From Jannaschia helgolandensis (lineage in GTDB: Bacteria; Pseudomonadota; Alphaproteobacteria; Rhodobacterales; Rhodobacteraceae), in contig NZ_FNZQ01000001.1 in NCBI RefSeq assembly GCF_900109285.1, positions 587,001-651,000 of the forward strand: a DNA stretch of 64,000 nucleotides. The letters run 5' to 3'. Every line of letters starts with the position of its first letter. Positions within the stretch are counted from its first letter, which is position 1. A program made the translations under genes and the position numbers. This document shows positions 1 to 64,000 of the stretch, piece after piece. The notes beneath the pieces were generated by a model. That model saw only the letters and a program-made list of their open reading frames with translations, did no database searches and was not told the origin of the DNA.

Positions 1-1
1 C

Positions 2-283
2 ATGTTCAAGCAAATGGGCGTGCCGGTCGTCGGTATGGTCGAGAATATGTCGACGCATATCTGTTCGAACTGCGGACATGAGGAACATATCTTCGGCCAC
101 GGCGGTGTCGCGAAGGAGGCCGAGAAGCTGGGTATTCCCCTTCTGGCCGAAATTCCGCTGCATCTTTCAATCCGCGTGGCGGCGGACGGCGGCGCCCCCG
201 TGGTGGCATCGAAACCCGAAAGCCCACAGGCAGAAGCCTATCGTGTGCTGGCCCGCAAGTTGGTCGAAATGGGTCATGCCTGA
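2..283 (+). CDS. Mrp/NBP35-family Fe-S carrier ATPase, C-terminal part
   Basis: This is the C-terminal 93 residues of a P-loop ATPase of the Mrp/ApbC/NBP35 family, which carries and transfers iron-sulfur clusters in the cytoplasm. The frame is open to the left edge, so the first visible methionine is probably internal and the Walker A region lies outside the window. Visible evidence is the VVGMVENMS segment followed by a CSNCG motif (residues 21-25), the CxxC that binds the bridging cluster in this family, then a GIPLLAEIPL segment and the usual C-terminal helix. The next gene begins seven bases inside this one. Family assignment is firm; whether it serves general or enzyme-specific Fe-S assembly cannot be told. 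Confidence 0.9.
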   Translation: MFKQMGVPVVGMVENMSTHICSNCGHEEHIFGHGGVAKEAEKLGIPLLAEIPLHLSIRVAADGGAPVVASKPESPQAEAYRVLARKLVEMGHA

Positions 284-947
284 GATCATCGGCGACCTTA
301 CCTTTCCGCCGATGTTGCGCGGTATCATGGCGCCCGATCCTCGGGCGGCGGCCATCGCACAGGCACGAGCGGGGTGTGACGGAGGGTTGATCTGCTGGCG
401 CGGCGGTGACGCACTTGAGGTTGGTCTGGTGCTGGCTCCGGACGTGGCACTGTCGCGGGCAATACAGATGTTGCCTCTGAGCGCGATGGCCTTGCGTGAT
501 GCGCTGGGCGCGATCGGTCCACCCGAACTGCCGATCCACCTGACGTGGGACGGGCGAATTCTTCTGAATGGTGCCGAAGCCGGACGGTCGCGGATCATAG
601 CCTCCGCCGGGCAGGCGGAGGCCGTGCCGGATTGGATCGTCAGTCACCTGATATTTCGATTTCTACCTGTCGATGGCGACATTGATGTCACCGCGCTCTG
701 GTCGGAAGGGGGCGGGGATGTCACGCCGGAAGACCTGTTGGAATCCTGGTCCCGGCACCTGCTGCATCGTCTTTCGGAATGGGACGACGGGCCGGAATCG
801 CTGCATGTCGACCTGACGGGCTGTTCCTGGGAGCGGGAATCGAAGGACGCGGCCTTCATAGGGCTGGACGAATCGTTCGGTCGCTTGCGTCGCGACGGGG
901 ACGCGACCACAATGGACCCCCTGACAGACTTGCTGGAAACGCCATGA
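276..947 (+). CDS. Biotin/lipoate--protein ligase-like protein (DUF4444 C-terminus)
   Basis: A 223-residue protein resembling the biotin/lipoate A/B protein ligase superfamily with a C-terminal DUF4444-like domain (the stretch around GLDESFGRLRRDG and PLTDLLE near the end). I chose the ATG at 276, inside the end of the Mrp-type gene, because similarity to the family begins at MPEIIGDLTFPP and the upstream in-frame extension is antisense-like sequence. Its stop overlaps the start of the next gene (ATGA at 944-947), so it is translationally coupled. In Rhodobacterales such proteins sit beside Mrp and DUF6505 proteins, often near molybdenum/tungsten oxidoreductases (from memory, not searched). 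A true ligase substrate is unknown. Confidence 0.75.
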   Translation: MPEIIGDLTFPPMLRGIMAPDPRAAAIAQARAGCDGGLICWRGGDALEVGLVLAPDVALSRAIQMLPLSAMALRDALGAIGPPELPIHLTWDGRILLNGAEAGRSRIIASAGQAEAVPDWIVSHLIFRFLPVDGDIDVTALWSEGGGDVTPEDLLESWSRHLLHRLSEWDDGPESLHVDLTGCSWERESKDAAFIGLDESFGRLRRDGDATTMDPLTDLLETP

Positions 948-1417
948 ACCTCGCCCGCGCGATCCATTTCGACGACAGCGACCGGAACGTCTATCATGTG
1001 CCGGCCCGCACCGGCGAATGGTGCATCGCCGGCGGGTTCGAATTTTCGAACTGGTCGGAGGGCGATCTGGCGGGCAAGGCACGGCAGGCCTTCGCAAACG
1101 GCTGGCTGGGTCTGGAAACTTTCGGACGCGTCACCTTTGTCGCCGTCACCCGCATTGAACCTGCGGAGCGCGAGGCGCTGATCGCCGACCTTGCCGATCA
1201 TTTTGTCCAGATGCACGGTGCGCCTTCGCTTGAGGCGGCCTATCCCGTTGCGACTCAGGAAATCGACGCGATGATCGACCTGTGTGACGGTGTCGATGCG
1301 AACCGGGTCCTGACCGTCGCGCGACAGTTGGGCGAGGCAGGCGTGACAGAGACGTTCCGTATTCTCGACGCACGCGAGGCCGAGATCGAGCAGGTCGCCG
1401 TTCACGGCGAGGAGTAG
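944..1417 (+). CDS. DUF6505-family protein
   Basis: A 157-residue cytoplasmic protein of unknown function that I recognise as a DUF6505-type protein by its N-terminus (LARAIHFDDSD, then GEWCIAGGFEFSNW) and the QAFANGWLGLETFGR segment. No signal peptide or membrane segment is visible. It starts on the ATGA overlap with the preceding ligase-like gene and ends six bases before the convergent stop of tupA. The cotranscription with an Fe-S carrier ATPase and a ligase-like protein, next to a tungstate importer, suggests a role in maturing a metal-dependent enzyme; that role is inference. The start at 944 is supported by the coupling and by family length. Confidence 0.7.
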   Translation: MNLARAIHFDDSDRNVYHVPARTGEWCIAGGFEFSNWSEGDLAGKARQAFANGWLGLETFGRVTFVAVTRIEPAEREALIADLADHFVQMHGAPSLEAAYPVATQEIDAMIDLCDGVDANRVLTVARQLGEAGVTETFRILDAREAEIEQVAVHGEE

Positions 1418-1423
1418 TGCCGA

Positions 1424-2218
1424 TCAGCGTTCGGCGTTGAAGGTGAACAATTGCTCATCCGCCACGCGGTAGCCGTTGATCAGCACTTCGGCCCGCTCGG
1501 AGACCAGCCAGTCCTCCAGTCTGGCGGCGGCCCCAGCCTTGATGTGATCGTATCGGGCAGGGTTTACGGGCAAATAGGCATATTGATTGAACATCGCCGG
1601 GTCGCCTTCGAATAGGATCGACATGCCGTCCTTGTTCCCGAACTTCAGCCAGCTTGCCCGGTCCGACAGGACATAAGCCCCCATGCCGACCGCCGTATTC
1701 AGCGCGGCCCCCATACCCGCCCCGACTGGGCGGTACCAATCGCCTTCGGTCGGGATACCCGCCGCATTCCATAGGGCCAGCTCGGCCTTATGGGTGCCGC
1801 TGTCGTCGCCACGGCTGACGAATGGAGCTTGCGCGGTTGCGATCCGGGCCAATGCCTCAGTCGCGTCCCCGGCTTGTGCGATACCGGCAGGATCATCGCC
1901 GGGGCCAATGATGACAAAATCATTATACATGATCTCGCGCCGGTGCGTGGCGTTGCCAGCGGCGACGAAGGCCTCCTCTGCAGCTTTGGAATGAACCAGA
2001 ACCGCGTCGACGTCCCCCGCTTCGCCCAGGCGCAGGGCCTGTCCCGTGCCGACCACGATCAGTTCGATGTCTATGCCGGTGTCCGCCGCGATCTGGGGCA
2101 GCAGAATATCGGCCAAACCGGAATTTTCGAACGATGTCGTGACGGCCAGCTTCATGGTTTCCGCCGAAGCGGAGCCGGCGGAGAGGAAAAGGGCGGACAT
2201 TAGAAGTGCACGGATCAT
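1424..2218 (-). CDS. tupA: Tungstate ABC transporter substrate-binding protein TupA
   Basis: A 264-residue periplasmic binding protein with a clear signal peptide (about residues 1-19, ending in SASA). The mature part begins with TTSFENSGL, matching the TT-x-DSGL oxyanion-binding segment of TupA/WtpA-type proteins, and has SRGDDSGTHKAE in the middle, the second anion-binding loop. It is the last gene of a minus-strand operon: its start overlaps the stop of the ATPase gene by four bases. TupA-type proteins bind tungstate very tightly and deliver it to the TupB channel. Molybdate binding cannot be excluded, but the motif set and the tupB partner favour tungstate. Confidence 0.85.
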   Translation of the reverse strand: MIRALLMSALFLSAGSASAETMKLAVTTSFENSGLADILLPQIAADTGIDIELIVVGTGQALRLGEAGDVDAVLVHSKAAEEAFVAAGNATHRREIMYNDFVIIGPGDDPAGIAQAGDATEALARIATAQAPFVSRGDDSGTHKAELALWNAAGIPTEGDWYRPVGAGMGAALNTAVGMGAYVLSDRASWLKFGNKDGMSILFEGDPAMFNQYAYLPVNPARYDHIKAGAAARLEDWLVSERAEVLINGYRVADEQLFTFNAER

Positions 2219-2928
2219 TCGACGATATCTCCATTCAGGAAGGCTTCGGCCTCGGGTGTTGCGGGGGCCGCGAAAAAGGTCTTGGCAGGTCCCGTTTCGT
2301 GTATCCGGCCATGCAAGAGAAATATGACATCGGACGCAAGACGACGCGCCTGCCCCATGTCATGGGTGGCCATCACCAGCCGAGTGCCTGCCGCCGCCGT
2401 CCCGGCCAGCAGCGCCTCGATCTGCCGCGTGGCCCGCCCATCGAGCGCCGCACAGGGTTCGTCCGCGAACAGGATTTCGGGTTCGGTGATCAGGGCGCGG
2501 GCCAGTGCCAACCGTTGCATTTCACCTCCCGACAGCGATGGCGCGGGCTGCGCCAGCATCGCGGTCAGATCGAAACGATCGGCAATTGCGCGGGCCCGTG
2601 CTTCGGCCTGCGCGCGGGACGCACCCCGCAAACGCAGGGGAAACATCAGATTGGCCAGAACCGAACGCCGGAGAGCGATGGGGCGCTGGAACACGTAGGC
2701 CTGCCGTTCGCGCGCGATCGCGTCGGCAACCGACCAGCCGACGTGCCCGTCCGCAGTTCGTTGCAATCCGTGCATCATCCGAAGCAGCGACGTCTTGCCC
2801 GACCCGTTCGGCCCGATCACGACTGTCACGCCGATGCGTCCGAGCGTCAGGTCAACCGGCCCGATCAGTGTCTTGCCCTGCCGTCGCAGGGTTGCGCCGG
2901 TCAGGGTCAGGGGAAGCGCCGCTACCAT
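2215..2928 (-). CDS. tupC: Tungstate ABC transporter ATP-binding protein TupC
   Basis: A 237-residue ABC ATPase on the cytoplasmic side of the importer. It has Walker A GPNGSGKTS (residues 39-47), a Q-loop in the YVFQRP segment, the signature LSGGE, Walker B ILFADEP and the switch histidine in MATHDMG. It lacks the C-terminal regulatory (TOBE/MOP) domain found in ModC, as expected of TupC. The start overlaps the tupB stop by seven bases and the stop overlaps the tupA start by four, so all three proteins are probably made from one message. The substrate is assigned from tupA and tupB. Confidence 0.85.
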   Translation of the reverse strand: MVAALPLTLTGATLRRQGKTLIGPVDLTLGRIGVTVVIGPNGSGKTSLLRMMHGLQRTADGHVGWSVADAIARERQAYVFQRPIALRRSVLANLMFPLRLRGASRAQAEARARAIADRFDLTAMLAQPAPSLSGGEMQRLALARALITEPEILFADEPCAALDGRATRQIEALLAGTAAAGTRLVMATHDMGQARRLASDVIFLLHGRIHETGPAKTFFAAPATPEAEAFLNGDIVE

Positions 2929-3626
2929 GTGCCCTGCCGTTCGGTTCGCATCGCCCAGTGGCTGCCCCAGGACACGATCAGCGCCAGCGCGATCAGGATG
3001 ATGCCCAACCCCAGCGCCAGGGCAAAGTCGCCGCGCCCGGTTTCAAGTGCGATGGCCGTCGTCAGAACGCGCGTCGCACCGTCGATATTGCCACCGACGA
3101 TCATGATCGCGCCGACCTCGCCGATGGCGCGTCCGAACCCGGCGAGCGCGGCCGTCAAAAGGGCGCGGCGGGCGTCGATCAGCAAGGTGACGATGCGCTG
3201 ACCCCGCGTTGCATTCATCGAAATCAGCAGGTCGTGATAGTCGGACCAGAGATCGCGCATTGCCTGATAGGCGATGCTGGCGACCAGCGGCGTGATGATG
3301 ATGATCTGCGCAACAATCATCGCCGTCGGTGTGAACAAAAGGCCCAGAACCCCCAGCGGCCCGGACCGTGACAGAAACAGATAGACCACCAGGCCCACGA
3401 CCACAGGCGGTAATCCGATAAGGGCGTTCATCGTGGCGATGACCGCCCGCCGCAGACGGAAGCGACGCACCGCCAGCCATCCTCCCAGGGGCAGCCCGAC
3501 GAGACAGGAAATCGCCAGCGCCGTCAGCGTTACCCGCAGCGATCGAAGTGTGATTTCGATCAGTTCCGCATCCAGCGTCACGATCATGCGAAACGCTTCG
3601 GTCAGTCCGGCCAGCAGATCGCCCAT
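2922..3626 (-). CDS. tupB: Tungstate ABC transporter permease TupB
   Basis: A 234-residue inner-membrane permease with about five hydrophobic segments. The coupling-helix region reads GRAIGEVGAIMIVGG, which is characteristic of TupB-type permeases. It is the first gene of the tupBCA operon on the minus strand. A short inverted repeat lies just upstream of its start (3639-3665). No Mop-box-like or ModE-like operator was recognised. The assignment as tungstate rather than molybdate permease follows from this motif and from TupA. Confidence 0.85.
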   Translation of the reverse strand: MGDLLAGLTEAFRMIVTLDAELIEITLRSLRVTLTALAISCLVGLPLGGWLAVRRFRLRRAVIATMNALIGLPPVVVGLVVYLFLSRSGPLGVLGLLFTPTAMIVAQIIIITPLVASIAYQAMRDLWSDYHDLLISMNATRGQRIVTLLIDARRALLTAALAGFGRAIGEVGAIMIVGGNIDGATRVLTTAIALETGRGDFALALGLGIILIALALIVSWGSHWAMRTERQGTW

Positions 3627-3638
3627 GTGCCCCCTCGT

Positions 3639-3665
3639 CCCTCCGGGGCTACTTGGACCGGAGGG
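3639..3665 (-). promoter_or_regulatory. Inverted repeat upstream of tupB
   Basis: Perfect 8-base arms, CCCTCCGG (3639-3646) and CCGGAGGG (3658-3665), separated by 11 bases. It lies between the end of the upstream glycosyltransferase gene (3700) and the tupB start (3626), both read on the minus strand. It has no T-run, so it could be a weak terminator of the glycosyltransferase message, an operator or a leader hairpin of tupB. Confidence 0.35.
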
Positions 3666-3699
3666 GGGCGGACGTTCAAGCCCCCAGGGGCGTGCTGTT

Positions 3700-4671
3700 C
3701 TAAAACCGTCCGGTCAGGACCGAGGCCCACATACCTGCCTGTCCCAGCCTGCCATCGCGGTGAATGCCGGTTCGTGCGAAGGCCAAAACCCGGGTCAAAA
3801 TGGGAAGCGACCGGAGCGCGGTCACCTGATCGAGAAGTTGGGCGCAGTCGGGCCGAAGGTTGTCCCGGACCGCATGCAGGTTGGCAAGGTTCGCATCGGT
3901 CCAGTCGCGGTATCGTCCGTTGATCATGCCACGAAGGCGCGCGAGACACGCCGAAAAACCGCCGTTTGCACCGATCTGGTTGCCGCCGTGCTGCCGGTAG
4001 AGAATGCCCGGACGGTCATCGAAAATGACGGCACCGCCGCATCCGGTCACTATCTGATAAATCCACCAGTCGTGAACAGGATCGGCGCGCAACTTTGACG
4101 CGGCATGTCGCATTAGGTCGACGGCCGGACGGTTCAGTACCATCGTGTTGCCGCCGGCGATGTTGCGGGCCAGCGCATGACGAAATGACGGTTCGATACC
4201 GGGCGCGCGGGAGAGGCGACGCCGGACCATCGTCTCGGACGTCTCGACCGAGCGTCCGCCATAAAGCGCTGGGCCTTTCGTGATCTGCGCAAGCGCATCC
4301 ACAGCAGCCCGGATCTTCCCGGGCAACCAGATGTCGTCCTGATCCGACAGGGCAACGACGTCGACGTGACCGGGCATCCGTTCGAGCAGGGAAGCGAAGT
4401 TCGCGCCATAACCCGTGCAGGGTCCATCAAGCATGTGAACGGCGAACGGCGCGGTTTCGGCAAACCGCAGCACGATGTCGCGCGTGTCATCGGTCGAGCC
4501 ATCATCGCTGACCAGCAACAGATCGGGCAGACGCGTCTGGGTTGCCAATGATTCGAGTTGTTCCAGGAGAAACCGACTGCCGTTGAAGGTGGCCATCGCC
4601 ACGGCGACCGTCAGGTTTTCGCCTTGCCTGGATGGCATTCGGATGGGCGACGCGATTGTCGCCTCATCCAT
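3700..4671 (-). CDS. Family 2 glycosyltransferase
   Basis: A GT-A fold family 2 glycosyltransferase of about 323 residues. Visible motifs are VAMATFNGSRFLLEQLESL (N-terminal nucleotide-binding strand and helix), VSDDGSTDDT, and LSDQDDIW, the last giving the metal-binding DxD-type aspartates. The C-terminal part contains GNTMVLNR and HDWWIY, resembling rhamnosyltransferase-like members. I chose the ATG at 4671; earlier in-frame ATGs at 4710 and 4728 would overlap the divergent neighbour that starts at 4709. It lies head to head with the next glycosyltransferase and upstream of tupB. Acceptor and sugar donor are unknown. It probably works with the other glycan genes to 8749. Confidence 0.8.
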   Translation of the reverse strand: MDEATIASPIRMPSRQGENLTVAVAMATFNGSRFLLEQLESLATQTRLPDLLLVSDDGSTDDTRDIVLRFAETAPFAVHMLDGPCTGYGANFASLLERMPGHVDVVALSDQDDIWLPGKIRAAVDALAQITKGPALYGGRSVETSETMVRRRLSRAPGIEPSFRHALARNIAGGNTMVLNRPAVDLMRHAASKLRADPVHDWWIYQIVTGCGGAVIFDDRPGILYRQHGGNQIGANGGFSACLARLRGMINGRYRDWTDANLANLHAVRDNLRPDCAQLLDQVTALRSLPILTRVLAFARTGIHRDGRLGQAGMWASVLTGRF

Positions 4672-4708
4672 TAACCCTTTTGAAAGGACAGGTGGAGATA
4701 ACTCGATC

Positions 4709-5995
4709 ATGGCTCGAGATATGAACACAACCTATGAATGCAACGTTAAGCCGGGGGTTCCGAAACGTCGACAATTGACCGCACGCCCGCTGCACGTGGC
4801 CTTCGCGATCGAAGCGCTTCACGGCGTGTCCGGCGGTGCCGAACGGGTTCTGGCCGATGTATCCCGCATCATTCACGAACGCGGGTACCGGGTTACCGTC
4901 ATCACACACGAGGGACGCAACGGACCCAGCTTTTATCCGTTGCGATTCGGGATCGAACGGGTCGATGCCCGCCCCCGCCATTCGCGCCGTCGGAAAGCGC
5001 CTGTCCTGGATCGCGCCCGGGGTATCGCCGCGCGCAGCAAGATCGCCTCCATTCCGATCTGGCTGGTGCAGTTCGTGCCGATGGTCCTGCGGTTGCGCCG
5101 CATTCTGCGAGACACCAGGCCAGACGTGGTGATCGGGTTCATGCCCTCGATGTTTCCCTACATGTCGCTGGCTGTACTGGGATTACCGGTGAAATCCGTC
5201 GCGTCGGTTCACAATGTCCCGAAGCGGGAATTCGGGGCCGACCCCAAGCGCTGGAACCAGAACAGGATGGACAGGAAGATGCGGCGGCTCTCGCTGCGGT
5301 TCTCCGATGCGGTCACGGTGTTGCTGCCGTCCTTCGTGCGTCAGCTGCCGCTCCCGGAGGCGGCCGCGAAAACACGCGTCATCCCGAATATGGTGAAACG
5401 CTATGAAGGGCCACTGGCGGACGTTCGCGAAAGCCCGGATGAGCCGAATGTCATTCTGGCCGTCGGACGGTTGGCGGATGCCAAGGACCATCAGTCTCTG
5501 ATCGAAGCCTGGGCGATGCTGGAGGATCGATTTCCGAATTGGGAAGTGCGGATTTTCGGCAACGGTCCGCTGAAGTCCAGCTTGTCGCGCCGCATCCGTT
5601 TGGCCGGAGTGAAGCGGCTGAAAATCCACAAGCCAACGCCCGAGATCATGTCTGAATATGCTGCCGCACGCATTCTTGCCATGCCGTCCCGACACGAAGG
5701 CTTCGGGCTGGTGACCGCCGAGGCGCTGTCCGTCGGTCTGCCGGTTGTCGGATTCGCGACCTGCGAAGGCACGAATGAACTGGTGCAGCACGGATACAAC
5801 GGACTGCTGGCCAACCCCCGCGGCGGACGGGCGCGCGGTTTCGCAGTGGAGCTTGAGAAAATGATGACTGACGCCTATTTACGCACTCGCCTTGCCGCCG
5901 CGGCCCCGAAGTCGGTCGAACGGTTCGACCCCGAGGTCATAGCCGACCATTGGGAAGACCTGATCCGGTCGCTTGTACAGGTGGCGCATGACTGA
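4709..5995 (+). CDS. Family 4 (GT-B) glycosyltransferase
   Basis: A 428-residue GT-B glycosyltransferase of family 4 type. N-terminal GVSGGAERVL is the glycine-rich acceptor-domain loop; the C-terminal half has NVILAVGRLADAKDH and the E-x7-E donor-binding motif in EGFGLVTAEALSVGLPVVGF. The start at 4709 is supported by a GGTGGAG ribosome-binding site at 4691-4697; another ATG lies four codons downstream. Its stop lies inside the next gene (8-base overlap). These retaining enzymes transfer nucleotide-activated hexoses onto lipid-linked or surface glycans. Specific product is unknown. Confidence 0.85.
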   Translation: MARDMNTTYECNVKPGVPKRRQLTARPLHVAFAIEALHGVSGGAERVLADVSRIIHERGYRVTVITHEGRNGPSFYPLRFGIERVDARPRHSRRRKAPVLDRARGIAARSKIASIPIWLVQFVPMVLRLRRILRDTRPDVVIGFMPSMFPYMSLAVLGLPVKSVASVHNVPKREFGADPKRWNQNRMDRKMRRLSLRFSDAVTVLLPSFVRQLPLPEAAAKTRVIPNMVKRYEGPLADVRESPDEPNVILAVGRLADAKDHQSLIEAWAMLEDRFPNWEVRIFGNGPLKSSLSRRIRLAGVKRLKIHKPTPEIMSEYAAARILAMPSRHEGFGLVTAEALSVGLPVVGFATCEGTNELVQHGYNGLLANPRGGRARGFAVELEKMMTDAYLRTRLAAAAPKSVERFDPEVIADHWEDLIRSLVQVAHD

Positions 5996-6908
5996 CCCGA
6001 TGCACCCCGATCCCTGTGGCCAGATCGACATTACTGTCTGCATCCCGGTCTATAATTCCGCAGGAGAGATCGCACGCAGCGTTCAGTCCATCATCACCCA
6101 GACGACAACCGCGCAGGTCGAAATCCTGCTTTGCGACGACGGTTCGACGGACGAAACACGGGCGATCATCGCCGGTTTGCAACGGCAGCATCCCAATATC
6201 CGCCTGCTGGTCAATGACCGCAATAGGGGCCGACCGTTCAGCCGCAACCGTCTCGTCGCCGAGGCAAGGGGCCGCTATCTGACCTGGCTGGATGCCGACG
6301 ATGAGAAATACCCCGAGATGATGGACCGGCAGTTTCAGATGCTGGAGCGTCTGGTCGCGGAGAACGGTCCCGAAGCGATCGACGGAGTGTTGGTCTTCAC
6401 CAATTTTCACTGGCTGTGGCCCAGCGAGGACGCACCCAAGCTGATGACGCCACCGGAAGGCGATCATCACATGGAGGAGCTGCTGAATGCGCGCTTCGGC
6501 GGCTATCTCTGGCTGATGATGGGTACGACCGAGACTTTCCGCACTGTTGGTCCTTTCGACACGGCCTTGCCGCGCCTGCAGGACCTCGATTTCTTCGTTC
6601 GGTTCGTCCAGAAGTGCGGCCGCTTTCGTCGGATCGAATCCGATGCGCCGCAATGCATATATTACAAAGACGATCGTGCGCGGGGCGCAATGCAGGTCTG
6701 GCAATCGTGGTGCCATATCTGGAGTAAGCACCGTCAGATCTTCAATGCCTATGGTCCCGAAAATGCGCTGCGATGGCGGCGGCACCACTACCGTGTCGCC
6801 CGCCGTTTTGCCAAAGCGAACCGCGACTGGCTAACCTATTGGTTCATCGCAGCGCAGGAGGTTTTCTTCATCGCCCGCGCCAGGGCAAGGACGGGTTTCG
6901 GTGTCTAA
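5988..6908 (+). CDS. Family 2 glycosyltransferase
   Basis: A 306-residue family 2 glycosyltransferase. Motifs are TVCIPVYNS at the N-terminus, LLCDDGSTDET, and TWLDADDEKYP for metal and sugar-nucleotide binding. The ATG at 5988 was chosen because it follows AGGTGG (5979-5984) and overlaps the upstream stop by eight bases. Its own stop overlaps the GTG start of the next gene by eight bases, so translation of the cassette is probably coupled. The C-terminal quarter contains several tryptophans and basic residues (WQSWCHIWSKHRQ), typical of acceptor or membrane-proximal regions. Acceptor unknown. Confidence 0.85.
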   Translation: MTDPMHPDPCGQIDITVCIPVYNSAGEIARSVQSIITQTTTAQVEILLCDDGSTDETRAIIAGLQRQHPNIRLLVNDRNRGRPFSRNRLVAEARGRYLTWLDADDEKYPEMMDRQFQMLERLVAENGPEAIDGVLVFTNFHWLWPSEDAPKLMTPPEGDHHMEELLNARFGGYLWLMMGTTETFRTVGPFDTALPRLQDLDFFVRFVQKCGRFRRIESDAPQCIYYKDDRARGAMQVWQSWCHIWSKHRQIFNAYGPENALRWRRHHYRVARRFAKANRDWLTYWFIAAQEVFFIARARARTGFGV

Positions 6909-7938
6909 AACACTTTACCTTCATATCGGAACGCACAAGACGGCGACGACGACGCTTCAGCATTTCCTGGCCAAGAATCGCAAGGCACTGCGCGCGGTAG
7001 GGCTATTCTATCCTCAGCAGAACATCGTCGGCGCGCCCAGACATTATGCGCACCACCGTATCGCCCATGCGATCGCCGGGCGGGACGACAAATTGGATTT
7101 CGACTGTGCCACCGCATTCTTCGCCAAGGCGATGGAATTGGCAGGCGAAGATGACCGCATTCTTATCAGCGCCGAACCGTTCTTTCGTCACATGATCAAG
7201 CGAAAGAACGATCCGGCAACAGACCCCGAACCGGCCCTTTACCGCTATGCCAAAAAGGTCCGTGCGGCCTGCGGCGACGCGGATGTGCGGATCGTCGTGA
7301 TGCTGCGCAGACAGGACCTGTTCATCGAATCGATGTATGGCGAACATGTCCTGTCCACCGGCTATCAGCATGAGATCGCTTCGTTTATCGAGGAACGCCA
7401 CTGGATGCTTGATTATCGCCAGCGCCTTGCGGTCTGGGCCGATGTTTTCGGTGCCGACAATATCATGGTCCGCACCTTCGAGCGTGAATCGATGGACACC
7501 CCTGTGGAGCAATATTTCCTGAATTGGCTCGGCGTCGATTGGTGCGACGGATTCGATGCAGCCGGCGATCAGAATGTCGCGCTCAACCGCACCTTCGTGG
7601 AGTTCAAGCGCCAGATGAACTTCCCCAACCAGCCCAGTGGTCACAACACCAGGCTTCGCGAATGGCTGACGATGGCGGCTGCGCTCCCCTTTGCTGCGGA
7701 TCTGCCGAAACGGGGGAAATATTACCTTAACCCCAAGGATCGCTATACTCTGATAAAGGCGCAGGAGGACGGTAACCGAGAAGTTGCGCGCACATATTTC
7801 GCCCGCGAAAATCTGTTCCTGCGACGGGTGGAACAGGATGCGAAACATTACCCCGGCACAGATATCGTAACGGATCGGGAGATCCAGAAAATCACCAGGC
7901 ATCTGCTGCGAATGATCGCGCAGCCCGGCGTCGGCTGA
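6901..7938 (+). CDS. Sulfotransferase-like protein
   Basis: A 345-residue soluble protein with the hallmarks of PAPS-dependent sulfotransferases: the N-terminal IGTHKTATTTLQ (residues 9-20) matches the 5-prime phosphosulfate-binding loop, and VVMLRRQDLFIESMY near residue 140 matches the 3-prime phosphate-binding strand and helix. The start is a GTG at 6901 overlapping the preceding gene by eight bases. A family 2 glycosyltransferase follows one base after the stop. The context, five glycan genes in series, suggests sulfation of a sugar on an exported polysaccharide; that is inference. It could also be a kinase-like or nonfunctional P-loop relative. Confidence 0.65.
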   Translation: MSKTLYLHIGTHKTATTTLQHFLAKNRKALRAVGLFYPQQNIVGAPRHYAHHRIAHAIAGRDDKLDFDCATAFFAKAMELAGEDDRILISAEPFFRHMIKRKNDPATDPEPALYRYAKKVRAACGDADVRIVVMLRRQDLFIESMYGEHVLSTGYQHEIASFIEERHWMLDYRQRLAVWADVFGADNIMVRTFERESMDTPVEQYFLNWLGVDWCDGFDAAGDQNVALNRTFVEFKRQMNFPNQPSGHNTRLREWLTMAAALPFAADLPKRGKYYLNPKDRYTLIKAQEDGNREVARTYFARENLFLRRVEQDAKHYPGTDIVTDREIQKITRHLLRMIAQPGVG

Positions 7939-7939
7939 C

Positions 7940-8749
7940 ATGACACTGTGGCCCGAGGTTTCGGTCGTCATCCCGATGCGAAACCGGGTCGTGTCGACCG
8001 CTGCTGCCGTCCGGTCGGCCTTGGCGCAGAAGGGCGTTTCAGTCGAGGTCATCGTGGTCGACGACGCATCCGATGGGGAAGATGCGGACAGGATTAACCG
8101 TATATTCGGCGACGCGATTACTCTTATACGTTGCGATATGCGCCGCGGCGCACCGACCGCCCGAAATCTCGGTGTCGCCTCGGCACGCGCGGCCATGGTC
8201 GCATTTCTCGACTCCGACGATGTATTCCTGCCGGACAAATTGCGGCTGCAGCGCACAGCGATGCAAGCCGGTGCACGGGGCTTTTCGGTCACCGGATTTC
8301 GCACGAAAGCCGGTCGTCGGTTCGTGTTGCCACGGCAAGCCACGCTGGGGATTGCGGCGCGCAATACCTTCGGCGGAACCAGCGGCCTCATGGTGCGGAC
8401 CGACATGATCCGCGCGGAACCTTTTGCCCCCGATATGCCGGCGGTTCAGGATTGGGAGTTGTATCTACGCCTTCTGCGTCTGGGCCCGCCTGCAGTCCTG
8501 AGACAGCCGCTTTATGTCTGTGACACAAGCGGGGTTGACAGAATCACAGCGAATGCGCGGCGCCGTGCATTGGGACACCGGATGCTGCAACTGCGCCATT
8601 TTAACGACAGAACCGACGCGGGGCGTCTTGCCCTGAAAGTGCAAGCGCTGAACCGCGTACTTTTGGCCGATGCGGCGCGCGGAGGCCTTGGGGCCGTGAC
8701 CCGTACGCGGATGCGCCTGTGCCGGAGCCTTCTAAGCCGGATAGCCTAA
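7940..8749 (+). CDS. Family 2 glycosyltransferase
   Basis: A 269-residue family 2 glycosyltransferase, the last gene of the plus-strand glycan cassette. Motifs are VSVVIPMRNR, VIVVDDASDGED, GAPTARNLGVASA and FLDSDDVFLPDKL, which form the nucleotide-sugar site with the DxD aspartates. The start lies one base after the stop of the sulfotransferase-like gene. A gene-free stretch follows. Donor and acceptor are unknown. Confidence 0.85.
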   Translation: MTLWPEVSVVIPMRNRVVSTAAAVRSALAQKGVSVEVIVVDDASDGEDADRINRIFGDAITLIRCDMRRGAPTARNLGVASARAAMVAFLDSDDVFLPDKLRLQRTAMQAGARGFSVTGFRTKAGRRFVLPRQATLGIAARNTFGGTSGLMVRTDMIRAEPFAPDMPAVQDWELYLRLLRLGPPAVLRQPLYVCDTSGVDRITANARRRALGHRMLQLRHFNDRTDAGRLALKVQALNRVLLADAARGGLGAVTRTRMRLCRSLLSRIA

Positions 8750-9105
8750 GCCCGGTCCTAGTGCACAGGGCGCACCAAAGCACTTTGTCCAAGGCTCCTG
8801 TCGGCAGGTCCAACCTGGGCGGCCGTCCCCGAGGCCCGACCCGGATCGACAACCCTGTCCGAAACGGCCCCAAGTCGTCGCAGACCGCAGGGGTGCCGCA
8901 GCGCATATGCCAGCCTGTGGTGACCGCGGCATGAAGCGTCCGGCAGATCGCAATAACCCTTCGCCCGCGAAACACGGTCGGAAGATGTTAGGAAATCCGG
9001 ACCGGGCAGGCGGGTCGTCTCAGGTTCAAAAAACCGCCGCGTCGCACCCCCGCCGCTGTGGCATCCGCATCCGTCCGATATGGCCCAAGGTTACTGGGTC
9101 ACGGC
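8750..9105. other. Gene-free stretch between the glycan cassette and nadD
   Basis: I see no convincing coding sequence on either strand in these 356 bases; open frames here have no recognisable protein features. A C-rich segment near 9046-9060 faintly resembles the core of cobalamin riboswitches but lacks the rest of the structure. Both flanking genes end here (convergent 3-prime ends), so the stretch is probably a terminator region or decayed sequence. Confidence 0.5.
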
Positions 9106-9705
9106 CTAGCGCCAGCCACCCTCCGCGCGGATCGCGCTGGACGATGTGGTGTTCATCGGCACATTCAGGAAGGTCCACGCCGGGGACGTTTGCCGCCCTA
9201 GCCCTTGCGCCGCCTCGGTCGGAATTCGCGCGTTTCGATAGATCGTCGCGGTCGGAGAGCTGAGCGCCGCCGCGCGATCGCCGGGCCGGGCCAATACAGC
9301 GACGGGCACGGCAGCAAGAATGCTGCGCCAATGGTCCCAATGGTGGAACTGCGCCAGATTGTCCGCCCCCATCAACCAGACGAACCGCACACCCGGGTAT
9401 CGCGCCTGCAACGCTGCGATCGTGTGTGCCGTATAGCGGGTGCCCAGCCGCACCTCGAGATCGGTGACGACGACGCGTGGATTGTCGATAACGCTACGTG
9501 CCTGCGCCATACGACGATCCAGCGATGCCGGGCCCTGCGTTTTGAGCGGATTGCCCGGACTGACCAGCCACCATACCCGGTCAAGACCCAGACGCTTGAT
9601 CGCCTCGCGGGTGATGTGACCATGACCGGCATGGGCCGGGTCGAAAGACCCGCCCAAGAGGCCGATTATCTGCCCCGGTCGGGCAATGGGAAAGCCGTTG
9701 CGCAT
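9106..9705 (-). CDS. nadD: Nicotinate-nucleotide adenylyltransferase
   Basis: A 199-residue cytoplasmic enzyme that adenylates nicotinate mononucleotide to deamido-NAD in NAD biosynthesis. The N-terminal [17 protein letters not shown] carries the nucleotidyltransferase HxGH motif; [11 protein letters not shown] and [16 protein letters not shown] are family-specific NadD segments; the C-terminal TSSSAIR is the equivalent of the ISSTxIR motif. Length matches the family. It stands alone here: the usual neighbour rsfS is not present on either side. The intergenic region upstream, toward ettA, is about 390 bases. Confidence 0.93.
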
Positions 9706-10096
9706 CGCGTCATCAACACCTTACCGCACCCATCGCGCAAGGGCGCGATTGTCGGCCTCTTCAGCGCGCGAGGTCATGAACAAAGTGCATCCGAGGTTCA
9801 GATGCCGTTCATCACCTCCCGCCGCCATGCCCATAACCGAGCGTCGCGCATCGTGCGAAACGCCGACCGAACTGGCCCGTGCGCGCGTTGCTGTCTGGGG
9901 AACACGCTCGCTGAAGGCCGGAAATCTGGCGGCAGCGGCCAATCAACCGCTTCGATTCCCGGCGTCGGTACTGCGGCACGCGACGGCCTGGCGCCCGCCG
10001 ATGGCGGCTGCGACCGCAGGTTACGCCGGGCGCATTGCCCCCGCGCGGGTGGCGATATACATGGCGGCCATACCCCGAAACCGGAGGAATTCCAGC
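9706..10096. other. Divergent region between nadD and ettA
   Basis: No gene could be supported in these 391 bases on either strand. The stretch should contain the promoters of the two divergent genes. The only clear signal is the ettA ribosome-binding site GGAGG at 10083-10087. The frame of ettA stays open upstream to 9686, but that extension is low-complexity, arginine/alanine-rich, and unlike any family, so it was not included in the gene. Confidence 0.5.
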
Positions 10097-11752
10097 ATGG
10101 CGAGCTATCAATACGTCTATCACATGGACGGCGTGTCCAAGGCCTATCCCGGCGGCAAGAAGGTGTTCGAAAACGTGCGCCTGTCGTTCTTGCCCGGCGT
10201 CAAGATCGGCGTCGTCGGCGTTAACGGCACCGGCAAGTCGACTCTGATGCGGATCATGGCCGGACAGGACAAGGACTTCCAGGGCGAGGCATGGGCCGCC
10301 GAAGGAGCGAAAGTCGGTTACCTGCCGCAGGAGCCGAACCTCGACGACAGTCTGACGGTGCGCGAGAACGTCATGCTGGGCGTCTCCGAGAAGCAGGCCA
10401 TCCTCGACCGTTACAATGAACTTGCCATGAATTATTCGGATGAAACCGCCGAGGAGATGGCCAGTCTGCAGGACGTCATCGACAGTCAGAACCTCTGGGA
10501 TCTGGACAGTCGTGTCGACATCGCTCTGGAGGCACTGCGCTGCCCCCCAGATGATGCGAGTCCGGCAAACCTGTCGGGTGGCGAACGCCGTCGTGTTGCG
10601 CTGTGCAAGCTGCTGCTGGAAGCGCCGGACATGCTATTGCTGGACGAGCCGACGAACCACCTGGACGCCGAGACGATCGCCTGGTTGCAGCGACACCTGA
10701 TCGACTACAAGGGCACGATCCTGATCGTGACACACGACCGTTACTTCCTCGATGACATCACGACCTGGATTCTGGAACTGGAGCGGGGCCGCAGCATTCC
10801 CTACGAAGGCAACTATTCATCCTGGGTCGAACAGAAAGCCAAGCGATTGGCGCAGGAAGCCAAAGAGGACAAGTCGCGTACCAAGACGCTGGAGCGGGAA
10901 CTGGAATGGATGCGCGCCGGGGCCAAGGCGCGACAGTCGAAGTCCAAAGCCCGGATCGCAGCCTATCACGAAATGGCGGACCGCTCCGAGAAGGAGTTGG
11001 TCGGCAAGGCCCAGATCATCATTCCGAATGGCCCGCGCCTGGGAAGCAAGGTAATCGAGGTCGATAATCTGACCAAGGCCTATGGCGACAAGCTGTTGTT
11101 TGAAAACCTTTCGTTTTCGCTTCCTCCGGGCGGCATTGTCGGAGTCATCGGGCCGAACGGCGCGGGTAAATCGACCTTGTTTCGCATGCTGACGGGGCAG
11201 GAGCAGCCCGACACCGGAACTGTCGAATTCGGTGATACGGTCAAGCTGTCCTACGTCGATCAGTCGCGTGATGATCTTAACCCGGACGAGAATGTCTGGC
11301 AGGCGATTTCCGGCGGGGCCGAACTGATCAAGCTGGGCGACGCTGAGATCGCCTCCCGCGCCTATTGCGGGGCATTCAACTTCAAGGGCGCAGACCAGCA
11401 GAAGAAGGTCGGCATCCTGTCAGGCGGTGAGCGCAATCGCGTCCATATGGCACGGCTCTTGAAAGACGGCGGAAATGTTCTGCTGCTGGACGAACCGACC
11501 AACGATCTGGACGTGGAGACGCTGCGCGCGCTGGAAGACGCCATTGCGGAATTCGCGGGCTGTGCCGTGGTCATCAGCCACGACCGTTTCTTCCTCGACC
11601 GGCTATGCACGCACATCCTCGCGTTCGAAGGCGATGCGCATGTCGAGTGGTTCGAGGGTAACTTCGAGGCCTACGAAGAAGACAAGGCCCGACGTCTGGG
11701 GCCGGAATCGCTGAATCCGACGCGGGTCAAGTACAAGAAGTTCTCACGTTGA
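10097..11752 (+). CDS. ettA: Energy-dependent translational throttle protein EttA (ABC-F)
   Basis: A 551-residue soluble ABC-F protein with two ATPase domains and no membrane segments. Domain 1 has GVNGTGKSTL and LSGGERRRVALCKL with LLLDEPTNHLD; domain 2 has GPNGAGKSTL and LSGGERNRVHMARL with LLLDEPTNDLD. The linker between them (about residues 240-310) is charged and helical, as in the ribosome P-site/tRNA-interaction motif. EttA gates entry of initiating 70S ribosomes into elongation according to ATP/ADP ratio. The ATG at 10097 follows GGAGG by nine bases and gives the usual EttA N-terminus (YQYVYHMDGVSKAYPGGKKV). Confidence 0.95.
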   Translation: MASYQYVYHMDGVSKAYPGGKKVFENVRLSFLPGVKIGVVGVNGTGKSTLMRIMAGQDKDFQGEAWAAEGAKVGYLPQEPNLDDSLTVRENVMLGVSEKQAILDRYNELAMNYSDETAEEMASLQDVIDSQNLWDLDSRVDIALEALRCPPDDASPANLSGGERRRVALCKLLLEAPDMLLLDEPTNHLDAETIAWLQRHLIDYKGTILIVTHDRYFLDDITTWILELERGRSIPYEGNYSSWVEQKAKRLAQEAKEDKSRTKTLERELEWMRAGAKARQSKSKARIAAYHEMADRSEKELVGKAQIIIPNGPRLGSKVIEVDNLTKAYGDKLLFENLSFSLPPGGIVGVIGPNGAGKSTLFRMLTGQEQPDTGTVEFGDTVKLSYVDQSRDDLNPDENVWQAISGGAELIKLGDAEIASRAYCGAFNFKGADQQKKVGILSGGERNRVHMARLLKDGGNVLLLDEPTNDLDVETLRALEDAIAEFAGCAVVISHDRFFLDRLCTHILAFEGDAHVEWFEGNFEAYEEDKARRLGPESLNPTRVKYKKFSR

Positions 11753-11822
11753 TTCAACGGCGCATGTCAGCGTGTCCGCTACCCCCTGGGGCGCGCGCTC
11801 GTTCGCTGGACAGTTGCGCGCC

Positions 11823-12431
11823 TTACCGCGCCCCCTGTTCAAGCTGACGCAAGGCGCGATGCACAGCCCGGACCTGTCCGCCCGGCAAGGCGCGCAGGTC
11901 GCTGGCCTGTTCCAGCGATGGCTTGCCCATCAGGCTCATGGCAATCACCGCCGGATGTTCGCGTGCCATGCTGGCCGTGTCGAACGTCTCTGCAATCAGT
12001 CTGTGTACGGAGTCGGGGGCGAGCGTGGTGGATTGCAACGGCGTATCGGCCCGACGATCAGGCCGATACGGCTCGGGAGCCGTCAGCGTCAGGCGCGGCC
12101 CGACGGTCGGTCGCCGCGCCGGTTCTGACGCGTCCGCTGTCGGCGCCACCGGGTCAGGACGCAGGCGGGGCGCCGGCTTGGTAAAGACGCGTGTTGTCTT
12201 GGGCGCAGCAGGTGAGGGCGCCGGGGTCTGCGCCATTCCGGCGCGTCCTTCGACGGTTTCGACCAGATCGCGCGCCCAGTCACGCAGACGCTCGGGTGCG
12301 ATAGACGTCGCATTGGTTCCCCCGGTGCCAAGCATAGCGATCAGGGCGTGTGCCTTTTCTGCGTTGCTGGCGGGCGACGCGGCGGCAGCTCGGGTCAGGG
12401 GCACGGCGGGTTTACCGGCAGTATTTGGCAT
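11823..12431 (-). CDS. Unknown protein at the end of the fliF-fliP operon
   Basis: A 202-residue protein I do not recognise. The middle (about residues 65-140) is rich in proline, alanine, arginine and threonine and probably disordered; the ends (residues 20-60 and 145-202) look helical. It has no signal peptide and no membrane segment. It starts 12 bases after the fliP stop on the minus strand, so it is most likely cotranscribed with the flagellar genes. A flagellar assembly or regulatory accessory role is only an inference from position. Codon pattern and third-position GC look like those of its neighbours. Confidence 0.6.
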   Translation of the reverse strand: MPNTAGKPAVPLTRAAAASPASNAEKAHALIAMLGTGGTNATSIAPERLRDWARDLVETVEGRAGMAQTPAPSPAAPKTTRVFTKPAPRLRPDPVAPTADASEPARRPTVGPRLTLTAPEPYRPDRRADTPLQSTTLAPDSVHRLIAETFDTASMAREHPAVIAMSLMGKPSLEQASDLRALPGGQVRAVHRALRQLEQGAR

Positions 12432-12443
12432 GAGAAGTCCTTG

Positions 12444-13151
12444 TCAGAGATAGCTTCGCACCAGCGCGCCGGACACCAATGTCCAGCCATCCACCACAAC
12501 GAAGAATGCGAGTTTGAAGGGCAGTGAAACGATTGCCGGGGGCACCATCATCATGCCCATCGACATCAGGATCGCGGCGGCGACCATATCGATGATCAGA
12601 AAAGGCATGAAGACCAGGAACCCGATCTGAAACGCCCGACTGACTTCCGACAAAAGGAACGATGGCACCAGAACGGAAAGTGCGCCGGGTTCCGTCCCGG
12701 GGCGGAGATCCTGCAAATGCGCCAGCGTATTGGCGTCGACGCGGTTCGCCATAAAGGCGCGGAACGGCTCGACTGCGGCGGGGATCGCCTCACTCGCGTC
12801 CATTTCGCCGCGCGTCAACGGGCCGACCCCGGCTTCCCAGGCGGCCATCGCAACAGGCTCCATCACGAAATAGGTCAGGAACATCGCCAGACTGACAATC
12901 AGCATGTTGGGCGGCGAAGCCTGCAACCCGATGGCCTGTCGCATGATCGAAAGAACCGTCACGATGAACGGAAAACAGGTCACGGTAATCGCAATGCCGG
13001 GGGCGAGGCTCAGAACTGTCAGCAGCGCGATCAGCTGGACCGTTCGCAGGGTCAGCGTGCCTTCGCCAAGCTCTATCCCCAGTTCCTGCGCGTAGACCGT
13101 TCCGGGCAAGGTCAGCATTGCGGTGAGAACGAGGCCAAACAGAAATCTCAC
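12444..13151 (-). CDS. fliP: Flagellar type III export gate protein FliP
   Basis: A 235-residue inner-membrane protein with an N-terminal signal peptide (to about residue 21, VYA) followed by about four hydrophobic segments. Diagnostic FliP segments are SPPNMLIVSLAMFLTYFVM, the PSFLLSEVSRAFQIGFLVFMPFLIIDMV stretch split by polar residues, and SMGMMMVPP. FliP forms the core of the export gate with FliQ and FliR; both partners are encoded in this window. Its start overlaps the fliN stop by four bases. Confidence 0.95.
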   Translation of the reverse strand: MRFLFGLVLTAMLTLPGTVYAQELGIELGEGTLTLRTVQLIALLTVLSLAPGIAITVTCFPFIVTVLSIMRQAIGLQASPPNMLIVSLAMFLTYFVMEPVAMAAWEAGVGPLTRGEMDASEAIPAAVEPFRAFMANRVDANTLAHLQDLRPGTEPGALSVLVPSFLLSEVSRAFQIGFLVFMPFLIIDMVAAAILMSMGMMMVPPAIVSLPFKLAFFVVVDGWTLVSGALVRSYL

Positions 13152-13423
13152 GCAATGCCATCCGTTTCGGCCACTTCGGTCAGGCGAACGGCAAGGCGAC
13201 CGGACGGATCGCCGTCCATCTCCTGGAGTTCGCCGCGCGCGATCAGGCGGTCGCCCGCATACAGTTCGACCGGGTCCGTCAGCCCGCGGTCCAGTGTCAG
13301 GATGGCGTCACGCTTCAGCGTCAGAAGTTCCGCCACCGTCGGATGTGCCCGTCCGACCGAGATTGTGATCTCGACAGGAACGCGGGACATGGCGGATTTC
13401 GTGTCTTGGGTCGGATCAGCCAT
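13148..13423 (-). CDS. fliN: Flagellar motor switch protein FliN
   Basis: A 91-residue SpoA-domain protein matching short FliN. It contains VPVEITISVGRAHPTVAELLTLKRDAIL, then VELYAGDRLIARGEL, the conserved FliN/FliM C-terminal core. FliN forms the bottom of the C ring and docks FliH during export. The gene overlaps fliH by eight bases upstream and fliP by four downstream. fliM and fliG are not in the window. Confidence 0.9.
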   Translation of the reverse strand: MADPTQDTKSAMSRVPVEITISVGRAHPTVAELLTLKRDAILTLDRGLTDPVELYAGDRLIARGELQEMDGDPSGRLAVRLTEVAETDGIA

Positions 13424-14018
13424 TCAGGGCCTCCTTAACGCCGGCGGCATCCTGCCCCCGGTCCATCGTTGCAAGAAAGGTTTCAAGCGCATCGTCCAGC
13501 GCGGTCAGCACGCCCTCCAGATCGATCTGACGCTCCTGACCCGTCCACCGGATCAACGCCTGGGACATCGACAAGACAGGCTCTGACGTGACGGTGACGC
13601 GTTCTGCCGCGATGCCGCCCCGTTCCAGCAGGCGCGCAACCGGAGCCGCGTCTTCGGGCGCGACCACGAGCGTAAGACATTCCGTCCCGGCATCGAGAAC
13701 GGCCTCCACCTCCTCCAGCAGAATCGGCAGAAAGGCCCGTTCGACCGTGCTGGGCAGAAGTTTGTCGAACACGTCGCGGAGAGCAGGCTCCAGTGTCATC
13801 AGCGCAGTCGTCATAGCCGCGCGCTGATCCCGCTCCAACCCGGTCAGACGTTCGGCCAATTGCGCAGCGACGCGGGATTGCTCCGCTTCGACCTGAGCCA
13901 TGGCGTCATCCCATCCCGCGTTGTAGCCATCGTCGAACCGGTCGTTGGCATGGTCGACGGAGGCCATCCCAGGCGCCTGTCCGCGGGTGCCGAAATCTTC
14001 TAGCCTCAGGGCCATCAC
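13416..14018 (-). CDS. fliH: Flagellar assembly protein FliH-like
   Basis: A 200-residue charged, soluble protein between fliF and fliN, the usual place for fliH. Residues 25-75 are a predicted coiled coil (DGYNAGWDDAMAQVEAEQSRVAAQLAERLTGLE region) and the C-terminal half resembles the FliH/HrpE domain that binds the FliI ATPase. FliH regulates FliI and links it to the C ring through FliN. Sequence conservation in this family is low, so the call rests on composition plus position. Overlaps: four bases with fliF, eight with fliN. Confidence 0.75.
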   Translation of the reverse strand: MMALRLEDFGTRGQAPGMASVDHANDRFDDGYNAGWDDAMAQVEAEQSRVAAQLAERLTGLERDQRAAMTTALMTLEPALRDVFDKLLPSTVERAFLPILLEEVEAVLDAGTECLTLVVAPEDAAPVARLLERGGIAAERVTVTSEPVLSMSQALIRWTGQERQIDLEGVLTALDDALETFLATMDRGQDAAGVKEALNG

Positions 14019-15691
14019 CGGACCTCACCGGGCGTGTCGTCCATCCATCCGCGCAGGACTTCGATGGTTTCCTCCCGGCGATCCGTGATCAGACGCCGCA
14101 GGCGATCGACCGGATCGTCACTCGACGTGACATCCTCCTTGTCCCTTTCGGACAGGGTTGGCAGCGCAGACAGGTCTGAAAGATCGGGCAAGTCGCCCAT
14201 GTCCGGCAGGTCGCCGAGATCGGACAGGGGTGTGGGCTTGACCGCACCGGGTGCGGAAAGTTCCAATGGGGCGGCTGCCGTATTGGCTGACGGAGGACCG
14301 AGGGCCGTCGAAGCAGCTGCACTCCGATTGGTCAATTGCGGCGTCATCACCCTGTTCAGAACGGGACGCACGACAAAGGCCATAACTCCAATCGCAACAA
14401 GAGCCAGCAGACCCGCCGTCACCATCTGCGTCACCTGTCCGCCGCTGAGCCATGGCAGGGACAGGCCCGGAGCCACATTGCCCAGCTCATCAAGCTGCTC
14501 GAACTGCATGGTACGAACGGTGACCACATCGCCACGATCGGCTCGGAAACCGACTGCCGATTCGACCAGCTCGCGAATGACCGACAGTTCCTCCCCGGTG
14601 CGCGGCGTCCACGCAATCGTTCCATCGGCGGCCGGTTCGCGCAGCCCGTCTACCATGACGGCCACGGTCAGACGGTCGATTGCACCGGGTGCCCGCTCGA
14701 TCTGTCGCTGGGTGGCCGAAAAGTCGTAGTTGACCCGTTCCCGCGTCTCGGCGTTGCTGCTTTCGCTGCCGCCCCCGTCGGCGGCGTCGCCCTCGGGCAG
14801 GTTGCTGGCCACTGTAACGCCCGCGCCCGCTCCGCCCCGGTCGGAGGCGGTTCGCTCCTCCGTATCGGTGCTGATTACCACGCGGCTGTCAGGATCCAGC
14901 ACGCGTTCGGTGATCGTCTCACGGTCCTTGCGTGTCTCGACCGCGACCTCGACAACGAATCGCCCGTCGCCGACCCGTGCAGTCAAAAGATTTTCGACCG
15001 CAGCACGCATCTCTGCAATTCGCGAATCGCGCTCCTCTGCTTCGGTGTCGACAGCCCCGCCGCCGACCACGCGACGGCTGGCGGCATCGATCACTGTCAC
15101 ATCCTCGGGCACCAGGTTACGGACGGCACCGGCCACCAGCGACTGGACCGCACGGGCCAGCGACGATCCGACCGCGCCCGATGTCATCTGCACCGTGACC
15201 GAGGCGGTGGCCGTACGGTCGCGTGAAAATGGCGACGAATCGGCCGTGGCCAGATGGACCCGTGCCAGCTTGACCCCCGGCGATGCCAGAATCGTTCGCG
15301 TCAGCTCGCCTTCGCGGGCGCGCCAATAGGCGGCGTCGAACATCTGCGAAGTGGTTCCGAACCCACTGAGCCCGTCGAGCAATTCATAGCCGGTTCCATC
15401 CATGCGCGGCAGGCCTTCGCCCGCCAGTTGCATCCGTAACTCATCGCGCTCAGCACCGTCGACATAGATTGAATCGCCCGTGATTTCATAGGCGACGCCT
15501 CTCGTATCCAGGTTTGCGATCACTTCCGCCGCGGCAGAGGGATCGAGCCGTGCGAAAAGCAGTTCCATCCGGGGAGCGGTGGCCAAACGGGTCAGGAAAA
15601 ACACCGACAGGAATGCCAGCAGCGTCGCGACGGCAAGCACGCCAAGCCGACGCTTGTCCTGCCCCTGCCAGAAGGTTGTCAGATTCTCCAC
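14015..15691 (-). CDS. fliF: Flagellar MS-ring protein FliF
   Basis: A 558-residue inner-membrane ring protein. Transmembrane segments lie near residues 18-37 and about 420-445; between them is the periplasmic YscJ/FliF ring-building region, including ELLFARLDPSAAAEVIANL and the ILASPGVKLARVHLA segment. The C-terminal cytoplasmic tail ends with DPVDRLRRLITDRREETIEVLRGWM, the FliG-binding motif. The start is a GTG at 15691, preceded by GGAGG with seven-base spacing. It heads the minus-strand operon fliF-fliH-fliN-fliP and shares a divergent promoter region with fliL, which contains a CtrA-like box. Confidence 0.95.
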   Translation of the reverse strand: MENLTTFWQGQDKRRLGVLAVATLLAFLSVFFLTRLATAPRMELLFARLDPSAAAEVIANLDTRGVAYEITGDSIYVDGAERDELRMQLAGEGLPRMDGTGYELLDGLSGFGTTSQMFDAAYWRAREGELTRTILASPGVKLARVHLATADSSPFSRDRTATASVTVQMTSGAVGSSLARAVQSLVAGAVRNLVPEDVTVIDAASRRVVGGGAVDTEAEERDSRIAEMRAAVENLLTARVGDGRFVVEVAVETRKDRETITERVLDPDSRVVISTDTEERTASDRGGAGAGVTVASNLPEGDAADGGGSESSNAETRERVNYDFSATQRQIERAPGAIDRLTVAVMVDGLREPAADGTIAWTPRTGEELSVIRELVESAVGFRADRGDVVTVRTMQFEQLDELGNVAPGLSLPWLSGGQVTQMVTAGLLALVAIGVMAFVVRPVLNRVMTPQLTNRSAAASTALGPPSANTAAAPLELSAPGAVKPTPLSDLGDLPDMGDLPDLSDLSALPTLSERDKEDVTSSDDPVDRLRRLITDRREETIEVLRGWMDDTPGEVR

Positions 15692-15755
15692 GTGCGATCC
15701 TCCGGGATGCGATGCACCCGTTCTGGGCGTCGATGCACAGGATTCCGCAATTCCA

Positions 15756-15771
15756 TTAACATTCGGTTAGT
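15756..15771. promoter_or_regulatory. Candidate CtrA box between fliF and fliL
   Basis: TTAA (15756-15759), seven bases, then TTAGT (15767-15771), one base different in the second half from the consensus TTAA-N7-TTAAC. It sits in the 124-base divergent region, 65 bases from the fliF start and 45 from the fliL start, so it could control both operons. CtrA control of flagellar genes is established in alphaproteobacteria; binding here is inferred. Confidence 0.6.
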
Positions 15772-15815
15772 CACCAGTCGGGTAGGACAAATGCGGAACT
15801 CACGAGGATGCTGGT

Positions 15816-16328
15816 ATGCGCGACACCGACGATTCTGCCGACAAGGCGACCGGCAAGCCACGCCGTGGCATGGGAAAAATGGGGTGGATCGCGACCCTGA
15901 TTCTTGTGCTCGCGCTGGGTGGCGGCGGATTCTACGCGACTTTTTCCGGAATGGTCGGCGGCGGGCAGGACATGGCAAACCCGATACCTGAACAGGGCGA
16001 GGCCGGCGGCTACGACACCGCGACATCGGATGCGCCCAGTTATCTTGAACTCGACCCGCTGATGGTGTCGGTCGGCGGTGCAGGTTCTGTCCGCCAACTC
16101 CGGTTCCGCGCCTATCTCCAACTGGATGACCTACGAACCGATGTGGCGTCTCTTCAGCCCCGCATCCTGGATATTTTCGCGACTTACCTGCGCGCGATTT
16201 CCGTCGCCCGGCTAGAGGACCCTACGGCACTTCTGCACCTGCGCGCGCAACTTCTGCGGCGGGTTCAACTGCTGACCGGACCGAATGCCGTCAGCGACCT
16301 ACTCATCATCGATTTCGTGATCACCTGA
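15816..16328 (+). CDS. fliL: Flagellar basal-body-associated protein FliL
   Basis: A 170-residue inner-membrane protein with one transmembrane segment (about residues 23-46) after a charged cytoplasmic N-terminus. The periplasmic part has YLELDPLMVSVGG and RQLRFRAYLQLDD, typical of FliL, and ends with NAVSDLLIIDFVIT. FliL forms a ring around stator units. It opens the plus-strand operon that includes motE and motA. A second, more divergent FliL-like gene lies at 24300-24755. Confidence 0.88.
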   Translation: MRDTDDSADKATGKPRRGMGKMGWIATLILVLALGGGGFYATFSGMVGGGQDMANPIPEQGEAGGYDTATSDAPSYLELDPLMVSVGGAGSVRQLRFRAYLQLDDLRTDVASLQPRILDIFATYLRAISVARLEDPTALLHLRAQLLRRVQLLTGPNAVSDLLIIDFVIT

Positions 16329-16329
16329 G

Positions 16330-16743
16330 ATGCAGATATTCACCTTTATCTCCGACGTACTCCTGGTGGCCGCAACCCTTGGCATGGCGCTTTGGTGCCG
16401 CATTCTGAGCCAGCGGCTGAAGGCGTTCAACGACATTGACACGGGTCTGGGCGGAACGATCGCGGCGCTGTCGCTTCAGGTCGACGACCTGAAGGCCTCG
16501 ATCGCATCGGCAGCGGCATCGGCATCGGCGCAGGGCGATGACAGGGCCAGAATTCTGTCGGCAGCGACGGAAAAGGCTGACGACCGGATCGGACGGATGG
16601 AAATGCTTCTCGCCAGCCTGGAAGACCTCGAGGAGGAGGCATCGGATCGCCTGCTTCGGGATCCGGTTCCGCCTGTCGGCATCGAACCCATGCCAAGTTT
16701 CCGGGCCGCGAGAACGGTGGATTTCGGAAGGGGGGGCCGATGA
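16330..16743 (+). CDS. DUF6468/PflI-like flagellar protein
   Basis: A 137-residue protein with an N-terminal transmembrane segment (about residues 4-22), then a short basic patch and a coiled-coil region with FNDIDTGLGGTIAALSLQVDDLKASI. The layout and this segment resemble DUF6468 proteins, which include Caulobacter PflI (flagellar positioning). It starts one base after the fliL stop and overlaps the motE start by four bases. Family assignment is from memory of the pattern and moderately certain; function here is inferred from position. Confidence 0.6.
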   Translation: MQIFTFISDVLLVAATLGMALWCRILSQRLKAFNDIDTGLGGTIAALSLQVDDLKASIASAAASASAQGDDRARILSAATEKADDRIGRMEMLLASLEDLEEEASDRLLRDPVPPVGIEPMPSFRAARTVDFGRGGR

Positions 16744-17324
16744 AAGCGTTCTTCATTCGCAACGTGAAGCGCCTCTCGATCACGACACTGATCGCCATTT
16801 TGCTGATCTCGGCGCTCAGTCGAATTGTGTCGGCGGGCCTGGCCGGTCTGCCCGACGAAACCCTTGATCCGACCGACGCATCCTATGACCGCAACGCATT
16901 GCTCTGCCCGCCATCGGATGAGGTATCGATGCTGATCACCCAGATCGGTCAACGGGGCGAAGATCTCACCAACCGCGAGATGACGGTCGCGCTGCGGGAA
17001 CAGGATATCGCCGTCGCCCGGCAGGAAATCGAAGGCGCGCTCGCCCGCCTGACAGAAGCCGAAGAGAAGCTCGCCGCGCGGATGCAGCAATCCAGCACGG
17101 CGGCGGATACTGATGTGGACCAGCTGGTCCGCGTCTACGAAGGCATGAAACCAAAAGAAGCCGCCGTCCTGTTCGAGGCTATGGAGCCCGCATTTGCCGC
17201 AGGCTTTCTGACCCGGATGAGCGCCGATGCGGCCTCCGCCCTGTTTTCGAACCTGTCACCGGAAAAGGCATATGCGCTGAGCGTAATCATGGCCGGGCGC
17301 AATGCCAACGCGGCAAGGGAGTAG
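16740..17324 (+). CDS. motE: MotE-type motility chaperone (MgtE N-terminal-like domain)
   Basis: A 194-residue protein with an N-terminal signal-anchor (about residues 12-34), a long coiled coil (about residues 60-115) and a C-terminal domain with YEGMKPKEAAVLFEAMEP and LTRMSADAASALFSNLSPEKAYALS, the MgtE-N-like repeat seen in MotE. In Sinorhizobium meliloti MotE is the periplasmic chaperone that stabilises MotC, a periplasmic motor protein. The motA gene follows at once, and the large secreted protein after motA is a candidate partner. Overlap with the preceding gene is four bases. Confidence 0.8.
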   Translation: MKAFFIRNVKRLSITTLIAILLISALSRIVSAGLAGLPDETLDPTDASYDRNALLCPPSDEVSMLITQIGQRGEDLTNREMTVALREQDIAVARQEIEGALARLTEAEEKLAARMQQSSTAADTDVDQLVRVYEGMKPKEAAVLFEAMEPAFAAGFLTRMSADAASALFSNLSPEKAYALSVIMAGRNANAARE

Positions 17325-17328
17325 TCCT

Positions 17329-18192
17329 ATGGTCGGCGTCGTAGGTATCGTCTTCATCTTCGTCATGGTTTTTGGCGGCTATCTGATGGCGGGGGGCAAG
17401 ATGGCCATCATCCTCAAGACCTTGCCATATGAAATCACCATGATCGGAGGGGCCGCCATCGGCGCTTTTCTGGTGGGCAACAGCATTCCCGAGATCAAGC
17501 ATACGCTCAAAGACATCGGGAAGGTGTTCAAGGGCCCCATATGGAAGCCCGGCGACTACCGCGATCTGCTGTGTCTGCTGTACGAGCTGGTTCGTCTGGG
17601 GCGACAGAATGCCGTTGCCCTCGAAGAGCATATCGAGAACCCCGCCGAATCGTCAGTCTTTCAGGAGTATCCCCGAATTGTTGCCGACGCCGAGGCAATC
17701 GCGATGATCTGTGATACCTTGCGCGCCATTTCGATGAACTACGATGATCCGCATCAGGTCGAAGATGTGTTGGGTCGCCGGATGGAGGAAAACCTCCACC
17801 ATTCGATGCACTCCAGCCATGCCTTGCAGTCGATGGCAGACAGCCTTCCGGCCCTCGGCATCGTGGCAGCCGTACTGGGCGTGATCAAGACAATGGGATC
17901 CATCGACCAACCTCCTGAAGTTCTGGGAAAATTGATCGGCGGTGCCCTCGTCGGCACATTTCTCGGCGTGTTTCTCGCATACGGCATCGTCGGACCTTTC
18001 GCCATCCGCCTGAAGGCGATCTGCGAGCAGGACGCTCATTTCTATTCCCTGATTCAGGATGTCCTGGTCGCCAACCTGCATAACCACGCGACCAACATCT
18101 GCATCGAGGTCGGACGCCAGTCGACACCGACCCACATGCGGCCCAGCTATTCCGAACTCGAAGAAGCCATAAAGGCGAGGAGGGCCGCATGA
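17329..18192 (+). CDS. motA: Flagellar motor stator protein MotA
   Basis: A 287-residue inner-membrane proton-channel subunit with four hydrophobic segments (near 2-22, 34-50, 165-185 and 198-220). The third carries LPALGIVAAVLGVIKTMG with the conserved proline, and the large cytoplasmic loop between TM2 and TM3 (residues 60-160) holds the torque-generating charged residues that contact FliG. The ATG at 17329 follows AAGGGA; the frame is open further upstream but that overlaps motE. The partner motB is not next to it nor anywhere in the window. Confidence 0.94.
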   Translation: MVGVVGIVFIFVMVFGGYLMAGGKMAIILKTLPYEITMIGGAAIGAFLVGNSIPEIKHTLKDIGKVFKGPIWKPGDYRDLLCLLYELVRLGRQNAVALEEHIENPAESSVFQEYPRIVADAEAIAMICDTLRAISMNYDDPHQVEDVLGRRMEENLHHSMHSSHALQSMADSLPALGIVAAVLGVIKTMGSIDQPPEVLGKLIGGALVGTFLGVFLAYGIVGPFAIRLKAICEQDAHFYSLIQDVLVANLHNHATNICIEVGRQSTPTHMRPSYSELEEAIKARRAA

Positions 18193-19985
18193 TACGCATG
18201 ATTGTCGTCATGGTCCTGATCGGATTTGGCGGAGCATATCCTCTGTCCGCCGAAACCGCGTCGGTTCAATCCGGTGAACACGCAACCTTCAGCAGGTTGG
18301 TTTTTCCGGACAAACCCGGTCGGACATGGCGTCAGGAAAGACCGACGCCATCGCGCGTGGAAATCATCTTTTCGGAAGGCGCGCCCGATCTCGACCTGAC
18401 TCGGGTCTTCGATTTCATCCCCCGCGACCGACTGCGGGAAGCTGTATTCACGACAGGAAAGCTGATCCTGACTCTTGGCTGCGAGTGTCCGGTCGACATC
18501 AGCCAGATCGCTTCGGGGCATATCGTCGTCGACGTCGGAGACGGACCGCCATTGCCTGCCGGAGATCCCCGCCTGGAAGCGAATCGCGCAGTCTTACCCG
18601 CTAAGCCCCGTCAGCGACTTTTGCCGCTGGTCTTGCCGCCCCGCAACTTGACGGGCCCGACATTCTCGGAGCCCATGGGTCCGACCGTAGCCGACGCGCA
18701 GATTACGGTCGCCGACACATCCGGTCCGCCACAAATGCGATTTCATCCCCTCGGAAACGTTCCCCTGACGCTGATCGAGCCGAAATCGAAGGGCGACACC
18801 CAGAGCGCCCAGGCCTGCCCGATCGAAGCACTTGCAGCTGAAACTCTGCTTCAGGATCCGGCCGAGGCGCTGCAATCGCTTGGTGCACAGATCGGGCTGT
18901 TGCTCGACGGCGGTGACGTACTTGACCGGTCCGCGGTCACCCGGTTGTCGCATATTTACCTTGCCATCGGGTGGGGGGCCGAAGCGCTGCAGATCGCATC
19001 AACCAATTCAACCGATCAAACGGCCCTTTCCACTATTGCCGCAGCGCTGGACGGTATTCCGAACCCCGGTGGCCCGGTTCCCGACCCAGGGTGCGGCCCT
19101 GCAACTGCCGTGATCGCGCTTTTGTCCCTTGAGGGGCCTTCGGGCTGGGATCGGACAGATTTGCCCGCCGTAACGGGTTTTCTCGATGGCATGTCGACGG
19201 ATCGCTGGCGCGACTTGCGAGACAGGCTCGAGGCCGCGCTCGGAGAGGTGAACTCATCGCAGGTTTTGGCAGGTCTGGGGCCCGCACAGGACGATACGTT
19301 CGACGCATCCACGCCGAGCGTGCGGGCTGCCGGTACAGACATTGCTGCCATCGAGGCCACGATCGAAATTCTCGCACGCGCCCTGACGAAAGGCATTGCT
19401 GCACCTGATCTGCAGATCGGTAACGCATTGGCGCTCCGCCCATCGATCCCTGACGGGCCGTTGCGTGATCAACTGGATGTTTTGCTGGCGGAGACGTTCG
19501 TGGTTGCGCGCAGACCCGGCGAAGCCGTCGCGATGGTTGCGAATGGGGATGCATCCGCCCCCGACATTCTCGACCTCGCATTGCGACATCTCTCACCCTC
19601 CCAAGCTGCCGAATTTGTCGTACGGCTGCGACCGCACCTGACTGCATTTCCTATTGCGCGGCAGAAGGCCCAGGCCATGTTTGCGAATCTCGACCTGCCC
19701 GAGATCGCCCGACGGTTCGCGGACGACGGTCCGCCCACACAGGACTTTGTTCCGACCGAGGCCATCCTCCCGCTAGCGGATGTCGACCCATGGCTCTCGC
19801 GGAATATGGCGATGCTCGCCGCCGCGCCAGCCGAAACATGGACCGACCGGAACCGGTTGGCGCAGGCAATCGTGTCCCGCAACGCAAGCGACCTGCCGCC
19901 AGCCGACCTTGCTGCCGCCGAGGCGGTTCTGTCGGAAAGCCGCATTCTCTCGGACCTCGTCTCCCGGCTTGTCCGGTCGCCGTAA
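18189..19985 (+). CDS. Large secreted protein downstream of motA, unknown (MotC analogue?)
   Basis: A 598-residue protein with an N-terminal signal peptide (about residues 1-21, ending LSA). Residues 28-120 look like a small beta-rich domain (HATFSRLVFPDKPGRTW, then ILTLGCECPVDISQIASGHIVVDV) reminiscent of AMIN-type periplasmic domains; residues 190-598 are almost all helical, with repeated 30-40 residue units suggestive of a TPR-like solenoid (LDLALRHLSPSQAAEFVVRL region). It overlaps the motA stop by four bases and precedes flhA. I do not recognise the family. Position and the upstream motE suggest a periplasmic motor or stator accessory, analogous to rhizobial MotC; this is inference. Confidence 0.6.
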   Translation: MIRMIVVMVLIGFGGAYPLSAETASVQSGEHATFSRLVFPDKPGRTWRQERPTPSRVEIIFSEGAPDLDLTRVFDFIPRDRLREAVFTTGKLILTLGCECPVDISQIASGHIVVDVGDGPPLPAGDPRLEANRAVLPAKPRQRLLPLVLPPRNLTGPTFSEPMGPTVADAQITVADTSGPPQMRFHPLGNVPLTLIEPKSKGDTQSAQACPIEALAAETLLQDPAEALQSLGAQIGLLLDGGDVLDRSAVTRLSHIYLAIGWGAEALQIASTNSTDQTALSTIAAALDGIPNPGGPVPDPGCGPATAVIALLSLEGPSGWDRTDLPAVTGFLDGMSTDRWRDLRDRLEAALGEVNSSQVLAGLGPAQDDTFDASTPSVRAAGTDIAAIEATIEILARALTKGIAAPDLQIGNALALRPSIPDGPLRDQLDVLLAETFVVARRPGEAVAMVANGDASAPDILDLALRHLSPSQAAEFVVRLRPHLTAFPIARQKAQAMFANLDLPEIARRFADDGPPTQDFVPTEAILPLADVDPWLSRNMAMLAAAPAETWTDRNRLAQAIVSRNASDLPPADLAAAEAVLSESRILSDLVSRLVRSP

Positions 19986-19997
19986 CCCCGCATTAAC
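19982..19997 (+). promoter_or_regulatory. Candidate CtrA box upstream of flhA
   Basis: GTAA (19982-19985), seven bases, TTAAC (19993-19997): one base off the CtrA consensus TTAA-N7-TTAAC. It lies 50 bases before the flhA start and overlaps the stop codon of the preceding gene. It suggests that flhA-fliR-flhB has its own CtrA-dependent promoter within the larger operon. No experimental support. Confidence 0.55.
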
Positions 19998-20047
19998 CAG
20001 GCGCGCGTAAGAGCGGGAAATCGCCGTTCGCCCGACAGGATGACTGC

Positions 20048-22108
20048 ATGAGATCAATGTTCCAACCAACGGCTATGATGGCCCTCGCTCTGATGGCCGT
20101 CATCCTGATGATGATTTTACCCATGCCGTCCTGGGTTCTCGATATCGGTCTGTCCGCCAGCTTTGCGATCGCAATCCTGATCTTCACGACGACACTGTTT
20201 ATCGAGCGTCCGCTGGATTTTTCCGCCTTTCCGACGATCCTGCTGGCTTCCCTAATGTTGCGTTTGTCGCTCAACGTCTCTTCCACGAAGCTGATCATCG
20301 GGCAGGGGCATACCGGAACCGACGCCGCAGGATCCGTGATCGAGGGATTCGCATCTTTCGTAATGAGTGGCAGTGTCGCGTTGGGACTTGTGGTGTTCGG
20401 CGTACTGCTGATCGTGAACTTCATGGTCATCACCAAAGGCGCGACCCGGATGGCCGAAGTGGGTGCGCGGTTCGCGCTGGACGGCATGCCGGGCAAGCAA
20501 CTTGCCATCGACAGCGATATGTCTGCAGGGGCCATCGATCATGAGGAAGCCAAGCGACGCCGCGAGGTTGAATTGGCCGAGACGACATTCTTCGGATCTC
20601 TTGATGGCGCATCGAAATTCGTCAAGGGCGATGCCGTCGCGGGCCTCCTGATCACGTTGCTCAACCTTGTCGTGGGGTTGAGCGCCGGAATGATCGCACA
20701 TGGAATGCCGATCGGTCAGGCTGTTGAAACGTATGCGATTCTTACGGTGGGTGACGGACTGGTGTCGCAGATCCCAGCCGTCATTATTTCGATCGCATCC
20801 GGACTTTTGCTGGCGCGTGGCGGCGGTAAAGGGGCCGTCGACAAGGATATCGCCGCACAGATCGGCCGTCATCCCGCTGCGCTTGGGACTGTAGCGCTGA
20901 TCATGATGGTTTTCGCCTTGGTTCCCGGCTTGCCCTTTCTGCCTTTCACCATAGGCGCCGTTATTCTGGGGGGTACTGCGGCAATTCGGTTTCGTACCTT
21001 GGCCAAGCCCGAGGCGCCGCCACCGGAAGACATCGCTCCGATCTTGAACGAACGGCAGATCGGGGACGTTCTGGCGCTGGATGAGATCCGCGTCGAATTC
21101 GCGCTCGATCTTGTTGACCTGGCGCTGGACCCCTCGAACGGACTGGAATCGCGGATCACAGGGCTGCGAAACCATATCGCCGAGAAGTTCGGCATCATCC
21201 TGCCGGAAATCCGCCTGACTGACGATCAAGGTCTGCCGGCAGGCACCTATGTCATTCTGATTCAAGGCGTCGAAGCGGCCCGTGACCGGCTGGAGCGCGA
21301 TCACGTTCTGATGCTGACTGGTGCAGGCACACCGGAACGGGTTCCGGGCCGAGCCGTGAAAGAACCGGTATACGGTGCTCCGGCCAAGTGGATTCCATCG
21401 TCGGCGGCGACTGATCTGATCGGCGAAACCATTGTGACACCGGGCGAAGTTCTCGCCACGCATCTGCTCGAAGTCATCAAGTCGAATTTCCCGCGCCTTC
21501 TGGGTCTCAAGGGTTTGCAGCATCTGCTGGACGCCTTTACCAAGGTTTCCTCGCCCGAAAAGGCGGTCGCGAACCGGCGTCTGCTGGAGGAATTGGTACC
21601 ATCGAAAGTCTCACCGGAACTACTGCTCTCGGTTCTCCGCCTTCTGCTGGCCGAACGCGTTTCGGTGCGAAACCTACCGGTCATTATCGAGGCGATCGCC
21701 GAGCAGCGAGAGACGGGGCACGGAGCCGATGATATCGCGGAACACGTTCGCCGTCGCCTGTCGGCACAGATCACGGCCGAGATGAAACGTCCCGACGGAA
21801 CGCTGCCGCTGATCCAGCTTTCCCCGGATTGGGAGGCTGCGTTCGAACGGTATCAGCTTGATGGCGCGACGGGTCGTGGCGACGTCGCGCTGCCTCCGGA
21901 CATGTTTCAGAAGCTGGCCATCGGGCTGGCTCAAAGCATCGGAAAGGCGGCGGAACAGGGCAATCATGCGGCAATTGTCACATCAGCCCGCCGCCGCCGA
22001 TTCGTTCATGACATCATGGCCGCCCGCGGCCTGCCGAACTCCGTCATCGCTTATGAGGAAATCGGGCCAGCAACTACACCGGCGATCCTCGGATCAGTGG
22101 CCGCATGA
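20048..22108 (+). CDS. flhA: Flagellar export apparatus protein FlhA
   Basis: A 686-residue FHIPEP-family protein. The N-terminal half holds about eight transmembrane segments; the cytoplasmic loop has the signature GARFALDGMPGKQLAIDSDM with the aspartate needed for proton-driven export. The soluble C-terminal domain (about residues 330-686) forms the nonameric ring that docks export chaperones; it includes EILLPE-like and RHVLMLTG-like strands. The start at 20048 gives the standard N-terminus. It overlaps fliR by four bases. Confidence 0.96.
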   Translation: MRSMFQPTAMMALALMAVILMMILPMPSWVLDIGLSASFAIAILIFTTTLFIERPLDFSAFPTILLASLMLRLSLNVSSTKLIIGQGHTGTDAAGSVIEGFASFVMSGSVALGLVVFGVLLIVNFMVITKGATRMAEVGARFALDGMPGKQLAIDSDMSAGAIDHEEAKRRREVELAETTFFGSLDGASKFVKGDAVAGLLITLLNLVVGLSAGMIAHGMPIGQAVETYAILTVGDGLVSQIPAVIISIASGLLLARGGGKGAVDKDIAAQIGRHPAALGTVALIMMVFALVPGLPFLPFTIGAVILGGTAAIRFRTLAKPEAPPPEDIAPILNERQIGDVLALDEIRVEFALDLVDLALDPSNGLESRITGLRNHIAEKFGIILPEIRLTDDQGLPAGTYVILIQGVEAARDRLERDHVLMLTGAGTPERVPGRAVKEPVYGAPAKWIPSSAATDLIGETIVTPGEVLATHLLEVIKSNFPRLLGLKGLQHLLDAFTKVSSPEKAVANRRLLEELVPSKVSPELLLSVLRLLLAERVSVRNLPVIIEAIAEQRETGHGADDIAEHVRRRLSAQITAEMKRPDGTLPLIQLSPDWEAAFERYQLDGATGRGDVALPPDMFQKLAIGLAQSIGKAAEQGNHAAIVTSARRRRFVHDIMAARGLPNSVIAYEEIGPATTPAILGSVAA

Positions 22109-22860
22109 TCGAGGCCGCGCTGGCGCTGCACGACGCGGCGCTGCCGCTCCTGTCGCAATTGTTCGCGGTATTCCTGCGTGTCGGTGGTCTGATGCTGGTC
22201 GTGCCGGGCTTCGGTGACCGCCTGATCCCCATGCGTATCCGGTTGGTCGTGGGCTTCGCCCTGTCGGCCGCCATCGCGCCGTCTGTTCCCGTACCTGCGG
22301 CGGTCACGCCCGACCTTGTCGCCGTCGAACTGACAGTGGGCTTCGCTCTTGGAACAGTCCTGCGGTTCATCGCTGCCGCCCTGACCATGGCCGGGATGAT
22401 GGCGGCGCAATTGACGTCGCTTTCGCAGCTGTTCGGAAACGTCGAGCCATCATCGGCCATCGGCAACCTGCTGAACATGGCGGGGCTGGCTCTCCTGATG
22501 GCGTCGGGGTTGCCGATGATGCTGATCGAGATGCTGATGCGCAGCTATGACGTGCTGCCACAGGGCCTGGCCATGCCCGGGAACGATGTTGCCGGATGGA
22601 TCGTTACCCGTGCATCCCAGGCCTTCGGGCTGGCCTTTGCCATGGCCGCTCCCTTTGCCCTGGCCGCCCTGATCTACAACGCGGCGATGGGTGTTATAAA
22701 TCGGGCGATGCCCCAGTTGATGGTTGCCCTGGTAGGCGCACCTGCGATCACCGGGGCCAGCGCGGTTCTGTTGTTTCTGGCCGCACCCTTGATCCTGACA
22801 GTCTGGAAAACCACGATGGTCGCCGTTCTGGCGGATCCCATCGGCGGCGGAATGCCATGA
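22105..22860 (+). CDS. fliR: Flagellar export gate protein FliR
   Basis: A 251-residue inner-membrane protein with about six hydrophobic segments. Family-typical stretches are LFAVFLRVGGLMLVVPGFGDRLIPMRIRL near the N-terminus and SLSQLFGNVEPSSAIGNLLNMAGL in the middle. FliR joins FliP and FliQ in the export gate. It is coupled to flhA and flhB by four-base overlaps. Confidence 0.93.
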   Translation: MIEAALALHDAALPLLSQLFAVFLRVGGLMLVVPGFGDRLIPMRIRLVVGFALSAAIAPSVPVPAAVTPDLVAVELTVGFALGTVLRFIAAALTMAGMMAAQLTSLSQLFGNVEPSSAIGNLLNMAGLALLMASGLPMMLIEMLMRSYDVLPQGLAMPGNDVAGWIVTRASQAFGLAFAMAAPFALAALIYNAAMGVINRAMPQLMVALVGAPAITGASAVLLFLAAPLILTVWKTTMVAVLADPIGGGMP

Positions 22861-23930
22861 GCAAGGACGACGGCGCAGAACGCAGTCACGAGGCCACGCC
22901 GCAGAAGCTGGACGAGGCGCGCCGCAAAGGCGAGCTCGTCAAATCGCAGGACCTGGCAAGTTGGGCCGGATATCTGGGCGCGCTTCTCGCGCTGATCGTG
23001 GTTGCGCCCGACGTTGGTCAGCGACTGGCGGATCTGGGTGGCAGCCTGTTGCAGGATGCCGAGGCGCTGTCCGCCCCTTTGGCGTCCGGTGGTCCGGGTC
23101 GCTCCGCCGACGTCATGCTGGAGGGGTTGATCGCGATCGGCCTGATCGTTTCCCCCTCGGTCACGCTTGTCATCGTCGTTCTGATCGCGCAACGCGCCAT
23201 CGTCGTTGCGCCGTCCAAGCTTGCGCCCAAGCTCTCGCGCATTTCCATCCTGTCGAATGCCAAGAACAAATTCGGTCCCAGCGGATTGTTCGAGTTCTTC
23301 AAATCCGCCGTGAAGATGATCCTGTTCGGCAGTCTGATGGTCTGGTTCCTGCTGCGCCACGCGGACCGTTTCATCGCGGCGGCGGCGGGCGACCCGCGGG
23401 CGATTCCCGCCATGATGACCGACCTCCTGGCCAAATTCGTCGTTGTTGTCGTGATCGTGTCGGGTGCCATCGCCGCCATCGATTATGCCTGGCAACGCCA
23501 TACCCATATGGCCAAGAACCGTATGACCCGGCAGGAGGTTCTGGACGAGATGAAGCAATCCGAAGGCGATCCGCAGTTGAAAGCCCAGCGACGGCAGAAA
23601 GCACAGGAAATCGCGCTGAACCAGATGCTTCAGGATGTGCCGGATGCTACGGTGATCGTCGTCAACCCGACGCATTATGCCGTTGCCCTGAAATGGTCGC
23701 CCATGGACCCTTCACCCCCGGTTTGCCTCGCCAAGGGGGTCGACCACGCCGCTGCGCGCATCCGCGAAGCAGCGGCCCAGGCAGACATTCCGATCTTCAG
23801 CGATCCACCAACTGCGCGGGCGCTTCATGCCACGGTTGAGGTCGGAGAAGCGATTGATCGCGAACATTTTGCCGCCGTCGCGGCTGCGGTCCGGTTCGCC
23901 CGAGCCCTGTCGGGCAGGGACGAGACATGA
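22857..23930 (+). CDS. flhB: Flagellar export switch protein FlhB
   Basis: A 357-residue membrane protein. The start at 22857 gives the usual N-terminus (GAERSHEATPQKLDEARRKGELVKSQD). Four hydrophobic segments follow, then a cytoplasmic C-terminal domain with the autocleavage motif NPTHYAVAL, where cleavage between N and P switches substrate specificity from rod/hook to filament proteins. Conserved ARIREAAAQADIPIF follows. Overlaps fliR and the next gene by four bases each. Confidence 0.95.
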   Translation: MSKDDGAERSHEATPQKLDEARRKGELVKSQDLASWAGYLGALLALIVVAPDVGQRLADLGGSLLQDAEALSAPLASGGPGRSADVMLEGLIAIGLIVSPSVTLVIVVLIAQRAIVVAPSKLAPKLSRISILSNAKNKFGPSGLFEFFKSAVKMILFGSLMVWFLLRHADRFIAAAAGDPRAIPAMMTDLLAKFVVVVVIVSGAIAAIDYAWQRHTHMAKNRMTRQEVLDEMKQSEGDPQLKAQRRQKAQEIALNQMLQDVPDATVIVVNPTHYAVALKWSPMDPSPPVCLAKGVDHAAARIREAAAQADIPIFSDPPTARALHATVEVGEAIDREHFAAVAAAVRFARALSGRDET

Positions 23931-24253
23931 CGGACAAGACCGATCTTGTGGTTCTGTGTCAGCTGGCCGGTCTGACGGCGGAGAAATCCGCCGCCCGGCT
24001 GGCGCGTATACAATCGCTGATCGACACGTTGGAGGGGAAGGCGGCCGATCTGCGCCGGGCGGCTCCGGCGGCACCCGTTTCCATCACCGAGGCAGTGATG
24101 CGGGATCGTTGGCATCGCTGGCGGACCCAGCAGATTACCTTACTCAACATGCAGGTGGCGCGCCTCCAGGCCGTGGCCCAGCCCCAGCGTGAGGTGCATG
24201 CGCGAAATACCGCGCGCAACGCCGTCCTCGAGAAGCTCAGCAAAAAGCGATGA
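23927..24253 (+). CDS. Small coiled-coil protein after flhB, FliJ-like candidate
   Basis: A 108-residue, mostly helical, soluble protein with heptad-like leucines (residues 8-45 and 70-108) and a very basic C-terminus (LEKLSKKR). It overlaps the flhB stop by four bases, so it is cotranslated with the export genes. FliJ, the small coiled-coil chaperone that links the FliI ATPase to FlhA, is otherwise missing from this cluster; size and helical pattern would fit a short FliJ. Sequence identity is too low to be sure. Confidence 0.5.
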   Translation: MTDKTDLVVLCQLAGLTAEKSAARLARIQSLIDTLEGKAADLRRAAPAAPVSITEAVMRDRWHRWRTQQITLLNMQVARLQAVAQPQREVHARNTARNAVLEKLSKKR

Positions 24254-24299
24254 CGGCAGCGCGATGATTGTTACGCGGCGCCGTGTCGGCTTGGCCGTA

Positions 24300-24755
24300 T
24301 CAGCTTGATTGGCGCGTAACCGAAGAAATCAGGACGCGGGCAGTTTCATCGTCCAGACGCTCACGCAGAACATCGTCCAGACGCAACCGCAGACGCTGCA
24401 TCGAGACGGGGTCCGTGAAATTTCCATCGAATCCCCCGAGACTCCCATGAAGAAACAAGGCCTCGGTCAGACCGTCGCGCAGCACGGGTTCGCGCAACAG
24501 GATATCTTCCTGCCCGGTGTTGTCCGATGCCACGCCCAGGCTCAGGATGACATGGCTCCAGACCTGACCATCGCGCAGGATCGGGACAACAAAAGCTTCG
24601 CGCAGTGTCGCCACGGCGTCCAGCGCCTTGGGCTGCTCCGGCACGGCCTCGCTCTCGTCTGCATTGTCTGCCACGGGTTTCAGAAAGTGACCTGCAGCCG
24701 CCCCCCCGACAAGCGACAGGGCGATCGCGAACAGGGCGAGGATCTTCGCCATCAT
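24300..24755 (-). CDS. FliL-like flagellar protein downstream of flgH
   Basis: A 151-residue protein with an N-terminal signal-anchor (about residues 3-24) and a periplasmic domain containing VVPILRDGQVWSHVILSLGVASD and LRLRLDDVLRERLDDETARVLISSVTRQ, similar in layout to FliL. It is the last gene of the flgB-to-flgH operon; its start codon overlaps the flgH stop. It is a second FliL-like protein in the cluster, besides the one at 15816. The alternative ATG three bases downstream gives one residue less. Confidence 0.65.
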   Translation of the reverse strand: MMAKILALFAIALSLVGGAAAGHFLKPVADNADESEAVPEQPKALDAVATLREAFVVPILRDGQVWSHVILSLGVASDNTGQEDILLREPVLRDGLTEALFLHGSLGGFDGNFTDPVSMQRLRLRLDDVLRERLDDETARVLISSVTRQSS

Positions 24756-25483
24756 CAGAACGGCAGCAGGATGTCGGCCACCTGCTGTCCGTATCGCGGT
24801 TGCTGCACATCGGTGATCTGGCCACGTCCCCCATAGGAGATACGGGCCGCCGCGATCTTGTCATATGTGATCTCGTTCTGGCGCGAAATGTCCTCGGGTC
24901 GGACGTAGCCGGTCACCAGCATCTCGCGAAGTTCGAAATTCACGCGCACCTCCTGGCGGCCCTCGATCCGCAGCACGCCATTGGGCTGCACATCGACAAC
25001 CGTCGCGGCGACGCGCAGGGTCAGTCGCTCTTTTCGACGAACCCCGCCGGAGCCGTTCGACGCGCTTTGCGACGATGTCCCGACCGCACTGGCCAGGCTT
25101 GATCCATCGGGCAGACTGTCCTGAACGGCCTGTGGCAGACCAAATAAATCGGGGATCTGCAGCGACTCCGATCCGCTGCGCGACCGGTTGGTGGCATTGT
25201 CGATCTCGGCGCGTTCGTCGATCTCGACCACGACGGTCAGGATGTCGCCACGCCCGCCCGCCCGCCTGTCACCCAGAAGCGACTGACGGTCGCCGGTCCA
25301 GAGCGACGCCGCCCGCAGTGGATCGCGTTGCGCCAGAATGTCGATGGGTTGGGGTGCCGTCATGGCCAGATGTTCCGCGCTTTGGACGACGGGCGTCAGC
25401 TCCGGTGCCCGACCCACGTCGGCAATCTTTCCGCAAGCGGACAGCAGGACGAATATCGCGAGGACAGGCAGAAAGGGCTTCAT
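24755..25483 (-). CDS. flgH: Flagellar L-ring protein FlgH
   Basis: A 242-residue outer-membrane lipoprotein. The signal peptide ends in the lipobox LSAC (cysteine 17). The mature protein has the FlgH segments RAASLWTGDRQSLLGDRRAGGRGDILTVVVEIDERAEI and ILRIEGRQEVRVNFE..YVRPEDIS, where residues line up with the L-ring barrel. FlgH forms the L ring; the P-ring gene flgI is not in this window. It sits 20 bases after flgA. Confidence 0.95.
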   Translation of the reverse strand: MKPFLPVLAIFVLLSACGKIADVGRAPELTPVVQSAEHLAMTAPQPIDILAQRDPLRAASLWTGDRQSLLGDRRAGGRGDILTVVVEIDERAEIDNATNRSRSGSESLQIPDLFGLPQAVQDSLPDGSSLASAVGTSSQSASNGSGGVRRKERLTLRVAATVVDVQPNGVLRIEGRQEVRVNFELREMLVTGYVRPEDISRQNEITYDKIAAARISYGGRGQITDVQQPRYGQQVADILLPF

Positions 25484-25503
25484 GGAAAGGCTCCGCTCTC
25501 AGA

Positions 25504-25917
25504 TCAGTTGACGACGACGGAACCGGTTGCGGTGGCAACCCCGGTAACCGTCGATCGGGAAGAAAGGTTCATTACGCGCACCGGTTCGCCGGTGCCTGCG
25601 CGCGACAGGGCACGCCCGTCGAGTGTGATGGTCAGGCTGCCGCGTCGATACACGAGCGGTACGATCATGTTGCGCTGTACCACCGTCGGCAGACCGACAT
25701 CGCGGGTCTGGATCGGGCGGCCCGGATAAAGGTTCACCCGCGCCTCCAACCCGATGATGTCGCGTGGGTCGAGAAACCCGTCGGGCGCATCGGTATCGAC
25801 AAAGCCCAGGTCGTCGGCCGTCAGCACAGTCCCCGCGCGGATCGCGCGGACGGCCATGACCGACTCGGCCGCAACCGGGCCAGCCGTCAGCAGCAACAGG
25901 ATCGCGATACGGATCAT
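25504..25917 (-). CDS. flgA: Flagellar P-ring assembly chaperone FlgA
   Basis: A 137-residue periplasmic protein with a signal peptide (about residues 1-17, VAA). It consists essentially of a SAF-type domain (ESVMAVRAIRAGTVLTADDLGFVD) and the C-terminal part with VPLVYRRGSLTITLDGRALSRAGTGEPVRVMN, typical of short alphaproteobacterial FlgA. It helps FlgI assemble around the rod. Overlaps the flgG stop by four bases. Confidence 0.9.
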   Translation of the reverse strand: MIRIAILLLLTAGPVAAESVMAVRAIRAGTVLTADDLGFVDTDAPDGFLDPRDIIGLEARVNLYPGRPIQTRDVGLPTVVQRNMIVPLVYRRGSLTITLDGRALSRAGTGEPVRVMNLSSRSTVTGVATATGSVVVN

Positions 25918-26699
25918 CGGATCTGTGTCGTTGCCGACATCATCTGATCCGCCGCCGTGATGACCTTGGCGTTCATTTCATAGCCACGCTGTGCTTCGAT
26001 CAGTTCGGTGATTTCCCGCACTGCGTCGACCGAGCTGTCCTCCAGATATCCCTGGCGGAAGAAGCCCAGCCCGTCTTCGCCCGGAAAGCCGACCAGCGGA
26101 GCGCCCGATGCGCCGGTCTCCGAGTAGAGATTGGACCCGAGCGCTTCGAGTCCCTTTTCGTTGGTGAACCCGACGAGGGTCAGCTGACCCAGAAGTTCCG
26201 GCTCGGTCCGGTCGATGAAATAGGCATATATCTCGCCCTCGGGGTTGATTGAAATCGACCGGGTATCGTCGGGTATCGTGATGTCCGGCACGACCGGGTG
26301 GCCGTCCGACGTGACCAGAAGCCCATCGCCGGTGCGCTTGAGCGCACCATCGCGGGTATAGGCGGCAGAGCCCGAGGGAAGCGTCACCTCGATATAGCCA
26401 CGCCCCTCGATGGCGAGATCCAGGTCGCCGCCGGTCTGACCCAGCGCGCCCTGCGCCACCTCCATGGTGACGGCGGTCGGGCGAACGCCCAGACCCAGCT
26501 GCACACCTGCAGGCACGATCGCGCCGGTCGCGGAGTTTATCGATCCGGCGCGGGTAACCTGCTGATAGTGAAGGTCCGCAAACTCGGCCCGGCGGGCGTT
26601 ATAGCCAGTGGTGTTCATGTTGGCGAGGTTGTTGGAAATGACCTCCACCCTTGTTTGCTGCGCGGCCATGCCGGTCGCCGCGATACTCAGTGCACGCAT
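25914..26699 (-). CDS. flgG: Distal rod protein FlgG
   Basis: A 261-residue flagellar rod protein. N-terminal MRALSIAATGMAAQQTRVEV and SNNLANMNTTGYNARRAEF are the rod/hook N-terminal motif; the C-terminal SSVDAVREITELIEAQRGYEMNAKVI is the matching coiled-coil end. Length fits FlgG rather than FlgF. It lies ten bases after flgF. Exported through the type III apparatus without a cleaved signal. Confidence 0.95.
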   Translation of the reverse strand: MRALSIAATGMAAQQTRVEVISNNLANMNTTGYNARRAEFADLHYQQVTRAGSINSATGAIVPAGVQLGLGVRPTAVTMEVAQGALGQTGGDLDLAIEGRGYIEVTLPSGSAAYTRDGALKRTGDGLLVTSDGHPVVPDITIPDDTRSISINPEGEIYAYFIDRTEPELLGQLTLVGFTNEKGLEALGSNLYSETGASGAPLVGFPGEDGLGFFRQGYLEDSSVDAVREITELIEAQRGYEMNAKVITAADQMMSATTQIR

Positions 26700-26709
26700 G
26701 GGTGCCTCC

Positions 26710-27420
26710 CTATTGATCCATCAGGCGCAGCATCGACTGCATCCGTTCGTGTTCGCGGTCCATGAAGCCTTGTCCCATCTCGTAGGCATTCTGCACGGCG
26801 ACCATCCGTGCGATCTCGATCACCGGGTTGACGTTGGACGATTCCAGAAACCCCTGTTTCACGGCCGGGCTTTCGACTGGCTGGAAGCCGTCGGTGGCGA
26901 ACATCGTGCCAGCACGTCGGGTCATCGCACCGGCATCCTCGGGTGTGACGACGCCGATTTGACCGATCGGCTGGCCATCGGCGGACAGGGTGCCGTCGCC
27001 GCCGACATATATGGCGCGCGCATCCGTGGGGATGAATATCGGAGCTCCGCCCGCATCCAGAACAGGGTGGCCTTCGGCTGTCCGAAGACCGCCATCCGGA
27101 CCGGACAGAAAGGCCCCTGCGCGGGTCAGATGCGGGGTGCCGTCGACTTCGACGAGGAAATACCCCTCGCCTTCGATTGCCAGGTCGAAGGTGCCGCCCG
27201 TTTGCTCCAGGCCGCCCTGATCGAACCGGGTCTGGCGCCCGTTGGCATAGGCGAAGGACACCGATGGCGCGCCGTCGCCCGCGATCACGAACTCCGAAAA
27301 GATCAGGCCTTCGGCGCGATAGCCGGTGGTGTTCGCGTTCGCGATATTCTGCGCGATCACGTCCATTTCGCGCAGCAGACCGGCCTGTCGACCGAGCGTC
27401 GGATAGATACCGTCGGCCAT
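26710..27420 (-). CDS. flgF: Proximal rod protein FlgF
   Basis: A 236-residue rod protein with the N-terminal motif QNIANANTTGYRAEGLIFSEF and C-terminal SNVNPVIEIARMVAVQNAYEMGQGF. It begins one base after the fliQ stop and lies just before flgG, the usual flgF-flgG order. It forms part of the proximal rod between MS ring and distal rod. Confidence 0.92.
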   Translation of the reverse strand: MADGIYPTLGRQAGLLREMDVIAQNIANANTTGYRAEGLIFSEFVIAGDGAPSVSFAYANGRQTRFDQGGLEQTGGTFDLAIEGEGYFLVEVDGTPHLTRAGAFLSGPDGGLRTAEGHPVLDAGGAPIFIPTDARAIYVGGDGTLSADGQPIGQIGVVTPEDAGAMTRRAGTMFATDGFQPVESPAVKQGFLESSNVNPVIEIARMVAVQNAYEMGQGFMDREHERMQSMLRLMDQ

Positions 27421-27421
27421 G

Positions 27422-27688
27422 TCAGAACCCCTGTATGATGGGCACGAGCGTGTCGGTAAAATAGCGGCCCAGCGTCAGTGTCATGAACCCCATCGTCGCC
27501 CAGAAAACACCAAGGATGGCCGCCATTTTCGGCACGAAGGTCAAAGTCATTTCCTGTATCGACGTCAGCGCCTGCAACAGCCCGATGGCCAGCCCGACGA
27601 CCAGCGCCACACCCAGAATCGGAGCCGAAATCAGGACTGCGACCCAGAGGCCCTGGCGCAGGGTGTCGAAGAAAATAAGCTCGGACAT
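27422..27688 (-). CDS. fliQ: Flagellar export gate protein FliQ
   Basis: An 88-residue inner-membrane protein with two long hydrophobic hairpin segments (about residues 15-37 and 48-70). [36 protein letters not shown] is the typical FliQ stretch. I chose the ATG at 27688 ([10 protein letters not shown]), four bases after the fliE stop; the frame is open further upstream but that would overlap fliE. Partner of FliP and FliR. Confidence 0.93.
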
Positions 27689-27692
27689 CGGT

Positions 27693-27950
27693 CTAGACCG
27701 GCATCCGCAGAATTTCCTGATACGCTTCGACGACCTTGTCACGGATCGTGACAACCGTATCGACGGCCATCTGCCCCTCGGCCAGCGCCGTTACCAGCGC
27801 ATGGGGGTCTGCGCTGCCTGTTATGGCGGCTTCCGCCTGCTGTTCGGCCTGACGCAGCATGTCGGTGAAACCCGACATTGCTTCGGTCGCGGCATTGGTC
27901 TTGGGCGCGGGCGTTCCGCCCAGTCCCGCAAGGATCGGATTAAGGTCCAT
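27693..27950 (-). CDS. fliE: Flagellar hook-basal body adaptor FliE
   Basis: An 85-residue protein that joins the MS ring to the rod. The C-terminal half [38 protein letters not shown] is the conserved FliE core. It lies between flgC and fliQ, as in many alphaproteobacteria. Confidence 0.93.
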
Positions 27951-27987
27951 TCTGGCCTCCTGATTTCGGTGGTTCGGTCTGCGTCTG

Positions 27988-28380
27988 TCAGCGTTTGAGA
28001 ATATCCATCAGTTGCGTCGACATGCGCCGCACCTGTTCGAACATCTTGAGGTTGGCTTCATAACTTCGCTGGGCTTCGCGGGCGTCGGCCAGTTCGGTGA
28101 CCAGCTCCACGTTGGACCCTTCGTAATAGCCCTCCGCGTCCGCCATCGGGTGTGCGGGGTCGTTGATGCGGGGTAATTCTCCACGGCGGAGTTGCACCGG
28201 TCCCGTTTCAATCCCGCCCGTGCGGCGCCCCTGCTCGACCTCGGCGCGAAACTCCACGGTCTTGCGGCGATAGCCGGGCGTATCGACGTTGGCGATATTT
28301 TCGGCGATGTGGCGCAGGCGTTGGCTCTGACCGCGCATTCCGCTCGACAGCACTCCTAAAGCGTCTGAAAATTCGGCCAT
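27988..28380 (-). CDS. flgC: Proximal rod protein FlgC
   Basis: A 130-residue rod protein. N-terminal MRGQSQRLRHIAENIANVDTPGYRRKTVEF matches the rod N-terminal motif; the C-terminal GSNVELVTELADAREAQRSYEANLKMFEQV is the FlgC end. It begins three bases after the flgB stop. Confidence 0.94.
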   Translation of the reverse strand: MAEFSDALGVLSSGMRGQSQRLRHIAENIANVDTPGYRRKTVEFRAEVEQGRRTGGIETGPVQLRRGELPRINDPAHPMADAEGYYEGSNVELVTELADAREAQRSYEANLKMFEQVRRMSTQLMDILKR

Positions 28381-28383
28381 GGG

Positions 28384-28752
28384 CTACCTCCGGTTCAGCG
28401 CGGCGCGCATCAGGTCGAGGCTGCTGCGATATACGGTCAGCGCCCGGTCGTGCATGCGCGCCGCCTCTAGTCCGCGCATGACCTGATCCTCCAGATCGAC
28501 GGAATTGCCGTTCGGATCGGCTGCGACATCGCGCATTTCATAAGATCGCGCCGCCGTGCCCGGCCCGGACATATGATCCGGCCGCGTCCGGCGCGGTGCA
28601 AATCCGTCGTCGACCGAAAATGGCGCCATGTCGCGGGCGCGAAAGCCCGGTGTGTCGGCGTTCGCCACGTTCGTGGCGATCACGGCCTGGCGATTGGCCG
28701 CATGCCGGGCGGCACCGGCGGCAAGGCCGAAAATGGCGGGCATCTCGTTCAC
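28384..28752 (-). CDS. flgB: Proximal rod protein FlgB
   Basis: A 122-residue rod protein. It has RQAVIATNVANADTPGFRARDM and a C-terminal coiled-coil (MRGLEAARMHDRALTVYRSSLDLMRAAL). I propose the GTG start at 28752 (VNEMPAIFG), preceded by AAGGAG with eight bases of spacing; an internal ATG at 28743 would be the alternative. The longer open frame to 28893 runs antisense into fliI and is not used. It is the first gene of the minus-strand rod operon, divergent from fliI. Confidence 0.88.
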   Translation of the reverse strand: MNEMPAIFGLAAGAARHAANRQAVIATNVANADTPGFRARDMAPFSVDDGFAPRRTRPDHMSGPGTAARSYEMRDVAADPNGNSVDLEDQVMRGLEAARMHDRALTVYRSSLDLMRAALNRR

Positions 28753-28838
28753 AGGGGCAACTCCTTCGTCGTCCGTGAAACGAAGCCTTAAGACTGATTC
28801 CTTTAGAAATCGTTTCAACAACACTTCGGAGACGCACC

Positions 28839-30209
28839 ATGATCCATACCAAGGACGCTCCCGACGGCGATCCGTTCGGATCCTTTCGGGCACAGGTTGC
28901 CTTCCTGGATCGCAGCTTCCCGCAAGGCAGGATTGCCCGGCTGGACCCTTCGGGGTTCAGCGTCGAAGGCCTGTCGGACCACGCGATCCTGGGCGATGAG
29001 CTTCTGTTTCACGACGCAGGCGGCACGCTCCGGCGGGCCGAAGTCTCGCGGCTGGACCGCGATAGCCTCTGGGCGATCCCTTATGCGGCGTCCGACGGTT
29101 TGCGGATCGGCCTTCCGGTGCGACCGTCAGGGACGCCACGCATCAACCCGCACGAGGGCTGGATCGGACGAATCGTCGATCCCTTCGGTCAACCGCTGGA
29201 CGACATGCCTCTGGCACCCGGCTTCTCCGTGCCGCTGCGCGCGGCTCCGCCGGCCCCCGCGCGCCGACGTGGCATGGGGCACCGGCTGTGCACAGGTTTC
29301 GCCGTTCTCGATACGATGCTGCCGATCGCAAAGGGGCAGCGGATCGGTCTGTTTGCCGGGTCGGGCGTCGGTAAATCGACCCTCTTGGGAAGCCTTGCGC
29401 GAACGATGGAAGCGGATATCTGCGTTCTCGCCCTGGTTGGCGAACGCGGGCGGGAGGTGTCGGATTTCGTTCGCACCGTCCTCGGACCCGAAGGGATGGC
29501 CCGCACCATCGTGGTGGTCGCAACGTCGGACATGCCCGCCAATACCCGCCGCCGGTGTGCCTTCTCGGCGCTGGCCGTGGCCGAACATTTCCGCGATCGG
29601 GGGCGACACGTCCTGTTCCTTTGCGACAGCCTGACCCGCCTGGCCGAAGCCCATCGCGAAGTCGCGAGTGCCGCGGGCGAGGCGACGTCCCTGCGGGGCC
29701 ATCCCCCCAGTCTGACACCGCTTCTGGCTTCGCTCTGCGAACGGGCCGGACCGGGGGAAGATCGGCCGGACAGCACAGTGCAGGGCGACATCACGGCGGT
29801 CTTTTCGGTCCTTGTCGCCGGTTCGGACATGGAGGAGCCGGTCGCCGATATCGTGCGCGGACAGCTGGATGGCCACGTCGTTTTGGCCCGTGACATCGCG
29901 GAGGCGGGGCGGTTCCCGGCCATCGACGTCCTTCGGTCCATCTCGCGCAGCCTGCCGGCTGCGGCGAATGCCGAAGAAAACGCACTGATCGCCGAAACCC
30001 GCCAGCTTCTCGCCGTTCACGACCGAAGCGATCTGATGGTCAGCTCGGGCCTGTATGAACGCGGGTCCAGTCCCGATATCGACCGTGCCGTCGCCCTGAT
30101 ACCGCGTCTGAACGACATATTCTCGGCGCAGGGTCTGACCCGCTCGACCGACGGCTTTCGCCTGCTCGCCGGATTGCTCGGACGATCGTATGCCGGTCCG
30201 GGCGGATGA
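28839..30209 (+). CDS. fliI: Flagellar export ATPase FliI
   Basis: A 456-residue soluble ATPase related to the F1 beta subunit. Walker A is GLFAGSGVGKSTLLG (around residue 168), Walker B VLFLCDSLTR, and the ATPase alpha/beta signature region PSLTPLLASLCERAG is present. It energises type III export with FliH and the FliJ-like protein. It stands alone on the plus strand, divergent from flgB; the intervening 86 bases hold a single TTAAG but no full CtrA box. Confidence 0.95.
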   Translation: MIHTKDAPDGDPFGSFRAQVAFLDRSFPQGRIARLDPSGFSVEGLSDHAILGDELLFHDAGGTLRRAEVSRLDRDSLWAIPYAASDGLRIGLPVRPSGTPRINPHEGWIGRIVDPFGQPLDDMPLAPGFSVPLRAAPPAPARRRGMGHRLCTGFAVLDTMLPIAKGQRIGLFAGSGVGKSTLLGSLARTMEADICVLALVGERGREVSDFVRTVLGPEGMARTIVVVATSDMPANTRRRCAFSALAVAEHFRDRGRHVLFLCDSLTRLAEAHREVASAAGEATSLRGHPPSLTPLLASLCERAGPGEDRPDSTVQGDITAVFSVLVAGSDMEEPVADIVRGQLDGHVVLARDIAEAGRFPAIDVLRSISRSLPAAANAEENALIAETRQLLAVHDRSDLMVSSGLYERGSSPDIDRAVALIPRLNDIFSAQGLTRSTDGFRLLAGLLGRSYAGPGG

Positions 30210-31107
30210 CGGCCAGCACGGCGAATCGGTTTGACCCATCTCGATCCCGTTTCGGGTTCACGCCCTTCAACACTGCAAACGGGGCCGTCAGACCGGACTG
30301 CATGGCCGGGAAAACGTCGCTGACATCACTCAGGCTGCCGGTCGGGCACATCGCGCGTCACGGCAATATCTTATCCGAGGCCCCTGCCGACGAACGACAG
30401 GAATGGATGGAAACCGGCCCCACCTGTGACATCTGGACACGATCATGATCCCCGCAGAAAACGAATGCCCTAACGGACGGCAGGATTGATAAGTTCTCGA
30501 CTCCCCCGTGTCCGCTGTCCCGCAAGACGCCAAGCGGCCGATATTTTTCAGCCCGGACTTTCTGATACCAGACGGTGTGACGGTTGGCTGGCGGCCTGCG
30601 AAGAAAGGATAGCGTGCAGGCTCCTCTACTGGTCTGCCGGATCGTTCGCCTGCACAGAGGGCGATGCAGATGCGGACCTTGGCGGCTGGGTCCTGGCGCA
30701 TCGGAATTGGCACCATCCGGCTGCGGTCCGCGTTGACCCGCGAAACTTCTGGCTCCCGTATCCACCGCCTGCCACGCAGGGCGCGGGACAACGACCGACC
30801 CTTGACCTGCGGCATCGCGAAAACCGGGCATGCCGTGCGGGTATGGCGGACCAAAGGGAAGGGGCGATGCGGCGGCTGTATCGCGAACTCTGGAAAGGTT
30901 TCTGCCAATCCTGGCATCGGCTTGCGAGGTAGCCGGTCCTGCGCATGTTCCGTTCGACCGACACGCAGCATGGCGCGATCTGCGGCATCTTGATCAAGCG
31001 CAATTTCACGATACCGAAGCGCAGGAACGGAAAAAAGCGCAGAGAGGCTGGCCGTTTGGCCGATCTGCCGCATCGTCCGGACCTGACCCGCGATCGAAGA
31101 CGGAATG
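30210..31107. other. 898-base stretch without a recognisable gene inside the flagellar cluster
   Basis: Between the fliI stop and the end of the DUF1217 gene I could not support any coding sequence. Several frames are open on both strands for 80 to 247 codons (for example 30330-31073 minus and 30486-30932 plus), but the translations lack hydrophobic periodicity, domains or similarity to flagellar proteins, and they overlap one another. In related genomes hook, P-ring and motB genes often lie hereabouts, so this may be decayed sequence left after a deletion or rearrangement (inference). Confidence 0.5.
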
Positions 31108-31893
31108 TCAGAACCCGCGCAGCAGTACCAATGCGGGCGACGATACCGTCAGGGAGGTATCCGATTCGTCGAGTACGGTGAACCTGTCGAGAACCCGTCC
31201 CAGGGCTCCGTCACTGGCAAGATCGTCGATTTGATCGGTGCCGAAAATCGAGCGGGATCGCTCGAGGAATGTCTCCAGCTGCTTGTCGAGCGACAACGTG
31301 GCAAAGGACGACGGCAGCCCCATGGCCGTTTCCATGACCTGACGGATTGGCGCGATCCCCATGATCGTGAACCACTTCGTGCGGTTCGATCCCGTGCCCG
31401 CGGCGAGCGCAGGAAGTTCGCGTTGCACATAAAGCGCGAGGCGCATCGTTTCGCTGGTCTGGCCCATATCGGTCTCGAACGCCTGATCGCGGTAGCGGGC
31501 TTCGATCTTGTCGGCGAAGGTGGATATCTTGGTGCTGGGCACCGGAAAATCGCCGAACCCGAAGGCACGGGAAAGATCGCGGTACCGTTTGTCCGACAGC
31601 TTGTTTGCCAGCGCATCAGGCTCAAGCGTTCCCTCTTCCAGAACGCGCCGGATCAGGAATTTGCTGCCGATATCATCGCTCAGGCCGAAGGCGCCCAGCG
31701 CCACCGACAGAAGGCGGTAGTCGCCTACCAGAGCTTCAGCCGTATCGATCTTGCCGATGTTATCGCGAAAATAGGCAAGGTCGCGCTGCAGTGCGACACC
31801 TTCGCCATGGGCCTTCCGCTGCGTCTCGATCGTGTTCTGCAGGAACCGCCACCCCGACAGGCCGCCGGTCGGAACGAAAGGTTGAAAACTCAC
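31108..31893 (-). CDS. DUF1217 flagellar protein
   Basis: A 261-residue protein of the DUF1217 family found in alphaproteobacterial flagellar clusters. Recognisable segments are LVGDYRLLSVALGAFGLSDDI, KFLIRRVLEEGTLEPDALANKLSDKRY and AFGFGDFPVPSTK. The start is the GTG at 31893 (VSFQPFVPTGG), which overlaps the flbT stop by four bases; the frame is open upstream but that part lies over flbT. Function is unknown; cotranscription with flagellin, flaF and flbT points to filament assembly or its control. Confidence 0.8.
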   Translation of the reverse strand: MSFQPFVPTGGLSGWRFLQNTIETQRKAHGEGVALQRDLAYFRDNIGKIDTAEALVGDYRLLSVALGAFGLSDDIGSKFLIRRVLEEGTLEPDALANKLSDKRYRDLSRAFGFGDFPVPSTKISTFADKIEARYRDQAFETDMGQTSETMRLALYVQRELPALAAGTGSNRTKWFTIMGIAPIRQVMETAMGLPSSFATLSLDKQLETFLERSRSIFGTDQIDDLASDGALGRVLDRFTVLDESDTSLTVSSPALVLLRGF

Positions 31894-32294
31894 GTCCTGG
31901 CGACGGCAAGCAGCACCGCCTCCTTTCGGCGCAACCGACCGAGATGCCGAAGGGCTTGATAGAACTGCCCATCCTGCAGATGTTGGCGCAACGCGTCGAT
32001 GCAGGCGCGATCTTCGGGGTCGACGAAGGCATGGCGCAGAGGCGCGAGCGCCGCGACCAGATCCGGCAGGGCATCGGCGGGGCACAACTCGCCGATCAGC
32101 ATCATCTGAACCGAATGAGCCAGCCGCCCGACCGGCGTGACCGCCGCCGCAGGATCAATGGCATCGCGCAGGCGGAGCAGCTGCGTTTCGGGTGTCAGCA
32201 GGCGCAGACGAGCGCCGCGGCCGACGTTTTCGATCACCGCTCCGTTGACGACGATGCGGTCGCCGGCCGGGAATTTCAACATCAGCCCCGCCAT
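31890..32294 (-). CDS. flbT: Flagellin post-transcriptional regulator FlbT
   Basis: A 134-residue RNA-binding regulator. N-terminal MAGLMLKFPAGDRIVVNGAVIENVGRGARLRLLTP is close to the FlbT consensus, then LLRLRDAIDP and LAHSVQMMLIGE. In Caulobacter FlbT promotes decay of flagellin mRNA by acting on its 5-prime leader until the hook is complete; in other species it can be an activator. The ATG at 32294, one base after the flaF stop, gives the family N-terminus. Confidence 0.92.
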   Translation of the reverse strand: MAGLMLKFPAGDRIVVNGAVIENVGRGARLRLLTPETQLLRLRDAIDPAAAVTPVGRLAHSVQMMLIGELCPADALPDLVAALAPLRHAFVDPEDRACIDALRQHLQDGQFYQALRHLGRLRRKEAVLLAVART

Positions 32295-32295
32295 A

Positions 32296-32667
32296 TCAAG
32301 CGGCCCCCGACGACAAGCCAGAAGCAATGCGACGATTGATCTCGCACAGAACGGAAGGCCTGGCGGACCCGTTCAGCACTTCGCTGGTATGGCGATCGAC
32401 GAAACCGGCCAGACTGATGAGACTGGCGCGCAGTTCTGCGGGCATCATATTCGTGTCATCCGCGCAGGCGATGGCCGCAGCCTGCCAGAGCCGCCGGTTG
32501 TCGTGTAGGGCCGAGACGCGCGCAGTGGCGGTCGCCGCTTCGTCGGCAAAGACCTGTTCCATCCGGCGTGTGACCTTGGCGAAGACCAGGGCCTCGGCCC
32601 GTCCGGGCGATGTGATTGAAGCGTCGAGGGCGGCATAGGCGGTTGCCGCGTATTGGGGATATCCCAT
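32296..32667 (-). CDS. flaF: Flagellin secretion/synthesis regulator FlaF
   Basis: A 123-residue helical protein matching FlaF, with AYAALDASITSPGRAEALVFAKVTRRM, DNRRLWQAAAIACAD and PAELRASLISLAGFVDRHT. FlaF binds flagellin before export and works with FlbT to tune its translation. It follows flagellin after 125 bases that contain hairpins, and precedes flbT by one base. Confidence 0.92.
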   Translation of the reverse strand: MGYPQYAATAYAALDASITSPGRAEALVFAKVTRRMEQVFADEAATATARVSALHDNRRLWQAAAIACADDTNMMPAELRASLISLAGFVDRHTSEVLNGSARPSVLCEINRRIASGLSSGAA

Positions 32668-32693
32668 GGGTACAGTATCTCACTTTTAGCGAG

Positions 32694-32744
32694 CTTCGTG
32701 GGATGCACGGAAGTGCCGCGCACGAAGGTCCGGCGCTTCGCGCC
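32694..32744 (-). terminator. Hairpins between flagellin and flaF
   Basis: Two nested or successive inverted repeats: CTTCGTG (32694-32700) with CACGAAG (32721-32727), and GGCGC-TTC-GCGCC (32732-32744). There is no T-run. They may reduce readthrough from the highly expressed flagellin gene into flaF-flbT, or stabilise the flagellin message. Confidence 0.35.
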
Positions 32745-32792
32745 AAGGTCCGAGCGCCCGTCCCGGAGGATACCGGAGCGGGCGTATTCAGA

Positions 32793-34040
32793 TCAGCGGA
32801 ACAACGACAGGATCGACTGCGGTGCCTGGTTGGCAATCGACAGGGACTGGGTCGCCAGCTGCTGCTGGACCTGCAGGGCCTGCAAACGTGCCGAGGCTTC
32901 TTCGAGATTGGCATCCACCAGCGCACCGATGCCTGTCGTCAGCGAGTCCGACAGCTTCGAGATGAAATCCTTCTGCGTTTCGATCCGCCCTTGCGCCGAA
33001 CCGAAGGACGCAGCCGCGTTGATCGAGGTCTGGATCAGGCTCTCGATGTTGCTCAACGCGGAATTCGCGCCATCCTGGCTGGTCACATCCACATCGGACA
33101 GTGCGGCCAGCCCACCTTCGGCAGTGCCGTCCAGGGTTTCTGCGCGTGCCACGGTGATCGTATTCGCGGCAGTGGCATCATTGTTCGTGACGGTGATGGC
33201 ACCCGTTGTCGCGTTCCGGGTGAAGGCCGTGTCCGCCAGTTCGTTTTCTGTGGCGAAGGCTGTCATCTTGGCAAAGATCGCGTTGCTGACATCCGCTTCG
33301 GTATCGCCGTCACGTGCAACATAGGAGAAGGTGGTGGCGCTCGTTCCAATCTCCTGCCCACCGACTCCAGTCAGCGAAACGCTGTAGCTCGCACCCGCCT
33401 GGGCACCGCCTGCCGTGAAGGACACGGTCACGTTGCCGCCCGCTGCGGCCGCAGATGCGCCCGAGACGCTCAGCAGGTCGTTCGCCGCACCGACGGCCGT
33501 CGCGCCCAGAACAGCGGCTTCCGTGCCCAGATCCTGCTTGCCGACGTTAATGTCGCTGGACTTCACCGTGGAGCCCGACCTGTCCAGAGACGACAGGATA
33601 TTGACGGAGCCCGATCCGGCCTCGTTGCTTTTGTTGGACAGCAGGTTCAGACCGTTGAACTGCGCGGCACCGACGACCGATCCGATCTGATCGCGCAGGG
33701 CCGCAATATCGGTCTGGATCTTGGATCGATCGACGTTCTCTTCCTGCGAGGCGACGATCTTGCCTTTGATTTCGGTCAGCAGGTCGGTGATCGTTTCGGA
33801 GGCGTTGCGGGCCACCGACACCGTGGATTCGCCCAGCGCGAGGCTTTCCTGGATCGACTTGAAGCCCTGAACGTCTGATTCCATCTGCTTCGAGATGGCC
33901 CACACGGCCGAGTTGTCCTTGGCGTTCGCGACCTTTCTGCCGGTCGAGATTTCGGACTGGGTCGTCCCCAGGTTCTTGTTGACGGTTTGCAGGGTCTGAA
34001 GCGCGACCATCGCGCCGTTGTTGGTCAGAATGCTGGACAT
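32793..34040 (-). CDS. fliC: Flagellin
   Basis: A 415-residue filament protein. N-terminal D0/D1 (about residues 1-170) starts SSILTNNGAMVALQTLQTVN and has STGRKVANAKDNSAVWAIS; the C-terminal D1/D0 (about 330-415) contains AASFGSAQGRIETQKDFISKL and ends QAPQSILSLFR. The central part is rich in alanine, threonine and glycine, the surface-exposed variable domain. The ATG at 34040 follows AAAGGA with about eight-base spacing; the frame is open upstream but the conserved N-terminus begins here. A perfect CtrA-type box lies about 150 bases upstream. Confidence 0.96.
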   Translation of the reverse strand: MSSILTNNGAMVALQTLQTVNKNLGTTQSEISTGRKVANAKDNSAVWAISKQMESDVQGFKSIQESLALGESTVSVARNASETITDLLTEIKGKIVASQEENVDRSKIQTDIAALRDQIGSVVGAAQFNGLNLLSNKSNEAGSGSVNILSSLDRSGSTVKSSDINVGKQDLGTEAAVLGATAVGAANDLLSVSGASAAAAGGNVTVSFTAGGAQAGASYSVSLTGVGGQEIGTSATTFSYVARDGDTEADVSNAIFAKMTAFATENELADTAFTRNATTGAITVTNNDATAANTITVARAETLDGTAEGGLAALSDVDVTSQDGANSALSNIESLIQTSINAAASFGSAQGRIETQKDFISKLSDSLTTGIGALVDANLEEASARLQALQVQQQLATQSLSIANQAPQSILSLFR

Positions 34041-34185
34041 GGCTGTATTCCTTTGAATGCGCCTGCTTCGCAGGCCCGTTACATCCGCTTTCGCGAACTG
34101 ATCGACATTCTGTCCTGACCCCCCGAAACGTGTCGGTCGGCCTTTGGTCGCCATTCATGGCTGTGACCCTGCTAGGCACCCGACC

Positions 34186-34201
34186 TTAACCGCTGCTTAA
34201 C
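34186..34201 (-). promoter_or_regulatory. Perfect CtrA consensus box upstream of flagellin
   Basis: TTAA (34186-34189), seven bases, TTAAC (34197-34201): an exact match to TTAA-N7-TTAAC. It lies 146 bases upstream of the flagellin start (minus strand) and 58 bases beyond the end of the convergent-side Lrp gene, so flagellin is the likely target. Confidence 0.65.
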
Positions 34202-34258
34202 GCGCAATGCCTCTATCCGTCGGATTTCCCTTAGATTTGATGAAACTCACCCGACACT

Positions 34259-34720
34259 TCAGGGCAGCGGCAGCGCGGCATGCTCGACCACGACTTCCAT
34301 CACTGCATAGGTCCGCGTCTCGCGCACACCCGGCAGCTCCAGCAGCGTCTCGGACAGGAAAGCGCGATAGGCGGCCATGTCGCGATGCCGTGTCTTGAGC
34401 AGGTAATCAAAACCGCCCGCGACCATATGGCAATCCTCGACCCCGTCCATCCGCCGGATCACTTTGGCGAAGTCGTCGAAGACATCCGACGACGTGCGAT
34501 CCAGCTTGACCTCGACGAAGGCGGTCAGACCGCGCCCCAACGCGGCGGGCGACAGCACGGCCCGAAACCCGGCGATCACACCGTCGCGCTGCAAACGCCG
34601 CATCCGTTCTGCCGTGGCGTTCGGCGACAGGCCGATCCGGTCCGCCAATGCGGTCATTGCGATTCGCCCGTCGGCCTGCAGGATTTCGAGAATATTGCGG
34701 TCGTGCCGGTCGAATTGCAT
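34259..34720 (-). CDS. putR: Lrp/AsnC-family regulator, probably PutR
   Basis: A 153-residue transcription factor. N-terminal helix-turn-helix (residues 5-50: DRHDRNILEILQADGRIAMTALADRIGLSPNATAERMRRL) and a C-terminal RAM ligand-binding domain (FVEVKLDRTS, ECHMVAGGFDYLLKTR type). It is divergent from putA with a 131-base shared promoter region. In Agrobacterium and Rhodobacter, PutR of this family activates putA in response to proline; the same role here follows from position. Confidence 0.85.
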   Translation of the reverse strand: MQFDRHDRNILEILQADGRIAMTALADRIGLSPNATAERMRRLQRDGVIAGFRAVLSPAALGRGLTAFVEVKLDRTSSDVFDDFAKVIRRMDGVEDCHMVAGGFDYLLKTRHRDMAAYRAFLSETLLELPGVRETRTYAVMEVVVEHAALPLP

Positions 34721-34851
34721 TGGATTTCTCGGTGTATTTGATGTTTCAAAGGCGATCTATCGGAAGAATGCCCGCCTGTCCCTGATCTTTGGTGAAAACC
34801 GCATCCAGAAGCGGCGTATTCGGGGGCATCGCACGGAAACCGGAGACTGCC

Positions 34852-37803
34852 ATGCCCTTCGCCGCCCCCTATGCCCCTGCCGACGAATCGCTGATCGCAT
34901 CCTTGATGCCGTTCGCCAGGGTCGCCCCGACGACACGCGCCCATGCGGAACATCTGATCGGGGCCATTCGCGGTGCCCGCACCCGGATCGGGGGGCTGGA
35001 GGACTTTCTGCGCGACTACGACCTGTCGACCCGCGAGGGCCTGGCCCTGATGGCGATGGCCGAAGCGCTGTTGCGGGTGCCCGACCAAGGCACCCAGGAC
35101 GCGTTGATCGCCGACAAGATCGGTGCGGGTGACTGGGACGGGCACGAGCCTTCGGACGCCTGGCTGGTGTCGGTCGCGACCTGGGGCCTGGGTCTGTCGA
35201 ACCGCCTGTTGCGGCCCGGCGATACCGTTCCCGGCGTGCTGGGCGGGTTGACCCGGCGCATCGGTGCCCCAGCGGTCCGCGCCGGCGTGCGTCAGGCGAT
35301 GCGCTTCATGGGCCACCAGTTCGTGCTGGGCGAGACCATTGAATCCGCCCTCAAACGCGCCCGCGAAATGGAGGCCAAGGGCGCGCTCTACAGCTATGAC
35401 ATGCTGGGCGAGGGGGCCCGCACCCGCGCCGATGCCACCCGTTACGCCAAGTCCTATGCCGACGCGATCGAGGCGATCGGCAAATCCGCCGGCACCCGTC
35501 CCCTGCCGTTCCGGCCCGGCATTTCCGTCAAGCTGTCCGCGCTGCACCCCCGCTACGAGCCGCGCAACAAGGACGCGGTTCTGCGCGACCTCGTCCCCGT
35601 GCTGCGCGATCTGGCCAAACGCGCCAAGGCCCATGACCTGAACCTGACCATCGATGCCGAAGAGCAGGATCGGCTGGAGCTTTCCATCGCCGTGATCGAG
35701 ACCGCCTTCGCCGACGATGCCTTCCGCGACTGGAATGGCTTCGGTCTGGCGATCCAGGCCTACGGCAAACGCGCGCTGGCCGTCATCGACTGGGCGGGCG
35801 AGCTGGCCCGGACCCACGGTCAGACCCTGATGGTGCGGCTGGTCAAGGGTGCCTATTGGGACACGGAGGTCAAACACGCTCAGGTCGAGGGGCACGCCGA
35901 TTACCCGGTTTTCACCCGCAAGGCGGTCACCGATCTGAACTACCTCGCCTGCGCCAAGCGGATGCTGGCGCTGCGCCCGCATCTCTATCCGCAATTCGCC
36001 ACCCACAACGCGCTCTCCATCGCGCAGATCATGACGATGGCGGGCGACGCCACGAAAGCCGGGCCAGGGTTCGAGTTTCAGCGCCTGCACGGCATGGGCG
36101 AATCTCTCTATGCCGCCGTCATCCGCGAAACCGATGTGCCCTGCCGGATCTATGCGCCGGTTGGCGGGCACCGCGATCTGCTGGCCTATCTGGTCCGCCG
36201 TTTGCTGGAAAACGGGGCCAGCACATCCTTCGTCGCCATGGCCGGGGACAAGGATGTGCCGGTCGATGATGTTCTGGAATTCCCGACCGATCTGGCCGAA
36301 ACGCCGCGCCACCCGCGCATCGCGCTGCCCGGAGCACTGTTCGGGGGCCGCCGTAATTCCGACGGTGTGGAATGGGGCGCGCAGGACGATCTGACCGCCC
36401 TCGCCACCGCGATGCGCAACGCGCCCGAAGCGCCGGAAGTGAAGCCTCTGACGGCCAGGCAGATCGACGCCGTGATGTCGCGCGCCGCCAGGGCTGCGCC
36501 GCTCTGGCGGGATACACCCGTCGCGACCCGCTCCACCGCCCTGCGCCGCGCCGCCGATCTGCTCGAAGACAACCGTGCGGCCCTGATGGCGACTCTGGCG
36601 CGCGAAGCGGGCAAGACCATCGACGATGGCGTGGCCGAATTGCGCGAAGCCGTCGACTTCCTGCGCTACTACGCGGACGAGGCCGAAGGCATCTGCATCC
36701 CCCGCATCCTGCCCGGTCCCACCGGCGAGGCGAACCGCTGGCAGGCGCGGGGACGGGGCGTCTTCGTGACCGTTGCCCCGTGGAACTTCCCGCTCGCCAT
36801 CTTCCTCGGGCAGACCGCCGCAGCGCTGTCGGTCGGCAATGCCGTCGTCGCCAAACCCGCGCCGCAGACCCCGCGCATCGCCGCGCAGGCCGTGGCCCTG
36901 CTGCATCGCGCGGGCGTGCCGGAAGACGCGCTGATCCTTGCCCCCGGAGGGGTCGAGGTCGGGCAGGCTTTGATGACGCATCCGGCGTTGGCCGGCGTTG
37001 CCTTCACCGGCTCCACCGCGACGGCCAAGGCGATCAACCGCGCGCTGGCGGACCGGGACGGGGCCATCGTGCCGCTGATCGCGGAAACCGGCGGCGTGAA
37101 TGCGATGATCGTCGATGCGACCGCCCTGCCGGAACAGGTGACGCGCGATGTCGTGGCCTCGGCCTTCCGCTCCGCCGGGCAACGCTGCTCGGCCTGTCGC
37201 ATCCTTTATGTGCAGGAAGATGTCGCCGACCGGATGCTGGAGATGATCCAGGGTGCCGCGGCGACCCTGACGCTGGGCGATCCGATGGACCCGGCCACCG
37301 ACGTCGGCCCGATCATCGACGCCGACGCCCTGTCGCGCCTGACCGACCATATCGCCGGGCACACTCCGATCTGGCAGGGGGACGCGCCCGACGGTCTGTT
37401 CCTTCCGCCCACCATAATCGAGTTGGGCCGCGACGAGAAACTGACGCAGGAAATCTTCGGGCCGATCCTGCATGTCAAACGCTGGAAGGCCGGTCAGATC
37501 GACCGCGTGCTGGACGAAATCGCGGCGACCGGCTTCGGCCTGACCTTCGGGCTGCACTCCCGCATCGACGCGACCATCGCCCATGTCACGGCGCGGGCGA
37601 CGGCGGGCAATGTCTATGTCAACCGCAACCAGATCGGCGCCATCGTCGGCTCGCAACCCTTCGGTGGCCACGGATTGTCGGGCACCGGCCCCAAGGCGGG
37701 CGGTCCGCTCTATCTGACGCGCTTCGTCGAGGAAGTCGTGGTCTCGACCGACACGACGGCGGCGGGCGGCAACGCGACCCTGATCGCGATGGAGGCGCGC
37801 TGA
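34852..37803 (+). CDS. putA: Bifunctional proline dehydrogenase / P5C dehydrogenase PutA
   Basis: A 983-residue enzyme oxidising proline to pyrroline-5-carboxylate (FAD) and on to glutamate (NAD). The proline dehydrogenase barrel spans about residues 60-440 (MLGEGARTRADATRYAKSYADAI, VKLSALHPRYE). The aldehyde dehydrogenase part spans about 520-975 with VAPWNFPLAIFLGQ, the catalytic glutamate in LIAETGGVNAMIVDA and the catalytic cysteine in SAGQRCSACRILYV. It has no N-terminal ribbon-helix-helix DNA-binding domain, which fits control by the divergent Lrp-type regulator. The ATG at 34852 follows GGAG with six-base spacing. Confidence 0.96.
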   Translation: MPFAAPYAPADESLIASLMPFARVAPTTRAHAEHLIGAIRGARTRIGGLEDFLRDYDLSTREGLALMAMAEALLRVPDQGTQDALIADKIGAGDWDGHEPSDAWLVSVATWGLGLSNRLLRPGDTVPGVLGGLTRRIGAPAVRAGVRQAMRFMGHQFVLGETIESALKRAREMEAKGALYSYDMLGEGARTRADATRYAKSYADAIEAIGKSAGTRPLPFRPGISVKLSALHPRYEPRNKDAVLRDLVPVLRDLAKRAKAHDLNLTIDAEEQDRLELSIAVIETAFADDAFRDWNGFGLAIQAYGKRALAVIDWAGELARTHGQTLMVRLVKGAYWDTEVKHAQVEGHADYPVFTRKAVTDLNYLACAKRMLALRPHLYPQFATHNALSIAQIMTMAGDATKAGPGFEFQRLHGMGESLYAAVIRETDVPCRIYAPVGGHRDLLAYLVRRLLENGASTSFVAMAGDKDVPVDDVLEFPTDLAETPRHPRIALPGALFGGRRNSDGVEWGAQDDLTALATAMRNAPEAPEVKPLTARQIDAVMSRAARAAPLWRDTPVATRSTALRRAADLLEDNRAALMATLAREAGKTIDDGVAELREAVDFLRYYADEAEGICIPRILPGPTGEANRWQARGRGVFVTVAPWNFPLAIFLGQTAAALSVGNAVVAKPAPQTPRIAAQAVALLHRAGVPEDALILAPGGVEVGQALMTHPALAGVAFTGSTATAKAINRALADRDGAIVPLIAETGGVNAMIVDATALPEQVTRDVVASAFRSAGQRCSACRILYVQEDVADRMLEMIQGAAATLTLGDPMDPATDVGPIIDADALSRLTDHIAGHTPIWQGDAPDGLFLPPTIIELGRDEKLTQEIFGPILHVKRWKAGQIDRVLDEIAATGFGLTFGLHSRIDATIAHVTARATAGNVYVNRNQIGAIVGSQPFGGHGLSGTGPKAGGPLYLTRFVEEVVVSTDTTAAGGNATLIAMEAR

Positions 37804-37814
37804 ACCTCGCCCGG

Positions 37815-37836
37815 ACGTCGGACACATATCCGACGT
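37815..37836. terminator. Hairpin between convergent putA and GMC oxidoreductase genes
   Basis: Perfect 8-base arms ACGTCGGA (37815-37822) and TCCGACGT (37829-37836), six-base loop, 12 bases past the putA stop. No T-run on either strand. A tandem 11-base repeat (GTGGATCACCC twice, 37835-37856) follows it. Probably a shared 3-prime end structure. Confidence 0.5.
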
Positions 37837-37873
37837 GGATCACCCGTGGATCACCCGTCGAATCCGCCGGGTC

Positions 37874-39490
37874 TCAGACGCTGGCCCGCTGGTCCTCCAG
37901 GATCATATCGGAGGCCTTTTCTCCGATCATGATCGCGGGCGCATTGGTGTTGCCCGACACGATCTCCGGCATGATCGAACAATCTGCGACGCGCAGGCCA
38001 GCGATGCCATGCACCCGCAGACGGTCGTCCACCACGGCCCCCGGACCCGACCCCATCTTGCAGGTGCCGGTCGGGTGATAGATCGAGACCGAGTTGCTGC
38101 GCGCCCAGTCCAGCGTGCCCGCGTAATCGTCGAGAGACAGGTCTTTCGTGGGCCGGAATTCCTCGGATATCTTGTCGGTCAACGGTGCATTGCGCGCGAT
38201 GCGCCGGGCGATGTTCACACCCTCGACAATCGTGCGACAGTCGGTTTCCTCGGACAGGTATTTCGGAATGATCCGCGGATAGACCCCGGCATCGCTGCTG
38301 GCCAACCGGATTTCCCCACGGCTTTCGGGCCTTAGCTGGCAGACCGACATCGTGAACGCCGAAAAGGGATGCACCCCTTCGCCCGGTGAATCGGCGGACC
38401 ACGGCTGCACGTGGAACTGGATATCGGGCGTCGCCACATGCTCCCCGGTTTTGAAGAACCCGGTCGCCAGCGAAGCCGCCATCGTCATCGGCCCGGACCG
38501 GAACAGTGCGTATTTCAGCGCGATCTTCGCCTGATCGACCAGCGACCGAACCTCGTCGTTCAGCGTCGGCTCGTTGCATTTGAACACCAGCCGGGCCTGC
38601 AGATGGTCCTGCAGGTTCTTGCCGACACCGGGCAGGTCGGCCTGCACCTCGATGCCATGTTCCTGCAACTGCGCCGCCTCGCCGATGCCCGACAGCATCA
38701 GCAGTTGCGGCGAATTGATCGACCCGCCGGAGACGACGACCTCCCGCCCCGTCTTGACGATATGCTCCTTGCCGGAGCGGTCCCGATAGACGACCCCGGT
38801 GCAGCGTTTGCCCTCCAGGATCAGCCGTGTCGCAGCCGCATTCGTGATGATCGTCAGGTTGTCGCGCGACCGGGCAGGGTTCAGGAAGGCCACCGCCGCC
38901 GAACACCGCCGCCCCTTCTTGGTGGTCAGCTGGAAATACGCGGCCCCTTCCTGCGAGGCGCCGTTGTAGTCGGGGTTGAAGGGATAGCCTTCGTTCTGCG
39001 CCGCCGCGACCCAGGCGTCGCAGATCGGCCGTTGCAGACGCATGTTCGACACCCAGAGTTCGCCCTCGGACCCGTGATGGTCGTCGGCCCCCCGCTCCTG
39101 ATGTTCCGACCGTTTGAACAGCGGCAGCACGCTGTCCCAGCCCCAGCCCTTGTTGCCCATCTGTTGCCAGCGATCGTAATCCTCGGCCTGTCCGCGCACA
39201 TAGAGCAACCCGTTGAGCGACGACGACCCGCCCAGAACCTTGCCGCGCGGCCAGGAGATCGAGCGGTCGTTCAGACCGGGGTCGGGTTCCGTGCGGTAGC
39301 ACCAGTCCACCGAGGGATTGTTCATCGTTTTGAAATATCCGACCGGCACGTGGATCCAGGGGTTCCAGTCGCGGCCCCCCGCCTCCAGCAGAATCACCTT
39401 GTTGTTCGGATCTTTCGACAACCGGTTTGCAAGCACGCACCCGGCGGAGCCGCCTCCTATGACGACATAATCTGCAATCTGTTCCGCCAT
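37874..39490 (-). CDS. GMC-family FAD oxidoreductase (choline dehydrogenase-like)
   Basis: A 538-residue flavoprotein. N-terminal ADYVVIGGGSAGCVLANRL is the FAD-binding fold; GKVLGGSSSLNGLLYVRG is GMC signature 1 and [16 protein letters not shown] signature 2; the C-terminal YHPTGTCKMG carries the active-site histidine and is followed by a second conserved histidine/asparagine region (SGNTNAPAIMIGEKASDMI). Related to BetA but divergent from a TRAP transporter operon rather than in the bet cluster, so its substrate is probably the TRAP ligand, an alcohol or polyol (inference). Start at 39490 chosen because the family N-terminus begins there. Confidence 0.88.
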   Translation of the reverse strand: MAEQIADYVVIGGGSAGCVLANRLSKDPNNKVILLEAGGRDWNPWIHVPVGYFKTMNNPSVDWCYRTEPDPGLNDRSISWPRGKVLGGSSSLNGLLYVRGQAEDYDRWQQMGNKGWGWDSVLPLFKRSEHQERGADDHHGSEGELWVSNMRLQRPICDAWVAAAQNEGYPFNPDYNGASQEGAAYFQLTTKKGRRCSAAVAFLNPARSRDNLTIITNAAATRLILEGKRCTGVVYRDRSGKEHIVKTGREVVVSGGSINSPQLLMLSGIGEAAQLQEHGIEVQADLPGVGKNLQDHLQARLVFKCNEPTLNDEVRSLVDQAKIALKYALFRSGPMTMAASLATGFFKTGEHVATPDIQFHVQPWSADSPGEGVHPFSAFTMSVCQLRPESRGEIRLASSDAGVYPRIIPKYLSEETDCRTIVEGVNIARRIARNAPLTDKISEEFRPTKDLSLDDYAGTLDWARSNSVSIYHPTGTCKMGSGPGAVVDDRLRVHGIAGLRVADCSIMPEIVSGNTNAPAIMIGEKASDMILEDQRASV

Positions 39491-39583
39491 CGGATAAATC
39501 CCCAACTCATATTTTGAACCGGATGCATGCCCGATCACGAAAGAAAAGCTTGTCAGGCGGAGTTTAGAATGCTGAATAATGAG

Positions 39584-39608
39584 ACTGCAAGTATCATATT
39601 TGCAATCT
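39584..39608 (+). promoter_or_regulatory. Palindromic operator candidate upstream of the TRAP operon
   Basis: An 11-base arm GACTGCAAGTA (39584-39594), three central bases, and TATTTGCAATC (39598-39608): nine of eleven positions pair. Core TGCAA-N9-TTGCA is perfect. It lies just before the Shine-Dalgarno AGGGAGG (39610-39616) of the TRAP binding protein, so a bound regulator would block transcription. The IclR protein encoded at the operon end is the natural candidate. Confidence 0.5.
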
Positions 39609-39622
39609 AAGGGAGGATTAAT

Positions 39623-40855
39623 ATGAAAGCGTCCAACGCTCTGAGCGGGATATCCCGCCGTGATCTGTTCAAACTGTCGGGCCAATATGGCCTGTCATCC
39701 GTCGTTCTGGGTGCCTCGGCCCTGACAGGTGCCGTGACTTTGGGAGACGTCGCCCGCGCCGCTGAATCGACCTATGAAAAGCGCTTCGCCAAGGAAGCGA
39801 AGCATACATTCAAACTGGGCGCGGCCGGGTTCAATGCGCGCAACCTGTTGATCGAACGCGCTGGTGTGCTTGAATTTGCCCGCGATCTTGAAAGCCGCAC
39901 CGATGGCGAAATCCGGGTCGAGTTCATCGGCGACAACCAGATCTGTGGCCAGACATCCTGCGTCGAGAAGACCCAGTCGGGCATCGTCGACATGTATGCG
40001 GCCTCGACCCAGAACTCCGCTGGCGGCGCGCCGTACCTGAACGTGCTGGACTATGCCTACATGTTCCCGGGCCGGGCCTCGCAGTATCACTTCCTGTATT
40101 CGCCCGAATCGGTGTCCGTCCTGCGCGACCCGCTGGAGAAGCGTCACGGACTGAAATTCCTGTTTTCGCACGCCGAACTGCGCGGCATGCAGATGGGTTC
40201 GACCTTTGCCGACAAGCCGACGGTCACCAAGCTGGAAGAATTGTTCGGCACCAAGAACCGCGTCACGGGGACCCAGCTGGGTCGCATCGCGATGGAGCTT
40301 CTGAACCTGAACCCGGTTCCGGTCGCATGGGAAGAGACGCTCGACGGTCTGAAGCAAGGCCTGATCGACGGGGCGGAGACCTGGGCCTCGGCCGTGGCCT
40401 ACGCCAACATGTCGCCGGTCGTGTCGCAATCGGTCGACCTGAGGTTCTTCTGCGGGACCGAGCATACGTCGATGTCCGCCTCCAAGTTCGACGCCCTGGG
40501 CGGCGAGCTTCAGGACGCGGTCCTGGAATCGTCTTACCTGGCGCAGGTCCACGTGCAGGCCGCCAACGAGGCTGCGCTCGTCAAGACCGTCGGCTTCAGC
40601 GATCCGGTCCTGCCGGGCACGATCTTCGCCGAAAATGATGTGCGCGTGGCCTTCCTGGCCGACGACCAGATCAGGATGGCCGAAGAAATGTGCTCCCCCG
40701 AGTTCAACCCTGAGCCTTGGGCGCAGTGGCGCGAGCGTCTGAACGGCTGGGCCGGTGGCATGGACACCTACCAGACGATCTATGACGTCGCGCGTCAGGT
40801 TCCGGCCGATATGAAGCCCGAGAATGTCGAGCCGCGCCGTTGGTGGAAGTCCTGA
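39623..40855 (+). CDS. TRAP transporter substrate-binding protein (DctP type)
   Basis: A 410-residue periplasmic solute receptor. The N-terminus has a twin-arginine motif SRRDLFKL with a hydrophobic stretch ending about residue 46 (ARAAE), so it is probably exported folded by Tat. DctP-family segments include RTDGEIRVEFIGDNQICGQ, and GLKQGLIDGAETWASAVAY near the ligand-binding arginine/tryptophan region. A GGAGG ribosome-binding site precedes ATG 39623. It delivers an unknown carboxylate-type ligand to the DctQ/DctM-type permease encoded downstream. Confidence 0.88.
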   Translation: MKASNALSGISRRDLFKLSGQYGLSSVVLGASALTGAVTLGDVARAAESTYEKRFAKEAKHTFKLGAAGFNARNLLIERAGVLEFARDLESRTDGEIRVEFIGDNQICGQTSCVEKTQSGIVDMYAASTQNSAGGAPYLNVLDYAYMFPGRASQYHFLYSPESVSVLRDPLEKRHGLKFLFSHAELRGMQMGSTFADKPTVTKLEELFGTKNRVTGTQLGRIAMELLNLNPVPVAWEETLDGLKQGLIDGAETWASAVAYANMSPVVSQSVDLRFFCGTEHTSMSASKFDALGGELQDAVLESSYLAQVHVQAANEAALVKTVGFSDPVLPGTIFAENDVRVAFLADDQIRMAEEMCSPEFNPEPWAQWRERLNGWAGGMDTYQTIYDVARQVPADMKPENVEPRRWWKS

Positions 40856-40990
40856 GTTCAGACGAACCGCAGGAAAACGGACCGGGCGCATCATGCGTGC
40901 CCGGTTCGATCACGGGACAGATGATGAAGCACGCGTCATCGTAATCCGCACAGGCCCTGAGTGGCCATGACAGCTTGGGAGGGCACGTCG

Positions 40991-41665
40991 ATGGGATGGT
41001 TCGACGGAATGGGCGCGATCATATCCGCCCTTTTTGCAAACGACGCCTGGACACTGGGCGACGCACTGCGGGCCAATCCGCAGGCCCTGTGGACGCTGGG
41101 GTTTCTTGTCACCGTTCTGGGCGGGCTCGCCGTGATGGCGATCTATCGCGCGGTTCCGTTCATCGAACGGTATTTCGAACCGACGATCATGGTGGTCAGC
41201 TATCTGACCATCGGTGGCATCATCTTCATGGGCGTCATCGACCGCTTTTTCCTCAACGGTCAGCCGCCCTGGTCCACGACTGTCCCGCCCTTCCTGTTCC
41301 TGATCATGACCTGGGTCGGATGCAGCTATAACGTCAAGCTGCGGACCCATCTGGCCTTTGCCGAGTTCCGCACGATCATGCCCCGCACCGGACAATTCGC
41401 CTGCCTTCTGCTGGACGCCGTGCTGTGGCTGGGCTTCGCCTGGATCGTGATCGTCACATCGACGCAGGAAACCATCGGTGCGGCCGCGAACTTCCGTTTC
41501 ATGGCCGGCACCGACAACGTCATGCAGTGGTGGTTCCTGATTTCCGTCCCGCTGGCCTGGCTGCTTCTGTCGGGTCGGGTGTTCCAGAACCTGGCCGACG
41601 ACCTGCGCAACTATCGCCGCGGCGACGTGATGATCCGGCAGGCCGTGATCGGGGGTGATGCATGA
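40991..41665 (+). CDS. TRAP transporter small permease (DctQ type)
   Basis: A 224-residue inner-membrane protein with an N-terminal hydrophilic stretch and four hydrophobic segments (near residues 35-52, 62-85, 98-112 and 135-160, with a further one near 180-200). The central WSTTVPPFLFLIMTWVGCSYNVKLRTHL resembles DctQ. ATG 40991 was preferred because GGGAGGG lies seven bases upstream; ATGs at 40961 and 40967 lack such a site. It overlaps the large permease start by four bases. It is longer than the usual DctQ (about 160-190 residues). Confidence 0.82.
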   Translation: MGWFDGMGAIISALFANDAWTLGDALRANPQALWTLGFLVTVLGGLAVMAIYRAVPFIERYFEPTIMVVSYLTIGGIIFMGVIDRFFLNGQPPWSTTVPPFLFLIMTWVGCSYNVKLRTHLAFAEFRTIMPRTGQFACLLLDAVLWLGFAWIVIVTSTQETIGAAANFRFMAGTDNVMQWWFLISVPLAWLLLSGRVFQNLADDLRNYRRGDVMIRQAVIGGDA

Positions 41666-43029
41666 CCGACGGCACCATCGTCACGCTGATTTCCATCGGC
41701 GTTACCATCCTGTTCATGCTGGGCGTTCCCGTCTTTCTGGTCATCGGCTACTGGGTCATCGGCATGTCGTTCCTTCTGGCGCTGCCGCTGCTGAACATCG
41801 GCGCGGCGTTGGCCGACGTCTTCACCGACGGCTTCGCGCTTCTGGCAATGCCGCTGTTCATCCTGACCGGCGACCTGATCAACCGGTCCGGCATCGCGCG
41901 GCGCCTTTCCGACTTCGCCTACGCCTGCCTCGGCTGGATACGCGGCGGCCTCGCCATGGCGGCACTCGGGGCCTGCGGCCTGTTCGCGGCGATCTCCGGC
42001 TCCAACTCGGCCACGACGGCCACCATCGGCTCGATGCTGCACCCGGAAATGGTCAAGGGCGGCTACGACGAACGCTTCTCGGCGGCAACTGCGGCGGCGG
42101 GCGGCACGGTCGGGATCATCATCCCGCCGTCGATCATCTTCATCGTCTACGGCTTCCTTCTGAATCTGCCGATCAGCGACCTGTTCGTCGCAGGCATCAT
42201 TCCCGGCACGCTGATGGTCATCGCCATGATGACGGCGGCGTTCATCCTGTCGTGGAAGAACAAGTGGGGCATCCTGATCGGCCTGTCCTTCGGTCGTATC
42301 GTCAAGACGGCCATCGGCGCGTGGCTCGGCTTCTTCGCCATCGGCCTTGTCCTCTGGGGCATCTACACCGGCAAGTTCAGCCCGACCGAGGCGGCGGGCG
42401 TCACCGTCGGCTTCTGCATCATCGTCGGTTTCATCTCCCTGCCGCTGTACAGGATGATCAACCACGGACGCGGCGACGACCGGCCCGACATCGCCGACCG
42501 CACCTATTCCGAGATGCTGGTCGTGCGCGGCTTCGGCCCGCTGGAACTGCCGTCGATCACCATGCGTTCGGCGCAGATCACCGGCATCCTGGCACCGCTG
42601 ATCGCCGTCTCCGTGGTGATGCAGCAGATCCTGTCGGTCATGGGCGCGCAGGAGGTCATCAGCGCTTTCGTCATCGGCATGGGGGGGTATTACGCCGTCC
42701 TGTTCACCGCGATGGCCATCGTCTTCGTGTCGGGCATGGTGCTGGAAAGCCTTCCGGTCACCATCATTCTGGCCCCGATCCTGGCCCCCATCGCGGCGCA
42801 GGTCGGCATTGATCCGATCCAGTTTGCAGTCATTTTCCTGGTCGGGGCGTCGATCGGGTTCATCACGCCGCCCTATGGCCTGAACCTCTATGTCGCATCG
42901 GGCGTCACGGGCGTTCCATACTTCCAGCTCCTGCCCTATACGGTGCCATATCTCGTGGCGCTGATTTCGGTCTGGATCCTGATCTCTCTGGTCCCGGAAC
43001 TTTCGACGCTACTTCTGCCGGGCAGGTGA
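41662..43029 (+). CDS. TRAP transporter large permease (DctM type)
   Basis: A 455-residue inner-membrane sodium-driven transporter with about twelve hydrophobic segments. Diagnostic DctM stretches: FALLAMPLFILTGDLINRSGIARRL, AISGSNSATTATIGSMLHPEM, and GTVGIIIPPSIIFIVYGFLLNLPISDLFVAGIIPG. The late loop SIGFITPPYGLNLYVASGVTGVP is also typical. It overlaps both neighbours by four bases. Substrate unknown. Confidence 0.94.
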   Translation: MTDGTIVTLISIGVTILFMLGVPVFLVIGYWVIGMSFLLALPLLNIGAALADVFTDGFALLAMPLFILTGDLINRSGIARRLSDFAYACLGWIRGGLAMAALGACGLFAAISGSNSATTATIGSMLHPEMVKGGYDERFSAATAAAGGTVGIIIPPSIIFIVYGFLLNLPISDLFVAGIIPGTLMVIAMMTAAFILSWKNKWGILIGLSFGRIVKTAIGAWLGFFAIGLVLWGIYTGKFSPTEAAGVTVGFCIIVGFISLPLYRMINHGRGDDRPDIADRTYSEMLVVRGFGPLELPSITMRSAQITGILAPLIAVSVVMQQILSVMGAQEVISAFVIGMGGYYAVLFTAMAIVFVSGMVLESLPVTIILAPILAPIAAQVGIDPIQFAVIFLVGASIGFITPPYGLNLYVASGVTGVPYFQLLPYTVPYLVALISVWILISLVPELSTLLLPGR

Positions 43030-43799
43030 ACATGGACGGTCAACGCAGCGATCCCATTCCCACGAACCTGCGCCTCCTCCTCCTGCTGGAGGAGGTCGCG
43101 CGCAGCGGCGAGCCGATTACGCCGACGGAAATCAACCTGACGCTCGGCCTGCCGAAACCCACGATCCATCGCCTGTTCTCGACCCTGCTGGACGAAGGCT
43201 TTCTGCAACGCGACATCGGGGGTCGCGCCTATCTGCCGGGCCCGCGCCTGCGCAGCCTTGCGGGTGGCGTCCTGTCGTCGTCCCGCATTCGCGCGTCCCG
43301 CCAGACCGTGCTGAAACGTCTGAGCGCGGAAATCGGCGAAACCTGCAACATCGCCCTGCCAGACAACGAGAGCATGGTTTATCTGGAGCGGGTCGAGACC
43401 GAATGGCCGTTACGCATCCAGCTGCCGACCGGCACGCGGGTGCCGTTCTACTGCACCGCGTCGGGCAAGATGTATCTCTCGTCTCTGTCGCGGCGCGCGC
43501 TGGACAGTTACCTGTCCTCCACTCCGCTGACGGCGCGCGCGCCAGGAACCTTCACCGACCGCGTCCAGCTCGAGGCCGAAATCGACCGTATCCGCGCGGA
43601 AGGCTATGCAACGGACCGGGGCGAATTCATGCCCGACATGATTGCCGTCGCCGTTCCGATCAACGAGGAGAATGGACGCATCCTCGCGACGCTCTCGTTC
43701 CACGCTCCGACGCAGCGCCTCGATATGGAGCGGGCGCTGTCGTTTTTGCCCAACCTGCAAGCCGCGGCACGTGAACTGGCTGCCATCGTGTCGGGCTAA
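43026..43799 (+). CDS. IclR-family transcriptional regulator
   Basis: A 257-residue regulator. The N-terminal winged helix (residues 10-70) has LLLLEEVARSGEPITPTEINLTLGLPKPTIHRLFSTL; the C-terminal IclR ligand domain has NIALPDNESMVYLERVETEWPLRIQLPTGTRVPFYCTASGKMYL and the late MIAVAVPI. The GTG at 43026 overlaps the permease stop (GTGA); an ATG at 43032 is the alternative start. It closes the TRAP operon and probably controls it and the divergent oxidoreductase through the palindrome at 39584. Confidence 0.9.
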   Translation: MNMDGQRSDPIPTNLRLLLLLEEVARSGEPITPTEINLTLGLPKPTIHRLFSTLLDEGFLQRDIGGRAYLPGPRLRSLAGGVLSSSRIRASRQTVLKRLSAEIGETCNIALPDNESMVYLERVETEWPLRIQLPTGTRVPFYCTASGKMYLSSLSRRALDSYLSSTPLTARAPGTFTDRVQLEAEIDRIRAEGYATDRGEFMPDMIAVAVPINEENGRILATLSFHAPTQRLDMERALSFLPNLQAAARELAAIVSG

Positions 43800-43814
43800 A
43801 AAAACCGAACCCGA

Positions 43815-43838
43815 CCTGACGGACCCGTTTCCGTCAGG
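43815..43838. terminator. Bidirectional terminator between IclR gene and ABC ATPase gene
   Basis: Arms CCTGACGGA (43815-43823) and TCCGTCAGG (43830-43838) pair perfectly over nine bases with a six-base loop. A run of seven A (43798-43804) lies to the left and gives a T-run on the minus strand, so termination is more convincing for the minus-strand operon. The stop codon of the ATPase gene is inside the right arm. Confidence 0.65.
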
Positions 43839-44820
43839 CGGCCCCCTTCAATGCGATTTCCCCTGCATGATGGCAGGCAACCCGGCCGGACCCGAAGGCC
43901 TCCAGTCTGGGCCGTTCCACCGAACAGATTTCAGTGGCCAGAGGACAGCGCGGGTGAAACGCGCAGCCCGACGGCGGATCGGTCGGATCGGGAATTTCAC
44001 CCTCCGGCGGCTCCACCTCGCGACCGAAGGCATCCAGACGGGGGGCAGCCTCGATCAGCATGGCGGTGTAGGGGTGCGCCGGTTTCGTAAACAGATCTCC
44101 CGGCGCGGCCTCCTCGACCAGACGTCCCAGATACAGCACGCCAATGGTATCGGCCATGTGCCGCACCACCGTCAGATCGTGGCTGATGAAAAGATAGGTC
44201 AGCCCGTGTTCGTCCTTCAGGTCGCTCATCAGGTTCAGAACCTGCGCCTGCACCGACACGTCCAGCGCGGAGGTCGGCTCGTCGCAGACGATCAGCTTCG
44301 GCTCGGACGCCAGCGCGCGGGCGACGCAGATGCGCTGCCGCTGCCCGCCGGAAAACTGGTGCGGATATTTCCCGGCGTCGTCGGGCGACAGACCCACCTG
44401 CGTCAGCAGCTTCTCGGCCAGCCCGACCGTGTCGCCGCCCCGCGCCGCCACCGGCTCGACGATGATATCGCGGACCCGCCAGCGCGGGTTCAGCGAGGCG
44501 AAGGGATCCTGGAAGATCATCTGTATATCGCTGCGGATGCGGTCGATCACCGCCGCGTCCGTCTCGGTCACCAGGTCAACGCCCTCGATCTCGACATGGC
44601 CTTCCGTCGGACGCAACAGACCCACCACCATCTTGCCGATGGTCGATTTGCCGGACCCGGATTCACCGACCAGGGCATAGGTCGTCCGCGCAGGTATCTC
44701 GAAACTCACGTCAGATACGGCAGTCAGCATCCGTTTGGGCAGCCGTTCGATCACGCGGTTCAGCCACGGTTTCGAGACGTCGAACACGCGCGTCAGGTTC
44801 TGAACGGATACAAGGCTCAT
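43834..44820 (-). CDS. Peptide/opine-type ABC transporter ATPase (DppF type)
   Basis: A 328-residue ABC ATPase. Walker A GESGSGKST, the DppF-type segment IQMIFQDPFASLNPRWRVRDI, signature FSGGQRQRICVARAL, Walker B LIVCDEPTSALDVSVQAQVLN. The C-terminal oligopeptide-transporter domain contains GCAFHPRCPLATEICS with cysteines that hold a Fe-S or metal site in this family. Start at ATG 44820 (MSLVSVQNLT), overlapping the partner ATPase by four bases. Last gene of the operon. Confidence 0.92.
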   Translation of the reverse strand: MSLVSVQNLTRVFDVSKPWLNRVIERLPKRMLTAVSDVSFEIPARTTYALVGESGSGKSTIGKMVVGLLRPTEGHVEIEGVDLVTETDAAVIDRIRSDIQMIFQDPFASLNPRWRVRDIIVEPVAARGGDTVGLAEKLLTQVGLSPDDAGKYPHQFSGGQRQRICVARALASEPKLIVCDEPTSALDVSVQAQVLNLMSDLKDEHGLTYLFISHDLTVVRHMADTIGVLYLGRLVEEAAPGDLFTKPAHPYTAMLIEAAPRLDAFGREVEPPEGEIPDPTDPPSGCAFHPRCPLATEICSVERPRLEAFGSGRVACHHAGEIALKGAA

Positions 44821-45800
44821 GCCGCCGCCTCGTCCTGTTCGATGGGGAACCAGCAGGCCGCCCGTTCGTCCGCCGTCCCGACCTTCGGGCCGGGATTGAC
44901 GCGGCACTTGTCCTGCGCGCGCGGACACCGGGGATGGAAGGCGCAGCCGTCGGGCATCCGGTTCAGACGCGGCATCGCACCGGGGATCTGGCGCAGCCGG
45001 GCCTGTCCCGCGCTCGCCGCCGGGGTCGAGGCCATCAACCCGTCGGTATAGGGATGCCGCGGCTGTCCCACGATCTGGCTGACCGGCCCGATCTCGGCCA
45101 GACGGCCCGCATACATCACCGCCACACGGTCGGCGGTCTCGGCAATGACGCCCATGTCATGCGTCACCAGCATCGCCGCCATGCCCCGTTCCCGGCACAG
45201 GCGCTTGAGCAGCGCGATGATCTGCGCCTGCACCGACACGTCCAGCGCCGTCGTCGGCTCGTCCGCAATCAGAAGCGTCGGTTCGGCACAAAGCGCCAGG
45301 GCAATCACCACCCTTTGCCGCATCCCGCCCGAAAACTCGTGCGGATAGGCTCCCATGCGGTTCCTGGCGGACGGAATACCGACCTCGTCCAGCCCCTGAA
45401 TGGCCCGCGCATCCGCCTCGGACCTGGACACATCCAGATGCCGCAGGATCGTCTCGGACAGTTGCTCGCCAATCGTCAGAAGCGGGTTGAGCGATGTCAG
45501 CGGGTCCTGGAACACCATCCCGATCCGCTTGCCCCGCACCCGGCGCATCTGCGCCAGCGTGTAATTATCGATCCGCTCCCCCTCCAGCAGCACCTCACCC
45601 GCAGAGATATGCGCCGGAGGGTCCAGCAGGCCGATGACAGCGTTTCCGGTCATGGACTTGCCCGCCCCGGATTCGCCGACGACGCCGAGGATTTCACCGG
45701 CCGCGATATCCCACGACACATCGTCCACGGGCCGCAGCGTGCCGTGCCGCGTCGGAATATCGACGGTAAGGTTGCGAAGGCTCAGAACCGGCATGTCCAT
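44817..45800 (-). CDS. Peptide/opine-type ABC transporter ATPase (DppD type)
   Basis: A 327-residue ABC ATPase. Walker A GESGAGKSM, RIGMVFQDPLTSLNPLLTIGEQL, signature FSGGMRQRVVIALAL, Walker B LLIADEPTTALDVSVQAQII, then the C-terminal GCAFHPRCPRAQDKC domain. The last Walker A residue is M rather than the usual T/S, a common DppD variant. ATG 45800 was chosen; it abuts the permease stop (TGATG). Confidence 0.92.
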   Translation of the reverse strand: MDMPVLSLRNLTVDIPTRHGTLRPVDDVSWDIAAGEILGVVGESGAGKSMTGNAVIGLLDPPAHISAGEVLLEGERIDNYTLAQMRRVRGKRIGMVFQDPLTSLNPLLTIGEQLSETILRHLDVSRSEADARAIQGLDEVGIPSARNRMGAYPHEFSGGMRQRVVIALALCAEPTLLIADEPTTALDVSVQAQIIALLKRLCRERGMAAMLVTHDMGVIAETADRVAVMYAGRLAEIGPVSQIVGQPRHPYTDGLMASTPAASAGQARLRQIPGAMPRLNRMPDGCAFHPRCPRAQDKCRVNPGPKVGTADERAACWFPIEQDEAAA

Positions 45801-46789
45801 CACCGCAACCTCGGGTTCAGCGCATCCCGCAGCCAGTCGCCCAGAAGGTTCACCGAAAGCGCCAGCGCCAGAAGGGTCAGGGCCGGGAAGAACAATATCC
45901 ACCACTCGCCCGAGAACAGGAAATCCTGACCAATTCGGATCAGCGTTCCGAGCGACGGTTGGGTGGGCGGCGCGCCGACACCCAGGAACGACAGCGTGGC
46001 CTCGGCGATGATCGCCAGCGCCAGCGAAATCGTCGCGATCACCAGCACCGGCGACAGCACGTTGGGCAGGATGTGCTTGAGCATGATCGCGCCCGGCTTG
46101 CGCCCGATCAGCCGCGCGGCCTGCACATATTCCTTGTTCTTCTCGACCAGCGTGGCACCCCGCACGACGCGGGCGAACTGCACCCAGTCCGACAGGCCGA
46201 TCGCCACGATCAGCACCCAGATCGCCATCTGGTCGCGGTATTCGATGGGGATCACCCCGCGTGCCACCCCGAAGATCAGCAGCGCCACAAGGATCGACGG
46301 GAAGGTCAATTGCACGTCGGCGACGCGCATGATGATCGTTTCGACCCAGCCCCCGACGTATCCGGCCAGCAACCCCAGCAGCACCCCCAGCACCAATGCG
46401 AACAGCACCGCCATGAAGCCCACGAACAGGCTGATCCGCAGGCCGTAGAGGATCGTCGACCAGACGTCGCGGCCCTGATCGTCGGTGCCCAGCCAGAACG
46501 ACTCGCCGGTGAACGCATTCGGCACACCGGGGCGTGAAAACCCGTTCATCAGGTTCAGGCTGGCCGGATCGAAGGGATTAGTCGTGGCGATCCAGGGCGC
46601 GAAGATCGCGGACAGGATCATTGCCAATGTGACCACTGCCGCGACGACGGCCACGGGTGAATGGCGGAAGGACCAGGTGACATCCGCGTCCCAGATCGAC
46701 CGCCAGCGGGACGGCTGCACCACCTCCGCCGGCTCCATCCGGTCCAGCGGCTCCACTCCCTGTCGGGTGGCGTCGGGAAGATTGCTCAT
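45800..46789 (-). CDS. Peptide/opine-type ABC transporter permease (DppC type)
   Basis: A 329-residue permease with an extended cytoplasmic N-terminus (about 50 residues) and six hydrophobic segments. WLGTDDQGRDVWSTILYGLRISLFVGF is the DppC/OppC hallmark; EYVQAARLIGRKPGAIMLKHILPNVLSPV is the EAA coupling loop. ATG 46789 follows GGGAGG closely. It overlaps the DppB-type gene by four bases. Confidence 0.92.
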   Translation of the reverse strand: MSNLPDATRQGVEPLDRMEPAEVVQPSRWRSIWDADVTWSFRHSPVAVVAAVVTLAMILSAIFAPWIATTNPFDPASLNLMNGFSRPGVPNAFTGESFWLGTDDQGRDVWSTILYGLRISLFVGFMAVLFALVLGVLLGLLAGYVGGWVETIIMRVADVQLTFPSILVALLIFGVARGVIPIEYRDQMAIWVLIVAIGLSDWVQFARVVRGATLVEKNKEYVQAARLIGRKPGAIMLKHILPNVLSPVLVIATISLALAIIAEATLSFLGVGAPPTQPSLGTLIRIGQDFLFSGEWWILFFPALTLLALALSVNLLGDWLRDALNPRLR

Positions 46790-47763
46790 GTGTGCCTCCC
46801 GTCGATGCGCAGGCGCGGGTCGACCCAGACATACAGGATATCGACCAACAGGTTGATCATCACGAACATCACCGAAATCAACATCAGATAGGCGGCCATG
46901 ACCGGAATATCGACGAACTGCACCGCATTGATGAACAGCAATCCGACGCCGGGCCACTGGAACACGGTCTCGGTAATGATCGCGAAGGCGATGATCGCGC
47001 CCAGTTGCAGACCCGTCACGGTAATCACGGGCACCATCGTGTTCTTCAGCGCGTGACGAAAGTTGACGGACTTTGCCGACAATCCGCGGGCACGGGCAAA
47101 GCGGATGTAATCCTGTCGCAATACTTCAAGCATCTCGGACCGGACCAGCCGCATGATCAGCGTCATCTGGAACAGGCCCAGCGTGATTGATGGCAGGATC
47201 AGCGATTTCAGGCCCGAGGACGTCAGGAACCCGGTCGTCCACCACCCAAGGTCCACGACATCGCCGCGCCCGAAGGTCGGCAGCCATCGCAACTGCACCC
47301 CGAACAGATAAATCAGCAGAATCCCGATCAAAAAGGTCGGTAGACTGACCCCGATCAGGGACACCGACATGATGATATTCGCCGCCCATCCATCCCGCCG
47401 GATCGCCGTGAACACGCCCAGGCCGATACCGACCGTCAGCGCCAGAACGCCGGACACGAAGGCCAGTTCCAGCGTCGCGGGCGCGCGTTCCGCGATGATC
47501 TGCGACACCGGGCGCGACTGACGATAGCTGATGCCGAAATCGCCGGTGACGGCGCGGCCCAGAAATCTGGCGTATTGCACCGCGAACGGGTCATTCAGGC
47601 CCAGCGCCTCGCGCAGGCGTTCGACGTCCTGCACCGTGCGTTCCTGCCCCAGCAGGTTCTCGATCGGATCGCCGACGAAGCGGAACATGGAGAACGCAAC
47701 CAATCCCACGGCCAGAAGCACGATGACGGACTGAAAGACACGACGGATGATATAGGCCAGCAT
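46786..47763 (-). CDS. Peptide/opine-type ABC transporter permease (DppB type)
   Basis: A 325-residue inner-membrane permease with six hydrophobic segments. N-terminal IIRRVFQSVIVLLAVGLVAFSMFRFVGDP and FGISYRQSRPVSQIIAERAPATLELA are typical DppB; the EAA loop reads YIRFARARGLSAKSVNFRHALKNTMVPVI. It pairs with the DppC-type permease. The 227 bases upstream, before the nearer binding-protein gene, hold an inverted repeat (47907-47913 with 47933-47939) but no gene. Confidence 0.92.
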   Translation of the reverse strand: MLAYIIRRVFQSVIVLLAVGLVAFSMFRFVGDPIENLLGQERTVQDVERLREALGLNDPFAVQYARFLGRAVTGDFGISYRQSRPVSQIIAERAPATLELAFVSGVLALTVGIGLGVFTAIRRDGWAANIIMSVSLIGVSLPTFLIGILLIYLFGVQLRWLPTFGRGDVVDLGWWTTGFLTSSGLKSLILPSITLGLFQMTLIMRLVRSEMLEVLRQDYIRFARARGLSAKSVNFRHALKNTMVPVITVTGLQLGAIIAFAIITETVFQWPGVGLLFINAVQFVDIPVMAAYLMLISVMFVMINLLVDILYVWVDPRLRIDGRHT

Positions 47764-47990
47764 CGTTAGGGTGTCCCCTCTCGGGCCCGGCGGGTCAAGC
47801 GCAGAGGTGCTCCGGACTGCTTGCGGTATGCCCGCGCGGTATCACACGGCCGTATCGGGCGAAGCAAAATTCATTCCGGCCTGCAACGGCCCGCGTGCCC
47901 CCGTCCGTCACCGTCACAGCCAGGAATGCACGCGGTGACATCATGCGGCGCGCGCCCCGGCATGGTTGCCTCCGGGATATGGTCTCCGGT

Positions 47991-49544
47991 TTATTCCGGC
48001 ACATTCATCCAGCGCAGCACGAGGAAATTGTCGGGCCGCTGCACGACCTCGACGCCTTCCTTCACGCCCCAGACCAGCGGCTGGATATAAAGCGGCACAT
48101 AGGCCTGCTCGTCCGCCATGATCCGGTTCGCCTCGTCCAGCATCGCCTGCCGCTTTGGCTCGTCGATTTCCGACTGAATCATCGGCATCAATTCGTCGAT
48201 ACGCGCGTTCGAGAAGCCGCCGAAATTCCACGACCCCATCTTGGTTTCCTCGTTGGGTGTGGCAACGAGGAAGCGCAGCGGATGTTCGGCGTCGAATGTG
48301 CCCGGCGACCAGCCCAGAAGATACATGTCGTGATCTTCCGCGCGCAGCGTGGTCCAGTAGTTCGCCACCGGCATGGATTCATACAGCGGTTTCAGACCCA
48401 CCTGCGCCAGCATCGCGTTGATCGCGGTGCAGACCGCCTCGTCGTTCAGATAGCGGTCGTTGGTGCATTTCAGCGAGAAGGCGAACCCGTCAGGGTAGCC
48501 CGCCTCCGCAAGCAGTTGCCGCGCCAGATCGGGGTCATAGGTGCCCGGCGCGATGTTTTCGGAATACCCGCGCAGGCCCGGTCCGATTAGCTGCGTCGCC
48601 TGTTCGGCGGACCCGCGCATCACGGTTTGCAGGATGGCGGGGATGTTGATGGCATGGGCGACGGCCTGACGGACGCGGACGTCCTTGAACGGGTTGCCCT
48701 CCTCACCGCCCGCGATCAGGTTCTCGGCATCATGCGGAAAGCCCAGCATGATGACCCGCGCCTCGATCCCACGGATCACATCGACACCGTCTGACTGCTC
48801 GATCCGCGCGGCGTCCTGAATCGGGACCGGCTCGATCAGGTCCAGCTCGCCGGACAGCAGCGCCGCGACCGCCGTGGCGGAGTTCTGGACGGGTTGATAG
48901 ACCGCCTCGGTCACGTTGCCGATGTCATCGTCCCACCAGCCGTCGAAGGCCACCAGCGTGGTTTTCAGACCCGGCTGGCGCTCGGTGACCATGTATGGCC
49001 CGGTGCCGTTGGTGTTCAGCGTGGCAAAGTTGCCCTGTTCGATACTGGGCAGCGCGGCGTCGTTCTCCTCGGCCCAGCCCTTGTCCAGCATCATCCAGTT
49101 GGCGATGCTGTCGGGGAAGATCGGGTTCGGCTCAGTGGTGTAGAATTCGACGGTGTAGTCATCGACCGCCTCGACCCGCTCGACTCCCGCGAACCAGCTC
49201 GAGGTATCGGATTCCGGGGCCGATCCGCGCTCATAGCTGAAAATCACGTCCTCGGCGGTGAAATCCTGCCCGCCATGGAACGTCACGCCTTCGCGCAGGG
49301 TAAAGCGCCAGCCTTCGCCCGCGCCGATCGGCTCCCATGCGGTGGCCAGCGACGGCTCCAGCTTCATGTCGCGGTCGCGCCGGACCAATCCTTCGTAGAC
49401 GTTGATCAACAGGCTGAACACCGGGGCGGAATTCCCGGCATTCGGGTCCAGCGTCGTCGGATCGGACGTGGTGGCGAACCGCAACTCGGCCGCGCCTGCG
49501 GGCAAGGCCACGGCCAGCAATGCGGCGGTCAGAATGGTTTTCAT
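47991..49544 (-). CDS. ABC transporter substrate-binding protein (family 5), copy 1
   Basis: A 517-residue periplasmic receptor of the dipeptide/oligopeptide/nickel class. A Sec signal peptide covers about residues 1-19 (GAA). SBP-family-5 features include LRFATTSDPTTLDPNAGNSAPV at the mature N-terminus and WRFTLREGVTFHGGQDFTAEDVIFSYER. Related to, but distinct from, the second receptor next to it (both share CTNDRYLNDEAVCTAI-like and DIPVQD/PIQDAAR-like segments). ATG 49544 follows GGGGGA. Confidence 0.9.
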   Translation of the reverse strand: MKTILTAALLAVALPAGAAELRFATTSDPTTLDPNAGNSAPVFSLLINVYEGLVRRDRDMKLEPSLATAWEPIGAGEGWRFTLREGVTFHGGQDFTAEDVIFSYERGSAPESDTSSWFAGVERVEAVDDYTVEFYTTEPNPIFPDSIANWMMLDKGWAEENDAALPSIEQGNFATLNTNGTGPYMVTERQPGLKTTLVAFDGWWDDDIGNVTEAVYQPVQNSATAVAALLSGELDLIEPVPIQDAARIEQSDGVDVIRGIEARVIMLGFPHDAENLIAGGEEGNPFKDVRVRQAVAHAINIPAILQTVMRGSAEQATQLIGPGLRGYSENIAPGTYDPDLARQLLAEAGYPDGFAFSLKCTNDRYLNDEAVCTAINAMLAQVGLKPLYESMPVANYWTTLRAEDHDMYLLGWSPGTFDAEHPLRFLVATPNEETKMGSWNFGGFSNARIDELMPMIQSEIDEPKRQAMLDEANRIMADEQAYVPLYIQPLVWGVKEGVEVVQRPDNFLVLRWMNVPE

Positions 49545-49648
49545 CGGATGGTCCCCCGGAAATACCTGGACCCGCATCGTGACAGATGCAGACGGCAGGT
49601 CAAATCAAGTCTGATCCGCGACGGTCCCGCGACCCCCGCGCACAAACG

Positions 49649-49671
49649 AAAAGGGACCCCGAAGGGCCCCT
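49649..49671 (-). terminator. Rho-independent-like terminator between the two receptor genes
   Basis: On the minus strand: arm AGGGGCCC, loop TTCG, arm GGGTCCCT (49652-49671; one G-T wobble), then TTTT (49652-49649). The UUCG tetraloop makes it very stable. It follows the far receptor gene by about 20 bases and precedes the near receptor gene, so it should make the far receptor more abundant than the permeases. Confidence 0.75.
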
Positions 49672-49692
49672 GATCCGGGCACTGGCAATGCC

Positions 49693-51267
49693 TCAGTTGG
49701 CGGTGAAGTACTTCAGCTTCGGGTCATCCTCGGGGCTGACCTCGGTGCCGACGGCATCCGTCATGCCCCAGTTCAGAACCTGATGGTGCAGCGGAATGTA
49801 CAACTGCTCCTCCTGCACGGTGTTCCAGATCTCCGCCACCGTCGCGGCGCGCGCCTCCAGATCGGTCTCCGACGCAAGGCTCTCGATCTTCGCATCCGTC
49901 GCCGCGTCCGAGAAGCCGGTCGGGTTCCACGATCCACGCTCCCCATCCTTGCTGTGCACCAGGAAGTTGAAGATATACTCGCTGTCATAGGTCGGCACGC
50001 CCCAGCCCAGCAGATAGAAATCCGTGGTGCCGTTCTGGATCAGCGGGAAGTGCAGCGCCTTGGACTGCGCGTTCAGATTCACCGTGATGCCGATCTGACC
50101 CATCATGCCCGCAACGGCCTGACAAATCGCCTCGTCATTCACATAGCGGTCGTTCGGGCAATCCAGCTGAATGGTGAACCCATCCGCATACCCGGCCTCG
50201 TCCATCAGGGCCTTCGCGCCCTCGATGTCCTGCGGCTGCACGGCATCCAGCTCCTCGGTCCAGCCATCGACGAAGGGCGGTGCGATCATGCCCGCGGGCT
50301 GCGACTGGCCGCGCATCACCACCTGTTTGATGGCGTCGCGGTTGATCGCCATGTTCATCGCCCGGCGCACACGCACATCGGCAAGCGGGTTGGCACCTTC
50401 GATGTTATCCCGCTCCAGATCGTCGGCCCCGATGTTCAGGCCAAGGAAGATCACGCGGTTCTGCGGCGCGGTCTTGACCACCAGACCGTCGGTCCCCTTC
50501 ACCCGATCCAGATCCTGAACCGGGACGTCCTGAATGAAATCGACCTCGCCCGACAACAGCGCGGCAACCCGCGTGGCGGCGTTCTGGATCGGCGTGTATT
50601 CCACCCGGTCGAATCCCAGAGGAAAGTCGTCCACGCCCCAGTAATCGGGGTTGGCGACCAGAACCGTCTTCACATCCGGCTCGCGCGATTCGACGGTGTA
50701 CGGCCCGGTGCCGTTTGCGTTGGTGGCGGCGAAGGTCGTCTCGCCGTCGGCCATGTTCTGCACGTCCACCACGTCGTTGGCCTCGGCCCATCCGCTGTCC
50801 ATCATGAACAGGTTGGTAAAGTTGTTCGGCAGGATCGGGTTCGGCCCGTCCGTCACGAATTCCACGGTGTAATCGTCCACGGCCCGGACGTCGGTGATGG
50901 AGGTCAGCAGCTCCTTCATCGCCGAATTCTCGGACTGCGCTCGCCCGAAGCTGAACACCACGTCCTCGGCATTGAAATCGGCACCATCGGCAAATGTCAC
51001 GCCTTCACGCAGCTTGAACACCCAGACATTCGGGTCGTCCTCGGACACGGCCCATTCGGTGGCCAGCGCCGGTTCGAACGCGCCGGTGACATCCCGGATG
51101 ATCAGCGGCTCATAGATCTGATGCGCCAGCGTATGCGTCGGCCCTTCGTTCTGGGCATGTGGGTCCAATGTCAGACTGTCGCCCGCGCGCGCCCAGCGCA
51201 GGGTTTGTGCCGAGGCGCCAGTGGCGGCCAGCGCGGCAATTGTCAGGATCGCAGTGGTGCGAAGCAT
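49693..51267 (-). CDS. ABC transporter substrate-binding protein (family 5), copy 2
   Basis: A 524-residue periplasmic receptor with a Sec signal peptide (about residues 1-20, ASA). Mature part begins QTLRWARAGDSLTLDPHAQNEG, then VWVFKLREGVTFADGADFNAEDVVFSF, as in family 5 receptors. It is the first gene of the operon, transcribed leftward toward the second receptor, two permeases and two ATPases. The two receptors share length and many segments (NGTGPY, LLSGE, CPNDRYVNDEAIC), so they are paralogues that may bind different ligands for one transporter. Confidence 0.9.
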   Translation of the reverse strand: MLRTTAILTIAALAATGASAQTLRWARAGDSLTLDPHAQNEGPTHTLAHQIYEPLIIRDVTGAFEPALATEWAVSEDDPNVWVFKLREGVTFADGADFNAEDVVFSFGRAQSENSAMKELLTSITDVRAVDDYTVEFVTDGPNPILPNNFTNLFMMDSGWAEANDVVDVQNMADGETTFAATNANGTGPYTVESREPDVKTVLVANPDYWGVDDFPLGFDRVEYTPIQNAATRVAALLSGEVDFIQDVPVQDLDRVKGTDGLVVKTAPQNRVIFLGLNIGADDLERDNIEGANPLADVRVRRAMNMAINRDAIKQVVMRGQSQPAGMIAPPFVDGWTEELDAVQPQDIEGAKALMDEAGYADGFTIQLDCPNDRYVNDEAICQAVAGMMGQIGITVNLNAQSKALHFPLIQNGTTDFYLLGWGVPTYDSEYIFNFLVHSKDGERGSWNPTGFSDAATDAKIESLASETDLEARAATVAEIWNTVQEEQLYIPLHHQVLNWGMTDAVGTEVSPEDDPKLKYFTAN

Positions 51268-51480
51268 GGGTCTCTCCTATTGGCAGACGCCCCTGTTCCG
51301 GGGCTGATACGCGAAGGGAACATCGTTTGGCAGACAGAGGCAAGGGGATGCAGTCGCGCGAAGATGGCCACGTCCGGTCACAACAGGCCCGAGCGGCCCG
51401 AACGGCAGATTTCCGGAATCGGCGGCCCGGATGTATGATGGACCCCGTTAAGTCCAGTACAAGTGAGAAGGAGTAACACC

Positions 51481-52089
51481 ATGTCGGACGAAACGGACAA
51501 GGCAAATCACGACGCAAAACAAAAGGTCGCCGACCATCTCGAAGAGGTTCAGGGCAAGATCGAGAACGAAAAAGGCGAGCCGGAGATCACTGACAACGAG
51601 CATGTCGAGAACAAGAAGCTCGGCAATACTTCCGACAAGCAGAAAGAGTGGGTCCGGGACGAGATCGAGGAGGCCATCGACGAGATCCTGCAGGAGGTGA
51701 ACCGGAACGATATCGTCAAGGCCGACTGCCTGATGCGTAAATTGCGCCGGACCCTGAAACGTCGCATGACCGACTCGGACAAGCGCACCGAGATGTTCAA
51801 GCTTCTGGTGTTGGCACGAAAGGCGAAGCGCAAGATCACCGATCCTGCCGCCCTCGCGTTCCGAGACGAGCTGGACGACTTGCCAGAGGATTTTGCCGGC
51901 TTCGGTATATCCCGGGCGGCATCCTTCGCACCGGACGCCCCGATCTCTGCCATCGCGGAAATCAGCGGCTCCGCCGAGGAAGCGCTGGCATCTGCCCTTT
52001 CGATCGAAACGGTGGAAGACTTGGCGACCCATCCGGCAATCGCGCTCGCGATGCAGGTAATGGAAGCCGCGCGCCGTCGCGACTGCTGA
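51481..52089 (+). CDS. Highly charged protein of unknown function
   Basis: A 202-residue soluble protein I do not recognise. Residues 1-75 are extremely charged and lysine/glutamate/aspartate-rich and probably helical or disordered; residues 75-130 are a basic helical stretch (CLMRKLRRTLKRRM, KLLVLARKAKRKI); residues 150-200 form a hydrophobic helical end (PISAIAEISGSAEEALASALSIETVEDLATHP) that resembles short SAM/HhH-like helical repeats. ATG 51481 follows AAGGAG with seven-base spacing. It is monocistronic, divergent from the ABC receptor operon. Confidence 0.6.
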   Translation: MSDETDKANHDAKQKVADHLEEVQGKIENEKGEPEITDNEHVENKKLGNTSDKQKEWVRDEIEEAIDEILQEVNRNDIVKADCLMRKLRRTLKRRMTDSDKRTEMFKLLVLARKAKRKITDPAALAFRDELDDLPEDFAGFGISRAASFAPDAPISAIAEISGSAEEALASALSIETVEDLATHPAIALAMQVMEAARRRDC

Positions 52090-52103
52090 CGCGATCTACG
52101 CGT

Positions 52104-52128
52104 GACCGGACCCGGAGCGCCGGTCTTT
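52104..52128 (+). terminator. Weak terminator after the charged protein gene
   Basis: GACCGG (52104-52109), ten bases, CCGGTC (52120-52125), then TTT. It begins 15 bases after the stop codon. The stem is short but placed as a terminator should be. Confidence 0.4.
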
Positions 52129-52381
52129 CAAGGTGCCGTGCGTTCCGGCCCGATCGGGGTGTTCCGCTACCCGGATTGCGGAACCCTGCCCGGCGCAGGC
52201 TTGGGCGAGGACAGAAATATGCGACCGAGCGACGAAGGGTTGGCCCCTTGAGTGAGCACAGGTCGAAATGGACGCGCCGCGTCCTGATTGCGGGCAGGGC
52301 GGTCGCATAGGATGAAGCATGTTCGTGTCAGGACGAACTGCGGATGAAGATAAACAGTTTGGACAAATCTGGGGGTGTCCC

Positions 52382-52909
52382 GTGAATAGCATTGAGATCG
52401 AGTCGTGCCGCAGTCTGCCGCCCAGAGAAGACCTTGATACGATCCTGGCTCAATATTACGCGCTTATCGTCCAGCGAATGCGGGACATCGGCTTCGACAT
52501 TGACCCTGCCGCCCCGGAAAGTGCGCTTGCAGAGTTCTGGGCGAATGCGGACGAATATTTACCGCCGAAGGGCTGTCTGGTCATCGCCCGGAGAGGGACC
52601 GGGCAAATCGTGGGATGTGGAATGATGAAACGTCTCGATGAACATACCGGCGAATTGAAACGGGTCTTTGTTATCGAAGACGCAAGAGGAACCGGCACCG
52701 GTCGGGCACTGATCGAGGCGCGCGAAACCGCGGCGCGGAGCATGGGGTTGAAACGGCTGGTCGCGGATACGCTCACGCCGAACGTCGAGATGCGAGACCT
52801 GTATCCGAAGCTTGGATTTACAAAGCTGGACGAACCGATAGAAACGACGACCTACAAGGATCGGCCCATGCTGCGCCCACATCTGCACTATTTCTCAAAA
52901 AAGCTTTGA
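52382..52909 (+). CDS. GNAT-family N-acetyltransferase
   Basis: A 175-residue acetyltransferase. Motif A, which binds acetyl-CoA, is LKRVFVIEDARGTGTGRALIEARE (about residues 98-122); strand-helix elements before it are GCLVIARRGTGQIVGCGMMKRL, and NVEMRDLYPKLGF is the C-terminal motif B region. I prefer the GTG at 52382, which follows GGGGGT and fits the usual domain length; an ATG at 52319 would add 21 unconserved residues. Acceptor unknown. No partner gene is evident. Confidence 0.78.
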   Translation: MNSIEIESCRSLPPREDLDTILAQYYALIVQRMRDIGFDIDPAAPESALAEFWANADEYLPPKGCLVIARRGTGQIVGCGMMKRLDEHTGELKRVFVIEDARGTGTGRALIEARETAARSMGLKRLVADTLTPNVEMRDLYPKLGFTKLDEPIETTTYKDRPMLRPHLHYFSKKL

Positions 52910-53077
52910 GAAGCCGCAACCGCATGACCCTTCCTTCGAGCCGCTTTTCATCGGTGGCCCGCCGAAGTCGGTTTCTTCCCGCGAAACCGCAGGCCCCGCC
53001 GCAGGATCTTCATCGGGCGATCGCCCGTTCTTGCGGAAAACCGTCAATCCGACGCTTTCCGGGCACCCGTCACACCT

Positions 53078-53488
53078 TCACCCATCATCCGCATCGCGCC
53101 CCATGACGGCCCGATGCTCCGCCATCGCCTGCTCGAACGACGGGCGCGGCTTGCCCATCCAGGTCTGACGATATTTCGGCGCAAGGTCCTCGCCCTCGAT
53201 CAACCCACCCAGACGCGCCAGCATGAACGACCGCAGGATTCCGTTCATGCGCGGGCCATAGCCGTCGCCCATCGACCGGAAGAATCGCAGCACGTCGTCG
53301 TCGATCCGCACGGTCACACGGGTCTTGGACCGGCCGCGGGTTTCCCAGATTTCACGCCACAGGGGCGGGAAATATCCGACCGCCGTGATGCGCGAATGCA
53401 TGTCCCACTGGAACGTCTCCAGGGTCCGCACCATGTCGTTGATATGGTCCCGCTGCCGGGCACCTTTCGCCAGTTCCGCCATTGCCAC
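53078..53488 (-). CDS. BrnA-type antitoxin-like DNA-binding protein, orphan
   Basis: A 136-residue protein whose centre (about residues 55-95) carries the BrnA ribbon-helix-helix-like segment TRVTVRIDDDVLRFFRSMGDGYGPRMNGILRSFM. In brnTA modules BrnA neutralises the RelE-like BrnT ribonuclease and represses the operon. No brnT-like reading frame lies upstream or downstream within several hundred bases, so it stands alone. The long N-terminus (residues 1-54, rich in aromatic residues) is unusual. An ATG at 53482 is an alternative start. Confidence 0.7.
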   Translation of the reverse strand: MAMAELAKGARQRDHINDMVRTLETFQWDMHSRITAVGYFPPLWREIWETRGRSKTRVTVRIDDDVLRFFRSMGDGYGPRMNGILRSFMLARLGGLIEGEDLAPKYRQTWMGKPRPSFEQAMAEHRAVMGRDADDG

Positions 53489-53571
53489 CTCCCGTTCAGA
53501 TCAGGGGGTGACCCTCGGGGCGAGCGGTTAACCGTTTCTGAACGGTGCCCCGCGTCTGCACGGGGGGTGCA

Positions 53572-53599
53572 CAGGGGGTGTACGCCGGGCACCCCCCTG
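53572..53599 (-). terminator. Hairpin just after betA
   Basis: CAGGGGGTG (53572-53580) pairs with CACCCCCCTG (53590-53599), nine-base loop, one bulged C. It starts directly at the betA stop on the minus strand. No T-run, so Rho-assisted or weak termination before the BrnA-type gene. Confidence 0.4.
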
Positions 53600-55255
53600 T
53601 CAGCGCTGCGAAATCGCCCAGCCGGGATGAGTCCAGAACTCCGCGTTCGACTTGGGCAGCGACCGTCCCAGAATATGGTCCGACGCCTTCTCGCCCACCA
53701 TGATCGACGGTCCGTTCAGATTGCCGTTGGTGATGCGCGGAAAGATCGAACTGTCCGCCACGCGCAGTCCGTCGACGCCGATCACCCGGCACTCCGGATC
53801 GACCACCGCCATCGGATCGTCCGCCGCGCCCATCTTGCAGGTGCCGCAGGGATGATAAGCCGATTCAACGTGTTCCATGATCGCGGCATCCAACTCGTCA
53901 TCGGTCTGGACATGCTCACCGGGCTGGATTTCATGCCGCCGGAACGGTGCAAAGGCCTCCTGCGCGAAGATCTCGCGGGTCAGGCGGATACAGGTTCGAA
54001 AGTCCGCCCAGTCCTGCGGGTCGGACATGTAGTTGAAGCGGATGCGCGGTGCCTCCATCGGGTCGGCCGATTTCAGCGTGATATCCCCGCGCGAGGCCGA
54101 GCGCATTGGCCCGACATGCGCCTGAAACCCATGCCCCTCGGCGGCGGCCTGACCATCGTAGCGCACCGCCAGAGGCAGAAAATGGTATTGGATATCAGGA
54201 TATTGCACCCCTGCATTCGACCGGATGAAGCCAGCGGATTCAAAGTTGTTCGTCGCGCCCGGTCCGGTCCGGGTAAACAACCACCGCGCGCCGACATAGG
54301 CCTTGCCCAGCAGGTTCCAGTATCGAAACAGGGTAATCGGCTGCGACGCCGCCATCTGGATATATATCTCCAGGTGATCCTGCAAATTCTGCCCAACCCC
54401 CCCCCGATCCGCCCGCACCTCGATTGCGTGGTCGGTCAGGTGTGCGGCGGGGCCGATGCCCGACAGCATCAGCAGCTTGGGCGAGTTGATCGACGACGCC
54501 GCGACGATAACCTCCGCCCGGGCTTCGACCAGCCTGCCGCCCGCCAGATGCACACCCGTTGCGCGCCCGTCGGTAAAGGCGATCCGTTCGGCCAGCCCGT
54601 GCACCACGTCACACCGTCCGGTCGCGCGGGCGGGTTTGAGATAGGCGTTGGCGGCGGACCAGCGCTGGCCGCGCCAGACCGTCTGCTCCATCGGGCCGAA
54701 GCCCTCCTGCTGGTAACCGTTATAGTCATCGGTAACCGGATATCCCGCCTGCCGCCCGGCCTCGACGAAGGCACTGTAGAGCGGGTTCAGTCGCGGTCCG
54801 CGCGTGACATGCAGCGGTCCATCACTGCCGCGCATATCGGCATCGCCACCGTGCCCGCCGGAATGCCAATGTTCCATCCGTTTGAAATACGGCAGCACGT
54901 CGCCGTATCCCCAGCCGGTCGCGCCCATGTCCTGCCAATGCTCGAAGTCGAGCGCGTGTCCGCGCACGTAGACCATGCCGTTTATACTGCTGCTGCCGCC
55001 GACGACCTTGCCGCGCGGCGTCGCCAGAATACGACCGTTCAGATACGGCTCGGGTTCGGACGCAAAGCCCCAGTTGTAACGATTCATGTTCATCGGGAAC
55101 GACAGCGCTCCCGGCATCTGGATCAGCGGGCCCATGTCGGTGCCGCCATATTCGATCACGAGGACGGATTTGCCCGCCTCGGCCAGCCGGTAAGCGATGG
55201 CACTACCGGCGCTTCCGGCACCGACAATGACGTAATCCGCGATCATGCTGGCCAT
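53600..55255 (-). CDS. betA: Choline dehydrogenase BetA
   Basis: A 551-residue GMC flavoprotein oxidising choline to betaine aldehyde. FAD fold [22 protein letters not shown] signature 1 [26 protein letters not shown] (close to authentic BetA); signature 2 [16 protein letters not shown]; catalytic region [13 protein letters not shown]. It is the last gene of betI-betC-betB-betA. Start ATG 55255 lies one base after the betB stop; ATG 55246 is possible. Confidence 0.93.
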
Positions 55256-55256
55256 A

Positions 55257-56723
55257 TCAGTACGCGGCCTCGACCGGCGACATGCCGACGTAGACGGTCT
55301 GAACCTCGGTGAAATGATCCATCGCCATGCGCGCGTTTTCCCGCCCGATACCAGACGCCCTGGAGCCGCCGAACGGCATGCCCGGAGGTGTCAGGTTGTA
55401 TTGGTTGATCCAGCAGGTTCCGGCCTGAAGTTGAGCCACGACCCGGTGCGCGCGGGTCAGGTCGCGGGTAAACAGACCGGCGCTGAGGCCGAATTCGGTG
55501 TCGTTGGCGCGGGCGATGACCTCGTCTTCGTCGGTGAAGGTCAGGACGGACATGACCGGCCCGAATATCTCCTCGCGCACGCAGGTCATATCGTCGGTGA
55601 GGTCGGACAGAACGGTCGGTGCAATCCAGAAACCTTCGCGGTCGATACGGATGCCGCCGGTGACGACGGTCGCGCCTTCGGCCCTGGCGGTGTCGAGATG
55701 GCGGAGCACGATATCCAGTTGCGCCTGTGTCGTCATGGGACCGAAGTTGGTGGCCTCGTCCAGCGGGTCGCCGATGACGGCGGTCTCGACCCGCGATTTC
55801 AGCCGTTCCAGAAATTCCTGAACGATGCTTTGGTGGACAAACACACGTGTCCCGTTCGAACAGACCTGACCGGAGGAATAGAAGTTTCCGTTGATCGCGC
55901 CCGACACGGCGTCGTCGATATCGGCGTCCTCGAAAATCAGGATCGGGGACTTGCCGCCCAGTTCCATCGTGACCTGCTTCATCTGAGCGGAGGCGGCTGC
56001 GGCGACCTTTTTGCCGGTCGGCACCGATCCGGTCAGCGAGACCTTGGCGACACGGGCGTCGGTGGTCAGGGCCGCGCCAACATCGCCCATTCCCTGCACT
56101 ACGTTGAACAGGCCCGCGGGCAGCCCGGCCTCGTGCAGGATCTCGGCAACCTTGAGCGCGCAGAGCGGTGTCGATTCCGACGGCTTGAAGATCATCGCGT
56201 TTCCGGTGGCCAAGGCGGGCGCGCCCTTCCAGCAAGCGATCTGTGTCGGGTAGTTCCACGCACCGATGCCGACACAGACGCCCAGCGGGCGGGGGATGGT
56301 ATAGGCCCAGTCGCCGCCGAATTGCATCGACGTCCCGGTCAAATCAGCGGCCAGACCGCCGAAATATTCCAGTGCGTCGGCCCCTGACGTGGCGTCGGCG
56401 ACAAGGGTCTCTTGCAGGGGTTTGCCGGTATCGAGTGTCTCTAACACGGACAATTCGTGATTGCGTTCGCGGATGATGTCGGCGGCGCGGCGCAGGATGC
56501 GACCGCGCGATGTGCCGTCCATCGCGGCCCAATCCCTTTGGGCGCGGGTCGCCGATGCCAGCGCGCGTTCCAAGATCTCGGGGGTGGCGGCGTGGACGGT
56601 GGCGATGGTCTCGCCCGTAGCTGGATAGATCACCGGGATCGGCGCGCCGGTCGTGTCCTCGACATAGGTGCCGTCGATGAAGTGGCTGGCGGTGGGTCGG
56701 GCGTTTGGAAAATCTGTCATCAT
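55257..56723 (-). CDS. betB: Betaine aldehyde dehydrogenase BetB
   Basis: A 488-residue NAD-dependent aldehyde dehydrogenase producing glycine betaine. [22 protein letters not shown] binds cofactor; the catalytic glutamate is in [14 protein letters not shown] and the catalytic cysteine in [20 protein letters not shown]-terminal [17 protein letters not shown] and the C-terminal ERGREN-like [22 protein letters not shown] fit BetB. Overlaps betC by four bases. Confidence 0.94.
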
Positions 56724-58243
56724 TCCCCCCTCGGGAAGCGCTGGTTATCTTCCAGCACGTTCAAATCCATGTGGTTGCGCATGTAGCGCTCGGACGCGAC
56801 GCGCAGGGGCTGGTAATCCCACGGATAATATCCGCCCTGTCGCAGAGCTTCGTAGACGATCCAGCGGCGAGCCTGACTTTCGCGGACCTCTGCGTCGAAA
56901 CGGGCCAGATCCCAGCGGGCGTCGGCTTCCGTTCGGAATTGCGCCAGCGTATCAGCATGGGCAGGATCGTCCGCCAGATTGGTCAGCTCGTGCGGGTCGG
57001 CATCCAGATCGAACAGTTGCTCCGGGTCCAGCGTGCAGCGCGTGTATTTCCACTGTCCCTGCCGTAGCGCGACGAGCGGCGCGTAGGATCCTTCGGCTGC
57101 ATATTCCATCGCGACAGGGGAGGTGCGGACGCCGCCCCGTCCCAGCGACACGAGCGACTCTCCGGTCGTCCAGGGTGCGACCTCGGATATGTCGACACCG
57201 GCCAGATCGCACAGCGTCGGACAGACGTCGATGTTGCTGACCGGGGTCAGGTCCAGCCCCGGTTCGATACCGGGTGCGGCGATCATCATCGGCACACGCG
57301 CGGAGCCTTCGAGGAAGGACATCTTGTACCACAGCCCGCGCTCGCCCAGCATGTCGCCGTGGTCGGATACGAACAGGATCACGGCCTCCTGCCGGGTATC
57401 GTCCAGCACCTTGAGTATTTCGCCGATCTTGCCATCCAGATAGCTGATGTTGGCGAAATAGGCGCGGCGGGACCGGCGGATATCCTCCTCCGTCACGTCG
57501 AAATTGCCGCGATCGTTGGCGTCGAGGATACGCCTGGAATGGGGGTCGTGCGCGTCGTATGCCATCTCGGGAACCGGCGGCATCAGGTGCTCGCACCCTT
57601 CGTAGAGGTCCCAGAATTCGCGGCGTGCGACATAGGGGTCGTGCGGATGCGTGAAGCTGGCCGTCAGGCACCACGGGCGCGCATCGTGGCCGCGCGCGTA
57701 GTCATACAGCTTCATCTTGGCGTGGTGGCAAACCTCGTCGTCATATTCCATCTGATTGGTGATCTCGGCCACACCGGAGCCGGTGACCGACCCCATGTTG
57801 TGATACCACCAGTCGATACGTTCGCCCGGTTTGCGATAATCGGGCGTCCAGCCGAAATCGGCAGGGTAGATATCGGTGGTCAGGCGTTCCTCGAACCCGT
57901 GCATCTGATCGGGGCCGACGAAGTGCATCTTGCCCGACAGGCAGGTCTGCCACCCCGCGCGGCGCAGGTGGTGGGCGTAGGTCGGGATGTCGGAGGCGAA
58001 TTCCGCGGCATTGTCATAGACTTTGGTGCGGCTGGGCAGCAGGCCCGACATGAAGCTGGCCCGGCCCGGCGCGCACAGCGGAGACGCGGTGTAGCAATTG
58101 CGGAACCGGCGCGATTTGGTGGCCAGTTTCTTCAGGTTCGGAGCATGCAGCCAGTCTTCGGGGCCGTCGGGAAACAGCGTGCCGTTCAGCTGATCGACCA
58201 TGATGATCAGGATATTCGGTCCGGTTTTCGCGGTATCGGTCAT
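56720..58243 (-). CDS. betC: Choline-sulfatase BetC
   Basis: A 507-residue type I sulfatase hydrolysing choline-O-sulfate to choline and sulfate. [18 protein letters not shown] binds metal at the N-terminus; the sulfatase signature [19 protein letters not shown] holds the cysteine (C-x-P-x-R) that must be converted to formylglycine; [16 protein letters not shown] supplies further metal ligands. Formylglycine-generating enzyme is not in the window. Overlaps betI and betB by four bases each. Confidence 0.95.
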
Positions 58244-58812
58244 CGGGTCAGCGCCTTTTCGATGTAATCGAGAACCAGATCGGTCGATGCGGCACTGGTC
58301 AGGTTGTCGCGGCGCAGGGCCTGGCGGACATACAGCCCGTCGATCATCGCGCCAATGCCCTCGGCCAGACGCTCGGGGTCATCGCTGAGCGGGCGCAGCG
58401 CGTACATCAGATTGGAGCGAAGTCGCGCGTGATAGATGTGCAGAAGGCGGCGGGTCTGCCCCTCGCGCTGGGCCTGGACGTAGAAGTTAAGCCAGGCGGC
58501 AACCACTTCGTCGCGAAAGTTCGAGGGTGCGAAACAGGCACGGACGATGGCCGTCAGGCGCTCGCGCGGGGTATCGGCCATGACCAGCGCACCCCGCACC
58601 TCGGCGGCGAAAACGAACAGGACGTGGCGCATCGCGGCCAGCAACATGTTATCCTTCGATCCGAAGTAATGGTGCGCCAGCGCGGGTGACATGCCCGCCC
58701 GCCTGGCAATGCGCGCGACGGTAATATCGGCAGCCCCGCTGACCGCAATTTCGCTGATCGTCGCGCGGACGAGCGCATCACGTCGCTGGGGTTCCATTCC
58801 GATGCGTGGCAC
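58240..58812 (-). CDS. betI: Choline-responsive repressor BetI
   Basis: A 190-residue TetR-family regulator. N-terminal helix-turn-helix: RRDALVRATISEIAVSGAADITVARIARRAGMSPALAHHYFGSKDNML; the ligand-binding part has AWLNFYVQAQREGQTRRLLHIYHARLRSNL, as in BetI. It heads the bet operon and is divergent from choX. The dyad at 58858-58877 in between is its probable operator. Choline relieves repression in characterised BetI proteins. Confidence 0.93.
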   Translation of the reverse strand: MPRIGMEPQRRDALVRATISEIAVSGAADITVARIARRAGMSPALAHHYFGSKDNMLLAAMRHVLFVFAAEVRGALVMADTPRERLTAIVRACFAPSNFRDEVVAAWLNFYVQAQREGQTRRLLHIYHARLRSNLMYALRPLSDDPERLAEGIGAMIDGLYVRQALRRDNLTSAASTDLVLDYIEKALTR

Positions 58813-58857
58813 GGCAGGCTCCGATGGTAGAGTTGCAAAACAAGGACGGGTCTGTTC

Positions 58858-58877
58858 TTAATTGAGCCGTCAATCAA
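58858..58877. promoter_or_regulatory. BetI operator candidate
   Basis: TTAATTGA (58858-58865), GCCG, TCAATCAA (58870-58877): an inverted repeat with seven of eight paired positions. It resembles the TTGATTGA...TCAATCAA type dyads reported for BetI. It is centred about 45 bases from the betI start and 55 from the choX start, so one site can control both divergent operons. Confidence 0.7.
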
Positions 58878-58923
58878 TAACAACGCCCGAATGGGCAATC
58901 GTCAACAACCGGGAGTATCCGAG

Positions 58924-59856
58924 ATGAAACGTATTCTGACTGTCGCCAGTGTCCTGGCTTTGACCTCTGGCGCGGCCTTCGCCGATGCCCACGCCGCCTG
59001 TAGCGAAGTGATCTTTGCCGATGTCGGCTGGACCGACATCACCGCCACAACTGCGGCCACCAGTGTCCTGCTGGATGCGCTGGGATATGAGACCGACACC
59101 AAAGTCCTGTCGGTTCCGATCACCTATACTTCGATGGCCGAGGGCGACATCGACATCTTTCTGGGCAACTGGATGCCGACGATGGAAGCGGACATTGCGC
59201 CTTACCGCGAGGCCGGCTCGGTCGATACGGTCCGCGCCAACCTTGAAGGTGCGAAATACACGCTGGCCGTCAACAAGGCTGCGATGGATCTGGGCATCAC
59301 CAGCTTTGACGACATCGCCGCAAATGCCGACGCGCTGGACGGCAAGATCTACGGCATCGAACCGGGTAACGACGGCAACCGTCTGATCCAGTCAATGATT
59401 GATGATGATGCCTTCGGCCTGTCCGGATTCGAGGTCGTCGAATCGTCGGAGCAGGGCATGCTGGCGCAGGTCGACCGCCTGTCCAAGCGCGACGAGCCGA
59501 TCGTCTTCCTAGGGTGGGAGCCGCACCCGATGAACGCCAATTTCGACATGGGCTATCTTGAGGGCGGCGACGACTTCTTCGGCCCCGACCTTGGCGGCGC
59601 GACGGTGTATACCAATACGCGGGCAGGATATGTGTCGGAGTGCGAGAACGTCGGCGCATTGCTGAACAACCTGGAGTTCACGCTGGCCATGGAGAACGAG
59701 ATCATGGGCGCGATCCTGAATGATGGCGCAGATCCGGAAGACGCCGCGGCGGACTGGCTCAAGGCCAACATGGATGTGCTGGACGGCTGGATGGACGGAG
59801 TGACCACGCTGGATGGCGGCGACGCGATGGAAGCGGTCAAGGCTGCGCTTCAGTAA
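58924..59856 (+). CDS. choX: Choline ABC transporter substrate-binding protein ChoX
   Basis: A 310-residue periplasmic choline receptor of the OpuAC/ProX class. The signal peptide spans about residues 1-21 (AFA). Mature features: FADVGWTDITATTAATSVLLDALGYET, GNWMPTMEADI, and VFLGWEPHPMNANFDMGYLEGGDDFF, whose tryptophans and acidic residues form the aromatic box that holds the trimethylammonium group. The ATG at 58924 follows GGGAG. First gene of choXWV. Confidence 0.93.
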   Translation: MKRILTVASVLALTSGAAFADAHAACSEVIFADVGWTDITATTAATSVLLDALGYETDTKVLSVPITYTSMAEGDIDIFLGNWMPTMEADIAPYREAGSVDTVRANLEGAKYTLAVNKAAMDLGITSFDDIAANADALDGKIYGIEPGNDGNRLIQSMIDDDAFGLSGFEVVESSEQGMLAQVDRLSKRDEPIVFLGWEPHPMNANFDMGYLEGGDDFFGPDLGGATVYTNTRAGYVSECENVGALLNNLEFTLAMENEIMGAILNDGADPEDAAADWLKANMDVLDGWMDGVTTLDGGDAMEAVKAALQ

Positions 59857-59874
59857 GCCGGGACCGATCAAATG

Positions 59875-59899
59875 GGGCTCCGCGATGTTCGCGGGGCCC
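59875..59899 (+). promoter_or_regulatory. Stable hairpin between choX and choW
   Basis: Arms GGGCTCCGCG (59875-59884) and CGCGGGGCCC (59890-59899) with a five-base loop; nine of ten positions pair and one is G-U. No T-run. Located between the receptor gene and the permease gene, where such hairpins protect the receptor message and reduce downstream expression. Confidence 0.55.
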
Positions 59900-59922
59900 T
59901 GTCACATTGCAAGGGGCCCTGC

Positions 59923-60819
59923 ATGAACTGGCTGACCGACAGAAAAATTCCCATCGGCAAGTGGGCCGCCGGGGCCTTCGACTGGTTGCAGGACGTTGGA
60001 CAGCCGTTCTTCGACGGGTTGGCCAGCGTGATGGAGACAATGATCGCGTTTATTCTGGCCCTGTTGCAGGACCCGCCGAACACCGGATGGCTGGGCGCGC
60101 CGCGCGGAGAAATTGCATATCTTTATCCGCAGGAATTTCACCCGCTGATCGTGATCGCCCTGTTCGTCGCATTGACGTGGTGGTTGCAGCGGTCGTGGAA
60201 AATCTGCGCGTTGATCGCGGTCGGTTTCCTGTTCATCCTCAATCAGGATTATTGGGAAGAGACGACGGAAAGCCTGACCCTGGTCCTGTCGGCCTGCGTC
60301 GTCTGCATGGCGGTCGGCGTGCCCATCGGCATCGCCGCGGCGCATCGGCCGCGCCTCTATTCATGGATGCGTCCGGTGCTGGACCTGATGCAGACCCTGC
60401 CGACCTTTGTATATCTGATCCCCGCGATCGTGTTCTTCGGCATCGGCATGGTGCCCGGCCTGATCGCCACGGTGATCTTCGTGCTGCCCGCGCCGATCCG
60501 CCTGACGCATCTGGGTATTGCCTCCACTCCAGCCGCGCTGACCGAGGCGGCGGAGGCTTTCGGGGCCACGCCGCGCCAAACGCTGTGGAAAGTGGAGTTG
60601 CCCTATGCTCTCCCGCAGATCATGGCCGGCTTAAACCAGACGATTATGCTATCGCTGTCGATGGTGGTTATCGCCGCACTGGTCGGGGCGGACGGGCTGG
60701 GCGTGCCCGTGGTGCGTGCCCTCAACCAGGTGAACACATCGCTCGGCTTCGAGAGCGGTTTCGTCATCGTCGTCGTCGCCATCATGCTGGATCGCATGCT
60801 GCGGATGGAGCGGAAATGA
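59923..60819 (+). CDS. choW: Choline ABC transporter permease ChoW
   Basis: A 298-residue permease of the ProW class. Hydrophobic segments lie near residues 60-80, 95-115, 125-145, 150-175, 185-215 and 250-275. Key stretches: LLQDPPNTGWLGAPRGEIAYL, PVLDLMQTLPTFVYLIPAIVFFGIGMVPG (ProW core) and the EAA loop EAAEAFGATPRQTLWKVELPYALPQIMAG. ATG 59923 (MNWLTDRKIPIG) fits ChoW N-termini; the open frame starting at 59872 includes the hairpin and is not used. Confidence 0.93.
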   Translation: MNWLTDRKIPIGKWAAGAFDWLQDVGQPFFDGLASVMETMIAFILALLQDPPNTGWLGAPRGEIAYLYPQEFHPLIVIALFVALTWWLQRSWKICALIAVGFLFILNQDYWEETTESLTLVLSACVVCMAVGVPIGIAAAHRPRLYSWMRPVLDLMQTLPTFVYLIPAIVFFGIGMVPGLIATVIFVLPAPIRLTHLGIASTPAALTEAAEAFGATPRQTLWKVELPYALPQIMAGLNQTIMLSLSMVVIAALVGADGLGVPVVRALNQVNTSLGFESGFVIVVVAIMLDRMLRMERK

Positions 60820-60910
60820 GAGTTGTTGCCATGCAAGGCAGGGAACGGCGACAACCTGCGGGCGACCGTGCAGACCGGGCGATGATTTCACTGCGGACCG
60901 AGGCCGAGAC

Positions 60911-61930
60911 ATGAGCAAACCTGCCGTTGAATTCGACAACGTCTCGATCGTCTTTGGGGACAGGCCCGAAAGCGCGCTCCCGGCCATGGACCGTGGCCTC
61001 TCACGTGCCGAGGTTCAGGCCGAGACGGGGCAGGTTCTGGGTGTTCACAACTGTTCACTGACAGTCGAGGAGGGGGAAATCCTCGTCCTGATGGGCCTGT
61101 CCGGGTCCGGCAAATCGACCCTTCTGCGGGCCGTCAACGGGTTGAACCCGGTCGCGCGCGGCAGCGTGACGGTGCGCGCCGACGACTGGTCCTGCACCCT
61201 GCCGGATGCGTCCCCGTCGGAGCTGCGGCATTTGCGCCGCGAATGCGTATCGATGGTGTTTCAGCAATTCGGCCTTTTGCCGTGGCGACGCGTGCGCGAA
61301 AACGTCGGTCTGGGTCTGGAACTGGATGGAATGCCCGCTGACAAACGGCGCGAGGCTGTCGATCTTCAACTGGATCTGGTCGGCCTGACCGACTGGGCGG
61401 ACCACCGTGTCGGCGAATTGTCGGGCGGTATGCAACAGCGGGTCGGTCTGGCCCGCGCTTTCGCCACGAATGCACCGATCCTTTTGATGGACGAACCGTT
61501 CAGCGCATTGGATCCGCTGATCCGCACCCGGTTGCAGGACGAATTGCTGGAGCTTCAGGCCCGGTTGAAGCGCACCATCGTCTTCGTCAGCCACGATCTG
61601 GACGAAGCCTTCAAGCTGGGCCAGCGCATCGCGATCATGGAGGGCGGGCGGATCATCCAATGCGGCACACCCGCCGACATCTTTACCAATCCGGTAAACG
61701 AATATGTCGCCGATTTCGTCGCCCACATGAACCCGCTGGGTGTGTTGACCGCCGCAGACGCGATGACAGCGGGCGCGGGCGGACAGGGTGAAGCGATCCC
61801 CCACACGATGACGATCAAGGAACTTATCCGGCTTTGCGCGATGCGCGACGGCCCGATCCCGGTTCAGCGCGAGGGAAAGATCATCGGCAGCGTCGACCGA
61901 CAGGCGGTGCTGACCTGTCTGGCGCGCTGA
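60911..61930 (+). CDS. choV: Choline ABC transporter ATPase ChoV
   Basis: A 339-residue ABC ATPase. N-terminal VEFDNVSIVFGDRPESALPAMDRGLSR is characteristic of ChoV; Walker A GLSGSGKSTLL, signature LSGGMQQRVGLARAF, Walker B ILLMDEPFSALDPL, switch VSHDLDEA. C-terminal residues 270-339 look like a degenerate CBS-type regulatory module. It ends three bases before the convergent rfbA stop. Confidence 0.94.
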   Translation: MSKPAVEFDNVSIVFGDRPESALPAMDRGLSRAEVQAETGQVLGVHNCSLTVEEGEILVLMGLSGSGKSTLLRAVNGLNPVARGSVTVRADDWSCTLPDASPSELRHLRRECVSMVFQQFGLLPWRRVRENVGLGLELDGMPADKRREAVDLQLDLVGLTDWADHRVGELSGGMQQRVGLARAFATNAPILLMDEPFSALDPLIRTRLQDELLELQARLKRTIVFVSHDLDEAFKLGQRIAIMEGGRIIQCGTPADIFTNPVNEYVADFVAHMNPLGVLTAADAMTAGAGGQGEAIPHTMTIKELIRLCAMRDGPIPVQREGKIIGSVDRQAVLTCLAR

Positions 61931-61933
61931 CGT

Positions 61934-62815
61934 TCAGGTGCCCGCAAGCCGCCGCAGATAATCGCCATAGCGGTTCTTGGCATAGCGCTCGGCCTGCGCC
62001 AGCAGCGCGGTGCGGTCGATCCAGCCGGCGTCAAAGGCGATTTCCTCCAGACAGCCGGTTTGCAGGCCTTGGCGTCGTTCCAGCGTGCGGACGAAATTGC
62101 CGGCGTCCAGCAGGCTTTCGTGTGTTCCCGTATCCAGCCAGGCATAGCCGCGTCCCATGCGTTCGACGTCCAGCGCGCCATCGTCCAGATACATCTGCAG
62201 GAGCGATGTGATCTCCAACTCACCGCGCGTGGACGGCATGATGGTCGCGGCCCGGTCGGGGGCGGTCCCGTCCAGAAAATACAGCCCCGTCACCGCATAG
62301 TTCGACGGCGGCATGTCCGGTTTCTCGATGATCTGGCGCGCCTTGCCGTCGGCATCGAAATCGACAACGCCATATCGCTCCGGGTCCGACACCTGATAGC
62401 CGAAGACGGTGCCGCCGCTCTGCCGTGCGTCGGCGGCGCGCAGAATCTCGGGCAGGCCGTGGCCGAAGAAGACATTGTCGCCCAGCACCATCGCTGAAGG
62501 CGCGCCGTCCAGAAAGTCGCGGGCCAGCAGATAGGCTTGCGCCAATCCATCCGGGCTGGGCTGTTCGATATAGCTGAGCCGAATACCCCACTGACTGCCG
62601 TCCCCCAGCGTGCGCTGAAACTGCGCGCGATCATCCGGTGTGGTGATGACGGCGATATCGCGGATACCCGTCAGCATCAGGACCGAGATCGGGTAATAGA
62701 CCATCGGCTTGTCATAGATCGGCAGCAACTGTTTCGACACGCCTGCGGTCACCGGATAGAGCCGCGTGCCGGAGCCGCCGGCCAGAATAATGCCCTTGCG
62801 GGGGGTCTGGATCAT
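61934..62815 (-). CDS. rfbA: Glucose-1-phosphate thymidylyltransferase RfbA
   Basis: A 293-residue nucleotidyltransferase making dTDP-glucose from glucose-1-phosphate and dTTP, the first step to dTDP-rhamnose. N-terminal GIILAGGSGTRLYPVTAGVSKQLLPIYDKPMVYYP is the signature; AMVLGDNVFFGHGLPEIL, GVVDFDADGKARQIIEKP and GYAWLDTGTHESLLDAGNFV follow. Start ATG 62815 follows AGGAG by eight bases. rfbB, rfbC and rfbD are not in the window. Confidence 0.95.
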   Translation of the reverse strand: MIQTPRKGIILAGGSGTRLYPVTAGVSKQLLPIYDKPMVYYPISVLMLTGIRDIAVITTPDDRAQFQRTLGDGSQWGIRLSYIEQPSPDGLAQAYLLARDFLDGAPSAMVLGDNVFFGHGLPEILRAADARQSGGTVFGYQVSDPERYGVVDFDADGKARQIIEKPDMPPSNYAVTGLYFLDGTAPDRAATIMPSTRGELEITSLLQMYLDDGALDVERMGRGYAWLDTGTHESLLDAGNFVRTLERRQGLQTGCLEEIAFDAGWIDRTALLAQAERYAKNRYGDYLRRLAGT

Positions 62816-63452
62816 GGCAGCTCTCCTGCGCAAAAATGTAAGTGCGCTTTTGCGTTGTTTGTATGGGTTTGTGGCAGGTTCGACAAGACAAAGGCACGGA
62901 CGCGGCAGGATGGCGCAGAATGGACGTCAGTATGGCGACCTTCCGTTTCAAGACAATGAATACTTCTCAATCCGGCCCGTTCCACGCCCGCACCTTTCCC
63001 TCACCGTGCCATGGCGGGCTGTCATTCTTCTGGTGTCAGAACAGAAGGAATTGCACCATGTCATTTCGTCGTATCGCTACAAAATGGACGACGGATACAG
63101 CCACCCACGTGCCGCATGGCCTGCGCCTGAAACTGATGGTGCACCCGCAACTTTCGGACGCCGGAATGCCGGTCGGCGCGCCCACGTCGACGCAGGCGGA
63201 CGCCATCCCCGCGGTCGAGGCATTCCTCTACGACGACTGCGATGCATTCATCTTCACATGAACCGGTCCAGCCTGCGACCTGACGTTTGTGCCCTGCGGG
63301 ACGATAACCTGTGGCAGGCCCCGAATATTCCGTATCGGCAGGGTTACGTCGCAGCACTCATGCCTTGGTCACCACCGCGTCCGGTTTCCCCGGATTACGC
63401 TTGGCAATCGCCGCCCCAGCCGCAATGGTTGCCGCGATATCATGGAGGCCGC
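62816..63452. other. Region between rfbA and the Lin0512 genes
   Basis: A 637-base region. It contains the rfbA upstream part with a perfect inverted repeat CGCAAAA (62829-62835) / TTTTGCG (62848-62854), and one small candidate reading frame (63058-63261, listed separately). Longer frames running through are chance. No other feature was recognised. Confidence 0.5.
63058..63261 (+). CDS. Small hypothetical protein
   Basis: A 67-codon frame with ATG 63058 preceded by AAGGAA at eight-base spacing, a fair ribosome-binding site. The product would be soluble, without clear domain; the end is acidic and aromatic (FLYDDCDAFIFT). No homologue comes to mind. It could be a genuine small protein or chance. 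Confidence 0.3.
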   Translation: MSFRRIATKWTTDTATHVPHGLRLKLMVHPQLSDAGMPVGAPTSTQADAIPAVEAFLYDDCDAFIFT

Positions 63453-63812
63453 ATGGCAAAGACGCAGTTCGCAGTCGAGATGGGAATGGGCACCGATCTG
63501 CGGGGGGCCGATTATACCAAGGCGGCCCGGCGCGCGGTGCATGATGCGCTGCACCGAAATTATCTGACCGTCGCGGATGCCTTCGGGTTTCCGAAGTCCG
63601 AGATGATCGTCGATATCCGTATCGGCATCGGTAAGCCGGAGGCCGTCGATCTTGAGGAAGTGAAGCGCGAGGCACCCTACGGACACATCTCCGCCGAAGC
63701 CGTCAAGGGCGGGGCAGACCTGGAAATGAACGGCAATATCGTGATTGTCGCCAATGCCATCGTCAGCGTGTCTTTCGACGTGCAGGCGGACGGCGCGGAG
63801 GGGGCGCCATGA
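63453..63812 (+). CDS. Lin0512-family protein, first copy
   Basis: A 119-residue soluble protein of the Lin0512 family, function unknown. The signature start is KTQFAVEMGMGTDLRGADYTKAARRAVHDALHRN, followed by MIVDIRIGIGKPEAVD and GNIVIVANAIVSVSFDV. ATG 63453 follows GGAGG at four-base spacing. Its stop overlaps the start of a second, related gene, so the two are translated together and may form a heteromer. Confidence 0.75.
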   Translation: MAKTQFAVEMGMGTDLRGADYTKAARRAVHDALHRNYLTVADAFGFPKSEMIVDIRIGIGKPEAVDLEEVKREAPYGHISAEAVKGGADLEMNGNIVIVANAIVSVSFDVQADGAEGAP

Positions 63813-64000
63813 CCGAACGGGCACTGATCCTTGAGATGGGCATGGGCGCAGACGTGCATGGCCAGGATATGACCAAGGCCGCCCTGCGCGCGGTCAGCGA
63901 TGCGATCCGGCATTCGTCGCTGACACTGTTCGGGGCTTATAAGCACCCATCGGCAATGCGGGTCGAAGTGACTATCGCGGTGCCGTTACCCGATCAGGTG
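63809..64000 (+). CDS. Lin0512-family protein, second copy, cut by window end
   Basis: The frame opens at ATG 63809 (overlap ATGA with the first copy) and is still open at the last base. Its 64 visible residues, ERALILEMGMGADVHGQDMTKAALRAVSDAIRHSS and MRVEVTIAVPLPDQV, align with the first copy (EMGMG, D-x-TKAA-RAV-DA), so this is a diverged paralogue. Function unknown. Confidence 0.75.
   Translation, partial: MTERALILEMGMGADVHGQDMTKAALRAVSDAIRHSSLTLFGAYKHPSAMRVEVTIAVPLPDQV

Follow-up and report, generated by a model that had tools for sequence, protein, structure and literature searches.

The 598-residue secreted protein encoded directly after motA in a flagellar operon of Jannaschia helgolandensis belongs, on the evidence of homology, to an already known family, MotK, and is therefore very probably a real component of the flagellar motor rather than an undescribed one. 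MotK was described in 2024 in Cereibacter sphaeroides, where it serves the Fla2 flagellum (PMC10954123), so the original prediction of an undescribed motor component, specific to its order and stabilised by MotE, had been overtaken on its first point. In C. sphaeroides, MotK is periplasmic; MotK and MotE are both required for rotation and bind each other as well as MotB2; motK mutants are flagellated but paralysed; and the polar localisation of MotK depends on MotA2 and MotB2 (PMC10954123). MotE is severely reduced without MotK and MotK persists without MotE, so that MotE stability needs MotK, opposite in direction to the chaperone model from rhizobia (PMC10954123); these data speak against MotK as a chaperone client of MotE and turn the predicted stabilisation around.

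By analogy, MotK of J. helgolandensis would act as in C. sphaeroides, its most likely role being that of a PflA-like spoke that connects a ring of MotE with both the stators and the cell wall. Exported to the periplasm, it would extend an AMIN-like N-terminal domain outwards on a flexible linker as far as the peptidoglycan and the portion of MotB that lies in the periplasm. The MotE-MotK unit would thus be a spoke by which the MotA/MotB stators are positioned or opened; a flagellum without the unit would be assembled but would not turn. The geometry of the spoke, including which domain meets which partner, is the arrangement that we infer. That periplasmic MotK, a stator-placing or stator-opening MotE-MotK spoke and a built but motionless flagellum in its absence hold together is, in our judgement, highly probable.

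Organisation of the operon

Within the window (the whole 64,000-nucleotide stretch of DNA analysed), the genes lie on one strand in the order fliL-pflI-motE-motA-motK-flhA (Table 1), and the succession of a motE-type gene, motA and a 598-residue secreted protein is as originally described. The CtrA-like site 45 bases 5' of fliL deviates by one mismatch from TTAA-N7-TTAA, which we take to be the CtrA consensus; six sites of this type were observed in the window against 1.44 expected. In fla2 of C. sphaeroides a CtrA site precedes fliL2, and the gene at the place equivalent to that of the 137-residue product is named pflI (PMC10954123). Neither Pfam nor NCBIfam gave a match above cut-off for the pflI-like product. 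For motA, the start at 17329 is more likely than that at 17302.

Table 1. Features of the motor gene cluster, in window coordinates.
Feature	Position	Strand	Basis or remark
CtrA-like site TTAACATTCGGTTAG	15756..15770	+	between divergent fliF and fliL; consensus match only
fliL	15816..16328	+	PF03748, E 1.2e-9
pflI-like gene, 137 aa	16330..16743	+	relatives at equivalent place in same-family loci with fliL and motE
motE, 194 aa	16740..17324	+	hydrophobic helix at the N terminus; long helix 60-135; C-terminal domain of four helices
motA, 287 aa	17329..18192	+	TIGR03818, E 2.5e-106, above cut-off
motK, 598 aa	18189..19985	+	4-base overlap with motA end; homology to Cereibacter MotK; synteny; profile A1
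probable Sec signal peptide, residues 1-21	18189..18251	+	hydrophobic start read from sequence
AMIN-like beta domain, residues 22-122	18252..18554	+	AlphaFold and structural matches
linker, residues 123-210	18555..18818	+	short helix 127-135; low confidence 135-207, pLDDT <50
helical TPR-like solenoid, residues 211-596	18819..19976	+	AlphaFold helices

As originally noted, the operon contains no motB: the sole MotB_plug match in the genome lies at position 178282 of contig C5, against 605189 for motK, a separation of 427 kb compared with about 15 kb in a Cereibacter-type genome (G051). Sixty of the 61 relatives found in the same family were fetched with their loci, and the gene follows motA in every one of them (60/60), with an overlap of 4 or 1 bases in 43 of the 58 loci placed by tblastn. 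The adjacency of motA and motK is not a matter of chance, because it is kept across 60 same-family loci, mostly with a short overlap. motE is present in 52 of these 60 loci; with contig edges excluded, seven have motA-motK without motE just upstream, and six of the seven carry motE elsewhere in the genome, beside fliF.

The MotE partner is of the E-ring kind represented by FlgY, YlxF and FlbB, as indicated by sub-cut-off matches to the FlbB model (E 1.4e-7, far under its cut-off) and MgtE_N (E 1.8e-5, 0.3 bits under cut-off), and by the top match of its structural model, the integrative FliF-YlxF model 9a67_B (E 2.6e-3). YlxF is regarded as a FlgY homologue (review, PMC13023049). Searches of PDB sequences with the MotE profile returned weak matches, mostly coiled coils, MgtE included. 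Window MotE has a single cysteine, Cys56, near the position of the published dimer cysteine; in alignment A2 (36 of the 49 listed MotE frames plus window MotE), 11 of 37 rows lack a cysteine in that region, a point against the MotK reading.

Domain architecture and known counterparts

Comparison with the studied protein was made through a Cereibacter locus (L058) whose MotK shares 91% identity with the C. johrii protein. Its MotK (652 residues) and MotE (185 residues) have the lengths published for C. sphaeroides, and Cys49 of its MotE (a 29-residue signal plus Cys20) corresponds to the published C. sphaeroides cysteine. Window MotK shares 26% identity with this MotK over 385 residues (E 4e-20), and the two systems agree in the gene order fliL-pflI-motE-motA-motK, in the MotE partner and in a plan of AMIN-like beta domain, linker and TPR-like helices, but differ in length (598 against 652 residues).

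The AlphaFold model (mean pLDDT 78, pTM 0.40) bears out the beta domain and helical solenoid that had been proposed, placing the strands within residues 23-117 (pLDDT >90 in every ten-residue block of the stretch 21-120) and the helices as listed in Table 1. By VIA-align, the AMIN-like domain matches AmiC 4bin at Z 10.5 (rmsd 2.4 over 97 residues) and PilQ-type chains at Z 8.9-10.2. Sequence searches with the 598-residue protein were less informative: no Pfam family, AMIN and TPR included, appeared at E up to 1, NCBIfam yielded only an unrelated model (E 0.044), and the single query against PDB sequences gave nothing useful, profiles and structure doing better. TPR models match other proteins of the family but not the window protein, TPR_19 being found in 14 members of a mixed set of 29, and the whole-family alignment contains no conserved stretch. 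Low identity to the studied MotK and the want of an AMIN or TPR family match in the window protein weigh against the MotK reading.

For the whole model, the top Foldseek match in the PDB was 9hmf_K, a periplasmic scaffold chain of Campylobacter jejuni aligned over 596 columns, which we presume to be PflA from its length and the PDB entry. The match is weak (E 1.3e-3, prob 0.87, TM 0.13/0.11), TPR-like folds matching many things; the chain was absent among the 50 VIA-align matches listed for the model, and PDB sequence searches produced no PflA match. As far as the available excerpts of two accounts go, C. jejuni PflA is likewise periplasmic, combines a beta-sandwich (AMIN), a flexible loop and a TPR solenoid, and has an E-ring protein, FlgY, as partner where MotE stands here (PMC12222027, PMC11870540). 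The window MotK model has beta-sandwich, flexible loop and TPR superhelix in that same order.

MotE is also the partner of MotC in Sinorhizobium meliloti, a periplasmic TPR protein bound by MotE and needed for motor function (PMC13023049), and the window protein could be of this rhizobial type, a client protected from degradation by MotE and controlling rotation by way of MotB. The common partner, a review that treats MotC and MotK as homologues on structural grounds (PMC13023049), and a TPR-type relative near motE in one genome, in which the beta part finds no match (L114, 655 residues), fit such a protein. MotC, however, is described as lacking an AMIN domain and as being degraded without MotE (PMC13023049), a comparison made by description; the window model has an AMIN-like domain and so does not fit that feature, MotK of C. 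sphaeroides is stable without MotE (PMC10954123), and no motB stands beside motK in the window. A MotC-type protein is thus unlikely, and membership of the MotK family is the better reading.

Occurrence within the family

Across 120 genomes of the family, MotK was matched in 84, FliF in 95, MotE in 88 and all three in 81. FliF accompanies MotK in 83 of the 84 MotK-bearing genomes and MotE in 81 of 84, where 59 of the 84 are matches by construction because their rows built profile A1 (59 rows from the same 120 genomes plus the window protein, fragment L065 being excluded from alignment A1). Neither a spread in non-flagellated relatives nor a failure to co-occur with MotE, the two outcomes that had been named as counting against a MotE-paired periplasmic motor component, was seen, and such a component it very probably is. 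Among the 95 FliF-bearing genomes, six have MotE without MotK and six have no match to either, and some flagella therefore seem to do without MotK. Of the first six, which carry FliF and MotE and lack a MotK match, four were also fetched. A MotK-negative locus of the family (L131) has a different, shorter frame after motE-motA.

A peptidoglycan-binding envelope protein that merely happens to lie in a flagellar operon is very improbable. The AMIN-like domain alone would suggest wall binding, and one genome without a FliF match (G056) has a motK frame; against this stand the near-constant company of FliF, the 24 of 25 FliF-negative family genomes without a MotK match, and the flagellated but paralysed motK mutants of C. 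sphaeroides (PMC10954123). G056, the sole exception, carries an open frame of 533 residues, shortened but not interrupted, that matches profile positions 2-582 of 738, has five stops at and behind its end and still overlaps a motA.

Relatives across the class

Profile searches found MotK relatives after motE in many families across Alphaproteobacteria, so the protein is not confined to one order as had been supposed. A new stator part specific to the order and unrelated to known scaffold proteins, which the absence of a Pfam or NCBIfam family match might suggest, is the least probable of the alternatives, since MotK is already published (PMC10954123), relatives occur across the class, and both homology and synteny speak against it.

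Ninety-six MotK places were examined, from 95 of 110 positive genomes (G134 contributing one near MotE and one far from it): 66 are near MotE (two of them within the window's family, counting the genome of the window itself), 23 are not, and seven are in genomes without a MotE match. Twenty distant loci were picked from the near-MotE places, mostly the best-scoring, so that 20 of 20 there describes a chosen set. Of the 40 genomes that have MotE but no MotK place among the matches listed, 15 were also fetched, five with a weak MotK match (G128, G200, G242, G296 and G307) and ten with none. As a control, profile A1 was searched against 108 reversed frames of more than 300 residues taken from these 20 loci, and none matched at E up to 10. 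L114, omitted from alignment A3, matches profile D at E of about 1e-77 in a single-protein search and 1e-74 among frames, E-values of the distant-locus and extra-locus frame searches referring to small frame sets and not to whole genomes. A 215-residue frame at L117 matches profile A1 (E 2.7e-4), for which no explanation was found.

In Caulobacter crescentus, FssB / CC_2058 is, in the available excerpts, likewise a secreted TPR protein adjoining a MotE-type gene and a distant or structural relative of MotK (PMC7885107, PMC13023049), but without BLAST similarity to MotK according to PMC10954123, a comparison made by description. Other class members found by profile share this plan. The class-wide relatives go slightly beyond the published absence of BLAST similarity to the Caulobacter type.

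We lean towards a reading in which MotK is the local form of one family that accompanies MotE in most flagellated Alphaproteobacteria, and in which the E-ring and spoke module would therefore be a ground plan of the class. On the same reading, the module outside the family would often include a tandem MotB-like pair between motE and motK with no MotA beside it; in Rhodobacteraceae motA would take the place of that pair; and the window protein, which is short, would be a reduced version with a single AMIN-like domain, against two in many other members. A narrow search of the open-access literature found no paper on MotB-like proteins in a motE-motK setting.

Significance

A protein without a family match in a flagellar operon has become a named motor part, MotK, and the direction of MotE-MotK dependence assumed from rhizobia has been corrected. 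The class-wide profile ties MotK by sequence to the TPR proteins encoded next to motE in other families, where the literature had relied on structure. If this class-wide link is true, the E-ring and spoke would be open to genetics in many laboratory alphaproteobacteria.

Identity of the operon

The 598-residue secreted protein encoded directly after motA is MotK, a motor part that already has a name. Excerpts of its 2024 description from C. sphaeroides (PMC10954123) give the gene order fliL2-pflI-motE-motA2-motK, a 652-residue MotK that combines an AMIN-like domain with TPR-like helices, and periplasmic MotK and MotE proteins that are essential for rotation and bind both each other and MotB2. 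In the window, neighbouring genes from fliL through the 598-residue frame overlap or are separated by at most 4 bases, and a CtrA-like site, located by consensus match, lies between fliF and fliL. A Cereibacter-type locus in another genome of the family (L058 in G051) encodes a MotK of 652 residues, which shares 91% identity with the Cereibacter johrii protein, and a 185-residue MotE whose cysteine at 49 corresponds to the mature Cys20 printed for C. sphaeroides after a 29-residue signal (PMC10954123, same excerpts). The window's MotK shares 26% identity with the former over 385 aligned residues (E 4e-20), and the window's MotE 46% with the latter over 127 (E 2e-27). The one cysteine of the window's MotE, Cys56, falls in the region of the printed dimer cysteine, where 26 of 37 MotE rows have a cysteine and 11 do not.

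The original prediction was of a MotE-paired periplasmic stator or motor component, undescribed, stabilised by MotE and encoded without motB. MotK homology and co-occurrence with MotE make it very probably a real motor part, and motB is indeed missing from the operon, the genome's sole MotB_plug match in a profile search lying on the same contig at a distance of 427 kb. Novelty is forestalled by the excerpted 2024 text, which also records the opposite dependence in C. sphaeroides, MotE being severely reduced without MotK (PMC10954123). The genome's motB (L032) lies outside the main flagellar cluster and adjoins a frame that is flgE-like by inspection.

Coordinates of features in the window and in loci (L numbers) cut from other stretches or genomes
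Feature	Location	Strand	Remark
fliF	14015-15691		divergent, upstream of fliL
fliL	15816-16328	+	
137-residue gene	16330-16743	+	between fliL and motE
motE	16740-17324	+	
motA	17329-18192	+	
motK	18189-19985	+	598-residue frame
flhA	20048-22108	+	downstream of motK
motB	L032:3674-4513		G000:C5, window's own genome
motA, shortened motK	L092:4632-7096		G056
235-residue frame and neighbours	L131:4228-6333		family genome
MotB-like pair	L095:3728-5088		
MotB-like pair	L098:5106-6592		
MotB-like pair	L101:4310-5733		
MotB-like pair	L118:4368-5863		
MotB-like pair	L128:10474-11957		
TPR-type relative	L114:8496-10463		655 residues

Sequence and predicted structure of MotK

Searches with the window's MotK matched no Pfam family, a single unrelated NCBIfam model (E 0.044) and nothing better than E 5 among PDB sequences. 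An AlphaFold model built on a 60-sequence alignment (mean pLDDT 78, pTM 0.40) comprises a beta domain with strands at 23-117, a low-confidence linker at 135-207 and a helical solenoid at 211-596. The modelled beta domain is AMIN-like, superposing on AmiC 4bin with Z 10.5 (rmsd 2.4, 97 residues) and on PilQ-type chains with Z 8.9-10.2. Across the whole PDB, the top Foldseek match to the full model, a weak one (E 1.3e-3, TM 0.13/0.11, 596 columns), was chain K of 9HMF, the model of the flagellar periplasmic scaffold from C. jejuni, which according to excerpts of PMC12222027 includes PflA and PflB; we infer that chain K is PflA. Cysteines occur at exactly four positions of the protein, 98, 100, 210 and 302, the beta domain holding a CxC pair, and because these are almost invariant (kept in 55, 55, 60 and 59 of 60 aligned rows, respectively) their conservation suggests conserved disulphides.

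Co-occurrence within the family

Profile searches of 120 genomes of the Rhodobacteraceae, 59 of which had contributed to the MotK profile, matched MotK in 84, FliF in 95 and MotE in 88. All three occurred together in 81 genomes, MotK and FliF without MotE in two (G040, G061), MotE and FliF without MotK in six, FliF only in six, MotE only in one (G072, marginal, E 5.9e-4), MotK only in one (G056) and none in 23. These counts show that MotK co-occurs with MotE (in 81 of 84 MotK-bearing genomes) and is not widespread in relatives lacking FliF (1 of 25). In that one exception, motK is an open but short frame of 533 residues, covering profile positions 2-582 of 738, with five stops at and behind its end; it overlaps a motA (L092), and the two may be what is left of a flagellar operon. 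Against strict pairing, MotE scored weaker (66-84 bits) in four of the six genomes with MotE and FliF but no MotK, and inspection of these four loci found no MotK match near MotE. At one of the four, which has fliL, motE, motA and flhA but no MotK (L131), a 235-residue frame of another kind occupies the motK position, overlapping motA by 4 bases.

Upstream of motK, motA was found in all 60 same-family loci fetched, and motE shared the stretch in 52. The other eight comprise one at a contig edge, that of G056, and six whose genomes carry motE elsewhere, beside fliF; the pairing of MotE and MotK thus outlasts splitting of the operon.

MotK across Alphaproteobacteria

Among 240 genomes drawn over the class, the family MotK profile matched 110 (two from the window's own family) and MotE 128. 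Among the matches listed, with 96 MotK places in 95 genomes, 66 followed MotE on the same strand at a distance of up to 10 kb, 23 were not near MotE and 7 were in genomes without a MotE match. Twenty loci picked from the MotE-near set, mostly as best-scoring (L094-L113), all carried fliL and MotE together with a 750-1354-residue frame matching the profile at E 3e-15 to 9e-37; its helical part matched in all 20 and its beta part in 16 (twice in 11, one second match being weak), with no beta match in 4. A second profile, made from these loci, was searched in 15 further class genomes and detected a MotK-type protein close to MotE in 14 of them (9 of 10 without an earlier match, all 5 with an earlier weak one); it detected nothing in four family genomes with MotE but no MotK. 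Profile-profile comparison of the family alignment with 13 of those 14 proteins gave agreement confined to the solenoid, at 99.8% probability and E 5e-28, and a mixed set of 29 members returned, at E up to 0.01, AMIN-like in 12, AMIN in 2 and TPR_19 in 14. These sequence matches among the proteins compared support a single class-wide MotK family; excerpts of PMC10954123 report no BLAST similarity between MotK and Caulobacter proteins. With relatives near MotE across Alphaproteobacteria, the proposed restriction of the protein to its order fails.

In loci from beyond the family, motE and motK are often separated by tandem genes for two small MotB-like proteins (examples in the table, among others). 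The full pair was found in 15 of the 20 loci L094-L113 and in 6 of the 14 loci L116-L129, and no motA was detected beside the pairs in these loci. In six pairs scanned at E up to 0.01, the first protein matched MotB_plug in five pairs; the second matched MotB_plug in all six and OmpA in five. A single narrow search of the literature found no paper on such a pair in this setting. At a further locus (L114), a TPR-type relative that gives no match to the AMIN-like part lies near a 181-residue MotE and possibly links the MotK and MotC types.

A proposed role in the motor

Excerpts of PMC11870540 and PMC13023049 assign MotE, like FlgY/FlbB, to the E-ring, and MotK, like PflA, to the spokes. The predicted MotE model, in which a long helix leads into a small helical domain, fits E-ring placement: its top PDB match was an integrative FliF-YlxF model, with entries for FliG and MgtE ranking next and every E-value above 0.001, and YlxF is described as the Bacillus FlgY homologue (PMC13023049, excerpts). 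Because of this published placement and the fit of the MotE model, MotK is taken as a spoke that would link the MotE ring with the stator and the wall, its contacts, stoichiometry and activation step all being putative.
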